Shown here: in pieces, positions 1-52,514 of the stretch
Layout of the letters: each line of letters begins with the position of its first letter
How positions within the stretch are numbered: position 1 is the stretch's first letter
Origin: Actinomycetota bacterium
GTDB taxonomy: Bacteria > Actinomycetota > Thermoleophilia > RBG-16-64-13
Direction of reading: 5' to 3'
DNA: 52,514 nt
Assembly (NCBI GenBank): GCA_018830645.1
Contig: JAHJSA010000073.1
Span: 1 to 52,514 of the forward strand
The notes under the pieces: model-generated
Databases searched by the model: none
Seen by the model: only the letters and a program-made list of their open reading frames with translations
Told to the model about the DNA's origin: nothing
Program-made: the position numbers and the translations under genes

Positions 1-100
1 CCAGCAGCTCGACTTCGCCGCGCAGGCTCTCGGCCTCGCCGCGCCAGCGCTCAGCCTCCGCCCACCCGTTGTCGACCTCGTCTGCATGCCTGGTCGTCAT
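1..100 (-). CDS. 5' end of an unidentified coiled-coil-like protein (partial)
   Basis: An ATG (complement of 98-100) opens a reading frame that runs off the left edge after 33 codons. The peptide begins MTTRHADEVDNGWAEAERW and is rich in Glu, Ala, Arg and Leu with a heptad-like pattern, as in a coiled coil. Only weak purine-rich sequence precedes the start. The fragment is too short to assign a family. It lies directly downstream of the broken sensor kinase, so it may belong to the element that truncated it. Confidence 0.35.
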   Translation of the reverse strand, partial: MTTRHADEVDNGWAEAERWRGEAESLRGEVELL

Positions 101-178
101 TACCACCAGTACACACGAAAGCGGGCCCTGTGTCCAGCACTTTCGCGGATCCGGGCCTGCCGGTCGGGACGAGAAGGG

Positions 179-2104
<1,926 letters not shown>

Positions 2105-2410
2105 CTACACGGCGGCCCGATACACGGAAACGTCGCGCTCCAGCACACCGGAGAGGCGGCCCTTCTCCACCTCGAGGTCGTACCTGACCTGGAGGTTCAA
2201 CCAGAACCTCTCCGTAGTGCCGAAGAACCTCGCCAGGCGAAGCGCGGTGTCGGCAGTGATCGACCGCTTGCCGTGCACGATCTCATTGATGCGCCGCGGG
2301 GGCACGCTGATGCTCTTGGCAAGCCGATACTGACTGATACCGAAGGGTTCAAGGAACTCTTCCAGAAGGATCACTCCGGGATGGATGAGGTCCAGCGTCG
2401 TCTCTTCCAT
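2105..2410 (-). CDS. higA: HigA-type antitoxin (XRE helix-turn-helix)
   Basis: A protein of 101 residues, the usual HigA length. It opens with the family signature IHPGVILLEEFLEPFGISQ, continues through a helix-turn-helix (YRLAKSISVPPRRINEIVHG) and ends with the typical DTALRLARFFGTTERFWLNL segment. It would bind and neutralise a RelE/HigB mRNA interferase and repress the operon. It lies 12 bases downstream of the toxin frame on the same strand, the toxin-first order typical of higBA. The antitoxin looks intact while its partner does not. Confidence 0.9.
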   Translation of the reverse strand: MEETTLDLIHPGVILLEEFLEPFGISQYRLAKSISVPPRRINEIVHGKRSITADTALRLARFFGTTERFWLNLQVRYDLEVEKGRLSGVLERDVSVYRAAV

Positions 2411-2422
2411 CGTATCCCTCCC

Positions 2423-2701
2423 TCAGTGGTAGTCGAAGATCTCAACATCGAGGGCGTCGCCGTCCTTCCAGCGGAAGCAGATCCTCCACTGATCGTTGAC
2501 ACGGATATTGTGCTGTTCCTTACGATCTCCAGAGAATCTCTCGAGTCCGTTACCCGGAGGCACCCGCAGATCAGGCAAGGACTCGGCCGCGTCGAGAACC
2601 AGGAGCTTCTTCAATGCGGTGCGGCATATGTCTGGAGGAAACCTCTTCGAGCCTCGACGATCGAAGACCCTCTCGGTGTCCAGATCTCGGAAGCTCCGGA
2701 T
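2423..2701 (-). pseudogene. higB: HigB/RelE-type toxin, 5' end damaged
   Basis: The frame from the ATC codon at 2701 to the stop at 2423 reads like a full HigB toxin: IRSFRDLDTERVFDRRG at the N-terminus, then GNGLERFSGDRKEQHNIRVN and NDQWRICFRWKDGDALDVEI at the C-terminus. No ATG, GTG or TTG occurs where the protein should begin. The codons upstream are GCG CCG GAA CGA GTT CTC GAA after an in-frame TGA. The first TTG, at 2614, would remove about 29 residues including the first strand and helix. The toxin is therefore probably inactive or has an unorthodox start. Confidence 0.7.
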
Positions 2702-2933
2702 TTCGAGAACTCGTTCCGGCGCTCATGGGCATCATGAGCTTGGCCTTCTCGGTCTATTTCCTGGTTCAGTTCTTGTACCATCTGCTTCGGGGGGATTGAT
2801 GCGGCGTCCTCTCGTGGGTTTGCGACTTCCGCCCCGTCTTTCCTGGCGACCGGGCGGTCGCTCTCCTGTGTACAGGATGGGTTCGTCTTCCGCCGGAAGT
2901 TGACGAGCCTACAAGGGCGGTTCGGCCTCCAAG

Positions 2934-3263
2934 GTGGTGATGGCCACCAACCCCGTCCACCATGCCGTCAACGGCTCCCACAACGAGAATGACCTCTCCC
3001 GCAACGACGGGGAGGAGAGCGCCTATCAGTACTGTGGGGGGAACCCGGTGGCGGGGGTGGATCCGACGGGGTATCGGACGGTGATCGACGGGTCCAACAG
3101 GTATACGCATCTTCCTTGGGTTGAGCGCAGCGTGAGCTACTGGATGGCCGGCAACCGGAACTCACGCCCGGCGGAATTGCTGCGGGCCATGGGAAGTGCC
3201 CTATCAGCCGTCAAGGAGGGAGTCCGTCCCCTAACCGCCTGGAAAGACGGCGCGGGCCGGTAG
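2934..3263 (+). pseudogene. Fragment of an Rhs repeat-associated core domain
   Basis: The frame contains DLSRNDGEESAYQYCGGNP followed by VAGVDPTGY, matching the Rhs/YD-repeat core consensus (Y-x-Y-C-x-x-x-P-V-x-x-x-D-P-x-G). The large upstream YD-repeat shell is absent, so this is only the last part of a much longer secreted or contact-dependent toxin gene. A TAG at 3261 ends the frame. A related reading frame (VIDSAVDYALFAVYAKG, from about 3273) continues at +2, so at least one frameshift separates it from the tip. Confidence 0.6.
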
Positions 3264-3293
3264 GGAGTCACGTCATCGATTCGGCGGTGGACT

Positions 3294-3758
3294 ATGCGCT
3301 GTTCGCGGTATACGCGAAGGGCCTCGTTCGCTCGCCGTCTCCCGGGCCCGCTGCGGGTGGTACGGAGAGTGGGGCATTCCAGGGCCGGCACGAGCCCGTC
3401 CGGTGTCACAAACACCATGAAAGGAGCATTCCGGGCCCCGCGCACCTTCCTGAACAGGCACAGTCGACTGACCAATGGTCGGTACAGGCTGGACTCGGCG
3501 GGGCTCGCTGCACACCAGACTGGCAATCTGAGTTCGGGCAAGAGCCAGTTCCTTTCGTGGGTTGACTCGGAGTCTGCAGTCCTTGACGCCGCCGCCTACG
3601 CCGATGAGGCCGGCCTGTGGGTCGGGAAGAAGGCGAAGGTGTTCATTGAAGACGGGCCGGTTGGCGCCCTTGGGGTGAATGGCCAACCGACGCACTGGAT
3701 CAATGTGTACCGAACGAACACGGGGTTCGTTCATAGATCACCAGGGACGGCGCCATGA
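3294..3758 (+). pseudogene. Polymorphic-toxin-like C-terminal tip of the broken Rhs gene
   Basis: From about 3378 the frame codes for a compact domain with the blocks FLNRHSRLTNGRYRLDSAGL, GKSQFLSWVDSESAVLDAAA, YADEAGLWVGKKAKV and THWINVYRTNTGFVHRSPG. The charged basic stretch and the H-x-x-P end are typical of toxin tips carried by Rhs/CDI proteins, but I cannot name the activity. The real entry into this frame is probably by continuation from the Rhs core, now interrupted. It overlaps the next gene by four bases (ATGA), the usual toxin-immunity spacing. Confidence 0.5.
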
Positions 3759-4156
3759 TTGACTTGAATCCTGTGTTGGAGAGTGTCGCCCGCGGCAAGG
3801 GGGGATGGAGGGTGGAAGATGCGGAGCTGATCGCGGTGACTGTGCTGGTGAGGGAAAAGGAGCTCATGGTTGATTGGGATCGCGGTGCTGGGGAGCGGTG
3901 GATTAGGCTCGTTTCTAGAACTGATGTGCTTGTTCTGGTTACGACAGCACCGATAGTGTTTGTCCTGACGCCATCAGCGATCCGGGTCGCTGAGTTCCCG
4001 GATTATGTTGATGTGGTCGAGGCCGCTTCTCTTGACGCCTCCCTGTACAGATGCAGGGAGGATCTGGTTGAATGTGTCTTCCCAGGCGTGACGTCATCGC
4101 TCGGGTTCGATGCATCGTCGTTCTCAGTGATGGACCTGTGGTACTCGACGATCTGA
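3755..4156 (+). CDS. Candidate immunity protein for the Rhs tip (unknown family)
   Basis: A protein of 133 residues with no recognised domain and no membrane segment or signal peptide. It is acidic, and its DNA is noticeably less GC-rich than the rest of the window. The ATG overlaps the stop of the toxin-like tip by four bases. Position, size, charge and composition are those expected of a cognate immunity protein. If the toxin is dead, this gene is an orphan immunity gene that could still protect against related attackers. The function is inferred from context only. Confidence 0.5.
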   Translation: MIDLNPVLESVARGKGGWRVEDAELIAVTVLVREKELMVDWDRGAGERWIRLVSRTDVLVLVTTAPIVFVLTPSAIRVAEFPDYVDVVEAASLDASLYRCREDLVECVFPGVTSSLGFDASSFSVMDLWYSTI

Positions 4157-4674
4157 TCCGCTACATGATCATGTCAGGTTCTTCGGTCGTGATCATCAAG
4201 ACCTGGGAGTTGCGGGAACGACCCACTGGCAGAGTGGCCGTACTTCGCTGAGAAGAGCGACCGATGGGTGGCCGTGGTCTTGGTCTTGACCCGATCCCGT
4301 TGACACCCTACAACTGGACCCTGGAGTCCAGAAGGGAGTCGATGTGGCACATAGTCCAGAGTTCAGGCGTGAAGCAGTGCGCCTCTGCCGGTGGGTCAAC
4401 GTGGTACATCGTGCGTCGCCCTGGTCGGGGAGTGGAGCTTGTACACGCTCGGCTCATCGCACGTCTCGGGGCGAAGCCTGGCGCGGCGCCACGACGTGAC
4501 CCCTCGCCGTCGGGTCATGAGACGGCCCTCCTCGATCCGTGGTCCGACAACAGAGCCAACTGGAAGCTACAAGAGCGAAGCGTCTCGAGCCCCAGCGACG
4601 CCCCGGGGTTAGCTCCTTCCTCGCGACGGGTAACCAAAGCACGCAGCCAACTCAGCGCTATCAAGGGGGTACCC
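4157..4674 (+). other. Intergenic stretch with an IS3/IS911 OrfA-like scrap
   Basis: No complete gene is seen in these 518 bases. At about 4334-4395 (+) the translation GVDVAHSPEFRREAVRLCR matches the opening consensus of IS3-family OrfA transposases (S-P-E-F-R-x-E-A-V-R-L). It is not followed by the rest of the gene, so it is a relic. A 12-base palindrome, ACATGATCATGT, lies near 4164-4175. The stretch marks the border between accessory DNA on the left and orderly operons on the right. Confidence 0.4.
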
Positions 4675-5820
4675 GTGGAGCTCCGACAGGTCGGGCACGA
4701 GGACGTAGCTGCGCTCCGGCAGGAGAAGCTGCTGCACTACCACCTGCCGCTCCTTCCTGACTTCCACGTGCACCTCGCGGGTCACGCTGAAGCATGGGAA
4801 CTCCACGAGGGCGCGAGCATGGTGGGCTACGCTCTCGCCCTTCGCGACAAACATGAGGGTCACGAGCACGTGACGCTCGTTGAGATGTACCTCACGGCCC
4901 CCTACCGCGACCGCTACGAGGACGCCATCGACCTGGTGCGAGAGACACTCGAACCGCGCGTATACCTGGCTCGCAGTGACGACTGCACGTACGAGACCGC
5001 GCTTCTGGCCAACGGTTATCAGATGGAGGCCAGTATGGCCCTGATGGCCGCCCGCGTCGTGGCGCCCCCCGGGGAGGCGCACGGCCTGAACCTGGTGCCC
5101 CTCGACTACCCGCATCTGCGCGCCGCCCACGACCTCTACCTGCACGTGAGAGGCGTCGAGCAGGCGCCCACCTACTCGGATCTGGAACAACAGCTGGACG
5201 GTGACCGCCTGTGGGTGCTCACCGACCACGATCAACCTGTGGCGCTCGTCGCGCGCGAGCCCAGCGAGGGCACGTCGCGCTACTGTCTGCTCGACATCCT
5301 TGCCCCCCACGTGGACGACGGCCCCCAGGTGTGGGCACTGCTCACCGCGGGCGGCATGGTCGAGATCGAGGGCCGCACCCCGGCCGCCGTCCTCGACATG
5401 CGTGACATCCGCAAGATAGACGTGTTCCGTGCCGCGGGCTACTACACAGCCGCCACCTACCTGATCTTCTACGATGCTGAGGCGGGTAGGCCGAGTGTGC
5501 CGACGATCTCCCGCGATGCGCTACGACTACTCGTGGAGGGCGACGAGCCCTTCCACCTCATCGACGTCCTGGGCGAAGACCATTGGGAGCGCGGTCACCT
5601 GCCCAAAGCACAGTGGGTGGACTTCCGGAGTCTCACCAAGGAGGCGCGGAAGAGGTTCAAGAAGGATGAGAAGATCGTGGTCTATTGCAACGATTACACA
5701 TGAGAAGCCTCAGGGATCGCAGCTGATAAGCTGCGACAGCTCGGCTACGCCGACGTCTCCGACTACGCCGGCGGCCTGGACGACTGGGTCGAGGCCGGCC
5801 TTCCGCTCGGGGACGACTGA
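4675..5820 (+). CDS. GNAT-like/rhodanese fusion selenoprotein (TGA at 5701-5703 read as Sec)
   Basis: The GTG at 4675 follows a strong AAGGGGG site. Residues 1-130 and about 135-265 look like two GNAT-type acyltransferase folds; residues about 275-381 are a rhodanese domain (LIDVLGEDHWERGHLP). A plain gene call stops at TGA 5701, right after VVYCNDYT. The same frame continues for 38 codons as EASGIAADKLRQLGYADVSD and GGLDDWVEAGLPL, exactly the missing end of a rhodanese, and stops at 5818. The TGA falls at residue 343, where related rhodaneses have the second cysteine of a C-x4-C active site (C338-x4-U343). A SECIS-like hairpin lies at 5717-5736. The organism encodes SelD. The rhodanese would move sulfur or selenium between thiols; the GNAT part's substrate is unknown. 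The selenoglutaredoxin gene begins 2 bases after the stop. Confidence 0.85.
5717..5736 (+). promoter_or_regulatory. SECIS-like hairpin of the rhodanese selenoprotein
   Basis: An 8-bp perfect stem TCGCAGCT/AGCTGCGA closes a 4-base loop GATA. The loop begins 21 nt after the TGA at 5701-5703. Bacterial SECIS elements have a short stem, a small apical loop with G in the first two positions, and a loop 16-37 nt after the UGA. This hairpin meets all three rules. It lies inside the coding frame (IAADKLRQ). Confidence 0.7.
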
Positions 5821-5822
5821 GC

Positions 5823-6185
5823 GTGGGGCTCTTCGAACGCGTGATGGGAGGGCTCAGGCCGAGGCCCCCCGTGGAGTTGTTCCATTCGCCCACCTGACCG
5901 GATTGCCTCGAGGCCAGAAGGTTCTTCTCGGCGCATGACATCCAGATGGTGGAATACGACGTGAGCAACGACAAGCACGCGGCCGAACGCATGGTGCGAC
6001 GTTTCGGCCGGGTCGCCACACCGGCGATCGTCATCGGCAAGCGTGTCTTCTGGGGCTTCGCCGAGAACCGCTCCGACATCGCCGAACTTCTGGGCATCGA
6101 CGAACCGAGGGCGCCCGCGCATGCTGGCGCCGAACCGGAAGGGACCGCGCACGGCGGCGTCTCCGATGGGGCGGATCAGGCATGA
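5823..6185 (+). CDS. Selenocysteine-containing glutaredoxin-like protein (TGA at 5895-5897 read as Sec)
   Basis: From the GTG at 5823 the frame reads VELFHSPT, then TGA, then PDCLEARRFFSAHDIQMVEY. This is a glutaredoxin/NrdH fold whose C-x-x-C redox motif has become U25-P-D-C28. The cis-proline strand ATPAIVIGKRVFWGF and the C-terminal helix follow, ending in a low-complexity tail of about 25 residues. The total is 120 residues with Sec. A normal gene call would start after the active site, at 5946, and lose it. A SECIS-like hairpin is at 5913-5932. The gene lies 2 bases after the seleno-rhodanese and overlaps the methyltransferase start by four bases (ATGA). It would reduce disulfides, selenenylsulfides or a rhodanese persulfide. 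Confidence 0.85.
5913..5932 (+). promoter_or_regulatory. SECIS-like hairpin of the selenoglutaredoxin
   Basis: Stem GCC-AGAAG pairs with CTTCT-(C)-GGC, 8 base pairs with a single bulged C at 5929, around a GTT loop at 5921-5923. The loop lies 24 nt after the TGA at 5895-5897 and starts with G, as bacterial SECIS elements do. The stem is weaker than those of the other two selenoprotein genes in the window. Confidence 0.55.
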
Positions 6186-7246
6186 GTTCGCTCGTCGATC
6201 AGCGCGAGGTGGAGAAGCTACTGGTGCTGGCGGCTGCGATCAGCTCGGGCATCGTGGATGCGGTAGCCGGTGACGACCCGCGCACCCCGTCTGAGGTAGC
6301 GGGTGTCGTCGGTGGGTCGGAGCGCGCGTGCCGGGTGCTGCTCGATGCCCTCGTGGCGGTTGGCGTGGCGGATCACGTGGCGGATCACATAGCGGGCGCG
6401 TATCGACTCAATGAGACCGGCCGCGCCCGTCTCATCGACCCGCCTCCGGGGGAACCGGTGCCGCCCGAGTTGGAGAGGTCGTCGCTCCTACACCAGGTCA
6501 GCAAGTTCGAAGGCTGGTTGCGGCTCCCCGAGATCGTGAAGGGAGCCGCGGGCGGGATGGGACCCCGTGGCCCCGCTAGACTCCGTTCGTTCGTGCGCAC
6601 CATGGGCGAGGGCGACCCGGCCGTGCCCGCCGAGGTGGTCAGCGCCTGCCTGGACTATGCGACGGCCACAGGCGGGGCGCCCGGCCCGGCTGAGGAACCG
6701 CCGGGTCCGCCCGGCGAAGCACCCGGCCCGGCCGAACAAGCACCCGGTCCGGCTGACATGATCGACGTGGGTGGCGCGGTGGGTCACATGGCCCGCCTCT
6801 TCGCCGACCGCGGTCTTCGGGCCACCTTGTTCGACCGGCCCGACGTTCTGCCCGAAGCTCGGGAGTTCCTGGGGAAGGGCGCCGACGACATCGAGATGGC
6901 GGCGGGCGACTTCACCGAGTCTCTTCCGGCGGGCCCCTTCGATCTCGCGTACCTCGGCAACGTCTTCCACATCTATGGCCCGGCGACCCTTCAGACACTC
7001 ACTCGAAGAGTGTTCGAGGTGCTGCGCCCGGGCGGGGTCATCGGCGTGCGCGACTTCGTGTGGGAACGGAGCCCTCGCGCTGCCATGTTCGCGATCAACA
7101 TGCTGCAGGCCACCGCGGAGGGTGGAGTCTGGCGCGAAGAGGAGTACCGAGGCTGGCTGACCGGTGCGGGTTTCGTAGATGTGCGCGTGGTCGACCTCAC
7201 CCTTTCGACCAGCCAACTGATACTGGGCCGCCGACCTCGCGCTTGA
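6182..7246 (+). CDS. Class I SAM-dependent O-methyltransferase-like protein
   Basis: A protein of 354 residues with the layout of the plant/polyketide O-methyltransferase family. An N-terminal winged-helix dimerisation domain (about 5-90, SEVAGVVGGSERACRVLLDA) is followed by a Rossmann domain with motif I MIDVGGAVGHMARLFADRG from residue 193. Further motifs are DIEMAAGDFTESLP, DLAYLGNVFHIYGP and VLRPGGVIGVRDFVW. Between the two parts (about 164-192) lies an odd Pro-Gly-Ala-Glu insert with repeats like PGPAE. The ATG overlaps the glutaredoxin stop, so it belongs to the selenoprotein operon. The substrate is unknown; a thiol, selenol or metalloid acceptor would fit the neighbours, but that is inference. 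Confidence 0.8.
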   Translation: MSSLVDQREVEKLLVLAAAISSGIVDAVAGDDPRTPSEVAGVVGGSERACRVLLDALVAVGVADHVADHIAGAYRLNETGRARLIDPPPGEPVPPELERSSLLHQVSKFEGWLRLPEIVKGAAGGMGPRGPARLRSFVRTMGEGDPAVPAEVVSACLDYATATGGAPGPAEEPPGPPGEAPGPAEQAPGPADMIDVGGAVGHMARLFADRGLRATLFDRPDVLPEAREFLGKGADDIEMAAGDFTESLPAGPFDLAYLGNVFHIYGPATLQTLTRRVFEVLRPGGVIGVRDFVWERSPRAAMFAINMLQATAEGGVWREEEYRGWLTGAGFVDVRVVDLTLSTSQLILGRRPRA

Positions 7247-7560
7247 CGCGCCCTCGCGACTGACCTGACCGGCGCAACCGAACGCGACCAAGCGCCGACG
7301 CGCCCGAAGCGGCCGAAGCGCCCGACGCGCCCGACGCCACAGGGTGCGACTGGTGCGACTGGTGCGACTGCCATGACGCCGGCGCCGGGCGCCCGCCCCA
7401 TGGGCTTCTTCCGAGGTTTGGCGCTCGCTCCCTGCGGAGATCCTACACCTGGCCCGCTGGAGCCACGCCACATGCCGTGGACTGCTCCGTGAACTTGTGT
7501 CCGGGCTCGTGTCCGCGGGCCGCGGGAAGATCGAAAGCGAAGAGAAGGAGATCATTCACA
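7247..7560. repeat. Intergenic region with short 9-base tandem repeats
   Basis: No gene is seen in these 314 bases. Around 7295-7340 variants of CGCCCGAAG/CGCCCGACG are repeated, and around 7346-7372 GGTGCGACT is repeated three times. The repeat units are multiples of three and could have been coding in the past. A good ribosome site (GAAGGAG) for rubrerythrin lies at the right end. Confidence 0.5.
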
Positions 7561-8057
7561 TGTCCGACACGATGAAGAACCTCGCCGATGCGTTCGCGGG
7601 CGAATCGCAGGCCAACCGCAGCTATCTGGCTTTCGCGAAAGCCGCCGAGGACGAGGGGCTCGCCGAGGTGGCGAAGCGCTTCCGGGTGGCCGCCGCCTCG
7701 GAGACGGTGCACGCGCTCAATCATCTCAAGGTGATGGGCGGCATCAAGGACACCGCCGCCAACCTGGTGGCCGCGATGGGTGGTGAGAACCACGAGCACA
7801 CCTCCATGTACCCGGGGTTCATCGAGCAAGCCAAGGCGGAGGGCAACGAAGACGCCAAGTTCTCCTTCTGGGCCGCCAACGAGGCCGAGAAGGTACACGA
7901 GAAGATGTTCGCCCTGGCGGCCGATAAGATGGCCGACCTCCCCGAGAGCACGTTCTACGTGTGCGAGGTCTGCGGGATGACCTACGAGAACGACGCCCCT
8001 GACGCATGTGTCGTCTGCAGCGCTCCCAAGTCGCAGATTCCAGAGTTCGTAGCATAG
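7561..8057 (+). CDS. rbr: Rubrerythrin
   Basis: A protein of 165 residues. A four-helix ferritin-like domain carries the diiron ligands: E15, E48-x-x-H51 and E110-x-x-H113. A C-terminal rubredoxin-like knuckle binds one iron through C135/C138 and C150/C153 (CEVCGM...CVVC). The protein reduces hydrogen peroxide in the cytoplasm of anaerobes, with electrons from rubredoxin or NADH:rubredoxin reductase. The ATG at 7561 follows GAAGGAG at a normal distance. The DUF2769-like gene starts directly after its stop, and a flavodiiron protein gene follows. Confidence 0.96.
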
Positions 8058-8058
8058 G

Positions 8059-8268
8059 ATGATGGTTCCCGATACCTTCGAGGACGCCGCCCGCTGCGTG
8101 TGCGGGCGGTGTCCCAGCAAGCCGGAGGAGATGAAGGGCTTCTACTGCGCCCGCGGCGAGAGCACCAAGGACATCATGAAGCGCGGGTGCATATGCGGCG
8201 AGTGCGATGTACAGATAGACTATGACCTGATGACCGAATACTACTGCGAGGTCGGAGCGGCCGTCTGA
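8059..8268 (+). CDS. Small cysteine-rich protein, DUF2769-like
   Basis: Sixty-nine residues with seven cysteines in paired motifs: CVCGRC, GFYCARGES, GCICGEC and EYYCEVG. The pattern matches the DUF2769 family seen in methanogens and strict anaerobes, and suggests binding of iron or zinc. Two ATGs stand in tandem at 8059 and 8062, just after the rubrerythrin stop. It lies between rubrerythrin and FprA, so it may be an electron carrier or accessory protein of oxygen defence. Confidence 0.8.
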   Translation: MMVPDTFEDAARCVCGRCPSKPEEMKGFYCARGESTKDIMKRGCICGECDVQIDYDLMTEYYCEVGAAV

Positions 8269-8309
8269 GCATCGACGGGGTCCGGCGTCCACACGACGCG
8301 AGGTGGTAC

Positions 8310-9518
8310 ATGGAGCGGTACCTGCTGAAGGATGACATCTGGTGGGTGGGAGTGATCGACTGGGACGTGCGTGACTTCCACGGCTACGAGACGCCGCGGG
8401 GGACGACATACAACGCGTACCTGATCGTAGACGAGAAGACCACGCTCGTCGACGGCGTCCGCGCCGGTTACGGGCCCGAAGTGCTTCGTCGCATATCGGG
8501 CTGCTGTGAACCCGCTTCCGTCGACTACCTCGTGGTGAACCACGTGGAGCCCGACCATTCGGGCGCGCTGCCGTGGCTCGTCGAGAGGCTCGCCCCGGAG
8601 AAGGTGTTCTGCACGAGTCGGGCCAAGGACGCCCTTGTGCTGCTGTACGGCGAAGAGGCTATCGCGCCGTGGAACATCGAGGTGGTCGGCACGGGCGACG
8701 AGATCTCGCTGGGTGCCCACACGCTCACCTTCCTCGAAGTGCCCATGCTCCACTGGCCGGATAGCATGCTCACTTACGTCAAGGAAGCGAAGGTGCTTCT
8801 CGCGAACGACGGCTTCGGCCAGCACCTGGCCACGTCGAAGCGCTTCGCCGACGAGGTCGATATCGACGTGGTCATGGACGAGGCCGCGAAGTACTACGGC
8901 AACATCCTCATGCCCTTCGGCAACCAGGTGCAGAAGCTCGTGAAGACGGTGGGCGAGCTCGGGCTCGAGTTCGACGTGATCGCTCCCAGCCATGGTGTGA
9001 TCTGGCGCACGCCCGAAGACATCGCCCGCATCATCCAATCGTACGTCGACTGGAGCTCCTTCAAGGCGGAGCCCTCGGTGGCACTGATCTTCGACACCAT
9101 GTGGTATTCCACGGAGAAGATGACGCGCGCCATCGAAGACGGCGTGGCTCAGGAAGGCGTGCCGTGCTCTGTGTTCCGCTTGAGCCGCACTCCGTTGGCC
9201 GAGGCCGCCCGGGCGGTCCAGACGCATCGGGCGGTGCTGGTGGGCACTCCCACGCTCAACAACGGCATGCTGCCGTCTGTGGGAGCCTTCATGACCTATA
9301 TCAAGGGACTGCGGCCCAAGGAGCGCCTCGTGGGTGCCTACGGCTCATACGGATGGGGCGGAGGCGGCGTCAAGCAGGTGGACGCAGCGCTCCGCGACCT
9401 GAAGCTCGAGGTCATCGATCCGCTCGAGTACAAGTACGTGCCCACCGACGCAGACCTGGCCGCGTGCGAAGAGTACGGCCGCGCGGTGGCGCGGCGGGTC
9501 AAGGAGTGGGGGAGCTAG
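8310..9518 (+). CDS. fprA: Flavodiiron protein (FprA family, O2/NO reductase)
   Basis: A protein of 402 residues. The N-terminal metallo-beta-lactamase-like domain carries all diiron ligands: H78-x-E80-x-D82-H83 (NHVEPDHSGA), H148, D167 and H228. A C-terminal flavodoxin domain (about 252-400) binds FMN, with loops such as TMWYSTEKM, GTPTLNNGMLP and YGSYGWGGGG. The enzyme reduces O2 to water, or NO to N2O, with electrons from rubredoxin or coenzyme F420. It is the last gene of the rubrerythrin operon, and a strong hairpin follows at 9620. Confidence 0.96.
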   Translation: MERYLLKDDIWWVGVIDWDVRDFHGYETPRGTTYNAYLIVDEKTTLVDGVRAGYGPEVLRRISGCCEPASVDYLVVNHVEPDHSGALPWLVERLAPEKVFCTSRAKDALVLLYGEEAIAPWNIEVVGTGDEISLGAHTLTFLEVPMLHWPDSMLTYVKEAKVLLANDGFGQHLATSKRFADEVDIDVVMDEAAKYYGNILMPFGNQVQKLVKTVGELGLEFDVIAPSHGVIWRTPEDIARIIQSYVDWSSFKAEPSVALIFDTMWYSTEKMTRAIEDGVAQEGVPCSVFRLSRTPLAEAARAVQTHRAVLVGTPTLNNGMLPSVGAFMTYIKGLRPKERLVGAYGSYGWGGGGVKQVDAALRDLKLEVIDPLEYKYVPTDADLAACEEYGRAVARRVKEWGS

Positions 9519-9619
9519 CAGCTTCGCCGGGGGGCGCCCGCGGTCGCCGCGCCCACGGCGCCGGAGCCGGTTGGAGCACTGTTGGAGGACCGGCCGGAAG
9601 GGTGTTGGAGGAGTACGAC

Positions 9620-9645
9620 GAAGGGGCCCCGAGCGGGGCCCCTTC
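9620..9645. terminator. Bidirectional terminator hairpin
   Basis: An 11-bp perfect stem GAAGGGGCCCC/GGGGCCCCTTC with loop GAGC lies between two convergent genes, fprA (+) and the metV-like gene (-). No long T-run follows, as is common in high-GC genomes. A second short inverted repeat (CCCGGTT/AACCGGG) lies at about 9665-9685. Confidence 0.7.
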
Positions 9646-9707
9646 GCACATGGACTAGTCAAGCGGCCCCGGTTCTGAAACCGGGCCGGGCGATGCGGTC
9701 CGCCGAA

Positions 9708-10352
9708 CTACTCGGGGCGCACCAAGCCGGGGCGCTTTATCGCGTTGTAGTTCTTCGGCGGCTGGATCTCGCGGAACTTGTCCAGCTCGTCGAGGGATTC
9801 GAGCCTCTTGTAGATCTGAGTCCAGACGCAGGGTTTGTCTGAGTCCACTTCGCAGGCGCCGTGATTGGTGCCGCCGCAGGGACCGTTCAGCAGGCCCTTC
9901 GGGCAGCGGGTCACCGGGCAGATGCCGCCGGTGTACTCGAGGACACATTCCCCACACGTGGAGCACTTCTCTTCGAAGTGCATGTGCCGTTGAGAGTTGC
10001 CCAGGAAGAGGCTGTCGTTGGTGGGGTACACCGGCAGATCGGTGGCCTCGACCGCGGATTGCACGCCGGCGCCGCAGCTCAACACCAGTACCGCGTCGGC
10101 TCGGGCCAGCTGCTCCTTGTGCTTGCGAAAATGGCGCTTCACGTCCAGTTCATGACACGGAGCGTATACGACGGTGGAGCCGACGGTCTTGTGGCCGCTT
10201 TCCTCGAGGATCCGGCCGAGTTCCTCGACCTCCCACTCGCCACCCGTCTGGCACTGACTCGAGCATTGCCCGCAACCCACGAGGAACAGGTTCTTGTGTT
10301 TCTCGACCATGCGGGCGATGTCTTCCACCGGCTTCTGCTTGGTGATGATCAT
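9708..10352 (-). CDS. metV: Methylenetetrahydrofolate reductase C-terminal-domain protein (MetV-like)
   Basis: A protein of 214 residues with many cysteines. GCGQCSSQCQTGGEWEVEEL near the N-terminus and CSTCGECVLEYTGGICPVTR, CPKGLLNGPCGG further on are the hallmarks of the zinc/Fe-S MetV subunit, or MTHFR_C domain, that partners MetF in acetogens and related anaerobes. It links methylene-tetrahydrofolate reduction to electron transfer in the Wood-Ljungdahl or glycine C1 pathways. No metF lies beside it. Its ATG overlaps the stop of the upstream regulator by four bases, so the two are translated together. Confidence 0.88.
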   Translation of the reverse strand: MIITKQKPVEDIARMVEKHKNLFLVGCGQCSSQCQTGGEWEVEELGRILEESGHKTVGSTVVYAPCHELDVKRHFRKHKEQLARADAVLVLSCGAGVQSAVEATDLPVYPTNDSLFLGNSQRHMHFEEKCSTCGECVLEYTGGICPVTRCPKGLLNGPCGGTNHGACEVDSDKPCVWTQIYKRLESLDELDKFREIQPPKNYNAIKRPGLVRPE

Positions 10353-11113
10353 GCGTCGTCCTCCGTTTCCGGGGCGCTCTCCGCCCGATTGTCCGGTTCC
10401 ACCACGCTTCGCTCAGCCGCTTTGAACACCAGAGTGCACACGTCGTGCGCCGTGGTCCGTCGGTTCGAATCGACCAGTTCGTAGGGCCGCCCGCCGCCCG
10501 ACAGCAACCCGGTCACGATCGCCTGGTCCAAGAGGCACACCAGCCGCGGGCGGCGGGTCGCGACTTCTCGGAACAGGCAGTTGCCCGTGTGCAACTCGAC
10601 CGTGTCGCCGTTCACCTCATACTGCAGCTGGGCGCCGGCTTCGACCAAGGGAGCGAGCCTCTCGCCCAGATCGGCATCGTCACTCACGGATGCGGCGAGC
10701 TGCCTTCCGAAGCCCGCCCCGATGTCGTGCACGATGATCTCGGCGGCGTCGCCGAAGCGTTCCAGCGTGTGAAGCAGCAGTTCCGACAGCACCTGATACT
10801 GGCGCACCGGCTCTTGCAGGTCCAGCCTCTTCTCGCTCCTGCTGTACACCTTGGGCGGTCTGCCGCCTTCGGGTTTGTGCAGGAAGTCCGTGATCAGAAG
10901 CCCGGTGTCGGTCAGTTTCTCCAAGTGCGCGCGCGCGACCGTCCTGTGCACGCCGAAGGTTGCGCCCACGTCCGCCGCGGTCACGGGGTGGTCGGTCTCG
11001 GCAACGTACTTGAAGATGGCGCGTCGCGTGGGGTCGCCGAGCGCATCGGCCAAGAGGTCCAGCTGAGAGTCCGCGGGCATGTGCAAGGAAGATATGGGCG
11101 TCTGTTTGCTCAT
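10349..11113 (-). CDS. Winged-helix (ArsR-like) transcriptional regulator with C-terminal sensor domain
   Basis: A protein of 254 residues. The N-terminal part (about 14-90) is a winged helix: LADALGDPTRRAIFKYVAET, VTAADVGATFGVHRTVARAH, and a basic wing, HKPEGGRPPKVYS. The C-terminal 150 residues resemble the ligand or cluster-binding half of related regulators (CLFREVATRRPRLVCLLDQA) and hold several possible ligands. It is transcribed with the metV-like gene and probably controls it. A TTGTGT-17-TAGAAT promoter ends only 8 bases before the ATG, so the mRNA is nearly leaderless. Confidence 0.82.
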   Translation of the reverse strand: MSKQTPISSLHMPADSQLDLLADALGDPTRRAIFKYVAETDHPVTAADVGATFGVHRTVARAHLEKLTDTGLLITDFLHKPEGGRPPKVYSRSEKRLDLQEPVRQYQVLSELLLHTLERFGDAAEIIVHDIGAGFGRQLAASVSDDADLGERLAPLVEAGAQLQYEVNGDTVELHTGNCLFREVATRRPRLVCLLDQAIVTGLLSGGGRPYELVDSNRRTTAHDVCTLVFKAAERSVVEPDNRAESAPETEDDA

Positions 11114-11121
11114 CGCCTCGG

Positions 11122-11150
11122 ATTCTAGCCGAACCAAGGGGGCTACACAA
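11122..11150 (-). promoter_or_regulatory. Sigma-70-type promoter of the regulator-metV operon
   Basis: Read on the minus strand: TTGTGT (11150-11145), a 17-base spacer and TAGAAT (11127-11122). The ATG lies 8 bases after the -10 box, so transcription should start at or next to the start codon. Confidence 0.6.
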
Positions 11151-11262
11151 GGGGTTTGGTGCATGAATACACACATAACTGCAACGGTGTGCGGCCGCGC
11201 ACGTACCTCCGTTGATGCGCGACCGCCTCGAATGGGCGAAGGGTCGCGGCGTGTCCCCGTGC

Positions 11263-11271
11263 TGGTACAAT
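11263..11271 (+). promoter_or_regulatory. Extended -10 promoter for the oxidoreductase operon
   Basis: TGGTACAAT matches the extended -10 pattern TGnTATAAT in five of six -10 positions. No clear -35 box is seen 17 bases upstream. The expected transcript would carry a leader of about 43 bases before the ATG at 11321. Confidence 0.45.
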
Positions 11272-11320
11272 GAGCGCGCTGGCGCCTCTGGATGCGAAGT
11301 GCACGGAAGGAGTACCCGGG

Positions 11321-12676
11321 ATGGCGAAATACGTGATCGTTGGTAACGGTGTTGCGGGAATGCGCGCCGCTGAGGTGGTTCGGCGCGAAGACGACACAGC
11401 TGACGTCATCATCCTCAGCGAGGAGTCCCATCCGTTCTACAGGCGTCCTCAACTCGCCGACTTCGCCTCCGGCGCGGTGGGTGAGTCGAGGTTGTGGGCG
11501 AAGCGGTCCGAGTACTACGTGAAGCAGCGTTTCGACCTTCGCCTCTCCTCCAAGGTCGTGGCTCTGGACGCGGCGGGGCGCTCTGTCACCATGGCCGACG
11601 GGGGCACGGTGCACTACGACAAGATCCTCCTCGCCACCGGCCGGCGAGTCACGGGCGGGGGCGTTGCGGGCAGCGATTCGCCGGGGGTGAACCACTTCAA
11701 GACCCTCGATGAGGCCCGAGTGATCCGCGACATGGATGGGGCGGGGAAGGCCGGTCTCGTGTACGGCGACGGACTCGTAGCCCTCGAACTCGTGCGGGCG
11801 CTCACTTCGGCCGGGTTCTCCACCACCTACTTGGTGCCTGGGGCCGCCCTGTGGCCGGAGGTGCTCGACGTTGACGCGGCGGGCATCATGGCGAGCCGCA
11901 TCGGGGCCGCCGGTGCCGAGATCGTGTTCGGCGCCCAGGTGCGTGCGGTCGACGCCGACGAGAATCGCGCTCGGGGCTTGGTGTTCGCCGGCGGTGATGT
12001 CTTGAGCGCCGACGTGGTGGGATTGTGCGCCGGATACGAGCCGGCCCTCGAGTTCCTTCCCGACGCGGGAGGGGAACTCATGCTGGGGGCGGGCTATTCC
12101 ACCCAGTGGGACGGCGTGTTCGCCGCGGGAGACGTGACCGAGTCGCGCGATAACCGATATTTCAACTGGCTCCGCTCCTGGCGCCAGGGCGAAGCTGCGG
12201 GCGCGGCCATGATGGGTCTGCCCTTCGACGAACCCTCCCGCTTGAGTACCTTGAACATGGCCCCCCTCGGGCTCAGTCTCGTGGCGATAGGACAAACGAC
12301 GGTTGCGTACCGCTCCGGCTTCACCGAGATGCGGGGCGACTACCCATACGGTGAGGTGTACAAGAAACTGGTGTTCGCCGCCGACGAGACGCTCGTGGGC
12401 ACGCTTCTTCTGGGCAACATCGCCGAAGCGGGGGCGCTCGAGGAGGCCATCCGGGGCGGGGTCAAGAAGGCCGACCTGCCCGCAGGTCTGCTTCATCAGA
12501 TGTTCGACGTGACCTACCGGGTCATGGCGCGAGGCGTACAGTGCCCCATCTGCAAGCACGAGATCCAATTGGGGAGCGACGCGGCGGCGGGCGACTTGGT
12601 CACCTGTCCGATATGCGGCAGCGACCTTCGCCTCGTCGATGGCGCCGCCGGGTTCAGCGCTCGAGTGAGCGGATAG
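11321..12676 (+). CDS. FAD/NAD(P)-dependent oxidoreductase with C-terminal zinc-ribbon (NADH:rubredoxin reductase-like)
   Basis: A protein of 451 residues from the ATG at 11321, which follows GGAAGGAG. It has an FAD-binding Rossmann fold (YVIVGNGVAGMRAAEVV), the HPFYRRPQL active-site region, a second dinucleotide fold (about 145-240, GLVYGDGLVALELVRALTSA) and the flavin motif GVFAAGDVTE. This layout is that of NADH:rubredoxin/nitrite-reductase-like enzymes. Unusually, the C-terminus adds a two-knuckle metal ribbon, CPICKHEI...CPICGSDL. It probably feeds electrons to rubrerythrin, FprA or the neighbouring flavoprotein. A further TTG-started flavoprotein gene follows 8 bases later. Confidence 0.9.
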   Translation: MAKYVIVGNGVAGMRAAEVVRREDDTADVIILSEESHPFYRRPQLADFASGAVGESRLWAKRSEYYVKQRFDLRLSSKVVALDAAGRSVTMADGGTVHYDKILLATGRRVTGGGVAGSDSPGVNHFKTLDEARVIRDMDGAGKAGLVYGDGLVALELVRALTSAGFSTTYLVPGAALWPEVLDVDAAGIMASRIGAAGAEIVFGAQVRAVDADENRARGLVFAGGDVLSADVVGLCAGYEPALEFLPDAGGELMLGAGYSTQWDGVFAAGDVTESRDNRYFNWLRSWRQGEAAGAAMMGLPFDEPSRLSTLNMAPLGLSLVAIGQTTVAYRSGFTEMRGDYPYGEVYKKLVFAADETLVGTLLLGNIAEAGALEEAIRGGVKKADLPAGLLHQMFDVTYRVMARGVQCPICKHEIQLGSDAAAGDLVTCPICGSDLRLVDGAAGFSARVSG

Positions 12677-12684
12677 GGGGAGCT

Positions 12685-13269
12685 TTGAGCGTCACGGTGC
12701 TCGGGTTGGCGGGGAGTCCGCGGAGGAAGGGGAACACCGAGACCCTTCTCGATTGGACCCTCGACGCGGCGGCGGATGTCGGCGCCGACGTGGTGAAGTA
12801 CCGCCTCCGGGAACTCGACATCGGCTGCTGCATCGCCTGCGATGGCTGCGCCGAAGGCGGTGAGTGCATCGTCGCCGACGGCATGGACAAGCTCTACCCG
12901 CTTCTTCGGGAGGCCGACAGTATCGTGTTGGCCGCTCCCATATTCTCCATGGGCATGTCCGCTCAGGCGAAGGCGATGGTCGATCGCTGCCAGCCGTTCT
13001 GGGCCATGAAGTACCTGCTCAAGCAGCCGTTGAGACCGGATGGGGCTCCTGAGCGGCGGGGCGCCTTCCTTTCGTGCGCCGGCACCCGGTTCAGCACCGT
13101 CTTCGACGGCGCGCGCCAAGTGGCCAACTACTTTTGGCACGTGCTCGAGATCCAGCCTATCGGTGATCTGCTCTGCCCGGGCGTCGACGCCAAGGGCGAG
13201 ATCGAAGACTATCCCTCTGCCCGCACGGTCGCCGAGGATATCGGCCGGCGACTTGGCGAGCTGCGGTAG
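12685..13269 (+). CDS. Iron-sulfur flavoprotein / NADPH-dependent FMN reductase family
   Basis: A protein of 194 residues. The FMN phosphate loop LGLAGSPRRKGNTETLLDW is at the N-terminus. A compact cysteine cluster, C-I-A-C-D-G-C-A-E-G-G-E-C, matches the C-x2-C-x2-C-x4-7-C motif that binds a 4Fe-4S cluster in Isf proteins. PIFSMGMSAQAKAMVDR is the second flavin loop. Isf proteins transfer electrons in anaerobes, often to O2 or peroxide. The TTG start at 12685 is chosen because GGGGGAG precedes it and the Rossmann strand begins at once. Confidence 0.88.
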   Translation: MSVTVLGLAGSPRRKGNTETLLDWTLDAAADVGADVVKYRLRELDIGCCIACDGCAEGGECIVADGMDKLYPLLREADSIVLAAPIFSMGMSAQAKAMVDRCQPFWAMKYLLKQPLRPDGAPERRGAFLSCAGTRFSTVFDGARQVANYFWHVLEIQPIGDLLCPGVDAKGEIEDYPSARTVAEDIGRRLGELR

Positions 13270-13287
13270 CGTGGGTCCCCGGGCGGC

Positions 13288-13998
13288 GTGACCCGCTTCA
13301 TGGACCGCCCCGTTCACATCCTGGTCGTCGACGACGACGATAGCGTCCGCCGGCTGGTGGCCGCCTATCTCGAAGGCGAAGGCTACCTCGTGACGCAGGC
13401 CGCGGACGGGAACGCCGCGCTTCGCGCTGTCGCCGCCGACCCACCCGACCTTCTGGTTCTCGACCTCATGCTTCCTGGTGTCGGGGGCCTGCAGGTGGCC
13501 AGACGCCTCAAGGAGTCGGCCGGGGTGCCCGTGGTCATGCTCACGGCGCGCGGCGAGGAAGACGACGTATTGCGCGGGTTCGACGCCGGAGCGGACGACT
13601 ATCTGGTGAAGCCGTTCAGTCCCAAGGTCCTCGTGGCCCGGGTGCGGGCGGTGCTCCGGCGGGCCGGCCTCGACGAGGGCGAACCCGCGGCACCCATCGA
13701 GTTCCCGGGGTTGACCATCGACGAGAGGAGTCGCGAGGTCTTCGTGGACGGCGGTGTGGTCGAGCTGACGGCCATCGAGTTCGATCTTCTCCGTGCCCTG
13801 GTGGAGCATCCCGGATGGGTGTATTCGCGGGAACAGCTGTTGGAGCGGGTGTGGGGCTACGACTACCTGGGTGACTCCCGTGTGGTCGACGTGCACGTCG
13901 CGAATCTGCGTAAGAAGATCGGCGACGATCCCACGAGCCCGCGATTCGTCAGAACCGTGAGAGGGGTGGGGTACAAGTTCCAGGTGGCAGCCGGATGA
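13288..13998 (+). CDS. OmpR-family response regulator
   Basis: A protein of 236 residues. The receiver domain (about 8-120) has the acidic pocket VVDDDDSV, phosphorylatable Asp in LLVLDLMLPG, the switch Thr in VVMLTARGE, and K in YLVKPF. The winged-helix DNA-binding domain (about 140-232) carries ELTAIEFDLL and VVDVHVANLRKKIGDD. It overlaps the histidine kinase gene by four bases. GTG at 13288 or ATG at 13300 could be the start; neither has a strong ribosome site. Confidence 0.95.
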   Translation: MTRFMDRPVHILVVDDDDSVRRLVAAYLEGEGYLVTQAADGNAALRAVAADPPDLLVLDLMLPGVGGLQVARRLKESAGVPVVMLTARGEEDDVLRGFDAGADDYLVKPFSPKVLVARVRAVLRRAGLDEGEPAAPIEFPGLTIDERSREVFVDGGVVELTAIEFDLLRALVEHPGWVYSREQLLERVWGYDYLGDSRVVDVHVANLRKKIGDDPTSPRFVRTVRGVGYKFQVAAG

Positions 13999-15179
13999 AG
14001 CTCCGCTGGAAGCTCTTTCTCGCATTCCTTGCGGTGATCGCGGTTGTCATCGCGGTGGTCGCCGTGCTGGTGCGCCGCGTCTCGGTGGGCGCTGTCTCGT
14101 CGCACATGGACGGCATGATGACCGGCGGCGGCATGATGGGCGGCATGATGACCGACCTGGAACAGGCCGTGTCCGTGGGGGTGACCGAGGCCCTCCTCGT
14201 GGGCGCCCTGGCCGGCTTGGTCGTGGCAGCGGTGGTCAGCTACGTCGTGTCGGGGTACTTCATCCGCACGATCGGCGTAATGGCCGGGGCGGCGCGGCGT
14301 ATCGCCGACGGTGAGTACGGGCAGAGGGTCTCCCACTCCGCCGACGACGAGATCGGCGAGTTCGCCGACGCGTTCAACGAGATGGCTGCGCAACTCGATG
14401 ACACTGAGAGGGTGCGACGCGAGTTGTTGGCCACGATCTCCCATGAGTTGCGGACCCCGCTCACCAGCATCCAGGGATACATGGAAGGTCTGATGGACGG
14501 CGTGGTGCCCGAGGAGCCCGAGACGTATCAACTGGTGCACCGGGAGGCGGCGCGGCTCTCTCGACTGGTGGCCGATCTCGAGCGGGTGTCACGCGTGGAG
14601 GCCGGCGCGGAGCGCATCGTGCTTGAGGTGGTGAACGTAGCCAAGATCCTCACCGAAGTGGCCGATCGCTTGAGGCCGCAGTTCGAACAGAAGCCGCTCG
14701 CGCTCGCGATCGAAGTGGCGGGTGGCACGCCCCCCGTGCTCGCCGACGACGACAAGCTGGTGCAGTCGCTGATGAACGTCGCGGTGAACGCCTTCAAGTT
14801 CACGCCGCCGGGAGGTCGGGTGGTCTTTCGCGGATCGACCGTCCAACCAGGCTCGCTCACGTGCCCTCCGATACCCGAGCGGGCGGTCCGAGCGCTCGCC
14901 GCCTCCGGAACACCGATGGTGCTGTTACAGGTGCAGGACGACGGCATCGGCATCCCCGAGGAAGACCTCCCGCATGTGTTCGAGCGCTTCTATCGCGTGG
15001 ACAAGTCGCGCTCCTCAGCGGGCGGGGGGCTCGGCATCGGGTTGGCCGTGACTCGTGGGCTGATCGAACAGATGGGGGGCGTCGTCTGGGTGATGAGTGG
15101 CTCGGCGCTCGAGGCCGACCCGGGGATGGCGCCGGGGACCACGGTGTCGATCCTCCTGCCGTCCGCACAGCCGGCCTGA
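13995..15179 (+). CDS. Sensor histidine kinase with Met-rich extracytoplasmic loop
   Basis: A protein of 394 residues. Two membrane helices (about 7-27 and 64-88) bracket a very short outside loop containing HMDGMMTGGGMMGGMM, with eight methionines and a histidine. This looks like a soft-metal (Cu+/Ag+) binding sequence. A HAMP domain, the HisKA box ATISHELRTPLTSIQGYMEG and HATPase motifs (NVAVNAFKFTPPGG, DDGIGIPEEDLPHVFERFYR, GGGLGIGLA) follow. It is translated with the response regulator upstream. Metal sensing is inference; no metal transporter gene is adjacent. Confidence 0.92.
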   Translation: MKLRWKLFLAFLAVIAVVIAVVAVLVRRVSVGAVSSHMDGMMTGGGMMGGMMTDLEQAVSVGVTEALLVGALAGLVVAAVVSYVVSGYFIRTIGVMAGAARRIADGEYGQRVSHSADDEIGEFADAFNEMAAQLDDTERVRRELLATISHELRTPLTSIQGYMEGLMDGVVPEEPETYQLVHREAARLSRLVADLERVSRVEAGAERIVLEVVNVAKILTEVADRLRPQFEQKPLALAIEVAGGTPPVLADDDKLVQSLMNVAVNAFKFTPPGGRVVFRGSTVQPGSLTCPPIPERAVRALAASGTPMVLLQVQDDGIGIPEEDLPHVFERFYRVDKSRSSAGGGLGIGLAVTRGLIEQMGGVVWVMSGSALEADPGMAPGTTVSILLPSAQPA

Positions 15180-15202
15180 GCGTCGGACCGCAGGGGTCAG
15201 AC

Positions 15203-15958
15203 TCAGGCCGGAAGGGTGGCCGCTCGCCGGCTGCGGCGTCCGTGTGGGCACACCGCCACGCACACGCCGCAAATGGTGACCCCGCTCACGGCCTTAGCGG
15301 CCTCACGGTAGTCGGCACAGGCCTGCACGTCCATGCGCGCCGACCTGGGCTCGGCGGGATCGAACGCCTTGCCGCTGAACGCCCCCGCCGGACACGCCTC
15401 CACGCACTCGGTGCACGAGCCGCAGTCGCGATCGAGTGGCGCGTCGGTGGCGAGCGGCGCGTCGGTGAGTACCGTCACCAGTCGCAGCCGTGGACCCACC
15501 TTGGGGGCTACGAGCAGACAGCTGCGGCCGATCCAGCCCAGTCCGGCCAGGTTTGCGGCCAACTTGTGCGAGAGCGCACCCGAGAACCCGTCCGCATCGA
15601 CCGGGAGGGATGCAGGCACGGGGACCGCGGCGTGACCTTCTTCTTGGATCGCGCGGGCAACGTGGAGGGCCATCTCGTCGAGATAGTCGTTCACGGAGCT
15701 GTAGATGTGGAACGAGTAGGTGCGCGCCACTGCGGGTGACCTGTGGTGGCGCGGTAGCTGGTCGACGATCGCGTCCTGCAGGCGGAACGCGAGGGATACG
15801 GCCCGCGGGAAGGCGGCCAGCCAGCTTCCTCCGTGTTCCCGCACGGCGGCCTGGACCGCGGGAGCGGTCATATCGGCCACCCCGACCCGGTACGTGCCAA
15901 GGTGCTCACCGATACGGCGCAGACGCTCGTCGAGCGCCGCGGGAGTGCCGGCGCTCAT
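15203..15958 (-). CDS. 4Fe-4S double-cluster protein, epoxyqueuosine reductase (QueG)-like
   Basis: A protein of 251 residues. The C-terminal part has two ferredoxin-type clusters, [20 protein letters not shown] and [15 protein letters not shown]. The central part [20 protein letters not shown] and [13 protein letters not shown] resembles the B12-binding core of QueG/reductive dehalogenase-type proteins. It is shorter than true QueG (about 310-380), so it is better called QueG-like than queG. The ATG at 15958 overlaps the dcd stop by four bases. A longer frame upstream of this ATG is only the antisense shadow of dcd. Confidence 0.78.
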
Positions 15959-16572
15959 CGTACGCCACCGTCCTGTGCCTGCTCGCCCGGCGTCTGGCCG
16001 CGCGGCACCTGCTCGAAATGCTGCCACATGCGCGACTCTGTGGGTCCGGCCTGCCCTTGGTAGCGGTTCGACGTTCCGTCGCTTCCGTACGGCTTGCCCG
16101 CCGGCGAGGAGAGTTCGGCGAAGGAGAGCTGGCCTATGGGCATGCCCGGATACACACGGATCGGCAGGTTGGCCACGTTGGACAGCTCGAGCGTGATGTG
16201 TCCCGAGAACCCCGGATCTATCCAGCCGGCCGTGGCGTGACACATGAGGCCGAGTCGCCCGAGCGAGCTCTTCCCTTCCAGACGGGCCACGTGGGCGGAT
16301 CCCAGGGTGACGCGTTCGACGGTCGACCCGAGTACGAACTCACCGGGGTGGAGCACGAACGCCGACCCGGCGGCCACCTCGACCAATTCCGTGAGTCCCT
16401 CCTGGTTTTCGCGGGGATCGATGCACGAGTAGAGGTGGTTAGAGAAGATGCGGAAGCGGGCATCAAGCCGTATGTCGACACTGGCAGGCTGTAGCATCGC
16501 GTCATCGAACGGCTCGAGCCCGATGTGTCCGGCTTCGAGAGCCGCGAGTATGTCGATATCGGAGAGAATCAG
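15955..16572 (-). CDS. dcd: dCTP deaminase (CTG start)
   Basis: A protein of 205 residues if started at CTG 16572: (M)[20 protein letters not shown] matches the conserved Dcd N-terminus. The catalytic core is [33 protein letters not shown], with GQLSF near the C-terminus. It deaminates dCTP to dUTP; actinobacterial relatives also cleave dUTP. A Shine-Dalgarno GGGAGGA lies 9 bases upstream of CTG. There is no ATG, GTG or TTG between the in-frame TAG upstream and this point. The next ATG, at 16497, would delete the first 25 conserved residues. Confidence 0.93.
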
Positions 16573-16731
16573 GAGCTGACGTCCTCCCGGTCTTAGACTG
16601 TTCGCTCTTGAGTTGTTCGTTCTTGGATTCTACCCCGGCGCGGGGAGTGGCGGTAGGTGGTCGCAGGTGGCGGCTGCTATGCTGCGAACCACGCTTTCGG
16701 GCGTTGCGGCAGCGAGAGAAGGGAGAGGGCG

Positions 16732-16929
16732 GTGACCGACACCCTCAAGACCTGCGTGAATTGCGAGCGGCCCCTTGCCGACAGGGTGGAGGAGGAGGAG
16801 CGCACGGGCATGGGAGCCAGTCGCTCCACAGGGCAGTGTGCCACGTACCGAGTATGGTTCTGCGTGAACCCGGAGTGCGTCATGCTCAATACCGATCTGT
16901 ATCGCGAACAGATCGCCGATCAGACCTGA
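16732..16929 (+). CDS. Small zinc-ribbon-like protein, unknown function
   Basis: Sixty-five residues from a GTG preceded by GGGAGAGGG. It carries CVNCERPLADRVEEEERTG and, near the end, QCATYRVWFCVNPECVMLN. Two C-x2-C/C-x4-C pairs suggest one zinc site. No family is recognised. The PspC gene lies 113 bases downstream on the same strand. The coding start, ribosome site and spaced cysteines support it as a real gene. Confidence 0.6.
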   Translation: MTDTLKTCVNCERPLADRVEEEERTGMGASRSTGQCATYRVWFCVNPECVMLNTDLYREQIADQT

Positions 16930-17042
16930 CGGACGGGCGGGGGCCCGGAACTCCGCGGCGCGAGAGGGTCCGTTCCTCATCCTACCGAAGGTGGAAGGGG
17001 CTGGATCATGGTGGACAGCAACGAGAATCGGAGGTCAGGATC

Positions 17043-17255
17043 ATGAGCCGCAACAAGCTCTTCCGCTCTCGCGACGAGAAGATGCTGGGTGGCGTGTGCG
17101 GAGGTCTCGCCGTCTACCTCGATCTGGACGTGACGCTCATCCGGGTGCTGTGGGTGCTGGCCACGCTCCTGGGCGGTAGCGGCTTGATCGCCTACCTCGT
17201 CCTGTGGATCATCATCCCTCGGCAACCAACGGCTGGTGTACCTCCACGTGCATGA
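17043..17255 (+). CDS. PspC-domain membrane protein
   Basis: Seventy residues. The PspC signature (FRSRDEKMLGGVCGGLAVYL) is followed by DLDVTLIRVLWVLATLL and one strongly hydrophobic helix ending in LVLWIIIPRQ. PspC proteins sit in the cytoplasmic membrane and sense envelope stress. The 3' end overlaps the convergent GyrI-like gene by 44 bases. Confidence 0.92.
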   Translation: MSRNKLFRSRDEKMLGGVCGGLAVYLDLDVTLIRVLWVLATLLGGSGLIAYLVLWIIIPRQPTAGVPPRA

Positions 17256-17775
17256 GTCCACTGCCGAGGGTGCCAGGTTCCGCGAGATAGAGTTCGCGGG
17301 GTGCGCCCGCGGGTAAGTGGTCGGAGGCGGCCAACCACTCGCGAAGGTGCTCGTAGGCGGCCGGAGAATCGGCCGAAGGCCCCCGATACTCGACCGCGGC
17401 CACCAGTGAAGCCGGGAACGTGCGCACCGAGACGACGTCCCGCTCGAGCGGTGCCGTGGTTCGGTCGGCCTCGGCCGCCGGTGCGGCATGGGGCGGGCCC
17501 GCGCCCCCGTGCGCCCGCGCAACACTCTGCGCGTGCTCACCGGAGACGGGGTAGCACAAAGTGAATCTGCAATCCTCAGCGGGGGTCTCGCCGGGATCGT
17601 CGTAGAATATCCCTATCAGTCTGCCCACGGGGTTCACGCCCAGCTCGACCAGGTGGTCCTTGAGTCGGGCCAGGGGGCCGGACAGCTTCCAGTAGGGGCC
17701 CCGGGTGTCGAGAGCGACCGCGTCGAACGGCCCCGTCGTCAGCAGCCGCACCGGACCCATGATGGGACTCTCCAC
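17212..17775 (-). CDS. GyrI-like small-molecule-binding domain protein
   Basis: A protein of 187 residues from GTG 17775. The GyrI/AraC effector fold is seen in tandem half-motifs: VALDTRGPYWKLSGPLARLK, VGRLIGIFYDDPGETPAEDC, and VAAVEYRGPSADSPAAYEHL. It has no DNA-binding domain. The start lies 8 bases after the cbiO stop, so it is the last gene of the metal-transport operon. Such solitary domains bind small hydrophobic ligands; the link to metal uptake is unclear. An ATG at 17760 is an alternative start. Confidence 0.8.
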   Translation of the reverse strand: MESPIMGPVRLLTTGPFDAVALDTRGPYWKLSGPLARLKDHLVELGVNPVGRLIGIFYDDPGETPAEDCRFTLCYPVSGEHAQSVARAHGGAGPPHAAPAAEADRTTAPLERDVVSVRTFPASLVAAVEYRGPSADSPAAYEHLREWLAASDHLPAGAPRELYLAEPGTLGSGLMHVEVHQPLVAEG

Positions 17776-17783
17776 GTGCGCGC

Positions 17784-18551
17784 TCAACCTGCGGTCGGCC
17801 GCGTCGGAGCGGGCAGGTGCGGGCGGAAGGGGAGCTCGAGGCCGTGCAGTTCGAGCAGCGCTCCGTCGGTAAGGATGTCGGAGGCGGGGCCGTCCGCCAC
17901 CACTCTGCCCGCGTCCAGGATCACGGCTCGCCCGCACGTCTCGTACGCGTAGACGAGGTCGTGGGTCACGATCACCTTGGTCACGGGCAGATCGCGCAGG
18001 ATCTCCACCAGCTTGCGGCGCGACCTCGGGTCGAGGTTCGAGCTGGGTTCGTCGAGCACCAGCACGTCGGGGCGCATGCTGAGGACGGTGGCTGTGGCTA
18101 CGCGTTTCTTCTGTCCGAACGAGAGGTGGTGCGCCGCGCGGTCGCCGAAAGCGCTCATGTCCACCGCTTCGAGCGCTTCATGCACGCGGGTGGCAGTCTC
18201 GGTCTCGCCGAGCCCCATGTTGGCCGGTCCGAACGCGACGTCCTGGAACACGGTGGTGAGGAAGAGCTGGTCGTCGGGGTCCTGGAAGACCACGCCCACG
18301 CGGCGCCGGGTCTCTCTGAGCGTGCGCTCTTCGATCGGCACTCCGAAGATGAGCACCCGACCGCCTCCGCCGCGGAGTATGCCGTTCAGGTGCAGGAGGA
18401 GCGTGGACTTGCCGGCGCCGTTCGGGCCGATCACGGCGACCGACTCTCCCTCTTCGATGACGAGGTCCACCTGACTCAACGCCTCCGTGCCGTCCGGATA
18501 GGTGTAGGTGAGACCCTCCACCGCTACTGCGGGTACTTTGACTGACGTCAC
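17784..18551 (-). CDS. cbiO: Cobalt/nickel ECF transporter ATP-binding protein
   Basis: A protein of 255 residues. Walker A is GPNGAGKSTLL, the Q-loop is VVFQDPDDQLF, the signature is HHLSFGQKKRVA (a variant of LSGGQ in which the usual G-G-Q is F-G-Q), and Walker B is VLVLDEPSSNLDP. The H-loop is VIVTHDLVYA. It energises Co2+/Ni2+ uptake with CbiQ and CbiMN at the membrane. It lies 56 bases after cbiQ. The start at GTG 18551 puts the first strand (VAVEGLTYTYPDGTEAL) near the N-terminus as expected. Confidence 0.93.
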   Translation of the reverse strand: MTSVKVPAVAVEGLTYTYPDGTEALSQVDLVIEEGESVAVIGPNGAGKSTLLLHLNGILRGGGGRVLIFGVPIEERTLRETRRRVGVVFQDPDDQLFLTTVFQDVAFGPANMGLGETETATRVHEALEAVDMSAFGDRAAHHLSFGQKKRVATATVLSMRPDVLVLDEPSSNLDPRSRRKLVEILRDLPVTKVIVTHDLVYAYETCGRAVILDAGRVVADGPASDILTDGALLELHGLELPFRPHLPAPTRPTAG

Positions 18552-18607
18552 GTGTACCGCCGGACGCCTGTCCTTCGCCGCGTCAGATCCGCCTGTACCT
18601 CGCTCCC

Positions 18608-19381
18608 TCAAAGAGCCACCCCGATCCGTATAGCGGTCAGACTCCCAATGATCAGCGCGAGGAACACGGCTTCCGGGGCGTGGATGCCGGGAGGTGAGGC
18701 GGCGGGCATGGTGCCGTCGTAGCCTCGGCTGAGCATGGCCACGTACACGCGTTCTCCTCTCTGGTAGCTGCGCATGAAGAGCGAGCTGATGACGTGCCCC
18801 ACGATGCGAACGTCCCAGAGCCAGCGGCCTCGGTGGTTGCGCGCCTCCATCGCCCGCCGCATGCGCCGTTGTTCGTCGAGCAGCACGAAACTGTACCGAT
18901 ACATGAACGACCCGATGAGCGTGAACACCCGGGGCATCCGAAGGCCGTCCAGGCCGGCGACGAGTTCCGGGAAGCTCGTGGTGAGCGCGAGCAGCATCAT
19001 CGAGAGGATGCCGAGCGTGGCCTTCACGAGCACATTCCACAGCAGCACCAGTCCCGCCTCGGTGACCGTCACTCCAAGAACGAGATCGAACTCACGGCCG
19101 CCGCCCCGATGGAAGAACGGCAAGAAGACGGCCACGACCGCCACGAAGGGAAGAACGGCCGCGGCGCGCGTCAGCAGGAAGCGCAGAGGGAGGCGGGACA
19201 ACCCCACCAGGAACATCAGGATCGCGAAATAGAGGGCGAACGCCCAGAGTTCGGTGGGAGGCGTGGTCGCGCCGACCAACGTCAAGCCGAAGAATCCCAG
19301 GATCTTCGCGCGTGGGTCCAGACGGTGGAGCGGGCCGGCGCCGAAACGCGTGTCGGTGAGGAAATGGTGAGCGCCGCTCAG
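18608..19381 (-). CDS. cbiQ: Cobalt/nickel ECF transporter T component (CTG start)
   Basis: A protein of 257 residues with five or so membrane helices. Family blocks: RLDPRAKILGFFGLTLVGAT near the N-terminus, and the cytoplasmic coupling helices with EARNHRGRWLWD and ERVYVAMLSRGYDG (the A-R-G-like motifs). The reading frame meets no ATG, GTG or TTG before residue 30. CTG at 19381 overlaps the cbiMN stop as CTGA and lies 6 bases after a perfect AGGAGGA, so it is the probable start. The gene follows cbiMN in the operon. Confidence 0.92.
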   Translation of the reverse strand: MSGAHHFLTDTRFGAGPLHRLDPRAKILGFFGLTLVGATTPPTELWAFALYFAILMFLVGLSRLPLRFLLTRAAAVLPFVAVVAVFLPFFHRGGGREFDLVLGVTVTEAGLVLLWNVLVKATLGILSMMLLALTTSFPELVAGLDGLRMPRVFTLIGSFMYRYSFVLLDEQRRMRRAMEARNHRGRWLWDVRIVGHVISSLFMRSYQRGERVYVAMLSRGYDGTMPAASPPGIHAPEAVFLALIIGSLTAIRIGVAL

Positions 19382-20559
19382 GAGTCGTCCTCCTGGCGGT
19401 CGACGGCACCGTCCCGCCTCCCGTGCCCATGGGCGTGATCGTGATGGTGGTCTGGGTCGGCCTCTTCGGGCACGTGTGGGGAGTGGCTGTGGCCGCGGTG
19501 CGTGTGTCCCGAATGGCGGTGATCTATGTGCTCGTGGCCGCCGAGCGGATGGAGGCTCGGCGCGGCTATCCCCTCGGTGACCGCCTCGCCCTTCCGACGG
19601 CCGCTGAAGGCCTGCCCCAGTCCCAGCAAGACCGCGAACATCACGAGGGTGCCCACGAGACCGGCTGCCGCGGTGGCGAGGGTGGGATCCTCGAGTCCCG
19701 GGAACTGATAGTCCGGTATCGGGGAGAAGCTCCAGCCGCCCTCCTCGGCGTCGCCGGCGAACCCTTGGTCCTCGGCCACACGCTCGAGCCCATCGGGCGC
19801 CTGCGAGGCGAAGGGAGAGACGAAGACCGAGAGGGCCAGTGCCACAGCGAGGGCCGCGGCCAGGAAGCCCCACGTCTTGGGTGGCGCTTCCGCGGCCCTT
19901 CGGCGCGTAGTGCCGCCGACGGCACGGGGTGGGCTGTACACGAGGTCGGGGCGAGAAGCCAGGACGGTCGCCAGGACTGTGGTGGTGATCAGAGCCTCGC
20001 CTATGCCTATTACCATGTGCACGCTCGTCATGGCCGGGAGTGCGAAGCGCAAGGGAACCGTGCCGCTCACTGCCAACTCCACGGCCACCGCCCCGGAAGC
20101 GGCAACCACCGAGAGCCACGACGCCACGGCGACCCCCGCGAGATACCACGGGATCGTGGGAGGTAGGATCGCGCGAAGTGCGCGGTGAGCGCCGTAGCCC
20201 ACGAAGACGGCCACCACTGCCATGTTGAGCGTGTTCGCCCCAAGTGCCGATATGCCGCCGTCGGCCATGCCGACCGCCTGCACGGCGACGACGACCGCCA
20301 ATACCACCACGGCGGCCCACGGGCCCATGACCACCGCGGCGAACGCAGCTCCCAGGAAGTGCCCACTCGTTCCTGCCGCGATGGGGAAGTTGAGCATCTG
20401 GGCGGCGAACACGAATGCGGCGGTGACGCCGAGCAGCGGCACAGTCCGCTCGCCGAGTTCCCGGCTCGTGCGGCGCACCGCGTAGGTCAGGGCGGCCAGG
20501 GCTCCCGCGCCTGTAACGATGACAGTGGTGGTGTCCAGGAAGCCGTCGGGGAGATGCAT
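19378..20559 (-). CDS. cbiM: CbiM-CbiN fused cobalt/nickel substrate-binding component with His-rich tail
   Basis: A protein of 393 residues. The N-terminus MHLPDGFLDTTT places the metal-binding Met1-His2 as in all CbiM/NikM proteins. Six to seven membrane helices follow (to about 210), with FPIAAGTSGHFLGAA and MADGGISALGANTLNMAVVA. A CbiN/NikN-like part (about 240-340) has two more helices. The last 60 residues are extremely His-rich (HEHIDHRHSGHTHRGHSHS and HHHDHAHGHG) and probably store or concentrate Ni2+ or Co2+. It is 28 bases downstream of a Fur-family gene. Confidence 0.93.
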   Translation of the reverse strand: MHLPDGFLDTTTVIVTGAGALAALTYAVRRTSRELGERTVPLLGVTAAFVFAAQMLNFPIAAGTSGHFLGAAFAAVVMGPWAAVVVLAVVVAVQAVGMADGGISALGANTLNMAVVAVFVGYGAHRALRAILPPTIPWYLAGVAVASWLSVVAASGAVAVELAVSGTVPLRFALPAMTSVHMVIGIGEALITTTVLATVLASRPDLVYSPPRAVGGTTRRRAAEAPPKTWGFLAAALAVALALSVFVSPFASQAPDGLERVAEDQGFAGDAEEGGWSFSPIPDYQFPGLEDPTLATAAAGLVGTLVMFAVLLGLGQAFSGRRKGEAVTEGIAAPSLHPLGGHEHIDHRHSGHTHRGHSHSPHVPEEADPDHHHDHAHGHGRRDGAVDRQEDDS

Positions 20560-20587
20560 GGCTCTTCTTGTACCTCCTAAGGAGAGT

Positions 20588-21010
20588 TCAGTCGGTGCCG
20601 GACTCGCGGCAGGCTCGGCACGACCCGAAAACGTTGACCTCATGGGTCACGAAACCGGTGCTTCGCTCAAGGGATGCAGGCAGATCGCCAAGATCTGGGT
20701 CGTGAATGTGCTCGACCGAACCGCACTCCCGGCACACGAGGTGGTGGTGCGAATCCTCTTCCTCGATCTCGAAGGTGCGGTGCTCCGGCCCGAGGAGCGT
20801 CTCCCGCACCAAGTTCAACGCGACCAGCAGGTCGAGAGTGCGGTAGACGGTCGAGATGTTCACGTTCGGGAAGTGCCGGTTCACGCGTTCGCAGACCTCT
20901 TCGGCGCTCATGTGCGATCCGTGCGCGCGCAGCACGTCCCAGACCAGAGTACGCTGGGGGGTGAGGCGGTATCCTAACTCGCGAAGTGTGCGTGTAGCGT
21001 GATGGCTCAT
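20588..21010 (-). CDS. Fur-family metalloregulator
   Basis: A protein of 140 residues. The winged helix is GYRLTPQRTLVWDVLRAHGS, VNISTVYRTLDLLVALNLVR; metal ligands include HHHLVCRECGSVEH and the structural zinc pair C-R-A-C at the end (GSCRACRES). It would repress or activate metal genes on the same operon; Nur- or Zur-like specificity is guessed from the Co/Ni transporter next to it. The ATG at 21010 is 10 bases after the -10 box, giving a nearly leaderless mRNA. The operator-like repeat overlaps the -35. Confidence 0.92.
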   Translation of the reverse strand: MSHHATRTLRELGYRLTPQRTLVWDVLRAHGSHMSAEEVCERVNRHFPNVNISTVYRTLDLLVALNLVRETLLGPEHRTFEIEEEDSHHHLVCRECGSVEHIHDPDLGDLPASLERSTGFVTHEVNVFGSCRACRESGTD

Positions 21011-21020
21011 TGCAGGTGCG

Positions 21021-21053
21021 AACCTATCGCAGGTACGAGTGTCTGTCAACACT
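21021..21053 (-). promoter_or_regulatory. Fur operon promoter with overlapping operator-like inverted repeat
   Basis: On the minus strand: TTGACA (21049-21044), 17 bases, TAGGTT (21026-21021). An inverted repeat AGTGT-6-ACACT (21053-21038) spans the -35 box. This position would let the encoded Fur-family protein control its own operon. The repeat does not match the classic Fur or Nur box. Confidence 0.6.
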
Positions 21054-21144
21054 GGCAGGGTCGGATGTTCTTTGGTAGCGTTGCGTCCGCCGTGCGCCCT
21101 GGTAGCTCGGCAGGGTCGCGGGATCGTTCACAGGAGGAGGAACA

Positions 21145-22215
21145 ATGGCAGACGTACCGCCGAGGCTCACCACGCTCTCTCACGGCTCCGGCTGAGCGTG
21201 CAAGCTGAGCCCCAAGGACTTGGGGCACGTCATCTCCCAGCTTCCGCGGTCGACGGACCCGGATCTGCTGGTGGGCACCAACACGGCCGATGACGCTGCC
21301 GTGTATCGCCTCACGGACGACCTGGCCCTCGTGCAGAGCGTGGACTTCTTCACCCCTGTCGTCGACGATCCGTACGACTTCGGGCGCATCGCCGCGGCCA
21401 ACTCCCTTTCCGATATCTACGCCATGGGGGCGACGCCGCTCATCGCTCTCAACATCGTGGGCTTCCCCGTGGACGTCCTGCCGATCGAACAGCTCGTCGA
21501 GATTCTCCGCGGAGGCGCGGATGTCGCGCGTCAGGCCGGCATGACCATAGTGGGGGGCCATACGATCGACGACCGCGAGCCGAAGTACGGGCTGGCGGTC
21601 ACGGGTACGGTCCGTCCGGGGAGCCAGGTGACCAACGCCACGGCGCGGCCCGGCGACTCCCTCGTCCTGACGAAGCCGCTCGGCACCGGGATCATCGCCA
21701 CGGCCATCAAGCGAGGGACTGCCGGAACCGCCGCCGTCGAAGAGGCCACCGAGGTCATGGCTACGTTGAACCGCGACGCCTCCCTGGCGGCCTTGGCCAA
21801 CGGCGTGACCTCCATGACCGACATCACCGGCTTCGGGTTGCTGGGGCACCTCCTGGAGATGTGCAAGGGCAGCGGAGTCTCGGCGGAGATCTGGGTCGAC
21901 GCCCTGCCGTGGTTGCGAGACGCTCGCTCGCTGGCGGAGGAGGGAGTGGTGCCCGGCGGCACCCGCCGCAATCTGGCCTTCGTCGAGCCGGACGTGGAGT
22001 GGGTCGACGACCTGCCCGAATACGAGCGCCTGCTCCTTGCTGACGCGCAGACCTCGGGGGGCCTGCTGATCGCCGTGCCGAGCGATCGTGCCGAAGCGTT
22101 GATCGCCGACCTGCGCGGCAGGGGCACTCCCGCGGCCGCGCTGGTGGGTCGGGTCGGCCTCGTTGGTGAGAGGGCCATCTCCGTTCGCCGAGGTCCTGCT
22201 CCCGGCTCTTCGTGA
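21145..22215 (+). CDS. selD: Selenide, water dikinase (selenophosphate synthetase), Sec-containing
   Basis: A protein of 356 residues with Sec17 (TGA at 21193). The frame begins MADVPPRLTTLSHGSG, then TGA, then ACKLSPKDLGHVI. The conserved active-site C17/K20 pair of SelD is here U17/K20. AIR-synthase-like folds follow: NTADDAAVYRLTDDLALVQS, ANSLSDIYAMGATPLIALNI, and DITGFGLLGHLLEMC. It makes selenophosphate for Sec-tRNA. AGGAGG precedes the ATG. A gene call that stops at the TGA would lose the active site. A perfect SECIS-like hairpin follows at 21209. The MFS gene overlaps its stop (GTGA). Confidence 0.96.
21209..21226 (+). promoter_or_regulatory. SECIS-like hairpin of selD
   Basis: A 7-bp perfect stem GCCCCAA/TTGGGGC with loop GGAC. 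The loop starts 21 nt after TGA 21193-21195 and begins with G, satisfying the bacterial SECIS rules. Confidence 0.75.
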
Positions 22216-23732
22216 GCGCCGGCGACCCGCTCCCGCACGCCGGCGGAACGTCTGGACAAGCCGGCGGAACGCCTGCGCGTACCGAGCCAGATCGGGTGAA
22301 GTGGACCGTTCTTGCGACGGTCATGGTGGGCACGTTCATGGGGCCCCTGGACGGCAGTGTGGTCAACCTCGCGCTCCCGACCCTCGCCCGTCACTTCGCC
22401 GTGGGCATCACCACCATCGAGTGGGTGTCGGTTGCATACCTCCTCACGGTGAGCACCCTCCTCCTCACGTTCGGCCGCCTTGGGGACATCGTCGGCTTGA
22501 AGCCCCTCTACCTGGGCGGCTTCGCGATCTTTGTGGTCGGTTCCGCCTTGTGCGCGCTTGCCTGGCATGTGTGGGCGCTCGTGGCATTCCGCGCGGTGCA
22601 GGCAGTGGGAGCGGCCATGTTGTTCGCCGCGGGCCCGGCCATAATCACCCAGGTGTTCCCCGCGCGGGAGCGAGGGAAGGCGCTTGGCCTGGTGGGGATA
22701 GCGGTGTCGGCGGGGCTGGCGGTCGGGCCCACACTCGGCGGACTCCTGATCGCCGCGGGCGGGTGGCGCTTGGTGTTCCTGATCAACCTTCCCATCGGCG
22801 TCGCCGCGTTCGCCTTGGCGGGGAGGACTCTGAAGCTGGATTCACCGAAGGGGCAGCGCTTCGACCCCTACGGCGCCATCCTGTCTTTCGCGGCCCTCTT
22901 CCCCCTCTTGCTCGTCCTCTCTCGCGGGCAGGAATGGGGTTGGGGCACTCCGCGGGTGGCCGCCTTGATCACCTTGGCCGCGGTCGGGATGGCGGCCTTC
23001 GTGCTCGTAGAGTCTCGCGTGTCGGAGCCGGTGCTCGATCTGAGCTTGTTCCGCATACGCATCTTCAGCGCCGCGGCGGTGAGCGCCCTGGCCAGCTACG
23101 TGGTGACCGCGGCCGTGCTCTTTCTCATGCCCTTCTATCTTCTCGACGTTCGAGAGTTCTCCATAGCGTACGCGGGGTTGCTCTTGACGCCGATACCGGC
23201 AGCGATGGTCCTGCTCGGGCCGTTGTCGGGCGCCATGAGTGACAGGATCGGGTCGAGGGTGCTCAGCACCGTGGGCCTCCTAGTGAGCACAGCCGGCGTG
23301 GCCTCGTTCGTGACCCTGAGCACGGATACCGGGGCGTTGGGCATCGTCCTGCGGCTCCTGGTGGTGGGGGTTGGTCTCGGGATCTTCCAGGCCCCCAACT
23401 CGAGCGCGATGATGGGAAGCGTGCCGCGCCACCGTCTGGGCATCGCGTCAGGCATGGTCGCCAGCGCCAGGAACATCGGGATGGTGTTGGGGATCTCCTT
23501 GGCAGCACTGGCGCTCGCCGTCAGGGAGCCGTACCACCTGCGGGAACTCGCGACGTCTCTTGCCCCCGAGGCGGTGCGCGGTGAGGCGTTCCTCCTGGCC
23601 GCCCGGGACGCCTTCTGGCTGGCCGCGGTCATCTGTCTCGGCGGGGCTCTGACCTCACTCGTGCGTGGCGATGGCTCGCACCCGGACGCGCGTCCGATCC
23701 CGGCCGAGCAACCGCGGGAGTCTCAGAGATAG
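22212..23732 (+). CDS. MFS transporter, DHA2 (EmrB/QacA) family
   Basis: A protein of 506 residues with about 14 membrane helices. Motif C-like LDGSVVNLALPTLARHF lies in the first helix, and the loop signature GRLGDIVGLKPLYLGG (motif A) follows helix 2. QAVGAAMLFAAGPAIITQVF and SAGLAVGPTLGGLLIAAGGW are typical of drug exporters. The GTG start overlaps the selD stop by four bases, so its translation follows selD. This class usually exports drugs. A role in moving a selenium compound is a guess based only on position. The 3' end overlaps the convergent rsbW-like gene by 10 bases. Confidence 0.92.
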   Translation: MSAGDPLPHAGGTSGQAGGTPARTEPDRVKWTVLATVMVGTFMGPLDGSVVNLALPTLARHFAVGITTIEWVSVAYLLTVSTLLLTFGRLGDIVGLKPLYLGGFAIFVVGSALCALAWHVWALVAFRAVQAVGAAMLFAAGPAIITQVFPARERGKALGLVGIAVSAGLAVGPTLGGLLIAAGGWRLVFLINLPIGVAAFALAGRTLKLDSPKGQRFDPYGAILSFAALFPLLLVLSRGQEWGWGTPRVAALITLAAVGMAAFVLVESRVSEPVLDLSLFRIRIFSAAAVSALASYVVTAAVLFLMPFYLLDVREFSIAYAGLLLTPIPAAMVLLGPLSGAMSDRIGSRVLSTVGLLVSTAGVASFVTLSTDTGALGIVLRLLVVGVGLGIFQAPNSSAMMGSVPRHRLGIASGMVASARNIGMVLGISLAALALAVREPYHLRELATSLAPEAVRGEAFLLAARDAFWLAAVICLGGALTSLVRGDGSHPDARPIPAEQPRESQR

Positions 23733-24127
23733 AGCGAGAGGTGGACGGTCGTTCCGCCGCCACGCACTTTGGCGATGCGGACCTCGTCCATGAGCGCGAC
23801 CATCAGGGGCAACCCGAGACCGCGATCATCCCTGCGGGAGCAACGTCGCGCACCCGGCACGCGGAAGTCGCCGCCGTCGCTGATCTCGAGCACCAATCGA
23901 TCGTCGTGTAGCCGAGCGCACACTTCGAGGGGGTGGTGGTGCCCACCCGAATGCTCGACGGCGTTCGCGCAGGCCTCCGACACGGCGACCTTGAGGTCGA
24001 AGACGCGCTCGTCGTCCAGGCCGATCTCACGGCCTACATCCTCCACGAAACGGCGTATGTCGGTAAGCCGAGCGGGTTCGGGGGAGACAGTCAGGCGACG
24101 GCACCGTGATTGCCCGGTGAGACTCAA
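23723..24127 (-). CDS. RsbW-like ATP-binding anti-sigma factor/kinase
   Basis: A protein of 134 residues, a GHKL ATPase. The N-box is VAVSEACANAVEHSGG, the G1 box is LEISDGGDFRVPG, and the G2 region is DDRGLGLPLMVALMDEV. It phosphorylates STAS antagonists and holds a sigma factor. The gene overlaps the STAS gene by four bases. No sigma factor gene is seen in the window. Confidence 0.9.
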   Translation of the reverse strand: MSLTGQSRCRRLTVSPEPARLTDIRRFVEDVGREIGLDDERVFDLKVAVSEACANAVEHSGGHHHPLEVCARLHDDRLVLEISDGGDFRVPGARRCSRRDDRGLGLPLMVALMDEVRIAKVRGGGTTVHLSLYL

Positions 24128-24516
24128 GGATCGGTCGTCTCCGCGCCGGAGTTCGTCGCGGGCTCCGCGACTGCGGCCTTGTCCGCCGGCGTGTCCACAG
24201 AGTCCAGGTCCTCGAAGATGCGGAACCCGTTGTCGGCCTTAAGCCCGACGATCTCGATGAGTCGCCGCACGTCGGCGTTCGGACGTATCGCCCCGAGCCA
24301 GCCGTGCTCTCTCAGCTTTCGGACCGTGGAGAGGAGCACCGAGACCCCGCCGGAGTCGATGTACGTGACGTCGGTGAGGTCGAGCAGAAGCGTGGTCTCG
24401 CCCCCCTGCATGTACTTGTCGATCTCCGCCTGCAGATCGGAGGAGTTCCCATGGTCGATCTCCCCCCGCACCACGACGAGGGGCCGACCCCGTTCCGTCT
24501 TGCTCGACACCTGCAT
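24124..24516 (-). CDS. STAS-domain anti-sigma factor antagonist
   Basis: A protein of 130 residues. The core LVVVRGEIDHGNSSDLQAEI and LLLDLTDVTYIDSGGVSVLL carries the phosphorylatable serine of the D-S-G-G-V motif. An acidic tail of about 25 residues follows. It is the partner of the RsbW-like kinase downstream. GAGAAGGAG precedes the ATG. Confidence 0.93.
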   Translation of the reverse strand: MQVSSKTERGRPLVVVRGEIDHGNSSDLQAEIDKYMQGGETTLLLDLTDVTYIDSGGVSVLLSTVRKLREHGWLGAIRPNADVRRLIEIVGLKADNGFRIFEDLDSVDTPADKAAVAEPATNSGAETTDP

Positions 24517-24594
24517 GGCGCTCCTTCTCGCGTACGTCGTTACGCGGACTTCTTCGCTGATACCCGGGCCTGGGTGAGAGAAAACCAGCGTCCG

Positions 24595-25842
24595 TTAGCC
24601 GGTCGACATGCCCTGGAGTGTGGTCAAGGAGTAGCCGTTCATCAAGAGCCAATCGATGATCCCCGGGAGTGCCGCTACCGTCTGCGAACGATCGCCTCCG
24701 CCGTCGTGCATGAGGATCACGGCTCCCGGCTTCACGGCGGCCTTCACCCGCGAGGCGATCGACGCGGCGTCGCGGATCTTCCAGTCGAGCGTATCCACGT
24801 CCCACATCGCGATTCTCTGCCCCTGCCGCGCCGCCTCAGCGGCGACCGCTGCGTTGTAGGCTCCGTACGGAGGTCGCAGGAAGCGCGCCCCGCCTACGGC
24901 GGCGGCGCCTCGTGAGATCTCCGCGCTCAGACCATCGGCTCCCAGCTTGGTGAGGTCGGCATGACCCCACGTGTGGTTCTCGATCTCGTGGCCGGCCGCC
25001 CGGGCGTTCGCCGTCACCGACTTGTACGACGCAGCGACCTTGCCTATCCAGAAGAACGTCGCGGGCACCCCTTTCTTCTCCAGGATGGCGAGTATCTCCA
25101 CAGTGTGCTCACTCGGTCCGTCGTCGAACGTGAGGGCGACCGCCTTGTGGCCCGTCGGCACGGCGCTCGTGCGTTCGAGGAGGCCCACCTCGGCCTCGCG
25201 AAGCACGAACGCGGCGACAGGAGCGGTGCTGTGCTCGCCCCGGAACCGCTCTTCGAGCCCGGGCTTCCCTTCGCGCACTTGGGTGACCACGGGGCCGCTT
25301 CCCCGAGTCTCCCAGACGGGAGCGATCCCTTTCTCCTCCCGCCGCAGCCTCTCCGTGCGGTCCGCGCCTCTTCGGCCGACGATCGTCGCGCCGTCGTGGA
25401 GTACGCCGATGGCCGGGAACGGCCTTCCGTTCACCGAGACGAACCCGGATGCGCCGCCGCCCGGCAGTATCACGTCGCCGGTCACGTCAAGCGTGGACCC
25501 CGGTTGAAGCGAGAGATCTTGGAGTCCGGTGAGTTGTGCAAGGGTGGTGTCCCGCCCGATCTGCGCCACTACGCCGTCGACGGACACGAACTCCGAGGCG
25601 CCCAATCCTGAGGCCGGTCCGGCGAGCACCATGAGGAGCGCGAAGATGACGACGGCCAGGCGCTGTCGGCGGACGGTCCGTCGGGCGTCTCTGCGACGGG
25701 CGCCGTAGTCCGGCCCGGGACGGTCTTCGGTGACCTCCATGGCGGCGCCCGCAACGGCGTCTGGGACGGCGCCGGTGGCGGCCTGTGCGGCGGCACTCTC
25801 CGCGGCGGTCTTCGTGATGGCGTCTTCGCCGGCCCCTGTCAT
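24595..25842 (-). CDS. Secreted polysaccharide deacetylase (NodB domain)
   Basis: A protein of 415 residues. A single membrane helix lies at about 67-88 (AVVIFALLMVLAGPASG), preceded by a long Ala/Glu cytoplasmic tail and a basic stretch, RRRDARRTVRRQR. The catalytic NodB domain occupies the C-terminal half: LTFDDGPSEHT (metal Asp), HEIENHTWGHADL (two His), RPPYGAYN, WDVDTLDW and ILMHDGGG. It removes acetyl groups from cell-wall sugars at the outer face. Its ATG overlaps the stop of the NuoI/GltD fusion by four bases, an unexpected tail to a respiratory operon. Confidence 0.9.
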   Translation of the reverse strand: MTGAGEDAITKTAAESAAAQAATGAVPDAVAGAAMEVTEDRPGPDYGARRRDARRTVRRQRLAVVIFALLMVLAGPASGLGASEFVSVDGVVAQIGRDTTLAQLTGLQDLSLQPGSTLDVTGDVILPGGGASGFVSVNGRPFPAIGVLHDGATIVGRRGADRTERLRREEKGIAPVWETRGSGPVVTQVREGKPGLEERFRGEHSTAPVAAFVLREAEVGLLERTSAVPTGHKAVALTFDDGPSEHTVEILAILEKKGVPATFFWIGKVAASYKSVTANARAAGHEIENHTWGHADLTKLGADGLSAEISRGAAAVGGARFLRPPYGAYNAAVAAEAARQGQRIAMWDVDTLDWKIRDAASIASRVKAAVKPGAVILMHDGGGDRSQTVAALPGIIDWLLMNGYSLTTLQGMSTG

Positions 25843-27809
25843 GGGAGGCCATCCTTGTTGGGGAGTTCGTCGGGGGCGGAGAATTCCCGCAGCATCTTCT
25901 CTCGGTCGTAGAAGAGCTCGCGTCGCGACCGCGTAGCGTAGTCGAAAGAGGCGGACAGGCTCAGAGTCTGGGTGGGGCACACGTCCTGGCAGAACCCGCA
26001 GAAGCAGCACCACTCCATGACGAAGTCGTAGCGTTCCACGCGCCGCTCGTATCCCGTGTCGTACCCTTGCACGTCGATGCAGTTGTCCGGGCATACGCGG
26101 GCGCACATGGTGCACGCCACGCACACCTGGGTCTGGCACCGCATGCAGCGGATCGCTTCTTTGTGGTCGTCGCCTTTGGGCCAGCCGAGCTCCACTTGAC
26201 CGCCGGTGCGGATGCGCTTCTGTGGTTCCGATTCCGGCATGTGCACCCGGCGACCACCGGGGCCGAACCACTCGAAATCGGGCGGGGTGGAGGTATACAG
26301 CTTCTCGAGGTAGTACTCGGGTGGGTGCACCGGCGGCGGCCGGTCGTGGTCGAGATCAAGGTCTTGGATGTAACGGTGCGCGGAGATGGCGGCCTCGTGG
26401 GCTTGGCCGATGGCGATGATGATGGTCTTCGGTCCCATGGCCAGGTCTCCCGCCAGGAACACCCCGGGCACCGCGGTCTCTCCCGTCGCCTGGGCGCAGA
26501 TCGGACGGCCGACGGCATCGAACTCCACGCCGGACCCCTCGAGGAAGTCGAGCTGCAGGCTCTGGCCTACGGCGAACACGACCGTCTGGCACGGGATCAC
26601 CGTGGATTCGCCGGAATATTGGAGGTTCCACTTGCCCGTCGCGTCAAAGCGGGAGAGCACCTTCTTCAGGCGGACGCCCACCACTTTGCCCCCTTCCACC
26701 AGGATCTCGTCGGGGCCCCACGAGGAGAAGAGGATCACCCCCTCCTCGATGGCTCCCGAGACCTCGATCGCCTGTCCGGGCATCTCCTCGCGCGTCTCGA
26801 CATGGGCCTGCACGGAGCTGGTCGCTCCGCAACGCAGGGCGCTTCGTGAGCAGTCGCAGCCCACGTCGCCACCGCCGATCACCACCACTTCGGGCCCCAC
26901 CTTCGGGTTCTTGCCCATGCAGTACTCGTAAAGGAAGTCGATCGCCGACCAGACGCCTTCGGCGTCGTGGCCGGGAATAGGCAGTACGCGCCCGCCGGAG
27001 TAGCCTACGGCCACGATCACGGCGTCGTGGTCCACTTTGAGTTGGTCGAGCGTCACATCCGTGCCCACCGTCACGCCGAACTTGAACTCCACGCCGAGTT
27101 CGGCCAGGTCGGCGATCTCCTTGGTCACCACTTCCCGGTCGAGGCGGTAGAGGGGGACGCTGGTCACCAGCAGGCCGCCGGCGATCTGCTCCCGTTCGTA
27201 GATGGTGGCGCGGTACCCCATCTGCACCAGGTCGTATGCGGCGGCCAGCCCGGCCGGGCCGGCGCCCACGATGGCCACGTGTTCGGAACGGTGCACCAGG
27301 CTGGCAAGGTGGCCGGGGTACCGCACCTCGCGGTCGTACACCTCGTAGCAGGCCCGATGGAGCTGCCGGATAGCGATGGGGTCGTCGAGGTACGAGCGAC
27401 GGCAGACATCTTCGCAGGGGTTGTTGCACACGTAGCCGAGCACCGCGGGCAGCACGTTGCGTCGTCGCACGATGTTGTAGGCCTCGATGTAACGTCCGGC
27501 GGCCACGAGCGCGTTCTGCCCCCGGGCGTCCACATTGGCGGGACAGCCGCCCTGGCAGGGGGCGATGCGTTGCTCCTCGTGCAGTTCGGTCATCAGGTCG
27601 TTGAACTCGAGCGGCGGCGCGTCGGTGATCGGCGGGGGCTCGTGATCCATGACGCCGCGCAGGCGAAGCGGGCCCCGCCAACGGGGAGACAGCTGGGCCG
27701 GTTCGTGGGGATACATGCGCGTCACCGGCGGCGAGACCATCCGCTTCATGGTCTCGATGTGGCCCTTGGCGATGCCCACCCACGGCCTGACGAGGTCGTC
27801 GAGGCTCAT
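25839..27809 (-). CDS. NuoI interrupted by a GltD-like FAD/NAD(P) oxidoreductase module
   Basis: A protein of 656 residues with a split architecture. Residues 1-52 are the NuoI N-terminal arm (LVRPWVGIAKGHIETMKRMV ending SPRWRGPLRLRG). Residues about 60-545 are a glutamate-synthase beta-like flavoprotein: PCQGGCPANVDARG, YVCNNPCEDVCRRS, FAD fold VAIVGAGPAGLAAAYDLVQM, NAD fold VVVIGGGDVGCDCSRSALRC, and GVFLAGDLAMGPK. Residues 555-610 return to NuoI with two ferredoxin clusters, CVACTMCARVCPDNC and CCFCGFCQDVCP. It would carry electrons from NAD(P)H straight into the Q-module, replacing NuoEFG. It overlaps nuoD by four bases. The start is ATG 27809. Confidence 0.9.
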   Translation of the reverse strand: MSLDDLVRPWVGIAKGHIETMKRMVSPPVTRMYPHEPAQLSPRWRGPLRLRGVMDHEPPPITDAPPLEFNDLMTELHEEQRIAPCQGGCPANVDARGQNALVAAGRYIEAYNIVRRRNVLPAVLGYVCNNPCEDVCRRSYLDDPIAIRQLHRACYEVYDREVRYPGHLASLVHRSEHVAIVGAGPAGLAAAYDLVQMGYRATIYEREQIAGGLLVTSVPLYRLDREVVTKEIADLAELGVEFKFGVTVGTDVTLDQLKVDHDAVIVAVGYSGGRVLPIPGHDAEGVWSAIDFLYEYCMGKNPKVGPEVVVIGGGDVGCDCSRSALRCGATSSVQAHVETREEMPGQAIEVSGAIEEGVILFSSWGPDEILVEGGKVVGVRLKKVLSRFDATGKWNLQYSGESTVIPCQTVVFAVGQSLQLDFLEGSGVEFDAVGRPICAQATGETAVPGVFLAGDLAMGPKTIIIAIGQAHEAAISAHRYIQDLDLDHDRPPPVHPPEYYLEKLYTSTPPDFEWFGPGGRRVHMPESEPQKRIRTGGQVELGWPKGDDHKEAIRCMRCQTQVCVACTMCARVCPDNCIDVQGYDTGYERRVERYDFVMEWCCFCGFCQDVCPTQTLSLSASFDYATRSRRELFYDREKMLREFSAPDELPNKDGLP

Positions 27810-29029
27810 CGGTCCACGTCTCCCATCACCGGGTCGATCGTACCCACGATATTGATCAGATCGGAGAGCGTGTAGCCCACCGAGAGCGCGGGCAGCATCG
27901 CCACGTTGTGGAACGAAGCGCCCCGCCACTTCATGCGGTAGGGCTTCATGCCGCCGTCGCTCACGAGATAGCAGCCGATCTCCCCGCGCGGGGACTCGAG
28001 GCGGGCGTACGCTTCCCCAGGGTCGGGCGTGGGCAGGCGCGGCACCCGCTTCGCCAGGATCGGCCCGGTCGGCATGTCCTCGATGGCCTGGTGGATGATC
28101 TTCGCGCTTTCCACGATCTCCTGGAAGCGCACCTCGGTGCGGTCGTACACGTCGCCGGTCGTCCCCACCGGTATATCGAAGTCGAACCGGTCGTAGATGG
28201 AGTACGGCATGTCGCGTCGGAGGTCCCAACGTATCCCCGTGCTCCGCAGCACCGGACCCTGGGCGCCGATGCGCATCGCCTCGTCGGGCGAGAGCGTGCT
28301 GATGCCCTTGGAGCGTTCGTGCCAGATGTAGTTGTCGTGGAAGAGGGTGCGGTAGCTCGGCAGCTCGTCGATCACGCTTCGCACACCCTCGCGCACGCGA
28401 TCAGTCCAGCCCGGCGGTGCGTCGTAGATCACTCCTCCCAAGCGGAGGTAGACGTAGGTGAGCCTCGCCCCGCTGATCTCTTCGAGCAGCTGCACGAGGC
28501 GCTCCCGCGCGTTGAAGCACCACAGGAAGTAGGAGGTGGCGCCGCTGTCGAGTCCCAGGGCCCCCACCGACATCAGGTGGCTGGTGATACGGTTGATCTC
28601 GCCCACGATCATGCGCAGGTGCTCGGCGCGCTCGGGCACCTCGATGCCCATGAGCTTCTCGGCGGCCAGGCAGTACACCCAGTCGTTATGCATGGCGGCC
28701 AGGTAGTCGGTGGTGCGGTCGGTGAACGCGATCACCTGATGGTAGCTCCGGTTCTCTACGATCTTCTCGAGCGAGCGGTGCATGTAGCCGATGCGCACGT
28801 CGAGGCCGGCGACCTTCTCGCCGTCGAGCCGCGTGACCATACGCATCACCCCGTGCGTGCCGGGGTGGTGTGGCCCGATGTTGATCAGGAAGTCCTGGAC
28901 GTCGTCGGGCGCCGCGTACTCGCCCTCGGGGATCAGACGCTCGGGAGCGGTGCCGGTGCCGGCGGCGCCTGTGGCGTCGGCGGCTTCGCCGGTATCGACT
29001 GTGCCGGGTGGGAGGTCGTCTCGGGTCAT
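27806..29029 (-). CDS. nuoD: NADH-quinone oxidoreductase subunit D
   Basis: A protein of 407 residues, the 49-kDa subunit that forms the quinone cavity with NuoB. It shows INIGPHHPGTHGVMRMVTRL, the RIGYMHRSLEKI block, MGIEVPERAEHLRMIVGEIN and PRGEIGCYLVSDG. The N-terminal 35 residues are low-complexity (Ala/Thr/Gly). The gene stands 4 bases after nuoC and overlaps the NuoI fusion by four bases. Confidence 0.97.
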   Translation of the reverse strand: MTRDDLPPGTVDTGEAADATGAAGTGTAPERLIPEGEYAAPDDVQDFLINIGPHHPGTHGVMRMVTRLDGEKVAGLDVRIGYMHRSLEKIVENRSYHQVIAFTDRTTDYLAAMHNDWVYCLAAEKLMGIEVPERAEHLRMIVGEINRITSHLMSVGALGLDSGATSYFLWCFNARERLVQLLEEISGARLTYVYLRLGGVIYDAPPGWTDRVREGVRSVIDELPSYRTLFHDNYIWHERSKGISTLSPDEAMRIGAQGPVLRSTGIRWDLRRDMPYSIYDRFDFDIPVGTTGDVYDRTEVRFQEIVESAKIIHQAIEDMPTGPILAKRVPRLPTPDPGEAYARLESPRGEIGCYLVSDGGMKPYRMKWRGASFHNVAMLPALSVGYTLSDLINIVGTIDPVMGDVDR

Positions 29030-29033
29030 GGTG

Positions 29034-29555
29034 TCAGAAATACTCCGGCCGCTTGATATCCATGTGATCCACGTAGTCCTTGCGAAGGGGGTGCCCCTCC
29101 CAGGTCTCGGGGTTGAGGATGCGCTTGAGGTCGGGATGACCGGCGAAGACCACGCCGAAGAGATCGAACACCTCTCGCTCCTCCCAATCAGCGAGGAACC
29201 ACAAGTCGGTGACCGTGGGCACCTCGAAGCCGTCTCGAGGGATCCGAATCGAAAGGCGGGTGACCAGTCGGGTGTCGAACGAGTAGGCCTGGAGGGTGAG
29301 AGTGAAGTGGGCGGGCCAGTCGAGGCAGGTGAGAAAGTCGAAGCGGTCGATGCCCTGAGAGCGCACGAACTCGGCCGCGCTCCGGTAGCCCGAGGCCGTC
29401 GTCACGAGGCAGACCGCGCCGTCCCGCGAGTCGTGATAGCCCACGAGCGCGGCGCCGAGTCGCTCACGCGCCGCCGCCACGAACCCATCGCGGGCCTCCC
29501 CGTGCGCACCGGCCGAAGGTTGCCACCCCTTGCCCGGAACGGGGGCAGCGCTCAC
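29034..29555 (-). CDS. nuoC: NADH-quinone oxidoreductase subunit C
   Basis: A protein of 173 residues. The 30-kDa subunit signature [20 protein letters not shown] and [19 protein letters not shown] is complete. The start is GTG 29555, which overlaps the nuoB stop as GTGA. Confidence 0.95.
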
Positions 29556-30166
29556 GAGTCGCCGCCCTCCGTCTCGCCGCGGATCACGCGCTCCAACTCC
29601 AGGATGCCGTCGATGAGCGCCTCGGGCCGCGGCGGGCAGCCCGACACGTACACGTCGACCGGGATCACCTGGTCGACGCCCTTCACCACGCTGTAGCCGT
29701 CGTGGTAGTAGAGGCTCCCGGCGGTGGCGCAGTTGCCCATGGCGATGACCCAGCGCGGCTCCGGCATCTGGTAGTAGACCCGCTCCACCATGGGTGCCAC
29801 CTTGTAGGTGACCGTGCCCGAGACGATGAGAAGGTCCGACTGACGGGGTGACCCACGAGGCATGACGCCGAACCGGTCGAGGTCGTAGTGCGAGGCGTTG
29901 GCCGCCATCATCTCGATGGCGCAGCAGGCGAGCCCGAACATCATCTGCCACAGGGAGTGGGAGCGCGCCCACGAGATCATCTGTTGCGCCGAGTGGAGCA
30001 CGGCGCCGGGCGCGACGAGCAGCGGCCCGAATTCCCTGTGCTCCGGCCGGTTCAGCGGGACGATCGCCCCGTGCTCGATCCAGCGTCGGGGCGGTGTCGG
30101 GGCGGTGCCGTCTGTGTCGGAGCCTGCGATCTGTCTCACCTCTGCCTTGTCGTGCGGCCGCCACAT
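29552..30166 (-). CDS. nuoB: NADH-quinone oxidoreductase subunit B
   Basis: A protein of 204 residues. It carries the N2 4Fe-4S cluster motif: adjacent cysteines in [12 protein letters not shown], then [12 protein letters not shown] and [16 protein letters not shown]. It is the first gene of the minus-strand arm (B-C-D-I) and is divergent from nuoA. Confidence 0.97.
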
Positions 30167-30340
30167 TGCCAGGTCGTTCGGCTGGGCGCGCGGAGCCCGC
30201 CTCCGGTCTGCCGTGCCCGTTCACGGCGTCCCCGAAACAATGCGCCGCCCGGGGGACCGCCGCCCGCCGTCCTCGATCTTGATTATGCCCACGGGCTTCG
30301 GGGTACGCAACCCAGGGTCATCGACTGAGGGAGGGTGGGG

Positions 30341-30709
30341 TTGAGCGGGGCGTACCTGTCGGATGTGCTGTTCCTGCTCGGTTTCGCCGTGGCGGTCGTG
30401 ACCATCCCTCTGGTCACCCTCGCCGCCTTCGGTTGGTTGCGTCCCCACTACCCGGAAGCGTTGAAGGCTGAAGCCTACGAGTCGGGCATGCCGCAAGCCA
30501 GTATCCCGCGGCGGCCGTTTCACATGGCCTATTACAACTTCGCTCTGGTATTCATCGTGTTCGAGGTCGAGACGCTCCTGCTGTTCGCGGTGGCTCCGAT
30601 CCTGCGCGACGCTGGGTGGCTCGGACTAGCTGAGGTGGGCGCCTTCGTGGCGCTCGTCGCCCTCAGCCTGTTCTATGCGTGGCGCAAGGGGGCGCTGGTG
30701 TGGAGGTGA
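30341..30709 (+). CDS. nuoA: NADH-quinone oxidoreductase subunit A
   Basis: A protein of 122 residues with three membrane helices. It shows YESGMPQASIPRRPFHMAYY and FALVFIVFEVETLLLFAVAP, the classic NuoA blocks. TTG at 30341 is chosen because GAGGGAGGG lies upstream at a normal distance. GTG 30335 is the alternative. Confidence 0.95.
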   Translation: MSGAYLSDVLFLLGFAVAVVTIPLVTLAAFGWLRPHYPEALKAEAYESGMPQASIPRRPFHMAYYNFALVFIVFEVETLLLFAVAPILRDAGWLGLAEVGAFVALVALSLFYAWRKGALVWR

Positions 30710-31671
30710 GCCTGCCCCTCACCTTCGCTGCCGGTCTACTGTGGGGCGCCGTGGCCTTCACCATCGTCGGCGCGCTCACGGCCGGGCTGGTCCTGGCCGA
30801 GCGCAAGGTGTCGGCCCGCATACAGGGTCGCGTCGGCCCGATGCACACCGGCCCTCATGGAGCGCTGCAGACCATCGCCGACATGATCAAGCTGGTGATG
30901 AAGGAAGACGTGCGCCCCGCCCGCGCGGACGCGACCGCCTTTCGGCTGGGCCCGCTGCTCGTGGCGGTGCCCGCGGTCCTGTCTCTCGCGGTGATACCGT
31001 TCGGCGCTCCCCTCGTGATGCGCGACTTGAACGTGGGGGTGCTCTACTTCTTGGCCATCCCCGGGGTGACCGTGATAGGCCTCCTTCTCGCGGGGTGGGC
31101 CAGCTACGACAACTATTCGTTCCTCGGTGGGCTGCGTTCCTCGGCCCAGTTCATAAGCTACGAGATCCCGCGGAGCCTCACGGTGGTCACGGTGGTCATG
31201 CTCGCGGGCTCGCTGAGCACGGTGGACGTGCTCGAGGCGCAGCGCAGTGTGCCGTACGTGGTGCTCCTTCCATTCAGCTTCTTCCTGTACTGCGTGACCT
31301 CGCTGGCCGAGATCAACCGTCTGCCCTTCGACATGCCCGAGGCGGAGTCGGAGCTGGTGGCCGGCTATCACACCGAATACTCGGGGTTCCGCTGGGCGTT
31401 GTTCTTCCTCGCCGAGTATGCCGGGTTCTTCGCGGCCGCAGCCTTTGGCGCGGTTCTGTTCCTCGGCGGCGGGAGTGGTCCGCTTCTTCCGCCCGTAGTC
31501 TGGTTAGCCGTGAAGACCGCCGTCTTGTTGTTCATAGGTATGTGGATCCGCTTCACGCTGCCGCGCTTCCGCGCCGACCAACTCATGCGCCTCGCTTGGA
31601 AGGTGTTCCTGCCGGCCTCCCTCGTGAACCTCGTGCTCGCGGCCCTCATCATGCGGGCGGTCGGTTCGTGA
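30706..31671 (+). CDS. nuoH: NADH-quinone oxidoreductase subunit H
   Basis: About 321 residues with eight membrane helices. The quinone-channel motifs are AERKVSARIQGRVGPMHTG, MKEDVRPARADATAFRLGPL and SLAEINRLPFDMPEAESELV, which includes the acidic loop. GTG 30706 overlaps the nuoA stop as GTGA; GTG 30700 is also possible. Confidence 0.97.
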   Translation: MSLPLTFAAGLLWGAVAFTIVGALTAGLVLAERKVSARIQGRVGPMHTGPHGALQTIADMIKLVMKEDVRPARADATAFRLGPLLVAVPAVLSLAVIPFGAPLVMRDLNVGVLYFLAIPGVTVIGLLLAGWASYDNYSFLGGLRSSAQFISYEIPRSLTVVTVVMLAGSLSTVDVLEAQRSVPYVVLLPFSFFLYCVTSLAEINRLPFDMPEAESELVAGYHTEYSGFRWALFFLAEYAGFFAAAAFGAVLFLGGGSGPLLPPVVWLAVKTAVLLFIGMWIRFTLPRFRADQLMRLAWKVFLPASLVNLVLAALIMRAVGS

Positions 31672-32171
31672 GCGAGCCGCAGAACGTCGAACAGCTGCTG
31701 TTCATCGCGTTCGGGATCGTCGCTGCAGGCGGCGCCCTCTACGCGGTCGTGACCCGCTCGCTCCTGCGATCGATCATCGCGCTGGGCGCCTTCCTGACCG
31801 CCGTGGCGGGCGAGTTCTACCTGTTGGCGGCCGATTTCCTCGCCGTGGTGCAGATATTCGTGTACGTGGGCGGTATCGTCGTGCTCATGTTGTTCGCGCT
31901 CATGCTCTCGGCGTCGGGTGTGCGGCATCCCTTGGCGGCGATCGATCGGCCCGCCCTCGGCGCCGCGCTTGCGTACTCTCTCGGGGCGGGAGTGCTCTGG
32001 GGTTCCCTGACCACCGAGCTCCCCGCGGTGGGAGAGCTTCCCGCGGACGCCGTCGACGCCCTCGGGCGGGCGCTCCTGGGCTCGCAGCTCTGGTCGTTCG
32101 AACTCATCGGCGTGATCCTCTTGGCTTCGGTGATCACCGCGCTCGTCATCGTGAGAAAGGAACGTCGATGA
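31668..32171 (+). CDS. nuoJ: NADH-quinone oxidoreductase subunit J
   Basis: A protein of 167 residues with five membrane helices. The helix-3 signature YLLAADFLAVVQIFVYVGGI, VVLMLFALML is intact. The GTG overlaps the nuoH stop (GTGA). NuoI, normally between H and J, is on the opposite strand here. Confidence 0.95.
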   Translation: MSEPQNVEQLLFIAFGIVAAGGALYAVVTRSLLRSIIALGAFLTAVAGEFYLLAADFLAVVQIFVYVGGIVVLMLFALMLSASGVRHPLAAIDRPALGAALAYSLGAGVLWGSLTTELPAVGELPADAVDALGRALLGSQLWSFELIGVILLASVITALVIVRKERR

Positions 32172-32208
32172 GGGCCGGGTCGGGCTACACGGCCGGGGGT
32201 GTGGGCGC

Positions 32209-32511
32209 ATGACCACAGCTGCGGTCACCCTGTCTTCGGTGCTCTTCGCCATCGGCGTGTTCGGTGTGCTCACCCGGCGCAACGCCATCTCTCTGCTCGT
32301 CTCAGTGGAGATCATGATGAACGCTGCGATCATCAACCTCGCGGCGTTCTCGCGTCTGTACGAGCCGGAGGCCATGACGGGGCAGGTGTTCGCCCTGGTC
32401 GGCATCGGCATCGCTGCCTGTGAGGCCGCCGTTGGGCTCGCCCTGGTGCTGGCGGTCTACCGACGCTTCGGTAGCACCGACGTGGACTCGATCGACCTCC
32501 TCAAGGGTTGA
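32209..32511 (+). CDS. nuoK: NADH-quinone oxidoreductase subunit K
   Basis: One hundred residues with three helices, including the conserved glutamates in LLVSVEIMMNAAIINL and GIAACEAAVGLALVLA. It lies 37 bases after nuoJ and overlaps nuoL. Confidence 0.96.
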   Translation: MTTAAVTLSSVLFAIGVFGVLTRRNAISLLVSVEIMMNAAIINLAAFSRLYEPEAMTGQVFALVGIGIAACEAAVGLALVLAVYRRFGSTDVDSIDLLKG

Positions 32512-34535
32512 CGGGCGTGACCGCCGTTCTCGTCGGGATGTTCGCCGCTCCGCTTCTGGTCTGCATCGCGCTTCTCGTGGGGGGTGCCCTCACGTCGCGT
32601 CTCGACGAGACCGCTTCGCTCCGCCTGAGGGCTCTCGCGGGCTGGATCTCAGTCGCCGGTACCTTCACCGCGTTCGTGCTGGCGCTCGTCGGCCTGTTCG
32701 CCGTCCAGGCGGGGGAGGAGCCGGCGCTCCGTGCCGTGTGGTTCGAAGTGGGGGGCCTCGAGGTGCCGTTCAGTCTGAGGTTGGATGGCCTCCAGGCGGT
32801 GATGGCGCTGGTCGTGTCGGCGGTGGCCCTCCTGGTGCACCTCTACTCGATCGGCTACATGCACGGCGATCGCGACGCCACCGTCTACTTCGCCGAACTC
32901 TCTCTCTTCACGTCGGCCATGCTCCTTCTCGTGCTCGCATCCAACTTCTTTCTGCTCTACGTGGCCTGGGAACTCGTGGGGGCGAGCTCCTATCTCCTCA
33001 TCTCCTACTACTTCCAGCGGCCGGAAGCGGCCGCGGCGGGGAAGAAGGCCTTCTTGACGACCCGCGTAGGCGACCTCGGTCTGCTCGTGGCTGTGTTCGC
33101 GATCGTGTCTCAAGCCGGGTCGTTCGACTACGACGCCGTCTTCGCCTGGGCGGCCGAACCTGGGTTTGCGGGTGCCTGGGCGGTCGCCGTACCCCTTCTG
33201 GTGTTCGCGGGAGCGGTGGGCAAGTCGGCCCAGTTTCCCCTGCACGTGTGGCTTCCCGACGCCATGGAAGGCCCCACGCCGGTCTCGGCGCTCATCCATG
33301 CCGCCACCATGGTGGCGGCCGGCGTGTACCTGGTCGCGCGCGCCTACCCGCTCTTCGAGGCGGCCCCGATCTCACTCGATGTCGTGGCGTACGTTGGCGC
33401 CTTCACGGCCCTGATGGCCGCGTCCATCGCCGTGGCGCAGTCGGATATCAAGAAGGTGCTCGCGTACTCCACGATCAGCCAACTGGGTTTCATGATGGCC
33501 GCGCTCGGGGCGGGCGCCCCTTCCGCAGGCATCTTCCATCTGTTCTCGCACGCCTGGTTCAAGGCCCTTCTGTTCCTGGGGGCCGGCAGCGTGATCCACG
33601 CCACCGGCCGTCAGACGGTGGCGCGACTCGGTGGCTTGGCTAAGCGTATGCCTGTGACCGCGTGGACCTTCGCCGCAGGGGGCTTGGCCCTCGCGGGTAT
33701 CCCCCCGTTCGCGGGTTTCTGGAGCAAGGAGGAGGTGCTGGCGGGGCTGGCTGTCCATCATCCGGTTCTGCTGGGCCTGCTCCTTCTCGCGGGGTTCCTC
33801 ACGGCGTTCTACATCGCGCGGCTGTTCTTTCTCGTGTTCTTCGGGCCTGAGCCTGTGGATGCCGGCGAGTACACCGCCGAGGGCACCGCCGATGAGCACG
33901 CCGCCGCGCCCGGCGGCGCTGTGGCGGAGGCCGGGCACGGGCATGACGCCGCGGGCTCCGGTAGCCGGGGCGCCTGGTCTGGAGTGAAGGAGTCCGGGTG
34001 GGTGATGAGCCTGCCGCTCGTGGTGCTCGGGGTGGCGTCGCTGATCGCCGGGTTTGTGGGCACGGAGTACTTCGGCCGACCCCTGCAGGATCTGCTGAAC
34101 CTCGAGCCCGCCGGCGCCGCGGCGGCCCACGAGGCGCCCGTCTGGCTTCCGTGGGTGGCGACGCTCGCCGGGTTGGCGGGTGTGGGTGGAGGGTGGCTCG
34201 CGTACGGGCGCCGTGCCGGCCGCTCCGGCGGCCGGGGATTCGATGCTCGGCTCGAGGGTGCCCTCGGTGGTGCCTATGGCGTGGTTGCACGTGGCTATCT
34301 GGTCGACGAGTTCTATTCTCGGGTCGTGATACGGCCTTTCGCGGCGGCGGGCCGCTTCGCCTGGCGGGGCGTGGACGGACGCGTCATCGACGGCTTCGTC
34401 GATGGACTCGCCCGCGTCGTGATCGCCGCTGGGGGGTTGGTGCGACGCCTGCAGTCGGGTGAGGTGCGCGACTACCTGGCGGCGATGGCCGTCGGCGTGA
34501 TCCTGGTCGTGGCTCTGGCGTTGGGGGTGCTGTGA
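32508..34535 (+). CDS. nuoL: NADH-quinone oxidoreductase subunit L
   Basis: A protein of 675 residues with about 16 membrane helices. Antiporter-like motifs are LYVAWELVGASSYLLISYYF, FLTTRVGDLGLLVAVFA, AQFPLHVWLPDAMEGPTPVS, ALIHAATMVAAGVYLVARAY and FSHAWFKALLFLGAGSVIH. A low-complexity His/Gly/Ala linker lies at about 455-490. The C-terminal part is the lateral-helix region. TTG 32508 overlaps the nuoK stop (TTGA); GTG 32517 is an alternative. Confidence 0.96.
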   Translation: MTGVTAVLVGMFAAPLLVCIALLVGGALTSRLDETASLRLRALAGWISVAGTFTAFVLALVGLFAVQAGEEPALRAVWFEVGGLEVPFSLRLDGLQAVMALVVSAVALLVHLYSIGYMHGDRDATVYFAELSLFTSAMLLLVLASNFFLLYVAWELVGASSYLLISYYFQRPEAAAAGKKAFLTTRVGDLGLLVAVFAIVSQAGSFDYDAVFAWAAEPGFAGAWAVAVPLLVFAGAVGKSAQFPLHVWLPDAMEGPTPVSALIHAATMVAAGVYLVARAYPLFEAAPISLDVVAYVGAFTALMAASIAVAQSDIKKVLAYSTISQLGFMMAALGAGAPSAGIFHLFSHAWFKALLFLGAGSVIHATGRQTVARLGGLAKRMPVTAWTFAAGGLALAGIPPFAGFWSKEEVLAGLAVHHPVLLGLLLLAGFLTAFYIARLFFLVFFGPEPVDAGEYTAEGTADEHAAAPGGAVAEAGHGHDAAGSGSRGAWSGVKESGWVMSLPLVVLGVASLIAGFVGTEYFGRPLQDLLNLEPAGAAAAHEAPVWLPWVATLAGLAGVGGGWLAYGRRAGRSGGRGFDARLEGALGGAYGVVARGYLVDEFYSRVVIRPFAAAGRFAWRGVDGRVIDGFVDGLARVVIAAGGLVRRLQSGEVRDYLAAMAVGVILVVALALGVL

Positions 34536-36022
34536 TGGAGGCGGCGCTGCTCCTCTTCCCCAAGGCTGCTATCGGTATCGCCGTCATGCTGGCCCTCGTG
34601 CTGGATTCCCTTGCACCCGGACGCGCCCGGCGGAACCTGATCGTCGCGACCGTCGTTCTGCTGACGGTCGGCGCGGTGGTGGCCGCAGTGGGCATCGGAC
34701 GCTCTGCGTCGTTCATGGACGGCGCCCTCGTGGTCGACCGGTACTCGATCTTCAGCGACATCGTCTTGTTGGCTCTGGGCGCCCTCGTAACGCTCGCCGC
34801 TCTCGACTCGGTCGGGTCAAGCAGCGATGCCGGCGACTTCCACGTGCTGCTCTACCTTTCGCTGGGCGGCGCCTCCGTGCTGGCCTCCGCGGGCAACCTG
34901 ATCGTGGTGTTCCTGGCCATCGAACTCGCCATCATCCCCACGTTCGCCCTCGTCGCGTTCCGCGCGGACGACCGGCGCAGCTTCGAGGCGGCGCTCAAGT
35001 ACTTCCTTCTGAGCGTGTTCGCGTCGGCGGTGCTTCTGTTCGGACTCTCGCTGATCTACGGGAGCACTGGTTCGGTGCGGCTGCCTCCCGGGACGGAGGT
35101 GGTCGGGTCGAACATGCTGCTCATAGGCGTCGCCCTCGTGCTCGTGGGGTTCGGATTCAAGCTCGCCGCCTTCCCCTTCCACCAATGGCTTCCGGACGCT
35201 TTCGAGGTGTCGCACCCCGAAGTGGCGGCCTTCTTGGCAGTGGGGCCCAAGTTGGCGGCGGTCGTGGCGCTCGTGCGGATACTCGAGGGTCTCACCGCCC
35301 TCAGCGGAGCCTGGACGGCGGCGGTGGCGGGGGTGGCGTTGCTCACCATGCTGTGGGGGAACCTGGGCGCCTTCCGGCAGACCCGTCTGCCACGTCTTCT
35401 CGCGTACTCCGCGATCGCCCATGCCGGGTACGCCCTGGTAGGTCTTGCCGGGGGAGGCGCGCCCGGTATGGACGGCGCGGTCGTGTACTTCGCGGCCTAC
35501 AGCGCGGCCGCGTTGGGAGCCTTCTTGGTCGTGGCGATGCTGACGCGGGACGGATTCGGCGACCGGCTCTCCGATCTGCGCGGGCTGGGCCGCCGCCGCC
35601 CTCTCCTGGCCGCTGCGATGAGCATCTTCATGGTCTCCATGATCGGGGTTCCGCTGTTCGCCGGGTTCTGGGGGAAGTTCTCGGTGTTCCTGGGCGCGAT
35701 CGAGGGCGGGCTGGTGTGGCTGGCCGTGGCGGGAGTTCTGAACAGCGCCATGTCGTTCGGGTACTACGGCAACGTGATCAGGCTGATGTACTTCGGAGAC
35801 GCGGAAGGCGAGTTCGCCGCATCAGGCGAGCCTGATGCTCTCGGTGAGCCCGCCGCTCAAGGCGAGCGCGGTGCTCTCGGCGAGCGCGGTGTCGCCGCGC
35901 CGGCCCGTCAAAGGGCTTGGGGGCAGCGGCTTGCGCTCGGGGCGGCAGTGGTACTGACCCTCCTGCTTGGGATCGTCCCCTCCCTCTTGTTCGGGGCGCT
36001 GGGGGTCTCGTCGGGGTTCTGA
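34535..36022 (+). CDS. nuoN: NADH-quinone oxidoreductase subunit N
   Basis: A protein of 495 residues. NuoN rather than NuoM is shown by ALKYFLLSVFASAVLLFGLS followed by LIYGSTGS, FKLAAFPFHQWLPDAFEVSH and AYSAIAHAGYALVGLAGGG. A repetitive Gly/Glu/Ala linker (GEPDALGEPAAQGERGALGE) is inserted before the last helix. It starts where nuoL stops (TGATG). No nuoM lies between nuoL and nuoN. Confidence 0.95.
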   Translation: MEAALLLFPKAAIGIAVMLALVLDSLAPGRARRNLIVATVVLLTVGAVVAAVGIGRSASFMDGALVVDRYSIFSDIVLLALGALVTLAALDSVGSSSDAGDFHVLLYLSLGGASVLASAGNLIVVFLAIELAIIPTFALVAFRADDRRSFEAALKYFLLSVFASAVLLFGLSLIYGSTGSVRLPPGTEVVGSNMLLIGVALVLVGFGFKLAAFPFHQWLPDAFEVSHPEVAAFLAVGPKLAAVVALVRILEGLTALSGAWTAAVAGVALLTMLWGNLGAFRQTRLPRLLAYSAIAHAGYALVGLAGGGAPGMDGAVVYFAAYSAAALGAFLVVAMLTRDGFGDRLSDLRGLGRRRPLLAAAMSIFMVSMIGVPLFAGFWGKFSVFLGAIEGGLVWLAVAGVLNSAMSFGYYGNVIRLMYFGDAEGEFAASGEPDALGEPAAQGERGALGERGVAAPARQRAWGQRLALGAAVVLTLLLGIVPSLLFGALGVSSGF

Positions 36023-36034
36023 CCGCGGGACGGC

Positions 36035-37255
36035 CTATTCGGTGGCGGCCACCGCTTCCGGATGCGCGGCTGGAGCCTCGTCCACGGGGTGGAACGGCCC
36101 GCGGGAGACCAGGCGCGTGTTGCGGGCGATGGAGAGCGTGTAGCCCCTCCACTCGATGCTCCTGGTGAAGTATCCCGCCGCCCAGGCCCAGATCAGCAGC
36201 ATGTCGCGCACCGGGGTCAGGGGCAGTTCGCGGATCCTCGGAGCCGCGCCGAGGAGAGTATGCATGCCCGCGTCGAGAGCCACCTTCGCGGCCAGCGCAG
36301 AACCCGAGAGCACCAGCACGCGGTCGGTGACATCGCCGGTGGCGATCGCCACGCCGAGGAGACAGAGGGAGAGGAGCGTGGGGTTGGTGAGCGGCTCGAG
36401 AGCGTAGCCGGGGCCCGAGACGGTGCGTCGCATCGCATTCCAGCGGATACACCTGCGCAGGAAGCCGCGAGTCTCCTGGTCTCGGCACACTCGATCTACC
36501 GGCGCCGGCGAGATCACCACACGCCGTCCGTTCTTCTTGAACAGCGCGGCCAGCATGAAGTCCTCCGCCAGGTAGCCCTGGACCGCTTCGAAGCCGCCGA
36601 TCTGGTCGAGTTCTGCGCGTCTCATGAGCATCGACTTGCCGATCACGCAACTCGTGCCCAGCCGATCCAGAAGAGACACTGAACCGAAGATGAAGCCGTT
36701 GAGATACCCGTTGTCCAGCGCGGCGCCGATGGTGCCTGCCCCGGTGCCGCGAACCAGATGACTCACGAGTGCCACCCGCGGGTCGTCGAGGTGGGAGACC
36801 GCCTCCCGGAGGTATCCCGGGGCGACGCGTACGTTGGCGTCGCTCACGAGCACGAGTTCATGCCGCGCAGCCCTGTATCCGGGGATCAGGTTGGCCACCT
36901 TGGGGTTGAGGGCTCCGCGGTAGTCACCTACCACGATGGATATCTCTGCGTCGGGGTGGCGGGCGCGCAACTCACGCACCAAAGGCAGCGCCTTGTCCTG
37001 GGGGTCCTGCAGGCAGAAGACCAACTCGTACGAAGGGTAATCGAGCCGGCAGAACGACTCGAGGTTCTCGGCGAGCTGGTCGTCGAGCCCGGAGAGAGGC
37101 TTCAGTATGGACACGGGAGGCAGTGATGTCGCCGCGGCCTGGTATGCGGGACGCCGTGCCGCGTAATCGGGGCGGCGGTGGAGCCAGGCAGCCACGACCT
37201 GCGCACAGCAGAAGACGAGCGACACAGTGAGAAGTATTTCGAAGAGGAGGGTCAT
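36035..37255 (-). CDS. Membrane glycosyltransferase, ceramide-glucosyltransferase/HpnI-like
   Basis: A protein of 406 residues of the GT21 type. An N-terminal helix is followed by the GT-A core: VSILKPLSGLDDQLAENLES, ELVFCLQDPQDKALPLVREL, the metal motif ELVLVSDANVRVAPGYL, the EDFMLAALFKKNG acceptor motif and RCIRWNAMRR. Several membrane helices follow in the last third. HpnI attaches an N-acetylglucosamine to bacteriohopanetetrol, but no other hopanoid gene is near, so the acceptor lipid is uncertain. Confidence 0.87.
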   Translation of the reverse strand: MTLLFEILLTVSLVFCCAQVVAAWLHRRPDYAARRPAYQAAATSLPPVSILKPLSGLDDQLAENLESFCRLDYPSYELVFCLQDPQDKALPLVRELRARHPDAEISIVVGDYRGALNPKVANLIPGYRAARHELVLVSDANVRVAPGYLREAVSHLDDPRVALVSHLVRGTGAGTIGAALDNGYLNGFIFGSVSLLDRLGTSCVIGKSMLMRRAELDQIGGFEAVQGYLAEDFMLAALFKKNGRRVVISPAPVDRVCRDQETRGFLRRCIRWNAMRRTVSGPGYALEPLTNPTLLSLCLLGVAIATGDVTDRVLVLSGSALAAKVALDAGMHTLLGAAPRIRELPLTPVRDMLLIWAWAAGYFTRSIEWRGYTLSIARNTRLVSRGPFHPVDEAPAAHPEAVAATE

Positions 37256-37306
37256 GGACTCATCTCGCCGGGTGCACGAGGCAACCGCGGTCTATCGTAG
37301 AGGAAG

Positions 37307-38698
37307 TCACGTACTCACGGGTTGATCAGAGGTGGACGAGGTCTCTCCCATGTCGCCGAGAATAGTACCAGAGCGCCCCGCCGCGTGCGCGGCGAACTCG
37401 TCGGCCGCAGCCGTGCGCGTGCGCTCGAGGGTCGTGAAGTCCACGCGATAGAGGCCGAAGCGCGGCCCCAGACCGATGAGCCACTCGTAGTTGTCGAGCA
37501 GCGACCACCAGAAGTATCCGCGTACGTCGACGCCCTCGGCTCGGCAGCGCTGCATCACCTCGAGGTGGTCGCGCATGAAGGCGATCTTGCGTGCGTCGTC
37601 GGTCTCGGCAGTGCCGTTCTCTGTGATCACGAGTGGCACTCCCAGCGACGAGGCGGCCCGCAGCACCTCGGCGAATCCCTCGGGGCAGACCTCCCAGCCT
37701 GTCTCGGTGAGGCCGCGACCCGTACGGTCCTCCCAGAAGTAGCCCAGCCTGCTCGGGTGGAACTCCGTGAAGTTCACGTGCGCCCTGGTGTAGTAGTTGA
37801 CGCCCAGGAAGTCGAGGCGGCCCACGAGTGGCAGCGCGGCGATGCGTCCGAACGGCAGGAGGCGTAAGGTGACGCGTCCGGTACGGAACGCCTCGAGTAC
37901 GCTCTGATTGTAGAGACGGTCAAGTATGGCAGCGGCGCGGCGGTCGAGGAACGAGTCGGGACGATCGGGGCGGAAGGGGAGCATGTTGTGCGTGATGCCC
38001 ACCGCGGCGCCGGGGCACAAGCCGTGGATCACCGTGTACAACCGGGCGTGCGCTCGGAGCATGTTCACCAAGGCCCGGTGCGCCGCGCGAAGCCCGGTCT
38101 TTCCTGGAGGGGTCATGCCACCGAGGTATCCGCCGCTCACGTGGACGTTGGGCTCGTTCAGTGTCAGCCAGATTTTGACTGTGCCGCGAAGCGCGCCGAC
38201 TATGCGCGTGGCGAACGAGATGAACTCCTCGACGAAGGCATCTTCGGTCCAGTCGAGCCCACGCTCGGCGAGCCAGGCCGGAGCCGCGAAGTGGTGAAGG
38301 GTCACCACTGGCTCGATGCCTTTCTGCCGCAAGGTGACCGCGATGTTCACGCACCTGTCGACCTCGTCCTGCACCCATTCACCGGGGCGGGGGACAACGC
38401 GACTCCAGGAGACGGAGAAACGATACGCGTTGAGGCCGAGCTCCGAGACCAGTTCCAAGTCGTCCGCCGTACGCTCGTGGTGGCCCACCCCGCGGAGCCG
38501 GGCCGCCTGGTCCGCCGCGTCGGCGATCTTCCAGTGCGCCCAGTCGGATGTGGGGGCTCCCTCGGTCTGGAAGGCCGAGGTCGCGACGCCCCAGAGGAAC
38601 TTGTCACGAGGCAGCGGGTTCTCGGGGAGGCGGTCCTCGGGGAGGGGGGCCTCGGGGAGCGGACTCTCGGGGAGGGGGGTCTCGGGCGTGGCGGTCAT
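37307..38698 (-). CDS. Glycoside hydrolase family 1 (beta-glucosidase-like)
   Basis: A protein of 463 residues. The GH1 barrel is clear: FLWGVATSAFQTEG, LGLNAYRFSVSWSRVVPRPG, acid/base Glu in WLTLNEPNVHVSGGYLGG, nucleophile Glu in LVITENGTAETDD, and GYFWWSLLDNYEWLIGLGPR. No signal peptide is present. Residues 5-32 are a tandem repeat of five-residue units (ESPLP, EAPLP, EDRLP, ENPLP) that has no known function. The start is ATG 38698. Confidence 0.94.
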   Translation of the reverse strand: MTATPETPLPESPLPEAPLPEDRLPENPLPRDKFLWGVATSAFQTEGAPTSDWAHWKIADAADQAARLRGVGHHERTADDLELVSELGLNAYRFSVSWSRVVPRPGEWVQDEVDRCVNIAVTLRQKGIEPVVTLHHFAAPAWLAERGLDWTEDAFVEEFISFATRIVGALRGTVKIWLTLNEPNVHVSGGYLGGMTPPGKTGLRAAHRALVNMLRAHARLYTVIHGLCPGAAVGITHNMLPFRPDRPDSFLDRRAAAILDRLYNQSVLEAFRTGRVTLRLLPFGRIAALPLVGRLDFLGVNYYTRAHVNFTEFHPSRLGYFWEDRTGRGLTETGWEVCPEGFAEVLRAASSLGVPLVITENGTAETDDARKIAFMRDHLEVMQRCRAEGVDVRGYFWWSLLDNYEWLIGLGPRFGLYRVDFTTLERTRTAAADEFAAHAAGRSGTILGDMGETSSTSDQPVST

Positions 38699-38852
38699 TC
38701 GGCGCGGGATCTCCCTTGGATGGTTACGGTGCCGTCTGCGGCCTGACCGCATGAAAGCACGGCGGGGGTCCCCCGGCAAGCCTGCGCGGTTTGAGGGGTC
38801 TCGCCGCGAGGTAGAAGTCGCTCACTCGATGAACTCGGCGAAAGGAGAAGGC

Positions 38853-39068
38853 ATGCCAGGCAGCGTCTACAAGCTGATCGACCTTATCGGAACCAGTGCG
38901 ACGTCCTGGGAGGAGGCGGCGAAGAACGCTGTGGAGCTCGCCGGCGAGACTCTCGACGACCTGCGGGTGGCCGAGGTCACCGAACTCGACATGAAGATCG
39001 AGAACGACAAGGTCGTGGCCTATCGCGCGAAGGTGCGCCTGTCGTTCAAGTACCACAGCGACATGTGA
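38853..39068 (+). CDS. Dodecin (flavin-storage protein)
   Basis: Seventy-one residues with the whole dodecin fold: VYKLIDLIGTSATSWEEAAK, NAVELAGETLDDLRVAEVT, ELDMKIENDKVVAYRAKVRL, SFKYHSD. Twelve copies form a hollow ball that binds flavins. AAAGGAGAAGG precedes the ATG. A strong terminator follows. Confidence 0.95.
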   Translation: MPGSVYKLIDLIGTSATSWEEAAKNAVELAGETLDDLRVAEVTELDMKIENDKVVAYRAKVRLSFKYHSDM

Positions 39069-39101
39069 TCCGGCGCCCTGATGCAAGGCGCAGTGTCCCA
39101 A

Positions 39102-39147
39102 GACCGCGCCCCCGCCGGTCGGCCTCGCGCCGGCCGGGGGCGCGGTC
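39102..39147 (+). terminator. Rho-independent-like terminator after dodecin
   Basis: A very GC-rich stem: GACCGCGCCCCCGCCGG pairs with CCGGCCGGGGGCGCGGTC with one or two bulged bases around a short loop. It is followed by TTCATTTGTT. Confidence 0.85.
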
Positions 39148-39192
39148 TTCATTTGTTCCGGCGATGGCGCGGGCTTGTGCCTTCGATGGCCT

Positions 39193-39963
39193 CTACACAA
39201 CCTCTCGCCTGAACAGCCAAGGCGTTCGCCAGTAGAGCGCCTGAGCAATCGGCTCGGCTTTCTGCCCAAGTCGGAGCAACAGAAGCACGACGCGGATCGG
39301 CAACGCCCGGTATACCCGGTAGCGCCAGAGCCAGCGTCGGTATCCGAGTACGGTGTCGAAGTCCTCAACGTAGTCTTCCAGGTCGATGAGGGCGGCCGGG
39401 TCGGCTCCGGCTCCGTGCACGTCCCACAACTTGCCGCGGTTCTCGTGGTTTGCGACGGCCGTGGCCAGGCGCCGCTCGAACTCAGCTACTCCCGTGCCCG
39501 CGAACCGCACTGCGAAGATCTCCGCCCACTGACACCCCGTGAGGATGATGCTCCCATGGTCGCGCCCGAAGAAGGCGAGGGGGGTGCGGGAGCGGAGCAT
39601 GCGTTCGATGGACCCTCGCGTGTAGAACACATCTCCGAGTAAGAGGAGCGTGTCGTCCGAGAAGTGCGCGCGTACGTCGTCCATGGTGTCGACGATGCGC
39701 TCGCTCGGCGGGGAGAACACCGTCGTGGTGCGGGGAAGCGAATGAGCGGGGTCCCAGGAGACGATGCTCACATCATCGACCCCGCGTTCCCGCAGCAACC
39801 GCACGGTCCGATGGAGGAGGGTCTCCCCATCGACGCGGGCGAGTTGCTTCGACTCGGGCCCGTCCCAGCGGCTGCCCGTGCCCGCGCTCAAGATGAGCGC
39901 CTTGGGGAAGGACGAGGGTATCCGTGCGGTCGTGCTCTCCGAAGTGGGAGGCTTGTTCTTCAA
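39193..39963 (-). CDS. Nucleotidyltransferase (NTP-transferase fold)
   Basis: A protein of 256 residues. The nucleotide-binding motif ALILSAGTGSRWDGPESKQL matches sugar-nucleotide transferases. VDGETLLHRTVRLLRERGVD and LLLLGDVFYTRGSIERML follow. The C-terminus is basic and partly hydrophobic (RVVLLLLRLGQKAEP), perhaps membrane-associated. The ATG overlaps the gcvPB stop by four bases. The role beside glycine cleavage is unclear. Confidence 0.75.
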   Translation of the reverse strand: MKNKPPTSESTTARIPSSFPKALILSAGTGSRWDGPESKQLARVDGETLLHRTVRLLRERGVDDVSIVSWDPAHSLPRTTTVFSPPSERIVDTMDDVRAHFSDDTLLLLGDVFYTRGSIERMLRSRTPLAFFGRDHGSIILTGCQWAEIFAVRFAGTGVAEFERRLATAVANHENRGKLWDVHGAGADPAALIDLEDYVEDFDTVLGYRRWLWRYRVYRALPIRVVLLLLRLGQKAEPIAQALYWRTPWLFRREVV

Positions 39964-41528
39964 GTTCGCTCCGCAGTGTGAACGGCTTGGAGGCGGACGG
40001 CTTGAGGTCGCCAGCGCAACACCGGCTCACGGGCGGCCAGGGTCTCGTCGGGGCGGCGCACCGGCGTGACGTGCGGTGCCTCGAGCACGATCGTAGGCTC
40101 GTGCCGGGTCTCGTGATCGATCTGCAGCATCGCGTCGACGAAGGAATCGAGCGTGTCGCGACTCTCCGTCTCGGTGGGCTCGATCATGATCGCCTCCGGC
40201 ACGTTCAGCGGGAAGTACACGGTGGGGGAGTGGATACCGAAATCGAGTAGACGCTTGGCGATGTCGCGCGCTGTGACCCCCGCTGTGTGCTTCTGCCGCG
40301 AAGCGGACGCCACGAACTCGTGCATGCACATGCGGTCGTACGGCACGTCGTAGGCGTCACGGAGCCTCACCCGAAGGTAGTTGGCGTTCAAGACTGCGTC
40401 CTCAGAGGCGCGCAGGAGTCCGTTGCCCCCCAGCCGCACCATGTACGCGTAGGCGCGCACGAGCACTCCCACGTTGCCGTAGAAGCCGCGCACTCGGCCG
40501 ATGCTCGACGGGTGGTCGTACACTAGATGGAACCGGGCGCCCCCGGGCTCGTCGGCGCCGGGGTCCGGCGTGACGCGCTGCGCGACCAGGGGCGTCGGCA
40601 GATATGGTTCCAGTCGGGCGCAGACGGCTACCGGCCCCGCTCCCGGGCCGCCTCCTCCGTGAGGGGTCGAGAAGGTCTTGTGGAGGTTCATGTGCACCAC
40701 GTCCATGCCCATGTCGCCCGGTCGTGCTTTGCCCATGATCGCGTTGAGGTTGGCTCCGTCGTAGTAGACGAGCGCACCGGCCTCGTGCGCCAAGCGGGTG
40801 ATCTCGAGTATGTCGTCTTCGAAGAGGCCGAGCGTGTTCGGGTTGGTGAGCATCACCGCGGCGGTGCGTTCCGACAGGGCTTCGGCGAGAGTGGTCAGAT
40901 CTACGAGGCCGCGGTCGGAGCTCGGTAGTTCAACCACGCGGTAGCCGGCCATGTTGGCCGTGGCCAGATTGGTTCCGTGCGCGGAGTCGGGCACGATGAC
41001 GGTGTCGCGATCGGCGCCGCCGTGATCGCGGTGATAGGCGCGGACCATGAGGATGCCCACGAGCTCCCCATGTGCTCCCGCGGCAGGCTGGAGCGAGGCC
41101 CGGCACATGCCCGTCACGGCCAGGAGCGCCTGCTCAAGCTCCCACATCAACTCGAGGGTGCCCTGCACGTCTTCTTCGGCCTGGTACGGGTGGAGCCGGG
41201 TGAATCCGGGGAGGGACGCGAGCTCGTCGTTGACCTTGGGGTTGTACTTCATCGTGCACGAGCCCAGCGGGTAGAAGCCCAGATCCACGGCGTGGTTCAT
41301 GTGCGAGAGGCGGGTGTAGTGGCGCACCACTTCGGGTTCGGCAAGCTCTGGTAGGGTCGGTGGGCGCTGCCGCAGGGCGGTGCCGGACAGCAGCTCGGTT
41401 GCGCTCGCCGTCTGCACTCCGGGCGCCTCGATCGCGGCCGCGCGGTGCCCGGGGCGGCTCTTGTCGAATATGAGCGGCTCGACGATGGTAGTGCGGTCGT
41501 CGGGTCCACCGGGAGCGTGCGCGCTCAT
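39960..41528 (-). CDS. gcvPB: Glycine dehydrogenase (decarboxylating) subunit 2
   Basis: A protein of 522 residues, the PLP-bearing half of two-part glycine decarboxylase. The active-site Lys is in DVVHMNLHKTFSTPHGGGGP. Other blocks are EPEVVRHYTRLSHMNHAVDL, GSCTMKYNPKVNDELAS and DSAHGTNLATANMAGYRVVE. It converts glycine plus lipoyl-GcvH to CO2 and aminomethyl-GcvH. It overlaps the gcvPA stop by four bases. Confidence 0.96.
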   Translation of the reverse strand: MSAHAPGGPDDRTTIVEPLIFDKSRPGHRAAAIEAPGVQTASATELLSGTALRQRPPTLPELAEPEVVRHYTRLSHMNHAVDLGFYPLGSCTMKYNPKVNDELASLPGFTRLHPYQAEEDVQGTLELMWELEQALLAVTGMCRASLQPAAGAHGELVGILMVRAYHRDHGGADRDTVIVPDSAHGTNLATANMAGYRVVELPSSDRGLVDLTTLAEALSERTAAVMLTNPNTLGLFEDDILEITRLAHEAGALVYYDGANLNAIMGKARPGDMGMDVVHMNLHKTFSTPHGGGGPGAGPVAVCARLEPYLPTPLVAQRVTPDPGADEPGGARFHLVYDHPSSIGRVRGFYGNVGVLVRAYAYMVRLGGNGLLRASEDAVLNANYLRVRLRDAYDVPYDRMCMHEFVASASRQKHTAGVTARDIAKRLLDFGIHSPTVYFPLNVPEAIMIEPTETESRDTLDSFVDAMLQIDHETRHEPTIVLEAPHVTPVRRPDETLAAREPVLRWRPQAVRLQAVHTAERT

Positions 41529-42895
41529 CTTCGACTCCTCTCTCCCGTGGCCTTCCCGTCGCCCATGACCTCGCGCGCCGCCTCGACGTAGGCCGTGAGA
41601 TCGTCCGGACCGTTCATTTCAGTGACCGCCACCAGGAGCAGATCGCTCCACTCGGGCCGGAAGCGGCCGAGCGGCACACCCGGATCGACGCCCAAGCGTC
41701 GCATCCCTGCCGCGAAGGACTCGGCTCCACCCGCGACTCGTAGAGTGAACTCGTGGAAGAAGGTTCCGCTGAACAGGGGTTCAAAGCCGTCAATTCGTGT
41801 GAGGCGGTCGCACAGGCTGTGCGCCCGAGTCACGCAGACTTCACCGAGCTGTCTCAAGCCTACCGGCCCGAGTAGGGCGAGGTGGATGGTCGCGGCAAGC
41901 GCCGCCAGCGCCTGGTTCGAGCAGATGTTCGACGTGGCCTTCTCCCGGCGGATGTGCTGCTCGCGGGCCTGCAGGGTGAGGGAGAAGCACACCCGACGGT
42001 CGGCGTCGACCGTCTTCCCTACGAGGCGCCCTGGAAGTTGACGTATGAACTGATCGCGGCAGGCCAGGAAGCCGGCGGATGGTCCGCCGAACTGCGGGGG
42101 GTTCCCGATAGGTTGCACATCGCCCACCGCCACGTCGGCGCCCTCCGCGCCCGGAGGGGAGAGCACCCCGGCGGCCAGCAGGCCCTGGGAGACTACCAGG
42201 AGCGCGCCGGCGGCATGCGCCGCGTCGGCAAGGAGAGCTAGGTCTTCGATGACGCCGAAGAAGTTGGGTTGCTGCACGACCAAGGCCGCGGCGCCCTCCA
42301 GCTCTTCGGGCGTGGGAGGGTTGGTGCGACCGGTGGCCGGGTCGACCGTGGAGTCGGTGACCGGCAAGCCTGGACCGGAGGAGTAGGTGCGCAGCACTTC
42401 CGCGGCCTCCGGATGCACGGCCGCCGATACCACGATGCGGTCGCGCCGCGTGTGGCGCGCCGCCAGAAAGGCTCCCTCGGCCAGCGCCGAAGGGCCGTCA
42501 TACATGGAGGCGTTCGCCACTTCGAGGGCCGTGAGTTCGCAGATGGCCGTCTGGAACTCGAATATGTGCTGGAGCGTCCCCTGGCTCACTTCCGCCTGGT
42601 AGGGCGTGTATGAGGTCGTAAACTCGCTACGGGCGGTGAGCGCGCGCACTGCAGCGGGCACGTAGATCTGGTAGCAGCCTGCGCCGAGGAAGCTCCGCGA
42701 TCCGTACGTGCGATTGGCGTCGGCCAGAGCGGTCACCTTGGGCGCCAACTCGCTCTCGGGGATACCCGGAGCCATGTCGAGCACGCAGGTGCGAAGGTCG
42801 GCGGGGATGGCGGCGAAGAGGTCGTCGATGGAGTCGACGCCGATGACCTGAAGCATCGCGGCGCGGTCGGCGTCTGTGTGGGGTAGGTAGCTCAC
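41525..42895 (-). CDS. gcvPA: Glycine dehydrogenase (decarboxylating) subunit 1
   Basis: A protein of 456 residues. It opens MSYLPHTDADRAAMLQVIGV, typical for GcvPA, and carries FTTSYTPYQAEVSQGTLQHI, EVANASMYDGPSALAEG and ATSNICSNQALAALAATIHL. It pairs with GcvPB. The ATG overlaps the gcvT stop by four bases. Confidence 0.96.
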   Translation of the reverse strand: MSYLPHTDADRAAMLQVIGVDSIDDLFAAIPADLRTCVLDMAPGIPESELAPKVTALADANRTYGSRSFLGAGCYQIYVPAAVRALTARSEFTTSYTPYQAEVSQGTLQHIFEFQTAICELTALEVANASMYDGPSALAEGAFLAARHTRRDRIVVSAAVHPEAAEVLRTYSSGPGLPVTDSTVDPATGRTNPPTPEELEGAAALVVQQPNFFGVIEDLALLADAAHAAGALLVVSQGLLAAGVLSPPGAEGADVAVGDVQPIGNPPQFGGPSAGFLACRDQFIRQLPGRLVGKTVDADRRVCFSLTLQAREQHIRREKATSNICSNQALAALAATIHLALLGPVGLRQLGEVCVTRAHSLCDRLTRIDGFEPLFSGTFFHEFTLRVAGGAESFAAGMRRLGVDPGVPLGRFRPEWSDLLLVAVTEMNGPDDLTAYVEAAREVMGDGKATGERSRR

Positions 42896-44106
42896 AGGGC
42901 GTCCTCCGTTGCTGGACGTTGCGTCGAGGCGCCTCGCCGTGGCCGTTCGGGTATGGGGGTGATCCCTCGCTTGTAGAAGGGACGGTCGACTACGCGGGCA
43001 GGGATCGTCTTCGAGGTCGAGACGACGGTGACGGCTCGTCCCACGTCCGCCATCTCCGGTGTCACGTACCCGAGGGCGATCGGGTGCCCGAGAACCGGCG
43101 AGAGCGACCCGGAGGTGACTACCCCCACTACCTCGCCCTCCACGACGATGGTGTCTCCGGCACGCGGTATGGCGCGGGCGTCGGTGGCCAATCCCACCAG
43201 CAGGCGGCTCGGTCCCCGGGCCTGGGCTTCGAGCAAGGCCTCGCGACCAACGAAGTCCGAGCCGTCGGCCCGCTCGAGATGGGTGAGCCGGCCGAGACGG
43301 GCTTCGTAGGGCACGGTGCTCTGATCGAGGTCGCGCCCGTAGAGTAGGAGTGAGGCCTCCAGGCGGAGTGTGTCCCTCGCGCCAAGGCCACAGGGCGCGA
43401 TGTCTCCCTGGCGGTCGGCGATGAGCGTCTCACGCCAGAGTCTGAGAGCATCGGTGTGCTGCACCATCAGCTCCACTCCGTCCTCGCCGGTGTAGCCGGT
43501 GCGCATGATGGTTGCCTCGACCCCGGCCACCGACGCGTTCACGAAGGTGAACGGTGCGATCCCGCCGGGATCGCACGACGTGATGGAGGCGATCGCGGTG
43601 AGGGCGTGCGGACCCTGGAGCGCGAAGAGGCAGGTGATGTCCGTGATGTCGTCGAGCGTCGCGTCGCCGACGAGATGGTCCTCGATCCAGGCGCGGTCTC
43701 CTTCGGCGGAGCCCGCGTTCACGATCAACAGGACTCCGTCGTCTCGCCGATAGACGATGAGGTCGTCCCTGATGCCCCCCCAGGGAGTGAGGAGCACGGT
43801 GTAGCGCGCTTCCCCCGTCTGGAGAACGGAGACGTCACTGGCGACGAGCCTCTGCACCGTGCGCAGGGCGTCGCGGCCGCGGAGCAGGAAGCGCCCCATG
43901 TGGGAGACGTCGAAGAGTCCGGCATGGGTACGCACTCGGAAGTGCTCCTCGATGATGGAGGAGTACGTCACCGGCATCCGCCAGCCGCCGAACGGGCTGA
44001 ACTTCGCGCCCAACTGCTTGTGCTCTTCGTGCAGCGGAAGACGGCGCGGGGTGTCGTCGTCAGACTCCGCCTGTCGGCACTCCGTTTCGTCGCCCGCGGG
44101 TGCCAT
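42892..44106 (-). CDS. gcvT: Aminomethyltransferase (glycine cleavage T protein)
   Basis: A protein of 404 residues. The folate-binding core shows GWRMPVTYSSIIEEHFRVRT, HAGLFDVSHMGRFLLRG, TGYTGEDGVELMV and LGARDTLRLEASLLLYGRDL. It is longer than usual by an N-terminal 25-residue acidic tail. It is the first gene of gcvT-gcvPA-gcvPB-nucleotidyltransferase. gcvH is not in the window. No glycine riboswitch was seen upstream. Confidence 0.96.
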   Translation of the reverse strand: MAPAGDETECRQAESDDDTPRRLPLHEEHKQLGAKFSPFGGWRMPVTYSSIIEEHFRVRTHAGLFDVSHMGRFLLRGRDALRTVQRLVASDVSVLQTGEARYTVLLTPWGGIRDDLIVYRRDDGVLLIVNAGSAEGDRAWIEDHLVGDATLDDITDITCLFALQGPHALTAIASITSCDPGGIAPFTFVNASVAGVEATIMRTGYTGEDGVELMVQHTDALRLWRETLIADRQGDIAPCGLGARDTLRLEASLLLYGRDLDQSTVPYEARLGRLTHLERADGSDFVGREALLEAQARGPSRLLVGLATDARAIPRAGDTIVVEGEVVGVVTSGSLSPVLGHPIALGYVTPEMADVGRAVTVVSTSKTIPARVVDRPFYKRGITPIPERPRRGASTQRPATEDAL

Positions 44107-44274
44107 TGCGCCTCCTTCGTCGTCCTACCCGTGACTACCCGTCTCCGGAGCCATTCTACGCACTTGTTCGGATCTTAGGCGTTTCCTAACACTCTCATCA
44201 CGATCGTCGGGGACACTGATCATGGTAAGCAGCACATGACGAGAGGCCTTTCGAGGCCGAGGAGGTGAAGGCAG

Positions 44275-44820
44275 GTGAAGAAGATACTCGGACACAAGTG
44301 GGCCGTTGGCATCTCGGCCGCGATGCTCGTGCTGGCGCTTGGTGCGGTGTCGTGGGCGGCCGACGATGATCAGACGGCGCCCCCCACCGACGACGGAGCG
44401 GCTGTGACGACTCCGGCTCCCGGCGGGTTCATGTTCGGAGAAAAGGGCAAGGGCAGGTTCGGGAAGTCCGGCGGTTTCGGACATCGCGGCCCCGGCGGCG
44501 AGATGACCGAAGAGATGCAGCAGGCCATGGAGGAGCGTGGAGCTGAGATGGACGAGCGCAGAGATGCCTTCCTGCAGGAAGCCCGCTCCAAGATGACGGC
44601 CGAAGAGCAGCAGTCCTTCGACGCGCTCAACGCGACCGCCGAGACCCAGCGCGAGGCTCTCGACACAGCTCGCGATGAGCTTCGGGAGACGATGTCGAAG
44701 GTGCACGATCTCATCAAGAAGTACTACCCCGATGGCTTCCGGGGCGGCCCGGCTGACGACGCCGGTCCCACCGGCACGACGGGTGCCACCCCGGAGGAGA
44801 CCAGCTCGACCAGTATCTAG
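44275..44820 (+). CDS. Secreted Spy/CpxP-like helical protein
   Basis: A protein of 181 residues from a GTG. A signal peptide (VKKILGHKWAVGISAAMLVL, ending near SWAADDD) is followed by a Gly/Phe-rich linker, then a helical region with MTEEMQQAMEERGAEMDERR, SKMTAEEQQSFDALNATAET. The pattern of charged helices after a signal peptide is reminiscent of Spy-type periplasmic chaperones and metal sensors, though the LTxxQ motif is only weakly kept. It sits just before a two-component system that may control it. Confidence 0.6.
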   Translation: MKKILGHKWAVGISAAMLVLALGAVSWAADDDQTAPPTDDGAAVTTPAPGGFMFGEKGKGRFGKSGGFGHRGPGGEMTEEMQQAMEERGAEMDERRDAFLQEARSKMTAEEQQSFDALNATAETQREALDTARDELRETMSKVHDLIKKYYPDGFRGGPADDAGPTGTTGATPEETSSTSI

Positions 44821-44882
44821 CCCGGACTCGGCGTGATCGATCGTGGACACGAGACCATGACGGGCCCTAAGATTGACCGCAG

Positions 44883-44921
44883 GCGGGCGGCTTCCGGAAG
44901 CGATACCCGCGAGCCGCCCGC
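44883..44921 (+). terminator. Hairpin between the secreted protein and the response regulator
   Basis: A 10-bp perfect stem GCGGGCGGCT/AGCCGCCCGC around a 19-base loop that contains TTCCGGAA. It could end transcription of the secreted protein gene or act as an attenuator; no T-run follows. Confidence 0.5.
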
Positions 44922-44960
44922 GATTGGTGCCTGGCGTACCATCATCCATGAGGAGTGATC

Positions 44961-45683
44961 GTGGAATCGAAGCTGGAGGCCAAGAGACCCACCGTCGTGG
45001 TGGTCGAGGACGACGCCTCCATCTCCGAGTTGCTCGAACTGTACCTGGGCAGGGAGGGGTTCTCGGTCGTCACCACGGCAGCTGCGGGCGACGCTGAGGC
45101 GCTGGTGAAGGCGCACGATCCCGTTCTCGTGGTGCTCGACCTCATGTTGCCCGATGGGTCCGGCCTCCAGGTGTTGCGCCGGGTGCGCACGTTCTCCGAG
45201 GTGCCGGTGATAGTCCTCACTGCCCGGGACACCGACCAGGACAAGATCCTCGGCCTCGAACTCGGCGCCGACGACTACATGACCAAGCCGTTCAACCCCG
45301 GAGAGTTGCTCGCCCGGATGCGGGCAGTCCTACGTCGCTCCTCGCCGCCGGAAGAGACATCCACTCTGACCCTGGGGGGCGTGGAAGTGCTGCCCGAGGA
45401 GCGCATCGTGCGCATCGACGGAGCACGCACCGATCTCACTCCCCGCGAGTTCGACCTGCTGCAGTACCTCCTGTTGAACCGCGGCATCGCCCTCTCTCGA
45501 GACCGACTGCTCGAGGAGGTGTGGGGCTATTCCTTCTATGGAGACGCGCGTACGGTGGACGTGCACGTGCGGCAGATACGCAAGAAGCTCGGGCGATGGT
45601 CGCCTATCGTCCAGACGGTCTGGGGGCTCGGCTACCGCATCGACCCGGAGGCCGAAGCCCTCGCGGAAGAAGAGCTCGAGTGA
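44961..45683 (+). CDS. OmpR-family response regulator
   Basis: A protein of 240 residues. Receiver: VVVVEDDASISELLELYLGR, VVLDLMLPDGSG, VIVLTARDTDQ, DDYMTKPFNPGEL. DNA-binding winged helix: DLTPREFDLLQYLL, ARTVDVHVRQIRKKLG. GTG 44961 has AGGAG five bases upstream. It overlaps the kinase gene by four bases. Confidence 0.95.
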   Translation: MESKLEAKRPTVVVVEDDASISELLELYLGREGFSVVTTAAAGDAEALVKAHDPVLVVLDLMLPDGSGLQVLRRVRTFSEVPVIVLTARDTDQDKILGLELGADDYMTKPFNPGELLARMRAVLRRSSPPEETSTLTLGGVEVLPEERIVRIDGARTDLTPREFDLLQYLLLNRGIALSRDRLLEEVWGYSFYGDARTVDVHVRQIRKKLGRWSPIVQTVWGLGYRIDPEAEALAEEELE

Positions 45684-47317
45684 GCACGGTTCCCGACAGC
45701 CCGGAGTCGTCGGAGCCGGAGACAACGGGACTTGAGCGGGCGGGGCGGCCCGAGTCATCGGGGCCCGAGCCGGCGGGCGGGTCCATCCGTCTTAGGATCT
45801 CCCTCGCTCTCGTGGGTGTGTCGGTATTGACCCTCGTCGCGGTGGGCCTCCTGTTCTATGGGTTCCTGGGTACCTACGTCCTCGACCAGCAGCAGGAGGT
45901 CATGCGCGGCCATGCCGAGGAGGTGGCGGCACAGGTCGAGGCTTTGCGGGACCAGGCCCGAGTGCAGTCGTTCGACACATCCCGAGCGCTCAACGCACTT
46001 CTCCGCATCGATCTGCAGGTGTTACCTCGGGGCGCCGGCATCTTTGTCGTGAGCGGGTCTCGGCTCGTGGCGAGCGCCGGCCCGGGGCGCTCGATGACGA
46101 TGCCGCCGGAGGCCCTTCTGACGGAAGCCCGCCGGCTTGCGGACGATGGTCCATCGGCCGGCACCTTTCGTCTGGCCCGTGACGCCCGGCTGATCGTCGC
46201 GGCGGCTCCCGTCGACTTGGGAACGGGTGAAGACGCGTTCGTGATGATAACTCTGGCCACCTCCGACGCGGTGGGTGACAGGGGAGCACTCTTCCGTATC
46301 CTCGTCATCTCGGGGGTAGTGGGTATGGTGTTCTCCATTGTGATGGGCGGGTTGCTCGCCGGTTGGTTGAATCGCCCGTTGAAGCGCCTCTCTCTCGCCG
46401 CCGGTGCGATGGCGGCGGGCTCCTATTCCGAGCCCATCTCGGGTACCTATCCCGACGAGGTGTACGAGTTGGCGGCGGGTCTCGAGACGATGAGGCGCGA
46501 GGTTCGGCGCAGCGAAGATTCGTTGCGGGGTTTCGTGGCGTCCGCGGCCCATGAACTTCGCACGCCGCTCACCTCGATACAGGGCTTCTCCCAAGCTCTT
46601 CTCGACGGCACGGCTGAATCGGCCGAGCAGCGCCGCCGCTCCGCGGCCGCCGTATTCCGCGAGTCGAGCCGGCTGCGCCGGCTCGTCGACGCGCTCCTCA
46701 TGCTGTCCCGCTTCGACTCGAGGGAGTTCCGGCCCACGGTGGTGCGCGTGGACGTGGTGGCCCTGGTGAGGGAAGAGGTGGAGCGTCTCGTCGATGCCGA
46801 GCTGGTCGAGGAAGGCCGCGTGAAGGTGGCCACGCCGCCGCCCGGCACCGTGGTGGTGGGCTCCGATCCCGACATGCTGAGGCAGATCATCGCGAACCTC
46901 CTGCGGAACGCGGCACAGTATGGAGGCGATGACCCGATCGAGGTGCGTGCGCACGTCGCCCCGGCGGGATTGACGCTTGAGGTCGAGAACGGTGGGCCTC
47001 CTCTGACGCTCGGCGAGCGGGAGAACGTGTTCGAACGGTTCTATCGCGCGAACTCGAGCCTTCGCATGGAGGGTTTCGGCTTAGGACTGCCGTTGGTGCG
47101 CGAGATCAGCGGGGTGCTGGGCGGCTCGGTGGAGCTGGTGGCAGGTACCCCCACGACGGTCTTTAGAGTCTTCCTTCCCGACCTGGAATGCCTGTCACCC
47201 GACCCGCCGCCACCGAACCAGCCCCAACCCGACCAGCCGCGACTCGACCAGCCCCCACCGAACCAGCCGCCAACTTCAGCCGACGGCGATCGCGACAAGG
47301 AGCACCCGCGGGGCTGA
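45680..47317 (+). CDS. Sensor histidine kinase with extracytoplasmic domain
   Basis: A protein of 545 residues. A Ser/Pro/Glu-rich N-tail is followed by a helix (ISLALVGVSVLTLVAVGLLF), a sensor domain of about 150 residues, a second helix (VISGVVGMVFSIVMGGLLAG), HAMP, HisKA (SAAHELRTPLTSIQGFSQAL) and HATPase (IIANLLRNAAQYGGDD, ERFYRANSSLRMEGFGLGLP). The G1 box is not the usual D-x-G-x-G (VENGGPPLTLGEREN), so ATP binding may be altered. The C-tail is a Pro/Gln/Asp repeat (PPPNQPQPDQPRLDQ). GTG 45680 overlaps the regulator stop. Confidence 0.92.
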   Translation: MSTVPDSPESSEPETTGLERAGRPESSGPEPAGGSIRLRISLALVGVSVLTLVAVGLLFYGFLGTYVLDQQQEVMRGHAEEVAAQVEALRDQARVQSFDTSRALNALLRIDLQVLPRGAGIFVVSGSRLVASAGPGRSMTMPPEALLTEARRLADDGPSAGTFRLARDARLIVAAAPVDLGTGEDAFVMITLATSDAVGDRGALFRILVISGVVGMVFSIVMGGLLAGWLNRPLKRLSLAAGAMAAGSYSEPISGTYPDEVYELAAGLETMRREVRRSEDSLRGFVASAAHELRTPLTSIQGFSQALLDGTAESAEQRRRSAAAVFRESSRLRRLVDALLMLSRFDSREFRPTVVRVDVVALVREEVERLVDAELVEEGRVKVATPPPGTVVVGSDPDMLRQIIANLLRNAAQYGGDDPIEVRAHVAPAGLTLEVENGGPPLTLGERENVFERFYRANSSLRMEGFGLGLPLVREISGVLGGSVELVAGTPTTVFRVFLPDLECLSPDPPPPNQPQPDQPRLDQPPPNQPPTSADGDRDKEHPRG

Positions 47318-47445
47318 CGGCGACGACTGGGGTTGCCCTTCGAGCGTCGCGCGGTCTAAAGTGTCGAAGACCTGCCCACCGGTGTTCCGCTGTGGGTTTC
47401 ACCGGGGAGCGTGACCCCGACGATCGCCGCGAACGGGGGCGACGC

Positions 47446-48975
47446 ATGAGGATCAGCCTGATCGAACCGGCACCGCCCGGATTCCACATATACAGCTTCG
47501 TCAAGCAGGTGCGTCTCGGATTGCCTCTGATCGCCACGATGCTCCGCGATGCCGGGCACGAGGTAGACGTGCAGGTTGAGGTGCTCGGAGAATTCGATTG
47601 GGACACCATCCTCGCGTCCGATTTCGTGGGGGTCTCCACGATCACCTCGACGGCGATGAAGGCCTATGCGTACGCCGAAAAGGCTCGTGCCGCCGGGATC
47701 CCGGTTGCCATGGGCGGGCCACACGTGACATTCGAGACCGACGAGGCGCTCGAGTTTGCGGATTACGTGGTGCGGGGCGAGGGCGAGGAGGCGGTGTTCG
47801 AGCTCATCGAGGTGCTCCTCGGAACCCGCGAAGCCCAGACCGTCGTCGGCATGTCGTGGGTCGACGAGTCGGGCGTCCACCGCCACAACCCGTCTCGACC
47901 GCTCTTGTCGTCGCTTGCCGATCTCCCGCACGTCGACCTGTCCCTGGTGAGCCACCACGAGAAGATCGATCCGCGGCCCATCCTCTCTTCACGTGGCTGC
48001 CCGCACGATTGCGAGTTCTGCTCGGTGATCATGATGTTCGGCCGCAGGCCGCGGAGCGAACCAGAAGACCACACGATCGAGTCCATCCGTCAGGCCGCCG
48101 GCAGTCCCATCTTCTTCTACGACGACAACTTCATCCTCTCGAAGGGGGCGACGAAGGCGCTGCTGGCCCGCATGATCCGTGAGCGGCTGCGCACTCCGTT
48201 CTCGGCCCAGATCAGGGTGGATTCGGTGTACAAAGGCGGGAAGACGGATCACGAACTCCTCCACCTGCTGGTGGAAGCGGGGTGTGATGGAGTCTACCTG
48301 GGCCTCGAGTCGGTGAACCCCGAGACGCTCGCGGCGTTCAACAAGCGCCAGAGCGTGGACGATATCGTCGGTGGTCTGGCGGCGCTCCATTCGTACGGCA
48401 TCACGACACATGGGATGTTCGTGCTCGGCTCGGACGCCGACACAGTCGAATCCATCCGCGAGACGGTGGATTTCGCCATATCGAGCGGCATCAGTTCCGC
48501 GCAGTTCCTTACGTTGACGCCGCTGCCCGGCACGAGGCAGACGGCCCGCCTCCGCGCGGAAGGGCGCGTGTTCACCAACAACTGGAGCCTTTACGACGGG
48601 CTTCACGTGGTCTACTGGCCGCGGAACATGTCGCCGTGGGAGCTACAGCGGGAGATGCTGGAGGCCCATCGGCGCTTCTATTCGCCGCGGCGTCTCCGCA
48701 CGAACTCGCGGCAGCGGTTGAAGGGTCTGCTGATCACCCACGGGTGGGAACGGGTGCCGGAGAACATGGCGTACATGCGGGAACTTCGCGCCTTCTGCCG
48801 CACCAACGACCCGCCGCCGCTGTCGCAAGAAGCCGGCGCGTGGCAGCCGGCCTTCGATGTGGAGCCGGCCTTCGCGTCCGCCCGTTCGGACGGCGCCGGC
48901 GATGTCTCCGGTCGAGTTGAAGCGAAGGCGCAAGGATTCCCGTCGTTTGGCCCGAAAGCCACAGGAGACGTATAA
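47446..48975 (+). CDS. B12-binding-domain radical SAM protein
   Basis: A protein of 509 residues. An N-terminal cobalamin-binding-like fold (about 1-140, GIPVAMGGPHVTFETDEALE) precedes a radical SAM barrel with the cluster motif SSRGCPHDCEFCSV (C-x3-C-x2-C), YLGLESVNPETLAAFNKRQS and a C-terminal TYW/HemN-like region. A DxHxxG motif for cobalamin is not clear. Such proteins often methylate unactivated carbons or modify lipids, but the substrate is unknown. The parA promoter lies over its 3' end. Confidence 0.9.
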   Translation: MRISLIEPAPPGFHIYSFVKQVRLGLPLIATMLRDAGHEVDVQVEVLGEFDWDTILASDFVGVSTITSTAMKAYAYAEKARAAGIPVAMGGPHVTFETDEALEFADYVVRGEGEEAVFELIEVLLGTREAQTVVGMSWVDESGVHRHNPSRPLLSSLADLPHVDLSLVSHHEKIDPRPILSSRGCPHDCEFCSVIMMFGRRPRSEPEDHTIESIRQAAGSPIFFYDDNFILSKGATKALLARMIRERLRTPFSAQIRVDSVYKGGKTDHELLHLLVEAGCDGVYLGLESVNPETLAAFNKRQSVDDIVGGLAALHSYGITTHGMFVLGSDADTVESIRETVDFAISSGISSAQFLTLTPLPGTRQTARLRAEGRVFTNNWSLYDGLHVVYWPRNMSPWELQREMLEAHRRFYSPRRLRTNSRQRLKGLLITHGWERVPENMAYMRELRAFCRTNDPPPLSQEAGAWQPAFDVEPAFASARSDGAGDVSGRVEAKAQGFPSFGPKATGDV

Positions 48976-48976
48976 T
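48947..48976 (+). promoter_or_regulatory. Sigma-70-type promoter of the parA-ftsZ operon
   Basis: TTGGCC (48947-48952), an 18-base spacer and a perfect TATAAT (48971-48976). It sits across the stop of the radical SAM gene. The leader would be about 43 bases before the TTG of parA. Confidence 0.65.
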
Positions 48977-49025
48977 CGCGTTTGTCCCACTTCCCTGTCC
49001 ACTCGGGAGAGAAGGTAGGTATCAC

Positions 49026-49787
49026 TTGGCACGGGTCCTAGCCCTTGCGAACCAGAAAGGCGGGGTCGCCAAGACTACCTCCACCCTCAACCTGGGGGTC
49101 GCGCTCAAAGAGCTCGGCAAGCGGGTTCTGATGATCGACATGGACCCGCAGGGCAACCTCACCATGAGTCAGGGTATCAACCCTGACGAAGTCAACCCCA
49201 GCATGTACAACGTACTCGTGCAGGGGGTCGGCATCGACGACGTGATCCACGCGGCCGAAGTCGATTTGGCGGTCGCCAGCATCGACTTGGCGGGCGCTGA
49301 GCTGGCTCTGGCTTCGGTGATCGGGCGCGAACGCGCGTTGACTCGCGCCCTACTCTCGGTGCGCGACACCTACGACTACATCCTGATCGACACGCCGCCC
49401 TCGTTGGGGCTGCTCACGATCAACGCACTCACGGCCTCGGATGCGGTGATAGTGCCCGTGCAGTGCGAGTATCTCTCACTCCGAGGTCTGGCCCAACTCG
49501 AGAAGACGCTCGAGCTCGTCCGCGACAACCTGAACCCCAACGTCCATATCGGGGGCATCCTTCCGACCCTTCTCGACGCGCGGACCTTGCATGGCAACGA
49601 AGCGGTGGAGCTTCTTCGCTCAAGTTTCGGCGATCTTGTCTTCAAGACGGTCGTGCGGAAGACGATCAAGTTCGCCGAGGCTCCGGTACAGGGCGTGTCG
49701 GTGATCAAGTATGCTCCCAACAGCGACGCCGCCGAGTCCTATCGGTCGTTGGCCAGAGAGGTGCTCAATGGACAAAAGAAAATCTAG
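49026..49787 (+). CDS. ParA-family ATPase
   Basis: A protein of 253 residues. The deviant Walker A is LANQKGGVAKTTSTLNLG, Walker A' is MIDMDPQGNLT, and Walker B is YILIDTPPSLGLL. It is a soj/ParA-type protein that would bind DNA as an ATP dimer. It starts with TTG 49026. Instead of parB, an ftsZ gene follows, overlapping its stop by 20 bases. A GNAT/AAA+ fusion completes the operon. Confidence 0.95.
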   Translation: MARVLALANQKGGVAKTTSTLNLGVALKELGKRVLMIDMDPQGNLTMSQGINPDEVNPSMYNVLVQGVGIDDVIHAAEVDLAVASIDLAGAELALASVIGRERALTRALLSVRDTYDYILIDTPPSLGLLTINALTASDAVIVPVQCEYLSLRGLAQLEKTLELVRDNLNPNVHIGGILPTLLDARTLHGNEAVELLRSSFGDLVFKTVVRKTIKFAEAPVQGVSVIKYAPNSDAAESYRSLAREVLNGQKKI

Positions 49788-51039
49788 CCTCAAGAGCAGC
49801 GGCTTGGGGTCGCTATTCCGTTCCACCGCGGCTGCGGAGGCCCGAGGCACCGAGCACCCCCCGCGCCCGGCGGCGGATCGGCCCCCGTCCCTCGTGGAGC
49901 CGGCCACCCAGAGCAGGCGACAGCTGATCCAACCCTCACGCACGTTCCCGGCGGTCATCCGCATCGTCGGTGTGGGCGGAGCGGGCACGAACGCGATCAA
50001 CCGTATGCTCGAAGCCGGGCTTGAGGGCGTGGAGTTCATCGCGGTGAACACCGACGTGCAGGCGCTGCAGACGTGCGAGGCGGACCACAAGGTGCGTATC
50101 GGTCGCGAACTGACCAAAGGGCTGGGCGGCGGCTCCGACCCGGACGTGGGACGCCAGGCCGCCCAGAGCGCCTACGACGAGCTCAAGGCCCTGCTCAAGG
50201 GCAGCGACATGGTGTTCATCACCGCCGGAGAGGGTGGCGGCACCGGCACCGGCGCGTCGCCGGTGATCGCCGAGATCGCCAAGAGCGTTGGCGCGCTCAC
50301 GATCGGCGTGGTCTCACGGCCGTTCGCCTTCGAGGGCAAGCGACGCAAGACTCAGGCCGCCGAAGGGGTCGATCTGCTGCGCCAGTACGCCGACACGGTG
50401 ATCGTGGTGCCGAACGACAAGCTGCTCGAGGTGGTGGATCGCTCGACCTCCATGGTCGATGCTCTCCGTCTCGCCGACGACGTGTTGCGCCAAGGTGTGC
50501 AGGGCATCTGCGACCTGGTGACCGTGCCCGGGCTGATCAACCTCGATCTCGCCGACGTGCGCACCATCATGACCGCGGCCGGCACCGCCCACATGGGCAT
50601 CGGTGTCGCCCGGGGCGACGATCGCGCCCGCGAGGCCGCTCTCGAAGCCATCAATTCGGCTCTGCTCGAGACCTCCATCGATGGGGCGCGGGGGATCCTG
50701 CTCAACGTGAGCGGCGGCTCCGATCTGTCGCTCTTCGAGGTGCATGAGGTGGCGGAAGTCGTCAACGCCGCGGCCGATCCAGATGTGAACATCATCTTCG
50801 GCGCCATGGTCGATGAATCTCTGGGCGCCGATATTCGAGTGACGGTGGTGGCCACAGGCTTCGAAGGGATATCGGCTTCGAAGGTCGTCGATGCTTCTGA
50901 AGCGGCCGCGCAGAGCGACGAGGCTGCCTCCGAGCCTGAGGCGGAAGCCCACCCCGCGTCGCCGCCTCAGCCGGAGGCGCCCGGCGAGACCGACCTCGAC
51001 GTGCCCGCCTTCCTTCGCGGCACGGACCTCGGGGACTGA
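49768..51039 (+). CDS. ftsZ: FtsZ with a ParB-like N-terminal peptide
   Basis: A protein of 423 residues. After a tail of about 60 residues, the tubulin fold starts at RIVGVGGAGTNAINRMLEAG. The GTP loop is GEGGGTGTGASPVIAEIAK and the catalytic T7 loop is LINLDLADVRTIM, so GTPase activity is expected. The C-terminal peptide DLDVPAFLRG is the usual FtsA/SepF-binding tail. The N-terminus MDKRKSSLKSSGLGSLFRST resembles the N-terminal box of ParB/Spo0J (K-x-G-L-G-x-x-L-F) that contacts ParA. ATG 49768 lies inside the parA end. It is not in a cell-wall (dcw) cluster here. Confidence 0.95.
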   Translation: MDKRKSSLKSSGLGSLFRSTAAAEARGTEHPPRPAADRPPSLVEPATQSRRQLIQPSRTFPAVIRIVGVGGAGTNAINRMLEAGLEGVEFIAVNTDVQALQTCEADHKVRIGRELTKGLGGGSDPDVGRQAAQSAYDELKALLKGSDMVFITAGEGGGTGTGASPVIAEIAKSVGALTIGVVSRPFAFEGKRRKTQAAEGVDLLRQYADTVIVVPNDKLLEVVDRSTSMVDALRLADDVLRQGVQGICDLVTVPGLINLDLADVRTIMTAAGTAHMGIGVARGDDRAREAALEAINSALLETSIDGARGILLNVSGGSDLSLFEVHEVAEVVNAAADPDVNIIFGAMVDESLGADIRVTVVATGFEGISASKVVDASEAAAQSDEAASEPEAEAHPASPPQPEAPGETDLDVPAFLRGTDLGD

Positions 51040-51044
51040 CACCC

Positions 51045-52319
51045 GTGCCCGGCCTCCGGATCCGGGACCTCAACGAGAGCGACCTCGATCAGGTCGTGCG
51101 ACTCTGGGAGGAGTCGACGGCGAGCGGGGCGGCTCCGGTGTTCCACATTGGTGAGGCTGTGGCCGCCGTGCTGGCAGGCGAGCTCTCTTTGGCCGCTGTC
51201 GTGGGCGATCGGATCGTGGGGACGGTCGTCACCAGGATCACCGGTGATCGGGCCTGGATCCTGCGCGTGGCGGTGATCCCGGAGCTTCGCAAGCAGGGCA
51301 TCGGCGGTGCGCTTCTCGACGCGATCGATCACCGGCTCGTCGCGCTCGGGGTCCGTCGCAGCGCCGCCCTCCTCCCGGCCGACGAGACAGGCGAGCAGGC
51401 GTTCGTCAATAGGGGTTTCGAGCGCCATTCGGGGGTGGACTACTTCGAGAAGGTGCTCGTCTCCCGACCGGCCGAGAGGCAGCTTCTCGACTCGCTCGGA
51501 GGTCAGGTCATCGAATCCGGCCTCTGGGCACGTCTCAAGGGCATGGAGACAGAGAAGTCGCTCATCGAGCGGCGCGTGATCCTCCCGCTGGCCGAGGCCG
51601 AAACCGCGGAGCGTCACGGGGTGACGCCCCCCAAGGCGATCATCCTGTTCGGGCCTCCCGGCACCGGGAAGACGACCTTCGCGCGAGGCATCGCTTCTCG
51701 CCTGGATTGGCCGTTCGTGGAGCTCTTCCCCAGCCGTCTGGCCGCCGGCGGACGCGATGCGCAGGCGAACGAACTGAAGGACTTCTTCGCGGCACTTGTG
51801 GAGATCGAGCGGCTGGTGCTCTTCATAGACGAGGTGGAAGAGATCGCATCGAGCCGGGAGAACACGCCGGTGACTCACGGGGTCACCAACGAGCTGCTCA
51901 AGGCGATCCCGCTCTTCCGCGGCCAACCGCACCGTCTGCTGGTGTGCGCCACGAACTCCGTGCGGAGCCTCGACGGCGCGTTCGTCCGGCCGGGCAGGTT
52001 CGACTACCTTCTCCCCGTTGGGCCGCCGGATGAGTCCGCTCGGGCCGCGATCTGGGGCAGGTACGTGTCGGGGATCACCGATTCGAACGTCGATATCAAA
52101 GCCCTGGTCGCGGCGAGTTCGATGTTCACTCCCGCCGACATCGAGTTCGCCGCTCGAAAAGGCGCCCAGGCCGCATTCGAACGTGCCGTTCTCGAGAAGT
52201 CAGACGGGCGCGCGGAGACCGGTGACTTCCTATGGGCCATCAGCCAAGTGCGACCCTCGCTCACGCGGTCGATGATCCGCGAGTTCGAAGAAGACATCGA
52301 GGACTTCGCGCGCCACTAA
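51045..52319 (+). CDS. GNAT acetyltransferase / AAA+ ATPase fusion
   Basis: A protein of 424 residues from GTG 51045. Residues 1-145 are a GNAT fold with the acetyl-CoA loop AVIPELRKQGIGGALLD. Residues about 170-400 are an AAA+ ATPase: Walker A FGPPGTGKTTFARGIASRLD, Walker B LVLFIDEVEEIASSRENTPV, sensor CATNSVRSLDGAFVRPGRFD and an arginine finger RPGRFD. This combination of an acetyltransferase and a FtsH/CDC48-like ATPase is not one I recognise as a standard family. It lies 5 bases after ftsZ and is the last gene of the operon. Confidence 0.85.
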   Translation: MPGLRIRDLNESDLDQVVRLWEESTASGAAPVFHIGEAVAAVLAGELSLAAVVGDRIVGTVVTRITGDRAWILRVAVIPELRKQGIGGALLDAIDHRLVALGVRRSAALLPADETGEQAFVNRGFERHSGVDYFEKVLVSRPAERQLLDSLGGQVIESGLWARLKGMETEKSLIERRVILPLAEAETAERHGVTPPKAIILFGPPGTGKTTFARGIASRLDWPFVELFPSRLAAGGRDAQANELKDFFAALVEIERLVLFIDEVEEIASSRENTPVTHGVTNELLKAIPLFRGQPHRLLVCATNSVRSLDGAFVRPGRFDYLLPVGPPDESARAAIWGRYVSGITDSNVDIKALVAASSMFTPADIEFAARKGAQAAFERAVLEKSDGRAETGDFLWAISQVRPSLTRSMIREFEEDIEDFARH

Positions 52320-52373
52320 GGAACCGTCAAGAAAAAAGTAGGATATAGGCTGGGGGTGGCGAAGTAGTGTCCT
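52320..52373 (+). other. Left end of an insertion sequence (probable)
   Basis: These 54 bases lie between the GNAT/AAA+ stop and a transposase start. AAAAAAGTAGGATATAGGCT and the following GTGGCGAAGTAGTGTCC are of a composition unlike the surrounding genes and probably form the terminal inverted repeat and leader of the IS. The partner end is outside the window, so it cannot be confirmed. Confidence 0.4.
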
Positions 52374-52514
52374 GTGATCGACGAACATGCCATAGGAGAG
52401 CGTTACCGGGCTCTGGCGGGAGAGCTCGATGAGAGGCGTCGGCGCCTGTGGGCGGCGGCGGAGGCGCGGGTGTGCGGGCGTGGCGGGGTCGCCGCCGTGG
52501 CGCGGGCCACAGGG
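52374..52514 (+). mobile_element. ISAzo13-family transposase, 5' end (partial)
   Basis: A GTG start at 52374 follows an in-frame TAG at 52365. The 47 visible residues include ERYRALAGELDERRRRLWAA, AEARVCGRGGVAAVARATG. This matches the opening of ISAzo13/Rhodopirellula-type transposases (R-Y-x-x-L-x-x-x-L-D-E-R-x-R-R-L, then G-G-x-x-A-V-x-R-A-T-G). The gene runs off the right edge. Confidence 0.85.

Follow-up and report, generated by a model that had tools for sequence, protein, structure and literature searches.

A rhodanese fusion gene with an in-frame TGA, predicted to encode a selenoprotein, and its glutaredoxin-like neighbor in an actinobacterium

An actinobacterial gene that is interrupted by an in-frame TGA is, with a probability that we put at roughly 95%, a selenoprotein gene, predicted from its sequence and its relatives to encode a rhodanese with selenocysteine (Sec) at residue 343 behind an N-terminal module. 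The gene occupies positions 4675..5820 of the window, by which we mean the whole stretch of 52,514 nucleotides that was analysed; the gene, its two active-site codons, the hairpin that follows them and the neighboring genes for a glutaredoxin-like protein, an O-methyltransferase-like protein and SelD are all on the plus strand. Its frame begins at a GTG at 4675 preceded by AAGGGGG, is open to the TGA at 5701-5703, continues for 38 more codons and ends at a TGA at 5818-5820; the read-through product has 381 residues, with U as residue 343. The N-terminal module (GNAT-like, not firmly assigned) takes up residues 1-267 and the rhodanese about 275-378. As the sequence-only reading had proposed, the frame stopped at 5701 resumes as the missing C terminus of a rhodanese: the continuation, EASGIAADKLRQLGYADVSDYAGGLDDWVEAGLP, supplies the remainder of the Pfam Rhodanese domain, and the read-through protein matches PF00581 over residues 289-373 with 56.9 bits against a cut-off of 22.2. 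The active-site loop reads C338-N-D-Y-T-U343, with Cys338 (TGC, 5686..5688) at loop position 1 and U at loop position 6.

Relatives of the fusion were sought in 399 genomes of the class, and copies were found in 12, its own included, all within the window's family, for which 18 genomes are listed. Nine copies are full length and three are partial: that of G086 starts at residue 52 (contig end), that of G022 at residue 105, and that of G097 covers only residues 322-378 (contig end). Because the last is a fragment of the rhodanese end in which the N-terminal module is unseen, it was counted for the TGA, the codons and the hairpin and omitted from the alignment, the tree and the dN/dS comparison; two entries that are one contig stretch (L018 and L020, both G046) were counted once. 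Identity to the window protein is 42-97% over the ten other aligned copies, and a 96%-identical copy is present in the metagenome-assembled genome 'Actinomycetes bacterium isolate LH_M24'. Cys338 is invariant in the alignment of 11 copies. The codon at Sec343 is TGA in 11 of the 12 copies and TGT (Cys) in that of G052. We reject a sequencing error at the TGA, the same TGA recurring in 10 other genomes. The proposal that this TGA falls where relatives have the second Cys of a C-x4-C loop is borne out both by G052 and by the single rhodaneses of the class that lack a TGA, in which position 6 is Cys in 13 of the 14 read and Arg in one.

What follows the TGA evolves as protein under purifying selection. 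Between the window copy and that of G046, dN is 0 and dS 0.40 over 37 codons, and the median dN/dS after the TGA (51 pairs of 11 fusion copies) is 0.20, compared with 0.29 in the rhodanese part before the TGA and 0.33 in the N-terminal module. In a tree of 49 domains G052 is placed among TGA copies, where it shares a starred group with those of G022 and G086. Its Cys may therefore be a secondary state, although the innermost fork of that group is weak (96/33); G052 uses Cys although both SelA and SelB are present in its genome. The G022 copy (L029, G022:C51:20246-21061) is without the N-terminal third and contains a further TGA where Trp is conserved, and may therefore be decaying or misassembled. 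Among viral contigs no relative of the fusion protein was found. Among plasmids 8 records matched, none with 80% query coverage and all below 60% identity, and five among the matches listed begin at residue 223 or later of the fusion protein.

A SECIS-like hairpin, TCGCAGCT-GATA-AGCTGCGA, lies at 5717..5736, exactly where the sequence-only reading had placed a perfect 8-bp hairpin with a loop led by G; we find 8 perfect pairs closing a GATA loop. The distance of 21 nt downstream that it gave holds from the TGA to the loop and fails for the stem, which starts 13 nt past the TGA. Of the 8 pairs, each of the 11 TGA copies forms seven or eight, and the Cys copy of G052 forms five. Folding energy is modest (z -1.99), being equalled or bettered by 11 of 200 dinucleotide shuffles. 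A perfect stem of at least 8 pairs follows 3 of the 660 TGA trinucleotides on the plus strand, presumably including the TGA at 5701. An Rfam scan of the window returned no family above its gathering score, and covariation is weak because stem pairing hardly varies among copies.

Two rare codons are fixed in the hairpin of the TGA copies, GAT (11/11, compared with 26% of Asp codons elsewhere in these genes) and CGA (11/11, compared with 6% of Arg codons); given the relatedness of the genomes, the product of these frequencies does not amount to a probability. AAG (11/11) and CTG (10/11) are likewise shared in the hairpin. The corresponding codons in the Cys copy are GAC AAG CTG AGG, a contrast that rests on one Cys copy among related genomes. 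Averaged over the 7 hairpin columns, codon identity is 0.80, versus 0.50 at 63 other invariant degenerate columns, and for codons +8 to +11, which make up the loop and the 3' arm, it is 0.955, a value reached by 0 of 100,000 draws. Judging from these sequences, it is the species comparison that lifts the hairpin beyond chance; energy by itself does not. The hairpin is SECIS-like in lying soon past the TGA and in being retained in the predicted Sec copies.

The genome itself (3.87 Mb, 99.84% complete, 2.91% contamination) is equipped to insert Sec. SelA, SelB and tRNA-Sec, which the sequence-only reading had looked to elsewhere in the genome, are all found on contig C48 above their curated cut-offs, with 558 bits for SelA, 319 bits for SelB (345 with its in-frame neighbor) and 72.6 bits for tRNA-Sec. 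The SelD that it had noted is present in the window at 21145..22215 and is of the Sec type (LSHGSGUACK), with an in-frame TGA of its own at the catalytic site (21193-21195); the stretch after this TGA is not unusually stable against letter shuffles (z -0.78). Loose matches to tRNA-Sec and to SelB turn up in every one of 14 control genomes, with over-cut-off matches in 5 for tRNA-Sec and in 2 for SelB, and we therefore relied on over-cut-off matches only. Among the other TGA genomes SelA was found in 8 of 10, the exceptions being G092 (64% complete) and G097 (76%), and among the other genomes of the family in 14 of 17, where G040 (96% complete), which also lacks the fusion gene, is the third without it. 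SelB over its cut-off was found in 7 of 10 other TGA genomes, all but G092, G097 and G086, and in 13 of the 17 other family genomes, G040 being the fourth without it. The link between SelA and the fusion across the family is imperfect, as five genomes (G010, G028, G058, G064 and G070) have SelA and no fusion gene.

Two bases past the end of the fusion gene starts another gene with an in-frame TGA, which the sequence-only reading had missed. It spans 5823..6185, matches the glutaredoxin domain PF00462 with 49.3 bits against a cut-off of 22.9 and carries its TGA (5895-5897) in the motif HSPTUPDC, so that glutaredoxin domain and UxxC occur together as expected of a seleno-glutaredoxin. The stretch after this TGA folds no better than letter shuffles (z 0.26). 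By motif search such a gene lies beside 7 of the 12 fusion copies, with TGA at the UxxC site in the window's genome, G046, G076, G092 and G080 and TGC (Cys) in G016 and G004; the same search found none beside the other 5. The recurrent downstream neighbor is an O-methyltransferase-like gene (PF00891; 6182..7246), whose cluster is found at 10 of the 12 fusion loci in an ORF-based comparison. The window's own copy was missed there because a longer opposite-strand ORF was chosen, and the gap in G022 probably has the same cause.

By Pfam, the window at 6182-13269 is a redox island comprising the O-methyltransferase-like protein, rubrerythrin, a flavodiiron protein, an MTHFR C-terminal-like protein, a pyridine-nucleotide oxidoreductase and an FMN reductase. 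Relatives of the rubrerythrin, the flavodiiron protein, the pyridine-nucleotide oxidoreductase and the FMN reductase recur at 3 to 6 fusion loci, recurrence being judged by similarity clusters together with leading residues. SelD lies 16.5 kb downstream of the fusion gene in the window, and in G034, G052 and G097 a SelD-like ORF follows the fusion gene at a distance of 2.6-7.5 kb, a count made within 8 kb, where several other loci end short of such a distance.

Given this evidence, it is very improbable that the TGA is a genuine stop, leaving a 342-residue product without the rhodanese C terminus, or that the gene is a pseudogene. A standard ORF listing does end at the TGA, and the G022 copy looks damaged, but the codons beyond the TGA are conserved as protein (the median dN/dS of 0.20) among TGA copies down to 46% whole-protein identity, the G052 homolog reads straight through with Cys, and the TGA copies retain the hairpin with its rare codons, which the Cys copy does not. 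More improbable still is a reassignment of the TGA, to Trp for example, or its suppression without insertion of Sec. The frame would be open whatever the TGA encodes; however, the exchange partner within the fusion family is Cys and never Trp, Cys is likewise the residue in 13 of the 14 TGA-less single rhodaneses, and TGA still serves as the terminal stop of the window's fusion gene (TAG in G046) and of the glutaredoxin-like and SelD genes. On these grounds, and with the complete Sec machinery of the genome, we reject recoding of the TGA as Trp.

As for what a Sec at this position would do, we tentatively favor, at somewhat less than even odds, persulfide resolution by Sec343 with recycling by the adjacent protein. 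UGA at codon 343 would be read as Sec by means of SelB, tRNA-Sec and the hairpin just downstream. Cys338 would take sulfane sulfur (or selenium) as a persulfide, and the selenol of Sec343 would attack this persulfide, releasing sulfide and leaving a Cys338-S-Se-Sec343 bond, which would then be reduced by the UxxC glutaredoxin-like protein whose gene starts 2 bases downstream. Our reasoning for this is that a Sec five residues past the catalytic Cys looks like a resolving residue within the protein and that the adjacent UxxC protein suggests a reductant. Speaking against it, 5 of the 12 fusion copies had no such neighbor in the motif search. There is reportedly precedent for a seleno-glutaredoxin reducing another selenoprotein, in a Sec-glutaredoxin that serves a selenoprotein methionine sulfoxide reductase; by analogy, the client proposed here would differ in being a rhodanese. 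It is possible, if somewhat unlikely, that the fusion instead works as a selenoprotein oxidoreductase on some other substrate, be it peroxide, arsenate, selenite or a protein thiol, bound by the GNAT-like module. The location of the gene near the oxygen-defence genes for rubrerythrin and the flavodiiron protein would fit such a role, but loop position 1 of the rhodanese still holds its Cys. We consider it unlikely that, in place of persulfide reduction, the protein serves selenium or sulfur delivery, for example to the Sec-type SelD nearby. Rhodanese is able to supply SelD with selenium in vitro, and SelD downstream in the window and the SelD-like ORFs in G034, G052 and G097 are in keeping with this; the nearer neighbors, however, are mostly redox proteins (glutaredoxin-like protein, rubrerythrin, flavodiiron protein, pyridine-nucleotide oxidoreductase), and a carrier leaves a Sec at loop position 6 unexplained.

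The sequence-only reading had described two GNAT-like folds fused to the rhodanese, and this part of it remains unproven. Pfam gave no GNAT hit in the window protein, and hits in its relatives are weak and confined to a minority: among 11 members PF18015 was hit in 4 (best E 6e-4), PF00583 in 2 and PF13480 in 1, alongside the non-GNAT families YbjN (2) and Darcynin (2), and of the seven relatives scanned against cut-offs two had GNAT hits, all below cut-off. Alignment with hhalign to GNAT was collinear for unit 2 at a low probability of 19% and weaker still for unit 1 at 7%. No match was seen between the two units (hhalign 0.3%), so sequence lends no support to an internal duplication. Profile searches of the PDB with the module yielded no GNAT and only weak hits, for example to IMP dehydrogenase (E 0.2 and above).

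AlphaFold2 reached a pLDDT of 35.8 for the full fusion protein (two near-identical sequences) and 48.5, again low confidence, for unit 2 alone, and because of this low pLDDT fold searches from the unit 2 model count as hints only. In Foldseek 12 of the first 13 rows for this model were acetyltransferase/GNAT, some of them the same protein, at E 0.3-1.3, and no row fell below E 0.001; its best VIA had Z 4.0 and rmsd 3.6 with 86 aligned, and a Z of this size can reflect a mere common arrangement in such a model. In 11 GNATs of the same genome the glycines of the acetyl-CoA loop (columns G99 and G101) are nearly invariant. These columns are gapped against unit 1, and neither unit has a conserved Gly in what are weak alignments; the apparent absence of this loop makes acetyltransferase activity of the module doubtful. 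The module had 3 matches in a phylum sample of 396 genomes, all in the window's family. Going by sequence comparison, it appears to be family-specific and GNAT-like at best.

There is precedent for Sec in rhodaneses, in other motifs. The table of a 2026 inventory, as far as it is accessible, lists UxxS, UxxG, CxU, UxxG and UxxxxU for rhodanese-like selenoproteins, and CxxxxU is not among these (PMC13188914). Forms 1-4 in the same table (PF00581 with UxxS and UxxG; NF041203 with CxU) resemble the window protein in having a rhodanese domain with Sec in the motif, whereas the fusion would keep Cys at position 1 and place Sec at position 6; against the CxU model rhodanese_LYCAU (NF041203) it scores 37.7 bits where the cut-off is 115. 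The listed motif of TsoB (NF045694, rhodanese/DsbD fusion-like, UxxxxU) likewise puts a Sec five residues past the first loop residue. TsoB as listed has two Sec and a DsbD-like part, unlike the window fusion with one predicted Sec, Cys at position 1 and a module that is GNAT-like at best, and against its model the fusion, with loop CxxxxU, scores 27.4 bits where the cut-off is 805. In their accessible parts, a further source has three rhodanese entries, one with CxU (PMC9312934), two give rhodanese-related or sulfurtransferase selenoproteins without the CxxxxU motif (PMC1088965, PMC2398784), and another makes no mention of rhodanese (PMC12013277). Closer in loop layout is BH2092 (3nhv, 3o3w), a CX4C rhodanese that aligns over the domain with a Cys opposite Sec343 (YCWGPAC); proteins of this type have Cys for Sec, and the solved chains, of 126-144 residues, are without the N-terminal module. 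In a literature search that covered work other than subscription papers, supplements and preprints, no title or opening abstract on rhodanese selenoproteins or rhodanese-GNAT fusions described the fusion protein, and no paper was found on a CxxxxU rhodanese or on a rhodanese with a CBS domain and selenocysteine.

The CX4U loop is not confined to the fusion. Outside the window's family the 399 genomes contain 25 rhodanese matches with a TGA, of which 24 were read (L037, L039, L043, L047 and L049-L068; G329:C2 was left out), and all 24 have the TGA at the same loop position 6 with a predicted stem after it, in a set that offers no Cys copy as contrast. One of them, L051, has a CBS domain by Pfam when the sequence is taken past the rhodanese, while for L037 the Pfam check covered the rhodanese part only; in neither was any NCBIfam model over cut-off. 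In the domain tree these proteins form one clade (99/99) separate from the fusion clade. This sequence-based grouping suggests, rather than demonstrates, that Sec was gained separately in the two, as the tree is unrooted and built on 106 columns.

A broader proposal, which we hold with some reserve and at a little short of even odds, is that CX4U rhodaneses are an undescribed redox group in which Sec at position 6 would resolve the Cys persulfide through an S-Se bond, that the trait has arisen more than once in one actinobacterial class (in the GNAT-like fusion and in rhodanese-CBS proteins), and that the fusion branch would work in tandem with its adjacent seleno-glutaredoxin. The predicted protein adds a type of rhodanese selenoprotein, CxxxxU with Cys first and Sec sixth in the loop, that is absent from the accessible table of the 2026 inventory (PMC13188914). 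Standard ORF calling cuts the fusion gene at its TGA and splits the glutaredoxin-like gene at its own, so that such selenoprotein pairs are easily missing from annotation. The natural Sec/Cys pairs provide material for asking why the loop of a sulfurtransferase should require another, faster chalcogen, and with two adjacent selenoprotein genes the possible redox relay is directly testable.

Follow-up and report, generated by a model that had tools for sequence, protein, structure and literature searches.

What supplies electrons to a complex I whose N-module, i.e., NuoE, NuoF, and NuoG, is missing? The donor to such enzymes is a long-standing question, with ferredoxin being the usual proposal. 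The stretch of DNA analysed here (52,514 nucleotides in total, and hereafter ‘the window’) raises this question in an unusual form, as its nuo cluster encodes a NuoI that is split by a GltD-type flavoprotein module. With a probability of roughly three in four, that module would be the NAD(P)H entry of complex I, replacing NuoE, NuoF, and NuoG. The fusion would then be a likely and testable answer, written in the gene itself, to the question of where many ‘incomplete’ complex I enzymes get their electrons. The result looks like a convergent replacement of the N-module, by an NAD(P)H dehydrogenase that is covalently joined to NuoI and unrelated to NuoF, and it would alter the energy metabolism predicted for many Actinomycetota of the subsurface.

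One NuoI in two pieces

The fusion gene, nuoI::gltD (25839..27809), is found on the minus strand and encodes 656 amino acids. It runs from an ATG at 27809 through a final sense codon that extends to 25842, with the stop codon at 25839-25841, and overlaps nuoD by 4 bp; that is, the start codon of the fusion and the stop codon of nuoD share the letters ATGA. The NuoI sequence is split after approximately residue 52 by an insert of about 500 residues, which separates the N-terminal arm from the clusters. All of the features of a NuoI are present, i.e., the arm, two ferredoxin-type clusters, and the C-terminal extension.

The arm (residues 1-52; 27654..27809, minus strand) ends in SPRWRGPLRL, is helical over residues 3-25 in the AlphaFold2 model, and is aligned in 20 homologues. 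The dicluster domain with its two C-x2-C-x2-C-x3-CP motifs, together with the C-terminal extension (25842..26135, minus strand), matches NuoI chains of the PDB with an E-value of 5.9e-22. TIGR01971, a model of NuoI, consequently matches the fusion in two separate pieces: model positions 5-36 at the arm (E 1.4e-4) and positions 40-121 at the C-terminus (E 1.7e-21, 77.6 bits). The whole-protein score is 92.7 bits, which is under the curated cut-off of 113.05, the match being interrupted by the insert. A sequence-only reading of this DNA had proposed that the first 52 and the C-terminal residues are one NuoI, with this same arm end and these same cluster motifs, and that a whole GltD-like FAD/NAD(P) module lies in between. 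This description holds up in each respect, with matches to Fer4_20 and to Pyr_redox_2 falling between the two NuoI pieces.

The first of these matches is to the Fe-S domain of GltD (27339..27563, minus strand; Fer4_20 E 8.9e-11), with cysteines 85, 89, 128, 132, and 136 in M1 numbering. The second is to the two-dinucleotide-binding FAD/NAD(P) domain (26364..27281, minus strand; Pyr_redox_2 E 2e-26), which is recognised as well from the motif table, including GxGxxG motifs, and from PDB matches. Its second Rossmann motif reads IGGGDVGCDCSRS...HVETREEMPG. The GltD-dicluster family PRK12771 (NF009410) spans fusion residues 80-619 but at 407 bits stays below its cut-off of 516, as do three other fused proteins that were scanned (466-493 bits). 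Proteins of the PRK12771 type share with the fusion a GltD core, a permuted EAxRCLxC segment, and a C-terminal dicluster, but unlike the fusion they have no NuoI arm.

As judged from its sequence, the GltD module of the fusion is circularly permuted, with its N-terminal segment moved behind the FAD/NAD domain. The relocated segment (RVHMPES...QVELGW...EAIRCMRC, residues ~521-559; 26133..26249, minus strand) contains Cys 555 and Cys 558. With phmmer, residues 522-576 (P0001 numbering, which is M1 numbering plus one) align to the part of Pyrococcus NfnI (residues 8-58) that corresponds to the N-terminus of an unpermuted GltD, though taken alone this alignment scores 8.8 bits (E 3.5). The EAxRCxxC motif of the segment is kept in the fused homologues, 20 of which were aligned. 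The RCxxC is C-terminal to the FAD/NAD domain in the fusion rather than N-terminal to the Fe-S domain as in the GltD family. It is because of this permutation that the pair, Cys555 and Cys558, comes directly before the first NuoI cluster. In GltD relatives that pair is part of the distal cluster.

The cluster cysteines number 15 (86, 90, 129, 133, 137, 556, 559, 564, 567, 570, 574, 602, 605, 608, and 612; P0001 numbering). All 15 are present in 18 of the 19 fused proteins tabulated, and the remaining one (L083) differs by a single Cys to Ser replacement. The AlphaFold2 model of the fusion has a pLDDT of 80.9 and a pTM of 0.79. Its best structural matches, over model residues 78-588, are StnC, from the Stn transhydrogenase of Sporomusa ovata (8oh5), and the large subunits of NfnABC (9bov, 9n5u), with Z of 36.5-38.5. 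In these proteins, at about 30% identity, a GltD precedes Fe-S domains that share their ancestry with complex I, just as in the fusion. In StnC and NfnABC, however, the GltD is joined to a NuoG-like part within a soluble bifurcating complex, whereas here it is joined to a NuoI part within what is predicted to be a quinone-reducing ion pump.

The complex I around it, and its relatives

The genes about the fusion form two divergent half-operons. On the minus strand the fusion is accompanied by nuoD (27806..29029), nuoC (29034..29555), and nuoB (29552..30166). On the plus strand are nuoA, which starts the other half (30335..30709), nuoH (30679..31671), nuoJ (31668..32171), nuoK (32209..32511), nuoL (32508..34535), and nuoN (34532..36022). 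NuoB retains the motifs for the ligands of cluster N2, and NuoD retains GPHHPGTHG and the TDRTTDY region (TDRTTDYLAAMHND) with no NiFe cysteine motifs, as read by eye. As the N2 and quinone-site motifs are present and those for NiFe are absent, this is a complex I of the quinone type and not a hydrogenase. The nuo cluster of the window has no nuoE, nuoF, or nuoG, an absence claimed from the sequence beforehand and borne out by reading of the cluster.

The fusion is not peculiar to this genome. Full-length fusions were found in no fewer than 21 of the 396 genomes sampled from the phylum (10 families), and in a related class, that of G349, 60 of 199 genomes have the fusion (15 families), a few of the latter being cut by contig ends. 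Many anaerobic Actinomycetota possess a NuoI with a built-in flavoenzyme. The suggestion of looking for Fer4 and GltD domains inside of NuoI was well founded, this architecture recurring in the place of nuoI across some 24 families. As it is seen in dozens of independent genomes, chance and misassembly are ruled out as its source. A scan of genome contigs found only four close relatives, and a search of plasmids yielded a single partial match, one lacking the NuoI arm. In one genome (L052 of G076, 11585-13674) the fusion is split near residue 424, by a frameshift or instead by a sequencing error.

The surroundings of 37 fusion clusters were read (a set of 23, including the window, plus another 14). 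All have nuo genes on both sides as far as their contigs extend, none has nuoE, nuoF, or nuoG, and in every one with a complete neighbourhood the fusion replaces nuoI. In most fused clusters this place is between nuoH and nuoJ, as it is for canonical NuoI. The window's own family (f1) has the fusion in seven genomes of several genera, and the divergent arrangement, nuoBCD-fusion versus nuoAHJKL, is kept across it as far as contigs extend.

Could NuoEFG be supplied from elsewhere? For 14 genomes no NuoI other than the fusion was detected, and three of these that are 98-100% complete (G254, whose fusion cluster is seen in L095, along with G305 and G324) have no NuoF homologue. Supply from elsewhere thus fails as a general rule, being impossible for these three if their assemblies are complete. 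It may occur in the window genome, which has four NuoF homologues, all outside of the fusion cluster. A genome search for nuoEFG had been called for by the sequence-only reading, for which nuoEFG elsewhere along with a separate, full NuoI would have counted against the idea. A separate NuoI indeed exists in the window genome, as do NuoE and NuoF homologues. The complex I to which that NuoI belongs, however, also is without nuoEFG, and the NuoE and NuoF homologues are in loci of formate-dehydrogenase, HdrA-like, and CODH types, as named by reading of their sequences. One such locus (L015, contig C106 of G000) consists of two tandem NuoE-NuoF-FdhA-like sets, in the second of which FdhA is divided over two ORFs.

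This second complex I is found on contig C19 and has 11 genes, in the order A-B-C-D-H-I-J-K-L-M-N, with an ordinary NuoI that is above the TIGR01971 cut-off. Eight other fused genomes likewise have a NuoI match besides the fusion. Elsewhere, G349 has two nuo loci, one with the fusion, and G477 has both the fusion and an ordinary cluster in which a nuoG-like gene adjoins nuoH and nuoI.

Proposed electron entry and its alternatives

Under the preferred reading, NAD(P)H, which for the window's subtype is probably NADH, would bind to the second Rossmann fold and pass hydride to FAD. From FAD single electrons would move to two GltD-type clusters, the proximal one with Cys89, 128, 132, and 136 as its putative ligands, and the distal one, beside the first NuoI cluster, with Cys85 together with Cys555 and Cys558. 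The path would then continue via the two [4Fe-4S] clusters in the NuoI part, N6a and N6b, to N2 in NuoB and from there to quinone at the NuoD/NuoB/NuoH site, with quinone reduction coupled to ion pumping through NuoL and NuoN. What the sequences show directly is the architecture, the conserved ligands and motifs, the place in the operon, and the lack of nuoEFG; the model would add to these that cofactors bind, which residues are their ligands, which coenzyme is preferred, how the clusters are spaced, how the parts dock, and in which direction and with what coupling the complex runs. In StnC, a comparable path leads from NADPH by way of FAD, C7, and C6 to additional clusters, and both structure and mutations support it (PMC10482914). 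Counting against the preferred reading, NADH could be oxidised in the window genome by the other complex I and by several loci that contain NuoEF, the relocated GltD segment has a low score when taken by itself, and the cluster has no NuoM.

Complex I is reversible, and direction therefore is a physiological rather than a structural matter. The same architecture might run in reverse, with quinol and an ion gradient reducing NAD(P)+ at the GltD module while another complex I runs forward. The 11-gene complex I of the window genome could be that partner, and the coenzyme motifs described below, LE/VE versus YRR, suggest different coenzyme pools, of which an NADPH type would suit biosynthetic supply. 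The fusion, though, is the only detected NuoI in many fused genomes, and in consequence we consider reverse operation to be unlikely.

Still less probable, in our judgement, is that ferredoxin is the main donor to NuoI, with GltD instead either a site of electron bifurcation or a side branch that links ferredoxin with NAD(P)H. Ferredoxin has been proposed as donor to the 11-subunit enzyme of Desulfitobacterium (PMC11238625) and in Anaerosomatales (PMC9686372). The GltD-like NfnB, moreover, bifurcates, and the arginine of a YRL motif is invariant in the fused proteins. StnC, however, does not bifurcate even though it has the matching arginine (PMC10482914). Among the nuo genes of the fusion operons no second acceptor module, NfnA or HydBC-like, is seen, and if GltD were a side branch, there would be no obvious reason for a donor module to be welded into NuoI next to its first cluster.

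Weakest, and very improbable, is a soluble or membrane-attached GltD-ferredoxin enzyme outside of the complex, with the NuoI of another cluster serving both complexes: the window genome and eight other fused genomes do have a NuoI to spare, but the 14 fusion-only genomes do not, and the fusion keeps an N-arm and a NuoI C-terminal extension that stand-alone relatives lack.

NAD(P)H entry through the GltD module, to return to the preferred reading, can be set beside known systems. Canonical 14-subunit complex I, with its NuoI (Nqo9, TYKY), shares with the fusion the N-arm, the two CxxCxxCxxxCP clusters, and the C-terminal extension, but it has NuoEFG and no GltD insert. The complex I-like enzyme of Desulfitobacterium hafniense has the same ABCDHIJKLMN set without EFG, but its proposed donor is ferredoxin (PMC11238625), whereas in the fusion NuoI itself contains an NAD(P)H-type module. 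With FpoF, i.e., F420H2 dehydrogenase, and with Campylobacter-type complex I, an alternative input likewise replaces the NADH module (PMC12361115, PMC11238625), but those donors are separate proteins using F420H2 or flavodoxin/ferredoxin. In a survey of Nuo subunits from 2025, CD and BCD fusions are named, and a NuoI::GltD fusion is not mentioned in the passages found (PMC12361115).

No description of the fusion was found in the open-access literature searched. A further point of comparison is strain Es71-Z0120 of Parvivirga hydrogeniphila. Its complex I is described as being without NADH input, and of its two nuo loci one is listed as NuoACDHJKLM, i.e., without NuoI, donors such as ferredoxin being inferred (PMC9686372). 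New here are the permuted GltD with its RCxxC abutting the first NuoI cluster, the two coenzyme motifs, an origin that is not single, and the absence of nuoM from the window's complex.

Coenzyme, antiporter subunits, and origin

An LE or VE pair is found at the coenzyme site in the window family, in f51, f76, f68, f59, and f78, and in all 14 clusters of the second set that was read. YRR is found at the same site in f29, f55, f73, and f14. The general Rossmann rule suggests use of NADH by LE/VE forms and of NADPH by YRR forms, and the coenzyme of the window's fusion thus is probably NADH.

The window's cluster has every other Q-module and membrane subunit (A, B, C, D, H, I, J, K, L, and N) but no nuoM. 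Nor is there a nuoM between L and N in other fusion clusters of the window family, whereas complete fused clusters of other families do carry it. It is not hidden elsewhere, as the genome has just one NuoM, that of the C19 cluster. NuoL keeps its long helix at full length, with 76 residues from DEFY onwards in the window versus 75 in its C19 counterpart. The two complexes may share a NuoM, or the window's complex may run on only two antiporter-like subunits. In G046 (L093, C3) and G004 (L094, C13) a second NuoM is found in nuoAHJKLMN clusters that have no match to B, C, D, or I, which perhaps are membrane arms with another partner. The fusion clusters of f55 and f73 (L085, L086, and L087; G459, G450, and G485) have extra NuoL/NuoM-like genes past nuoN.

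Stand-alone GltD relatives have no NuoI match, their tails being HdrA/MvhD-like or ferredoxin-like, so a NuoI-type tail goes with the complex I context. A GltD with a generic ferredoxin tail is ruled out for the fusion by NuoI-specific matches that the stand-alone relatives do not have. In a tree the fused GltD parts form three groups. A single origin for all of them is rejected (AU p 3.2e-5), while one capture for groups 1 and 2 (p 0.156) or for groups 2 and 3 (p 0.083) is not. There were, therefore, at least two captures, or instead a single capture and an exchange afterwards, at one and the same position in NuoI. A NuoB/D/H tree does not cleanly separate fused from ordinary complexes. A broader picture, which we hold tentatively and would sooner doubt than assert, is of a widespread class of complex I, as yet undescribed, whose N-module gave way on two or more independent occasions to a GltD flavoprotein at the same NuoI point, with NADH- and NADPH-type versions, and with the window family a ‘low-gear’ form having only two antiporter-like subunits, i.e., lacking NuoM.

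GltD also is found in other fusions. Three ORFs of about 1000 aa (L036, L039, and L042) have GltD behind a NuoF-like C-terminal sequence, which is another joining of GltD to an N-module part. Four more GltD-containing ORFs, of 1000-1300 aa (L030, L031, L038, and L044), have other ferredoxin-like sequence ahead of the GltD.
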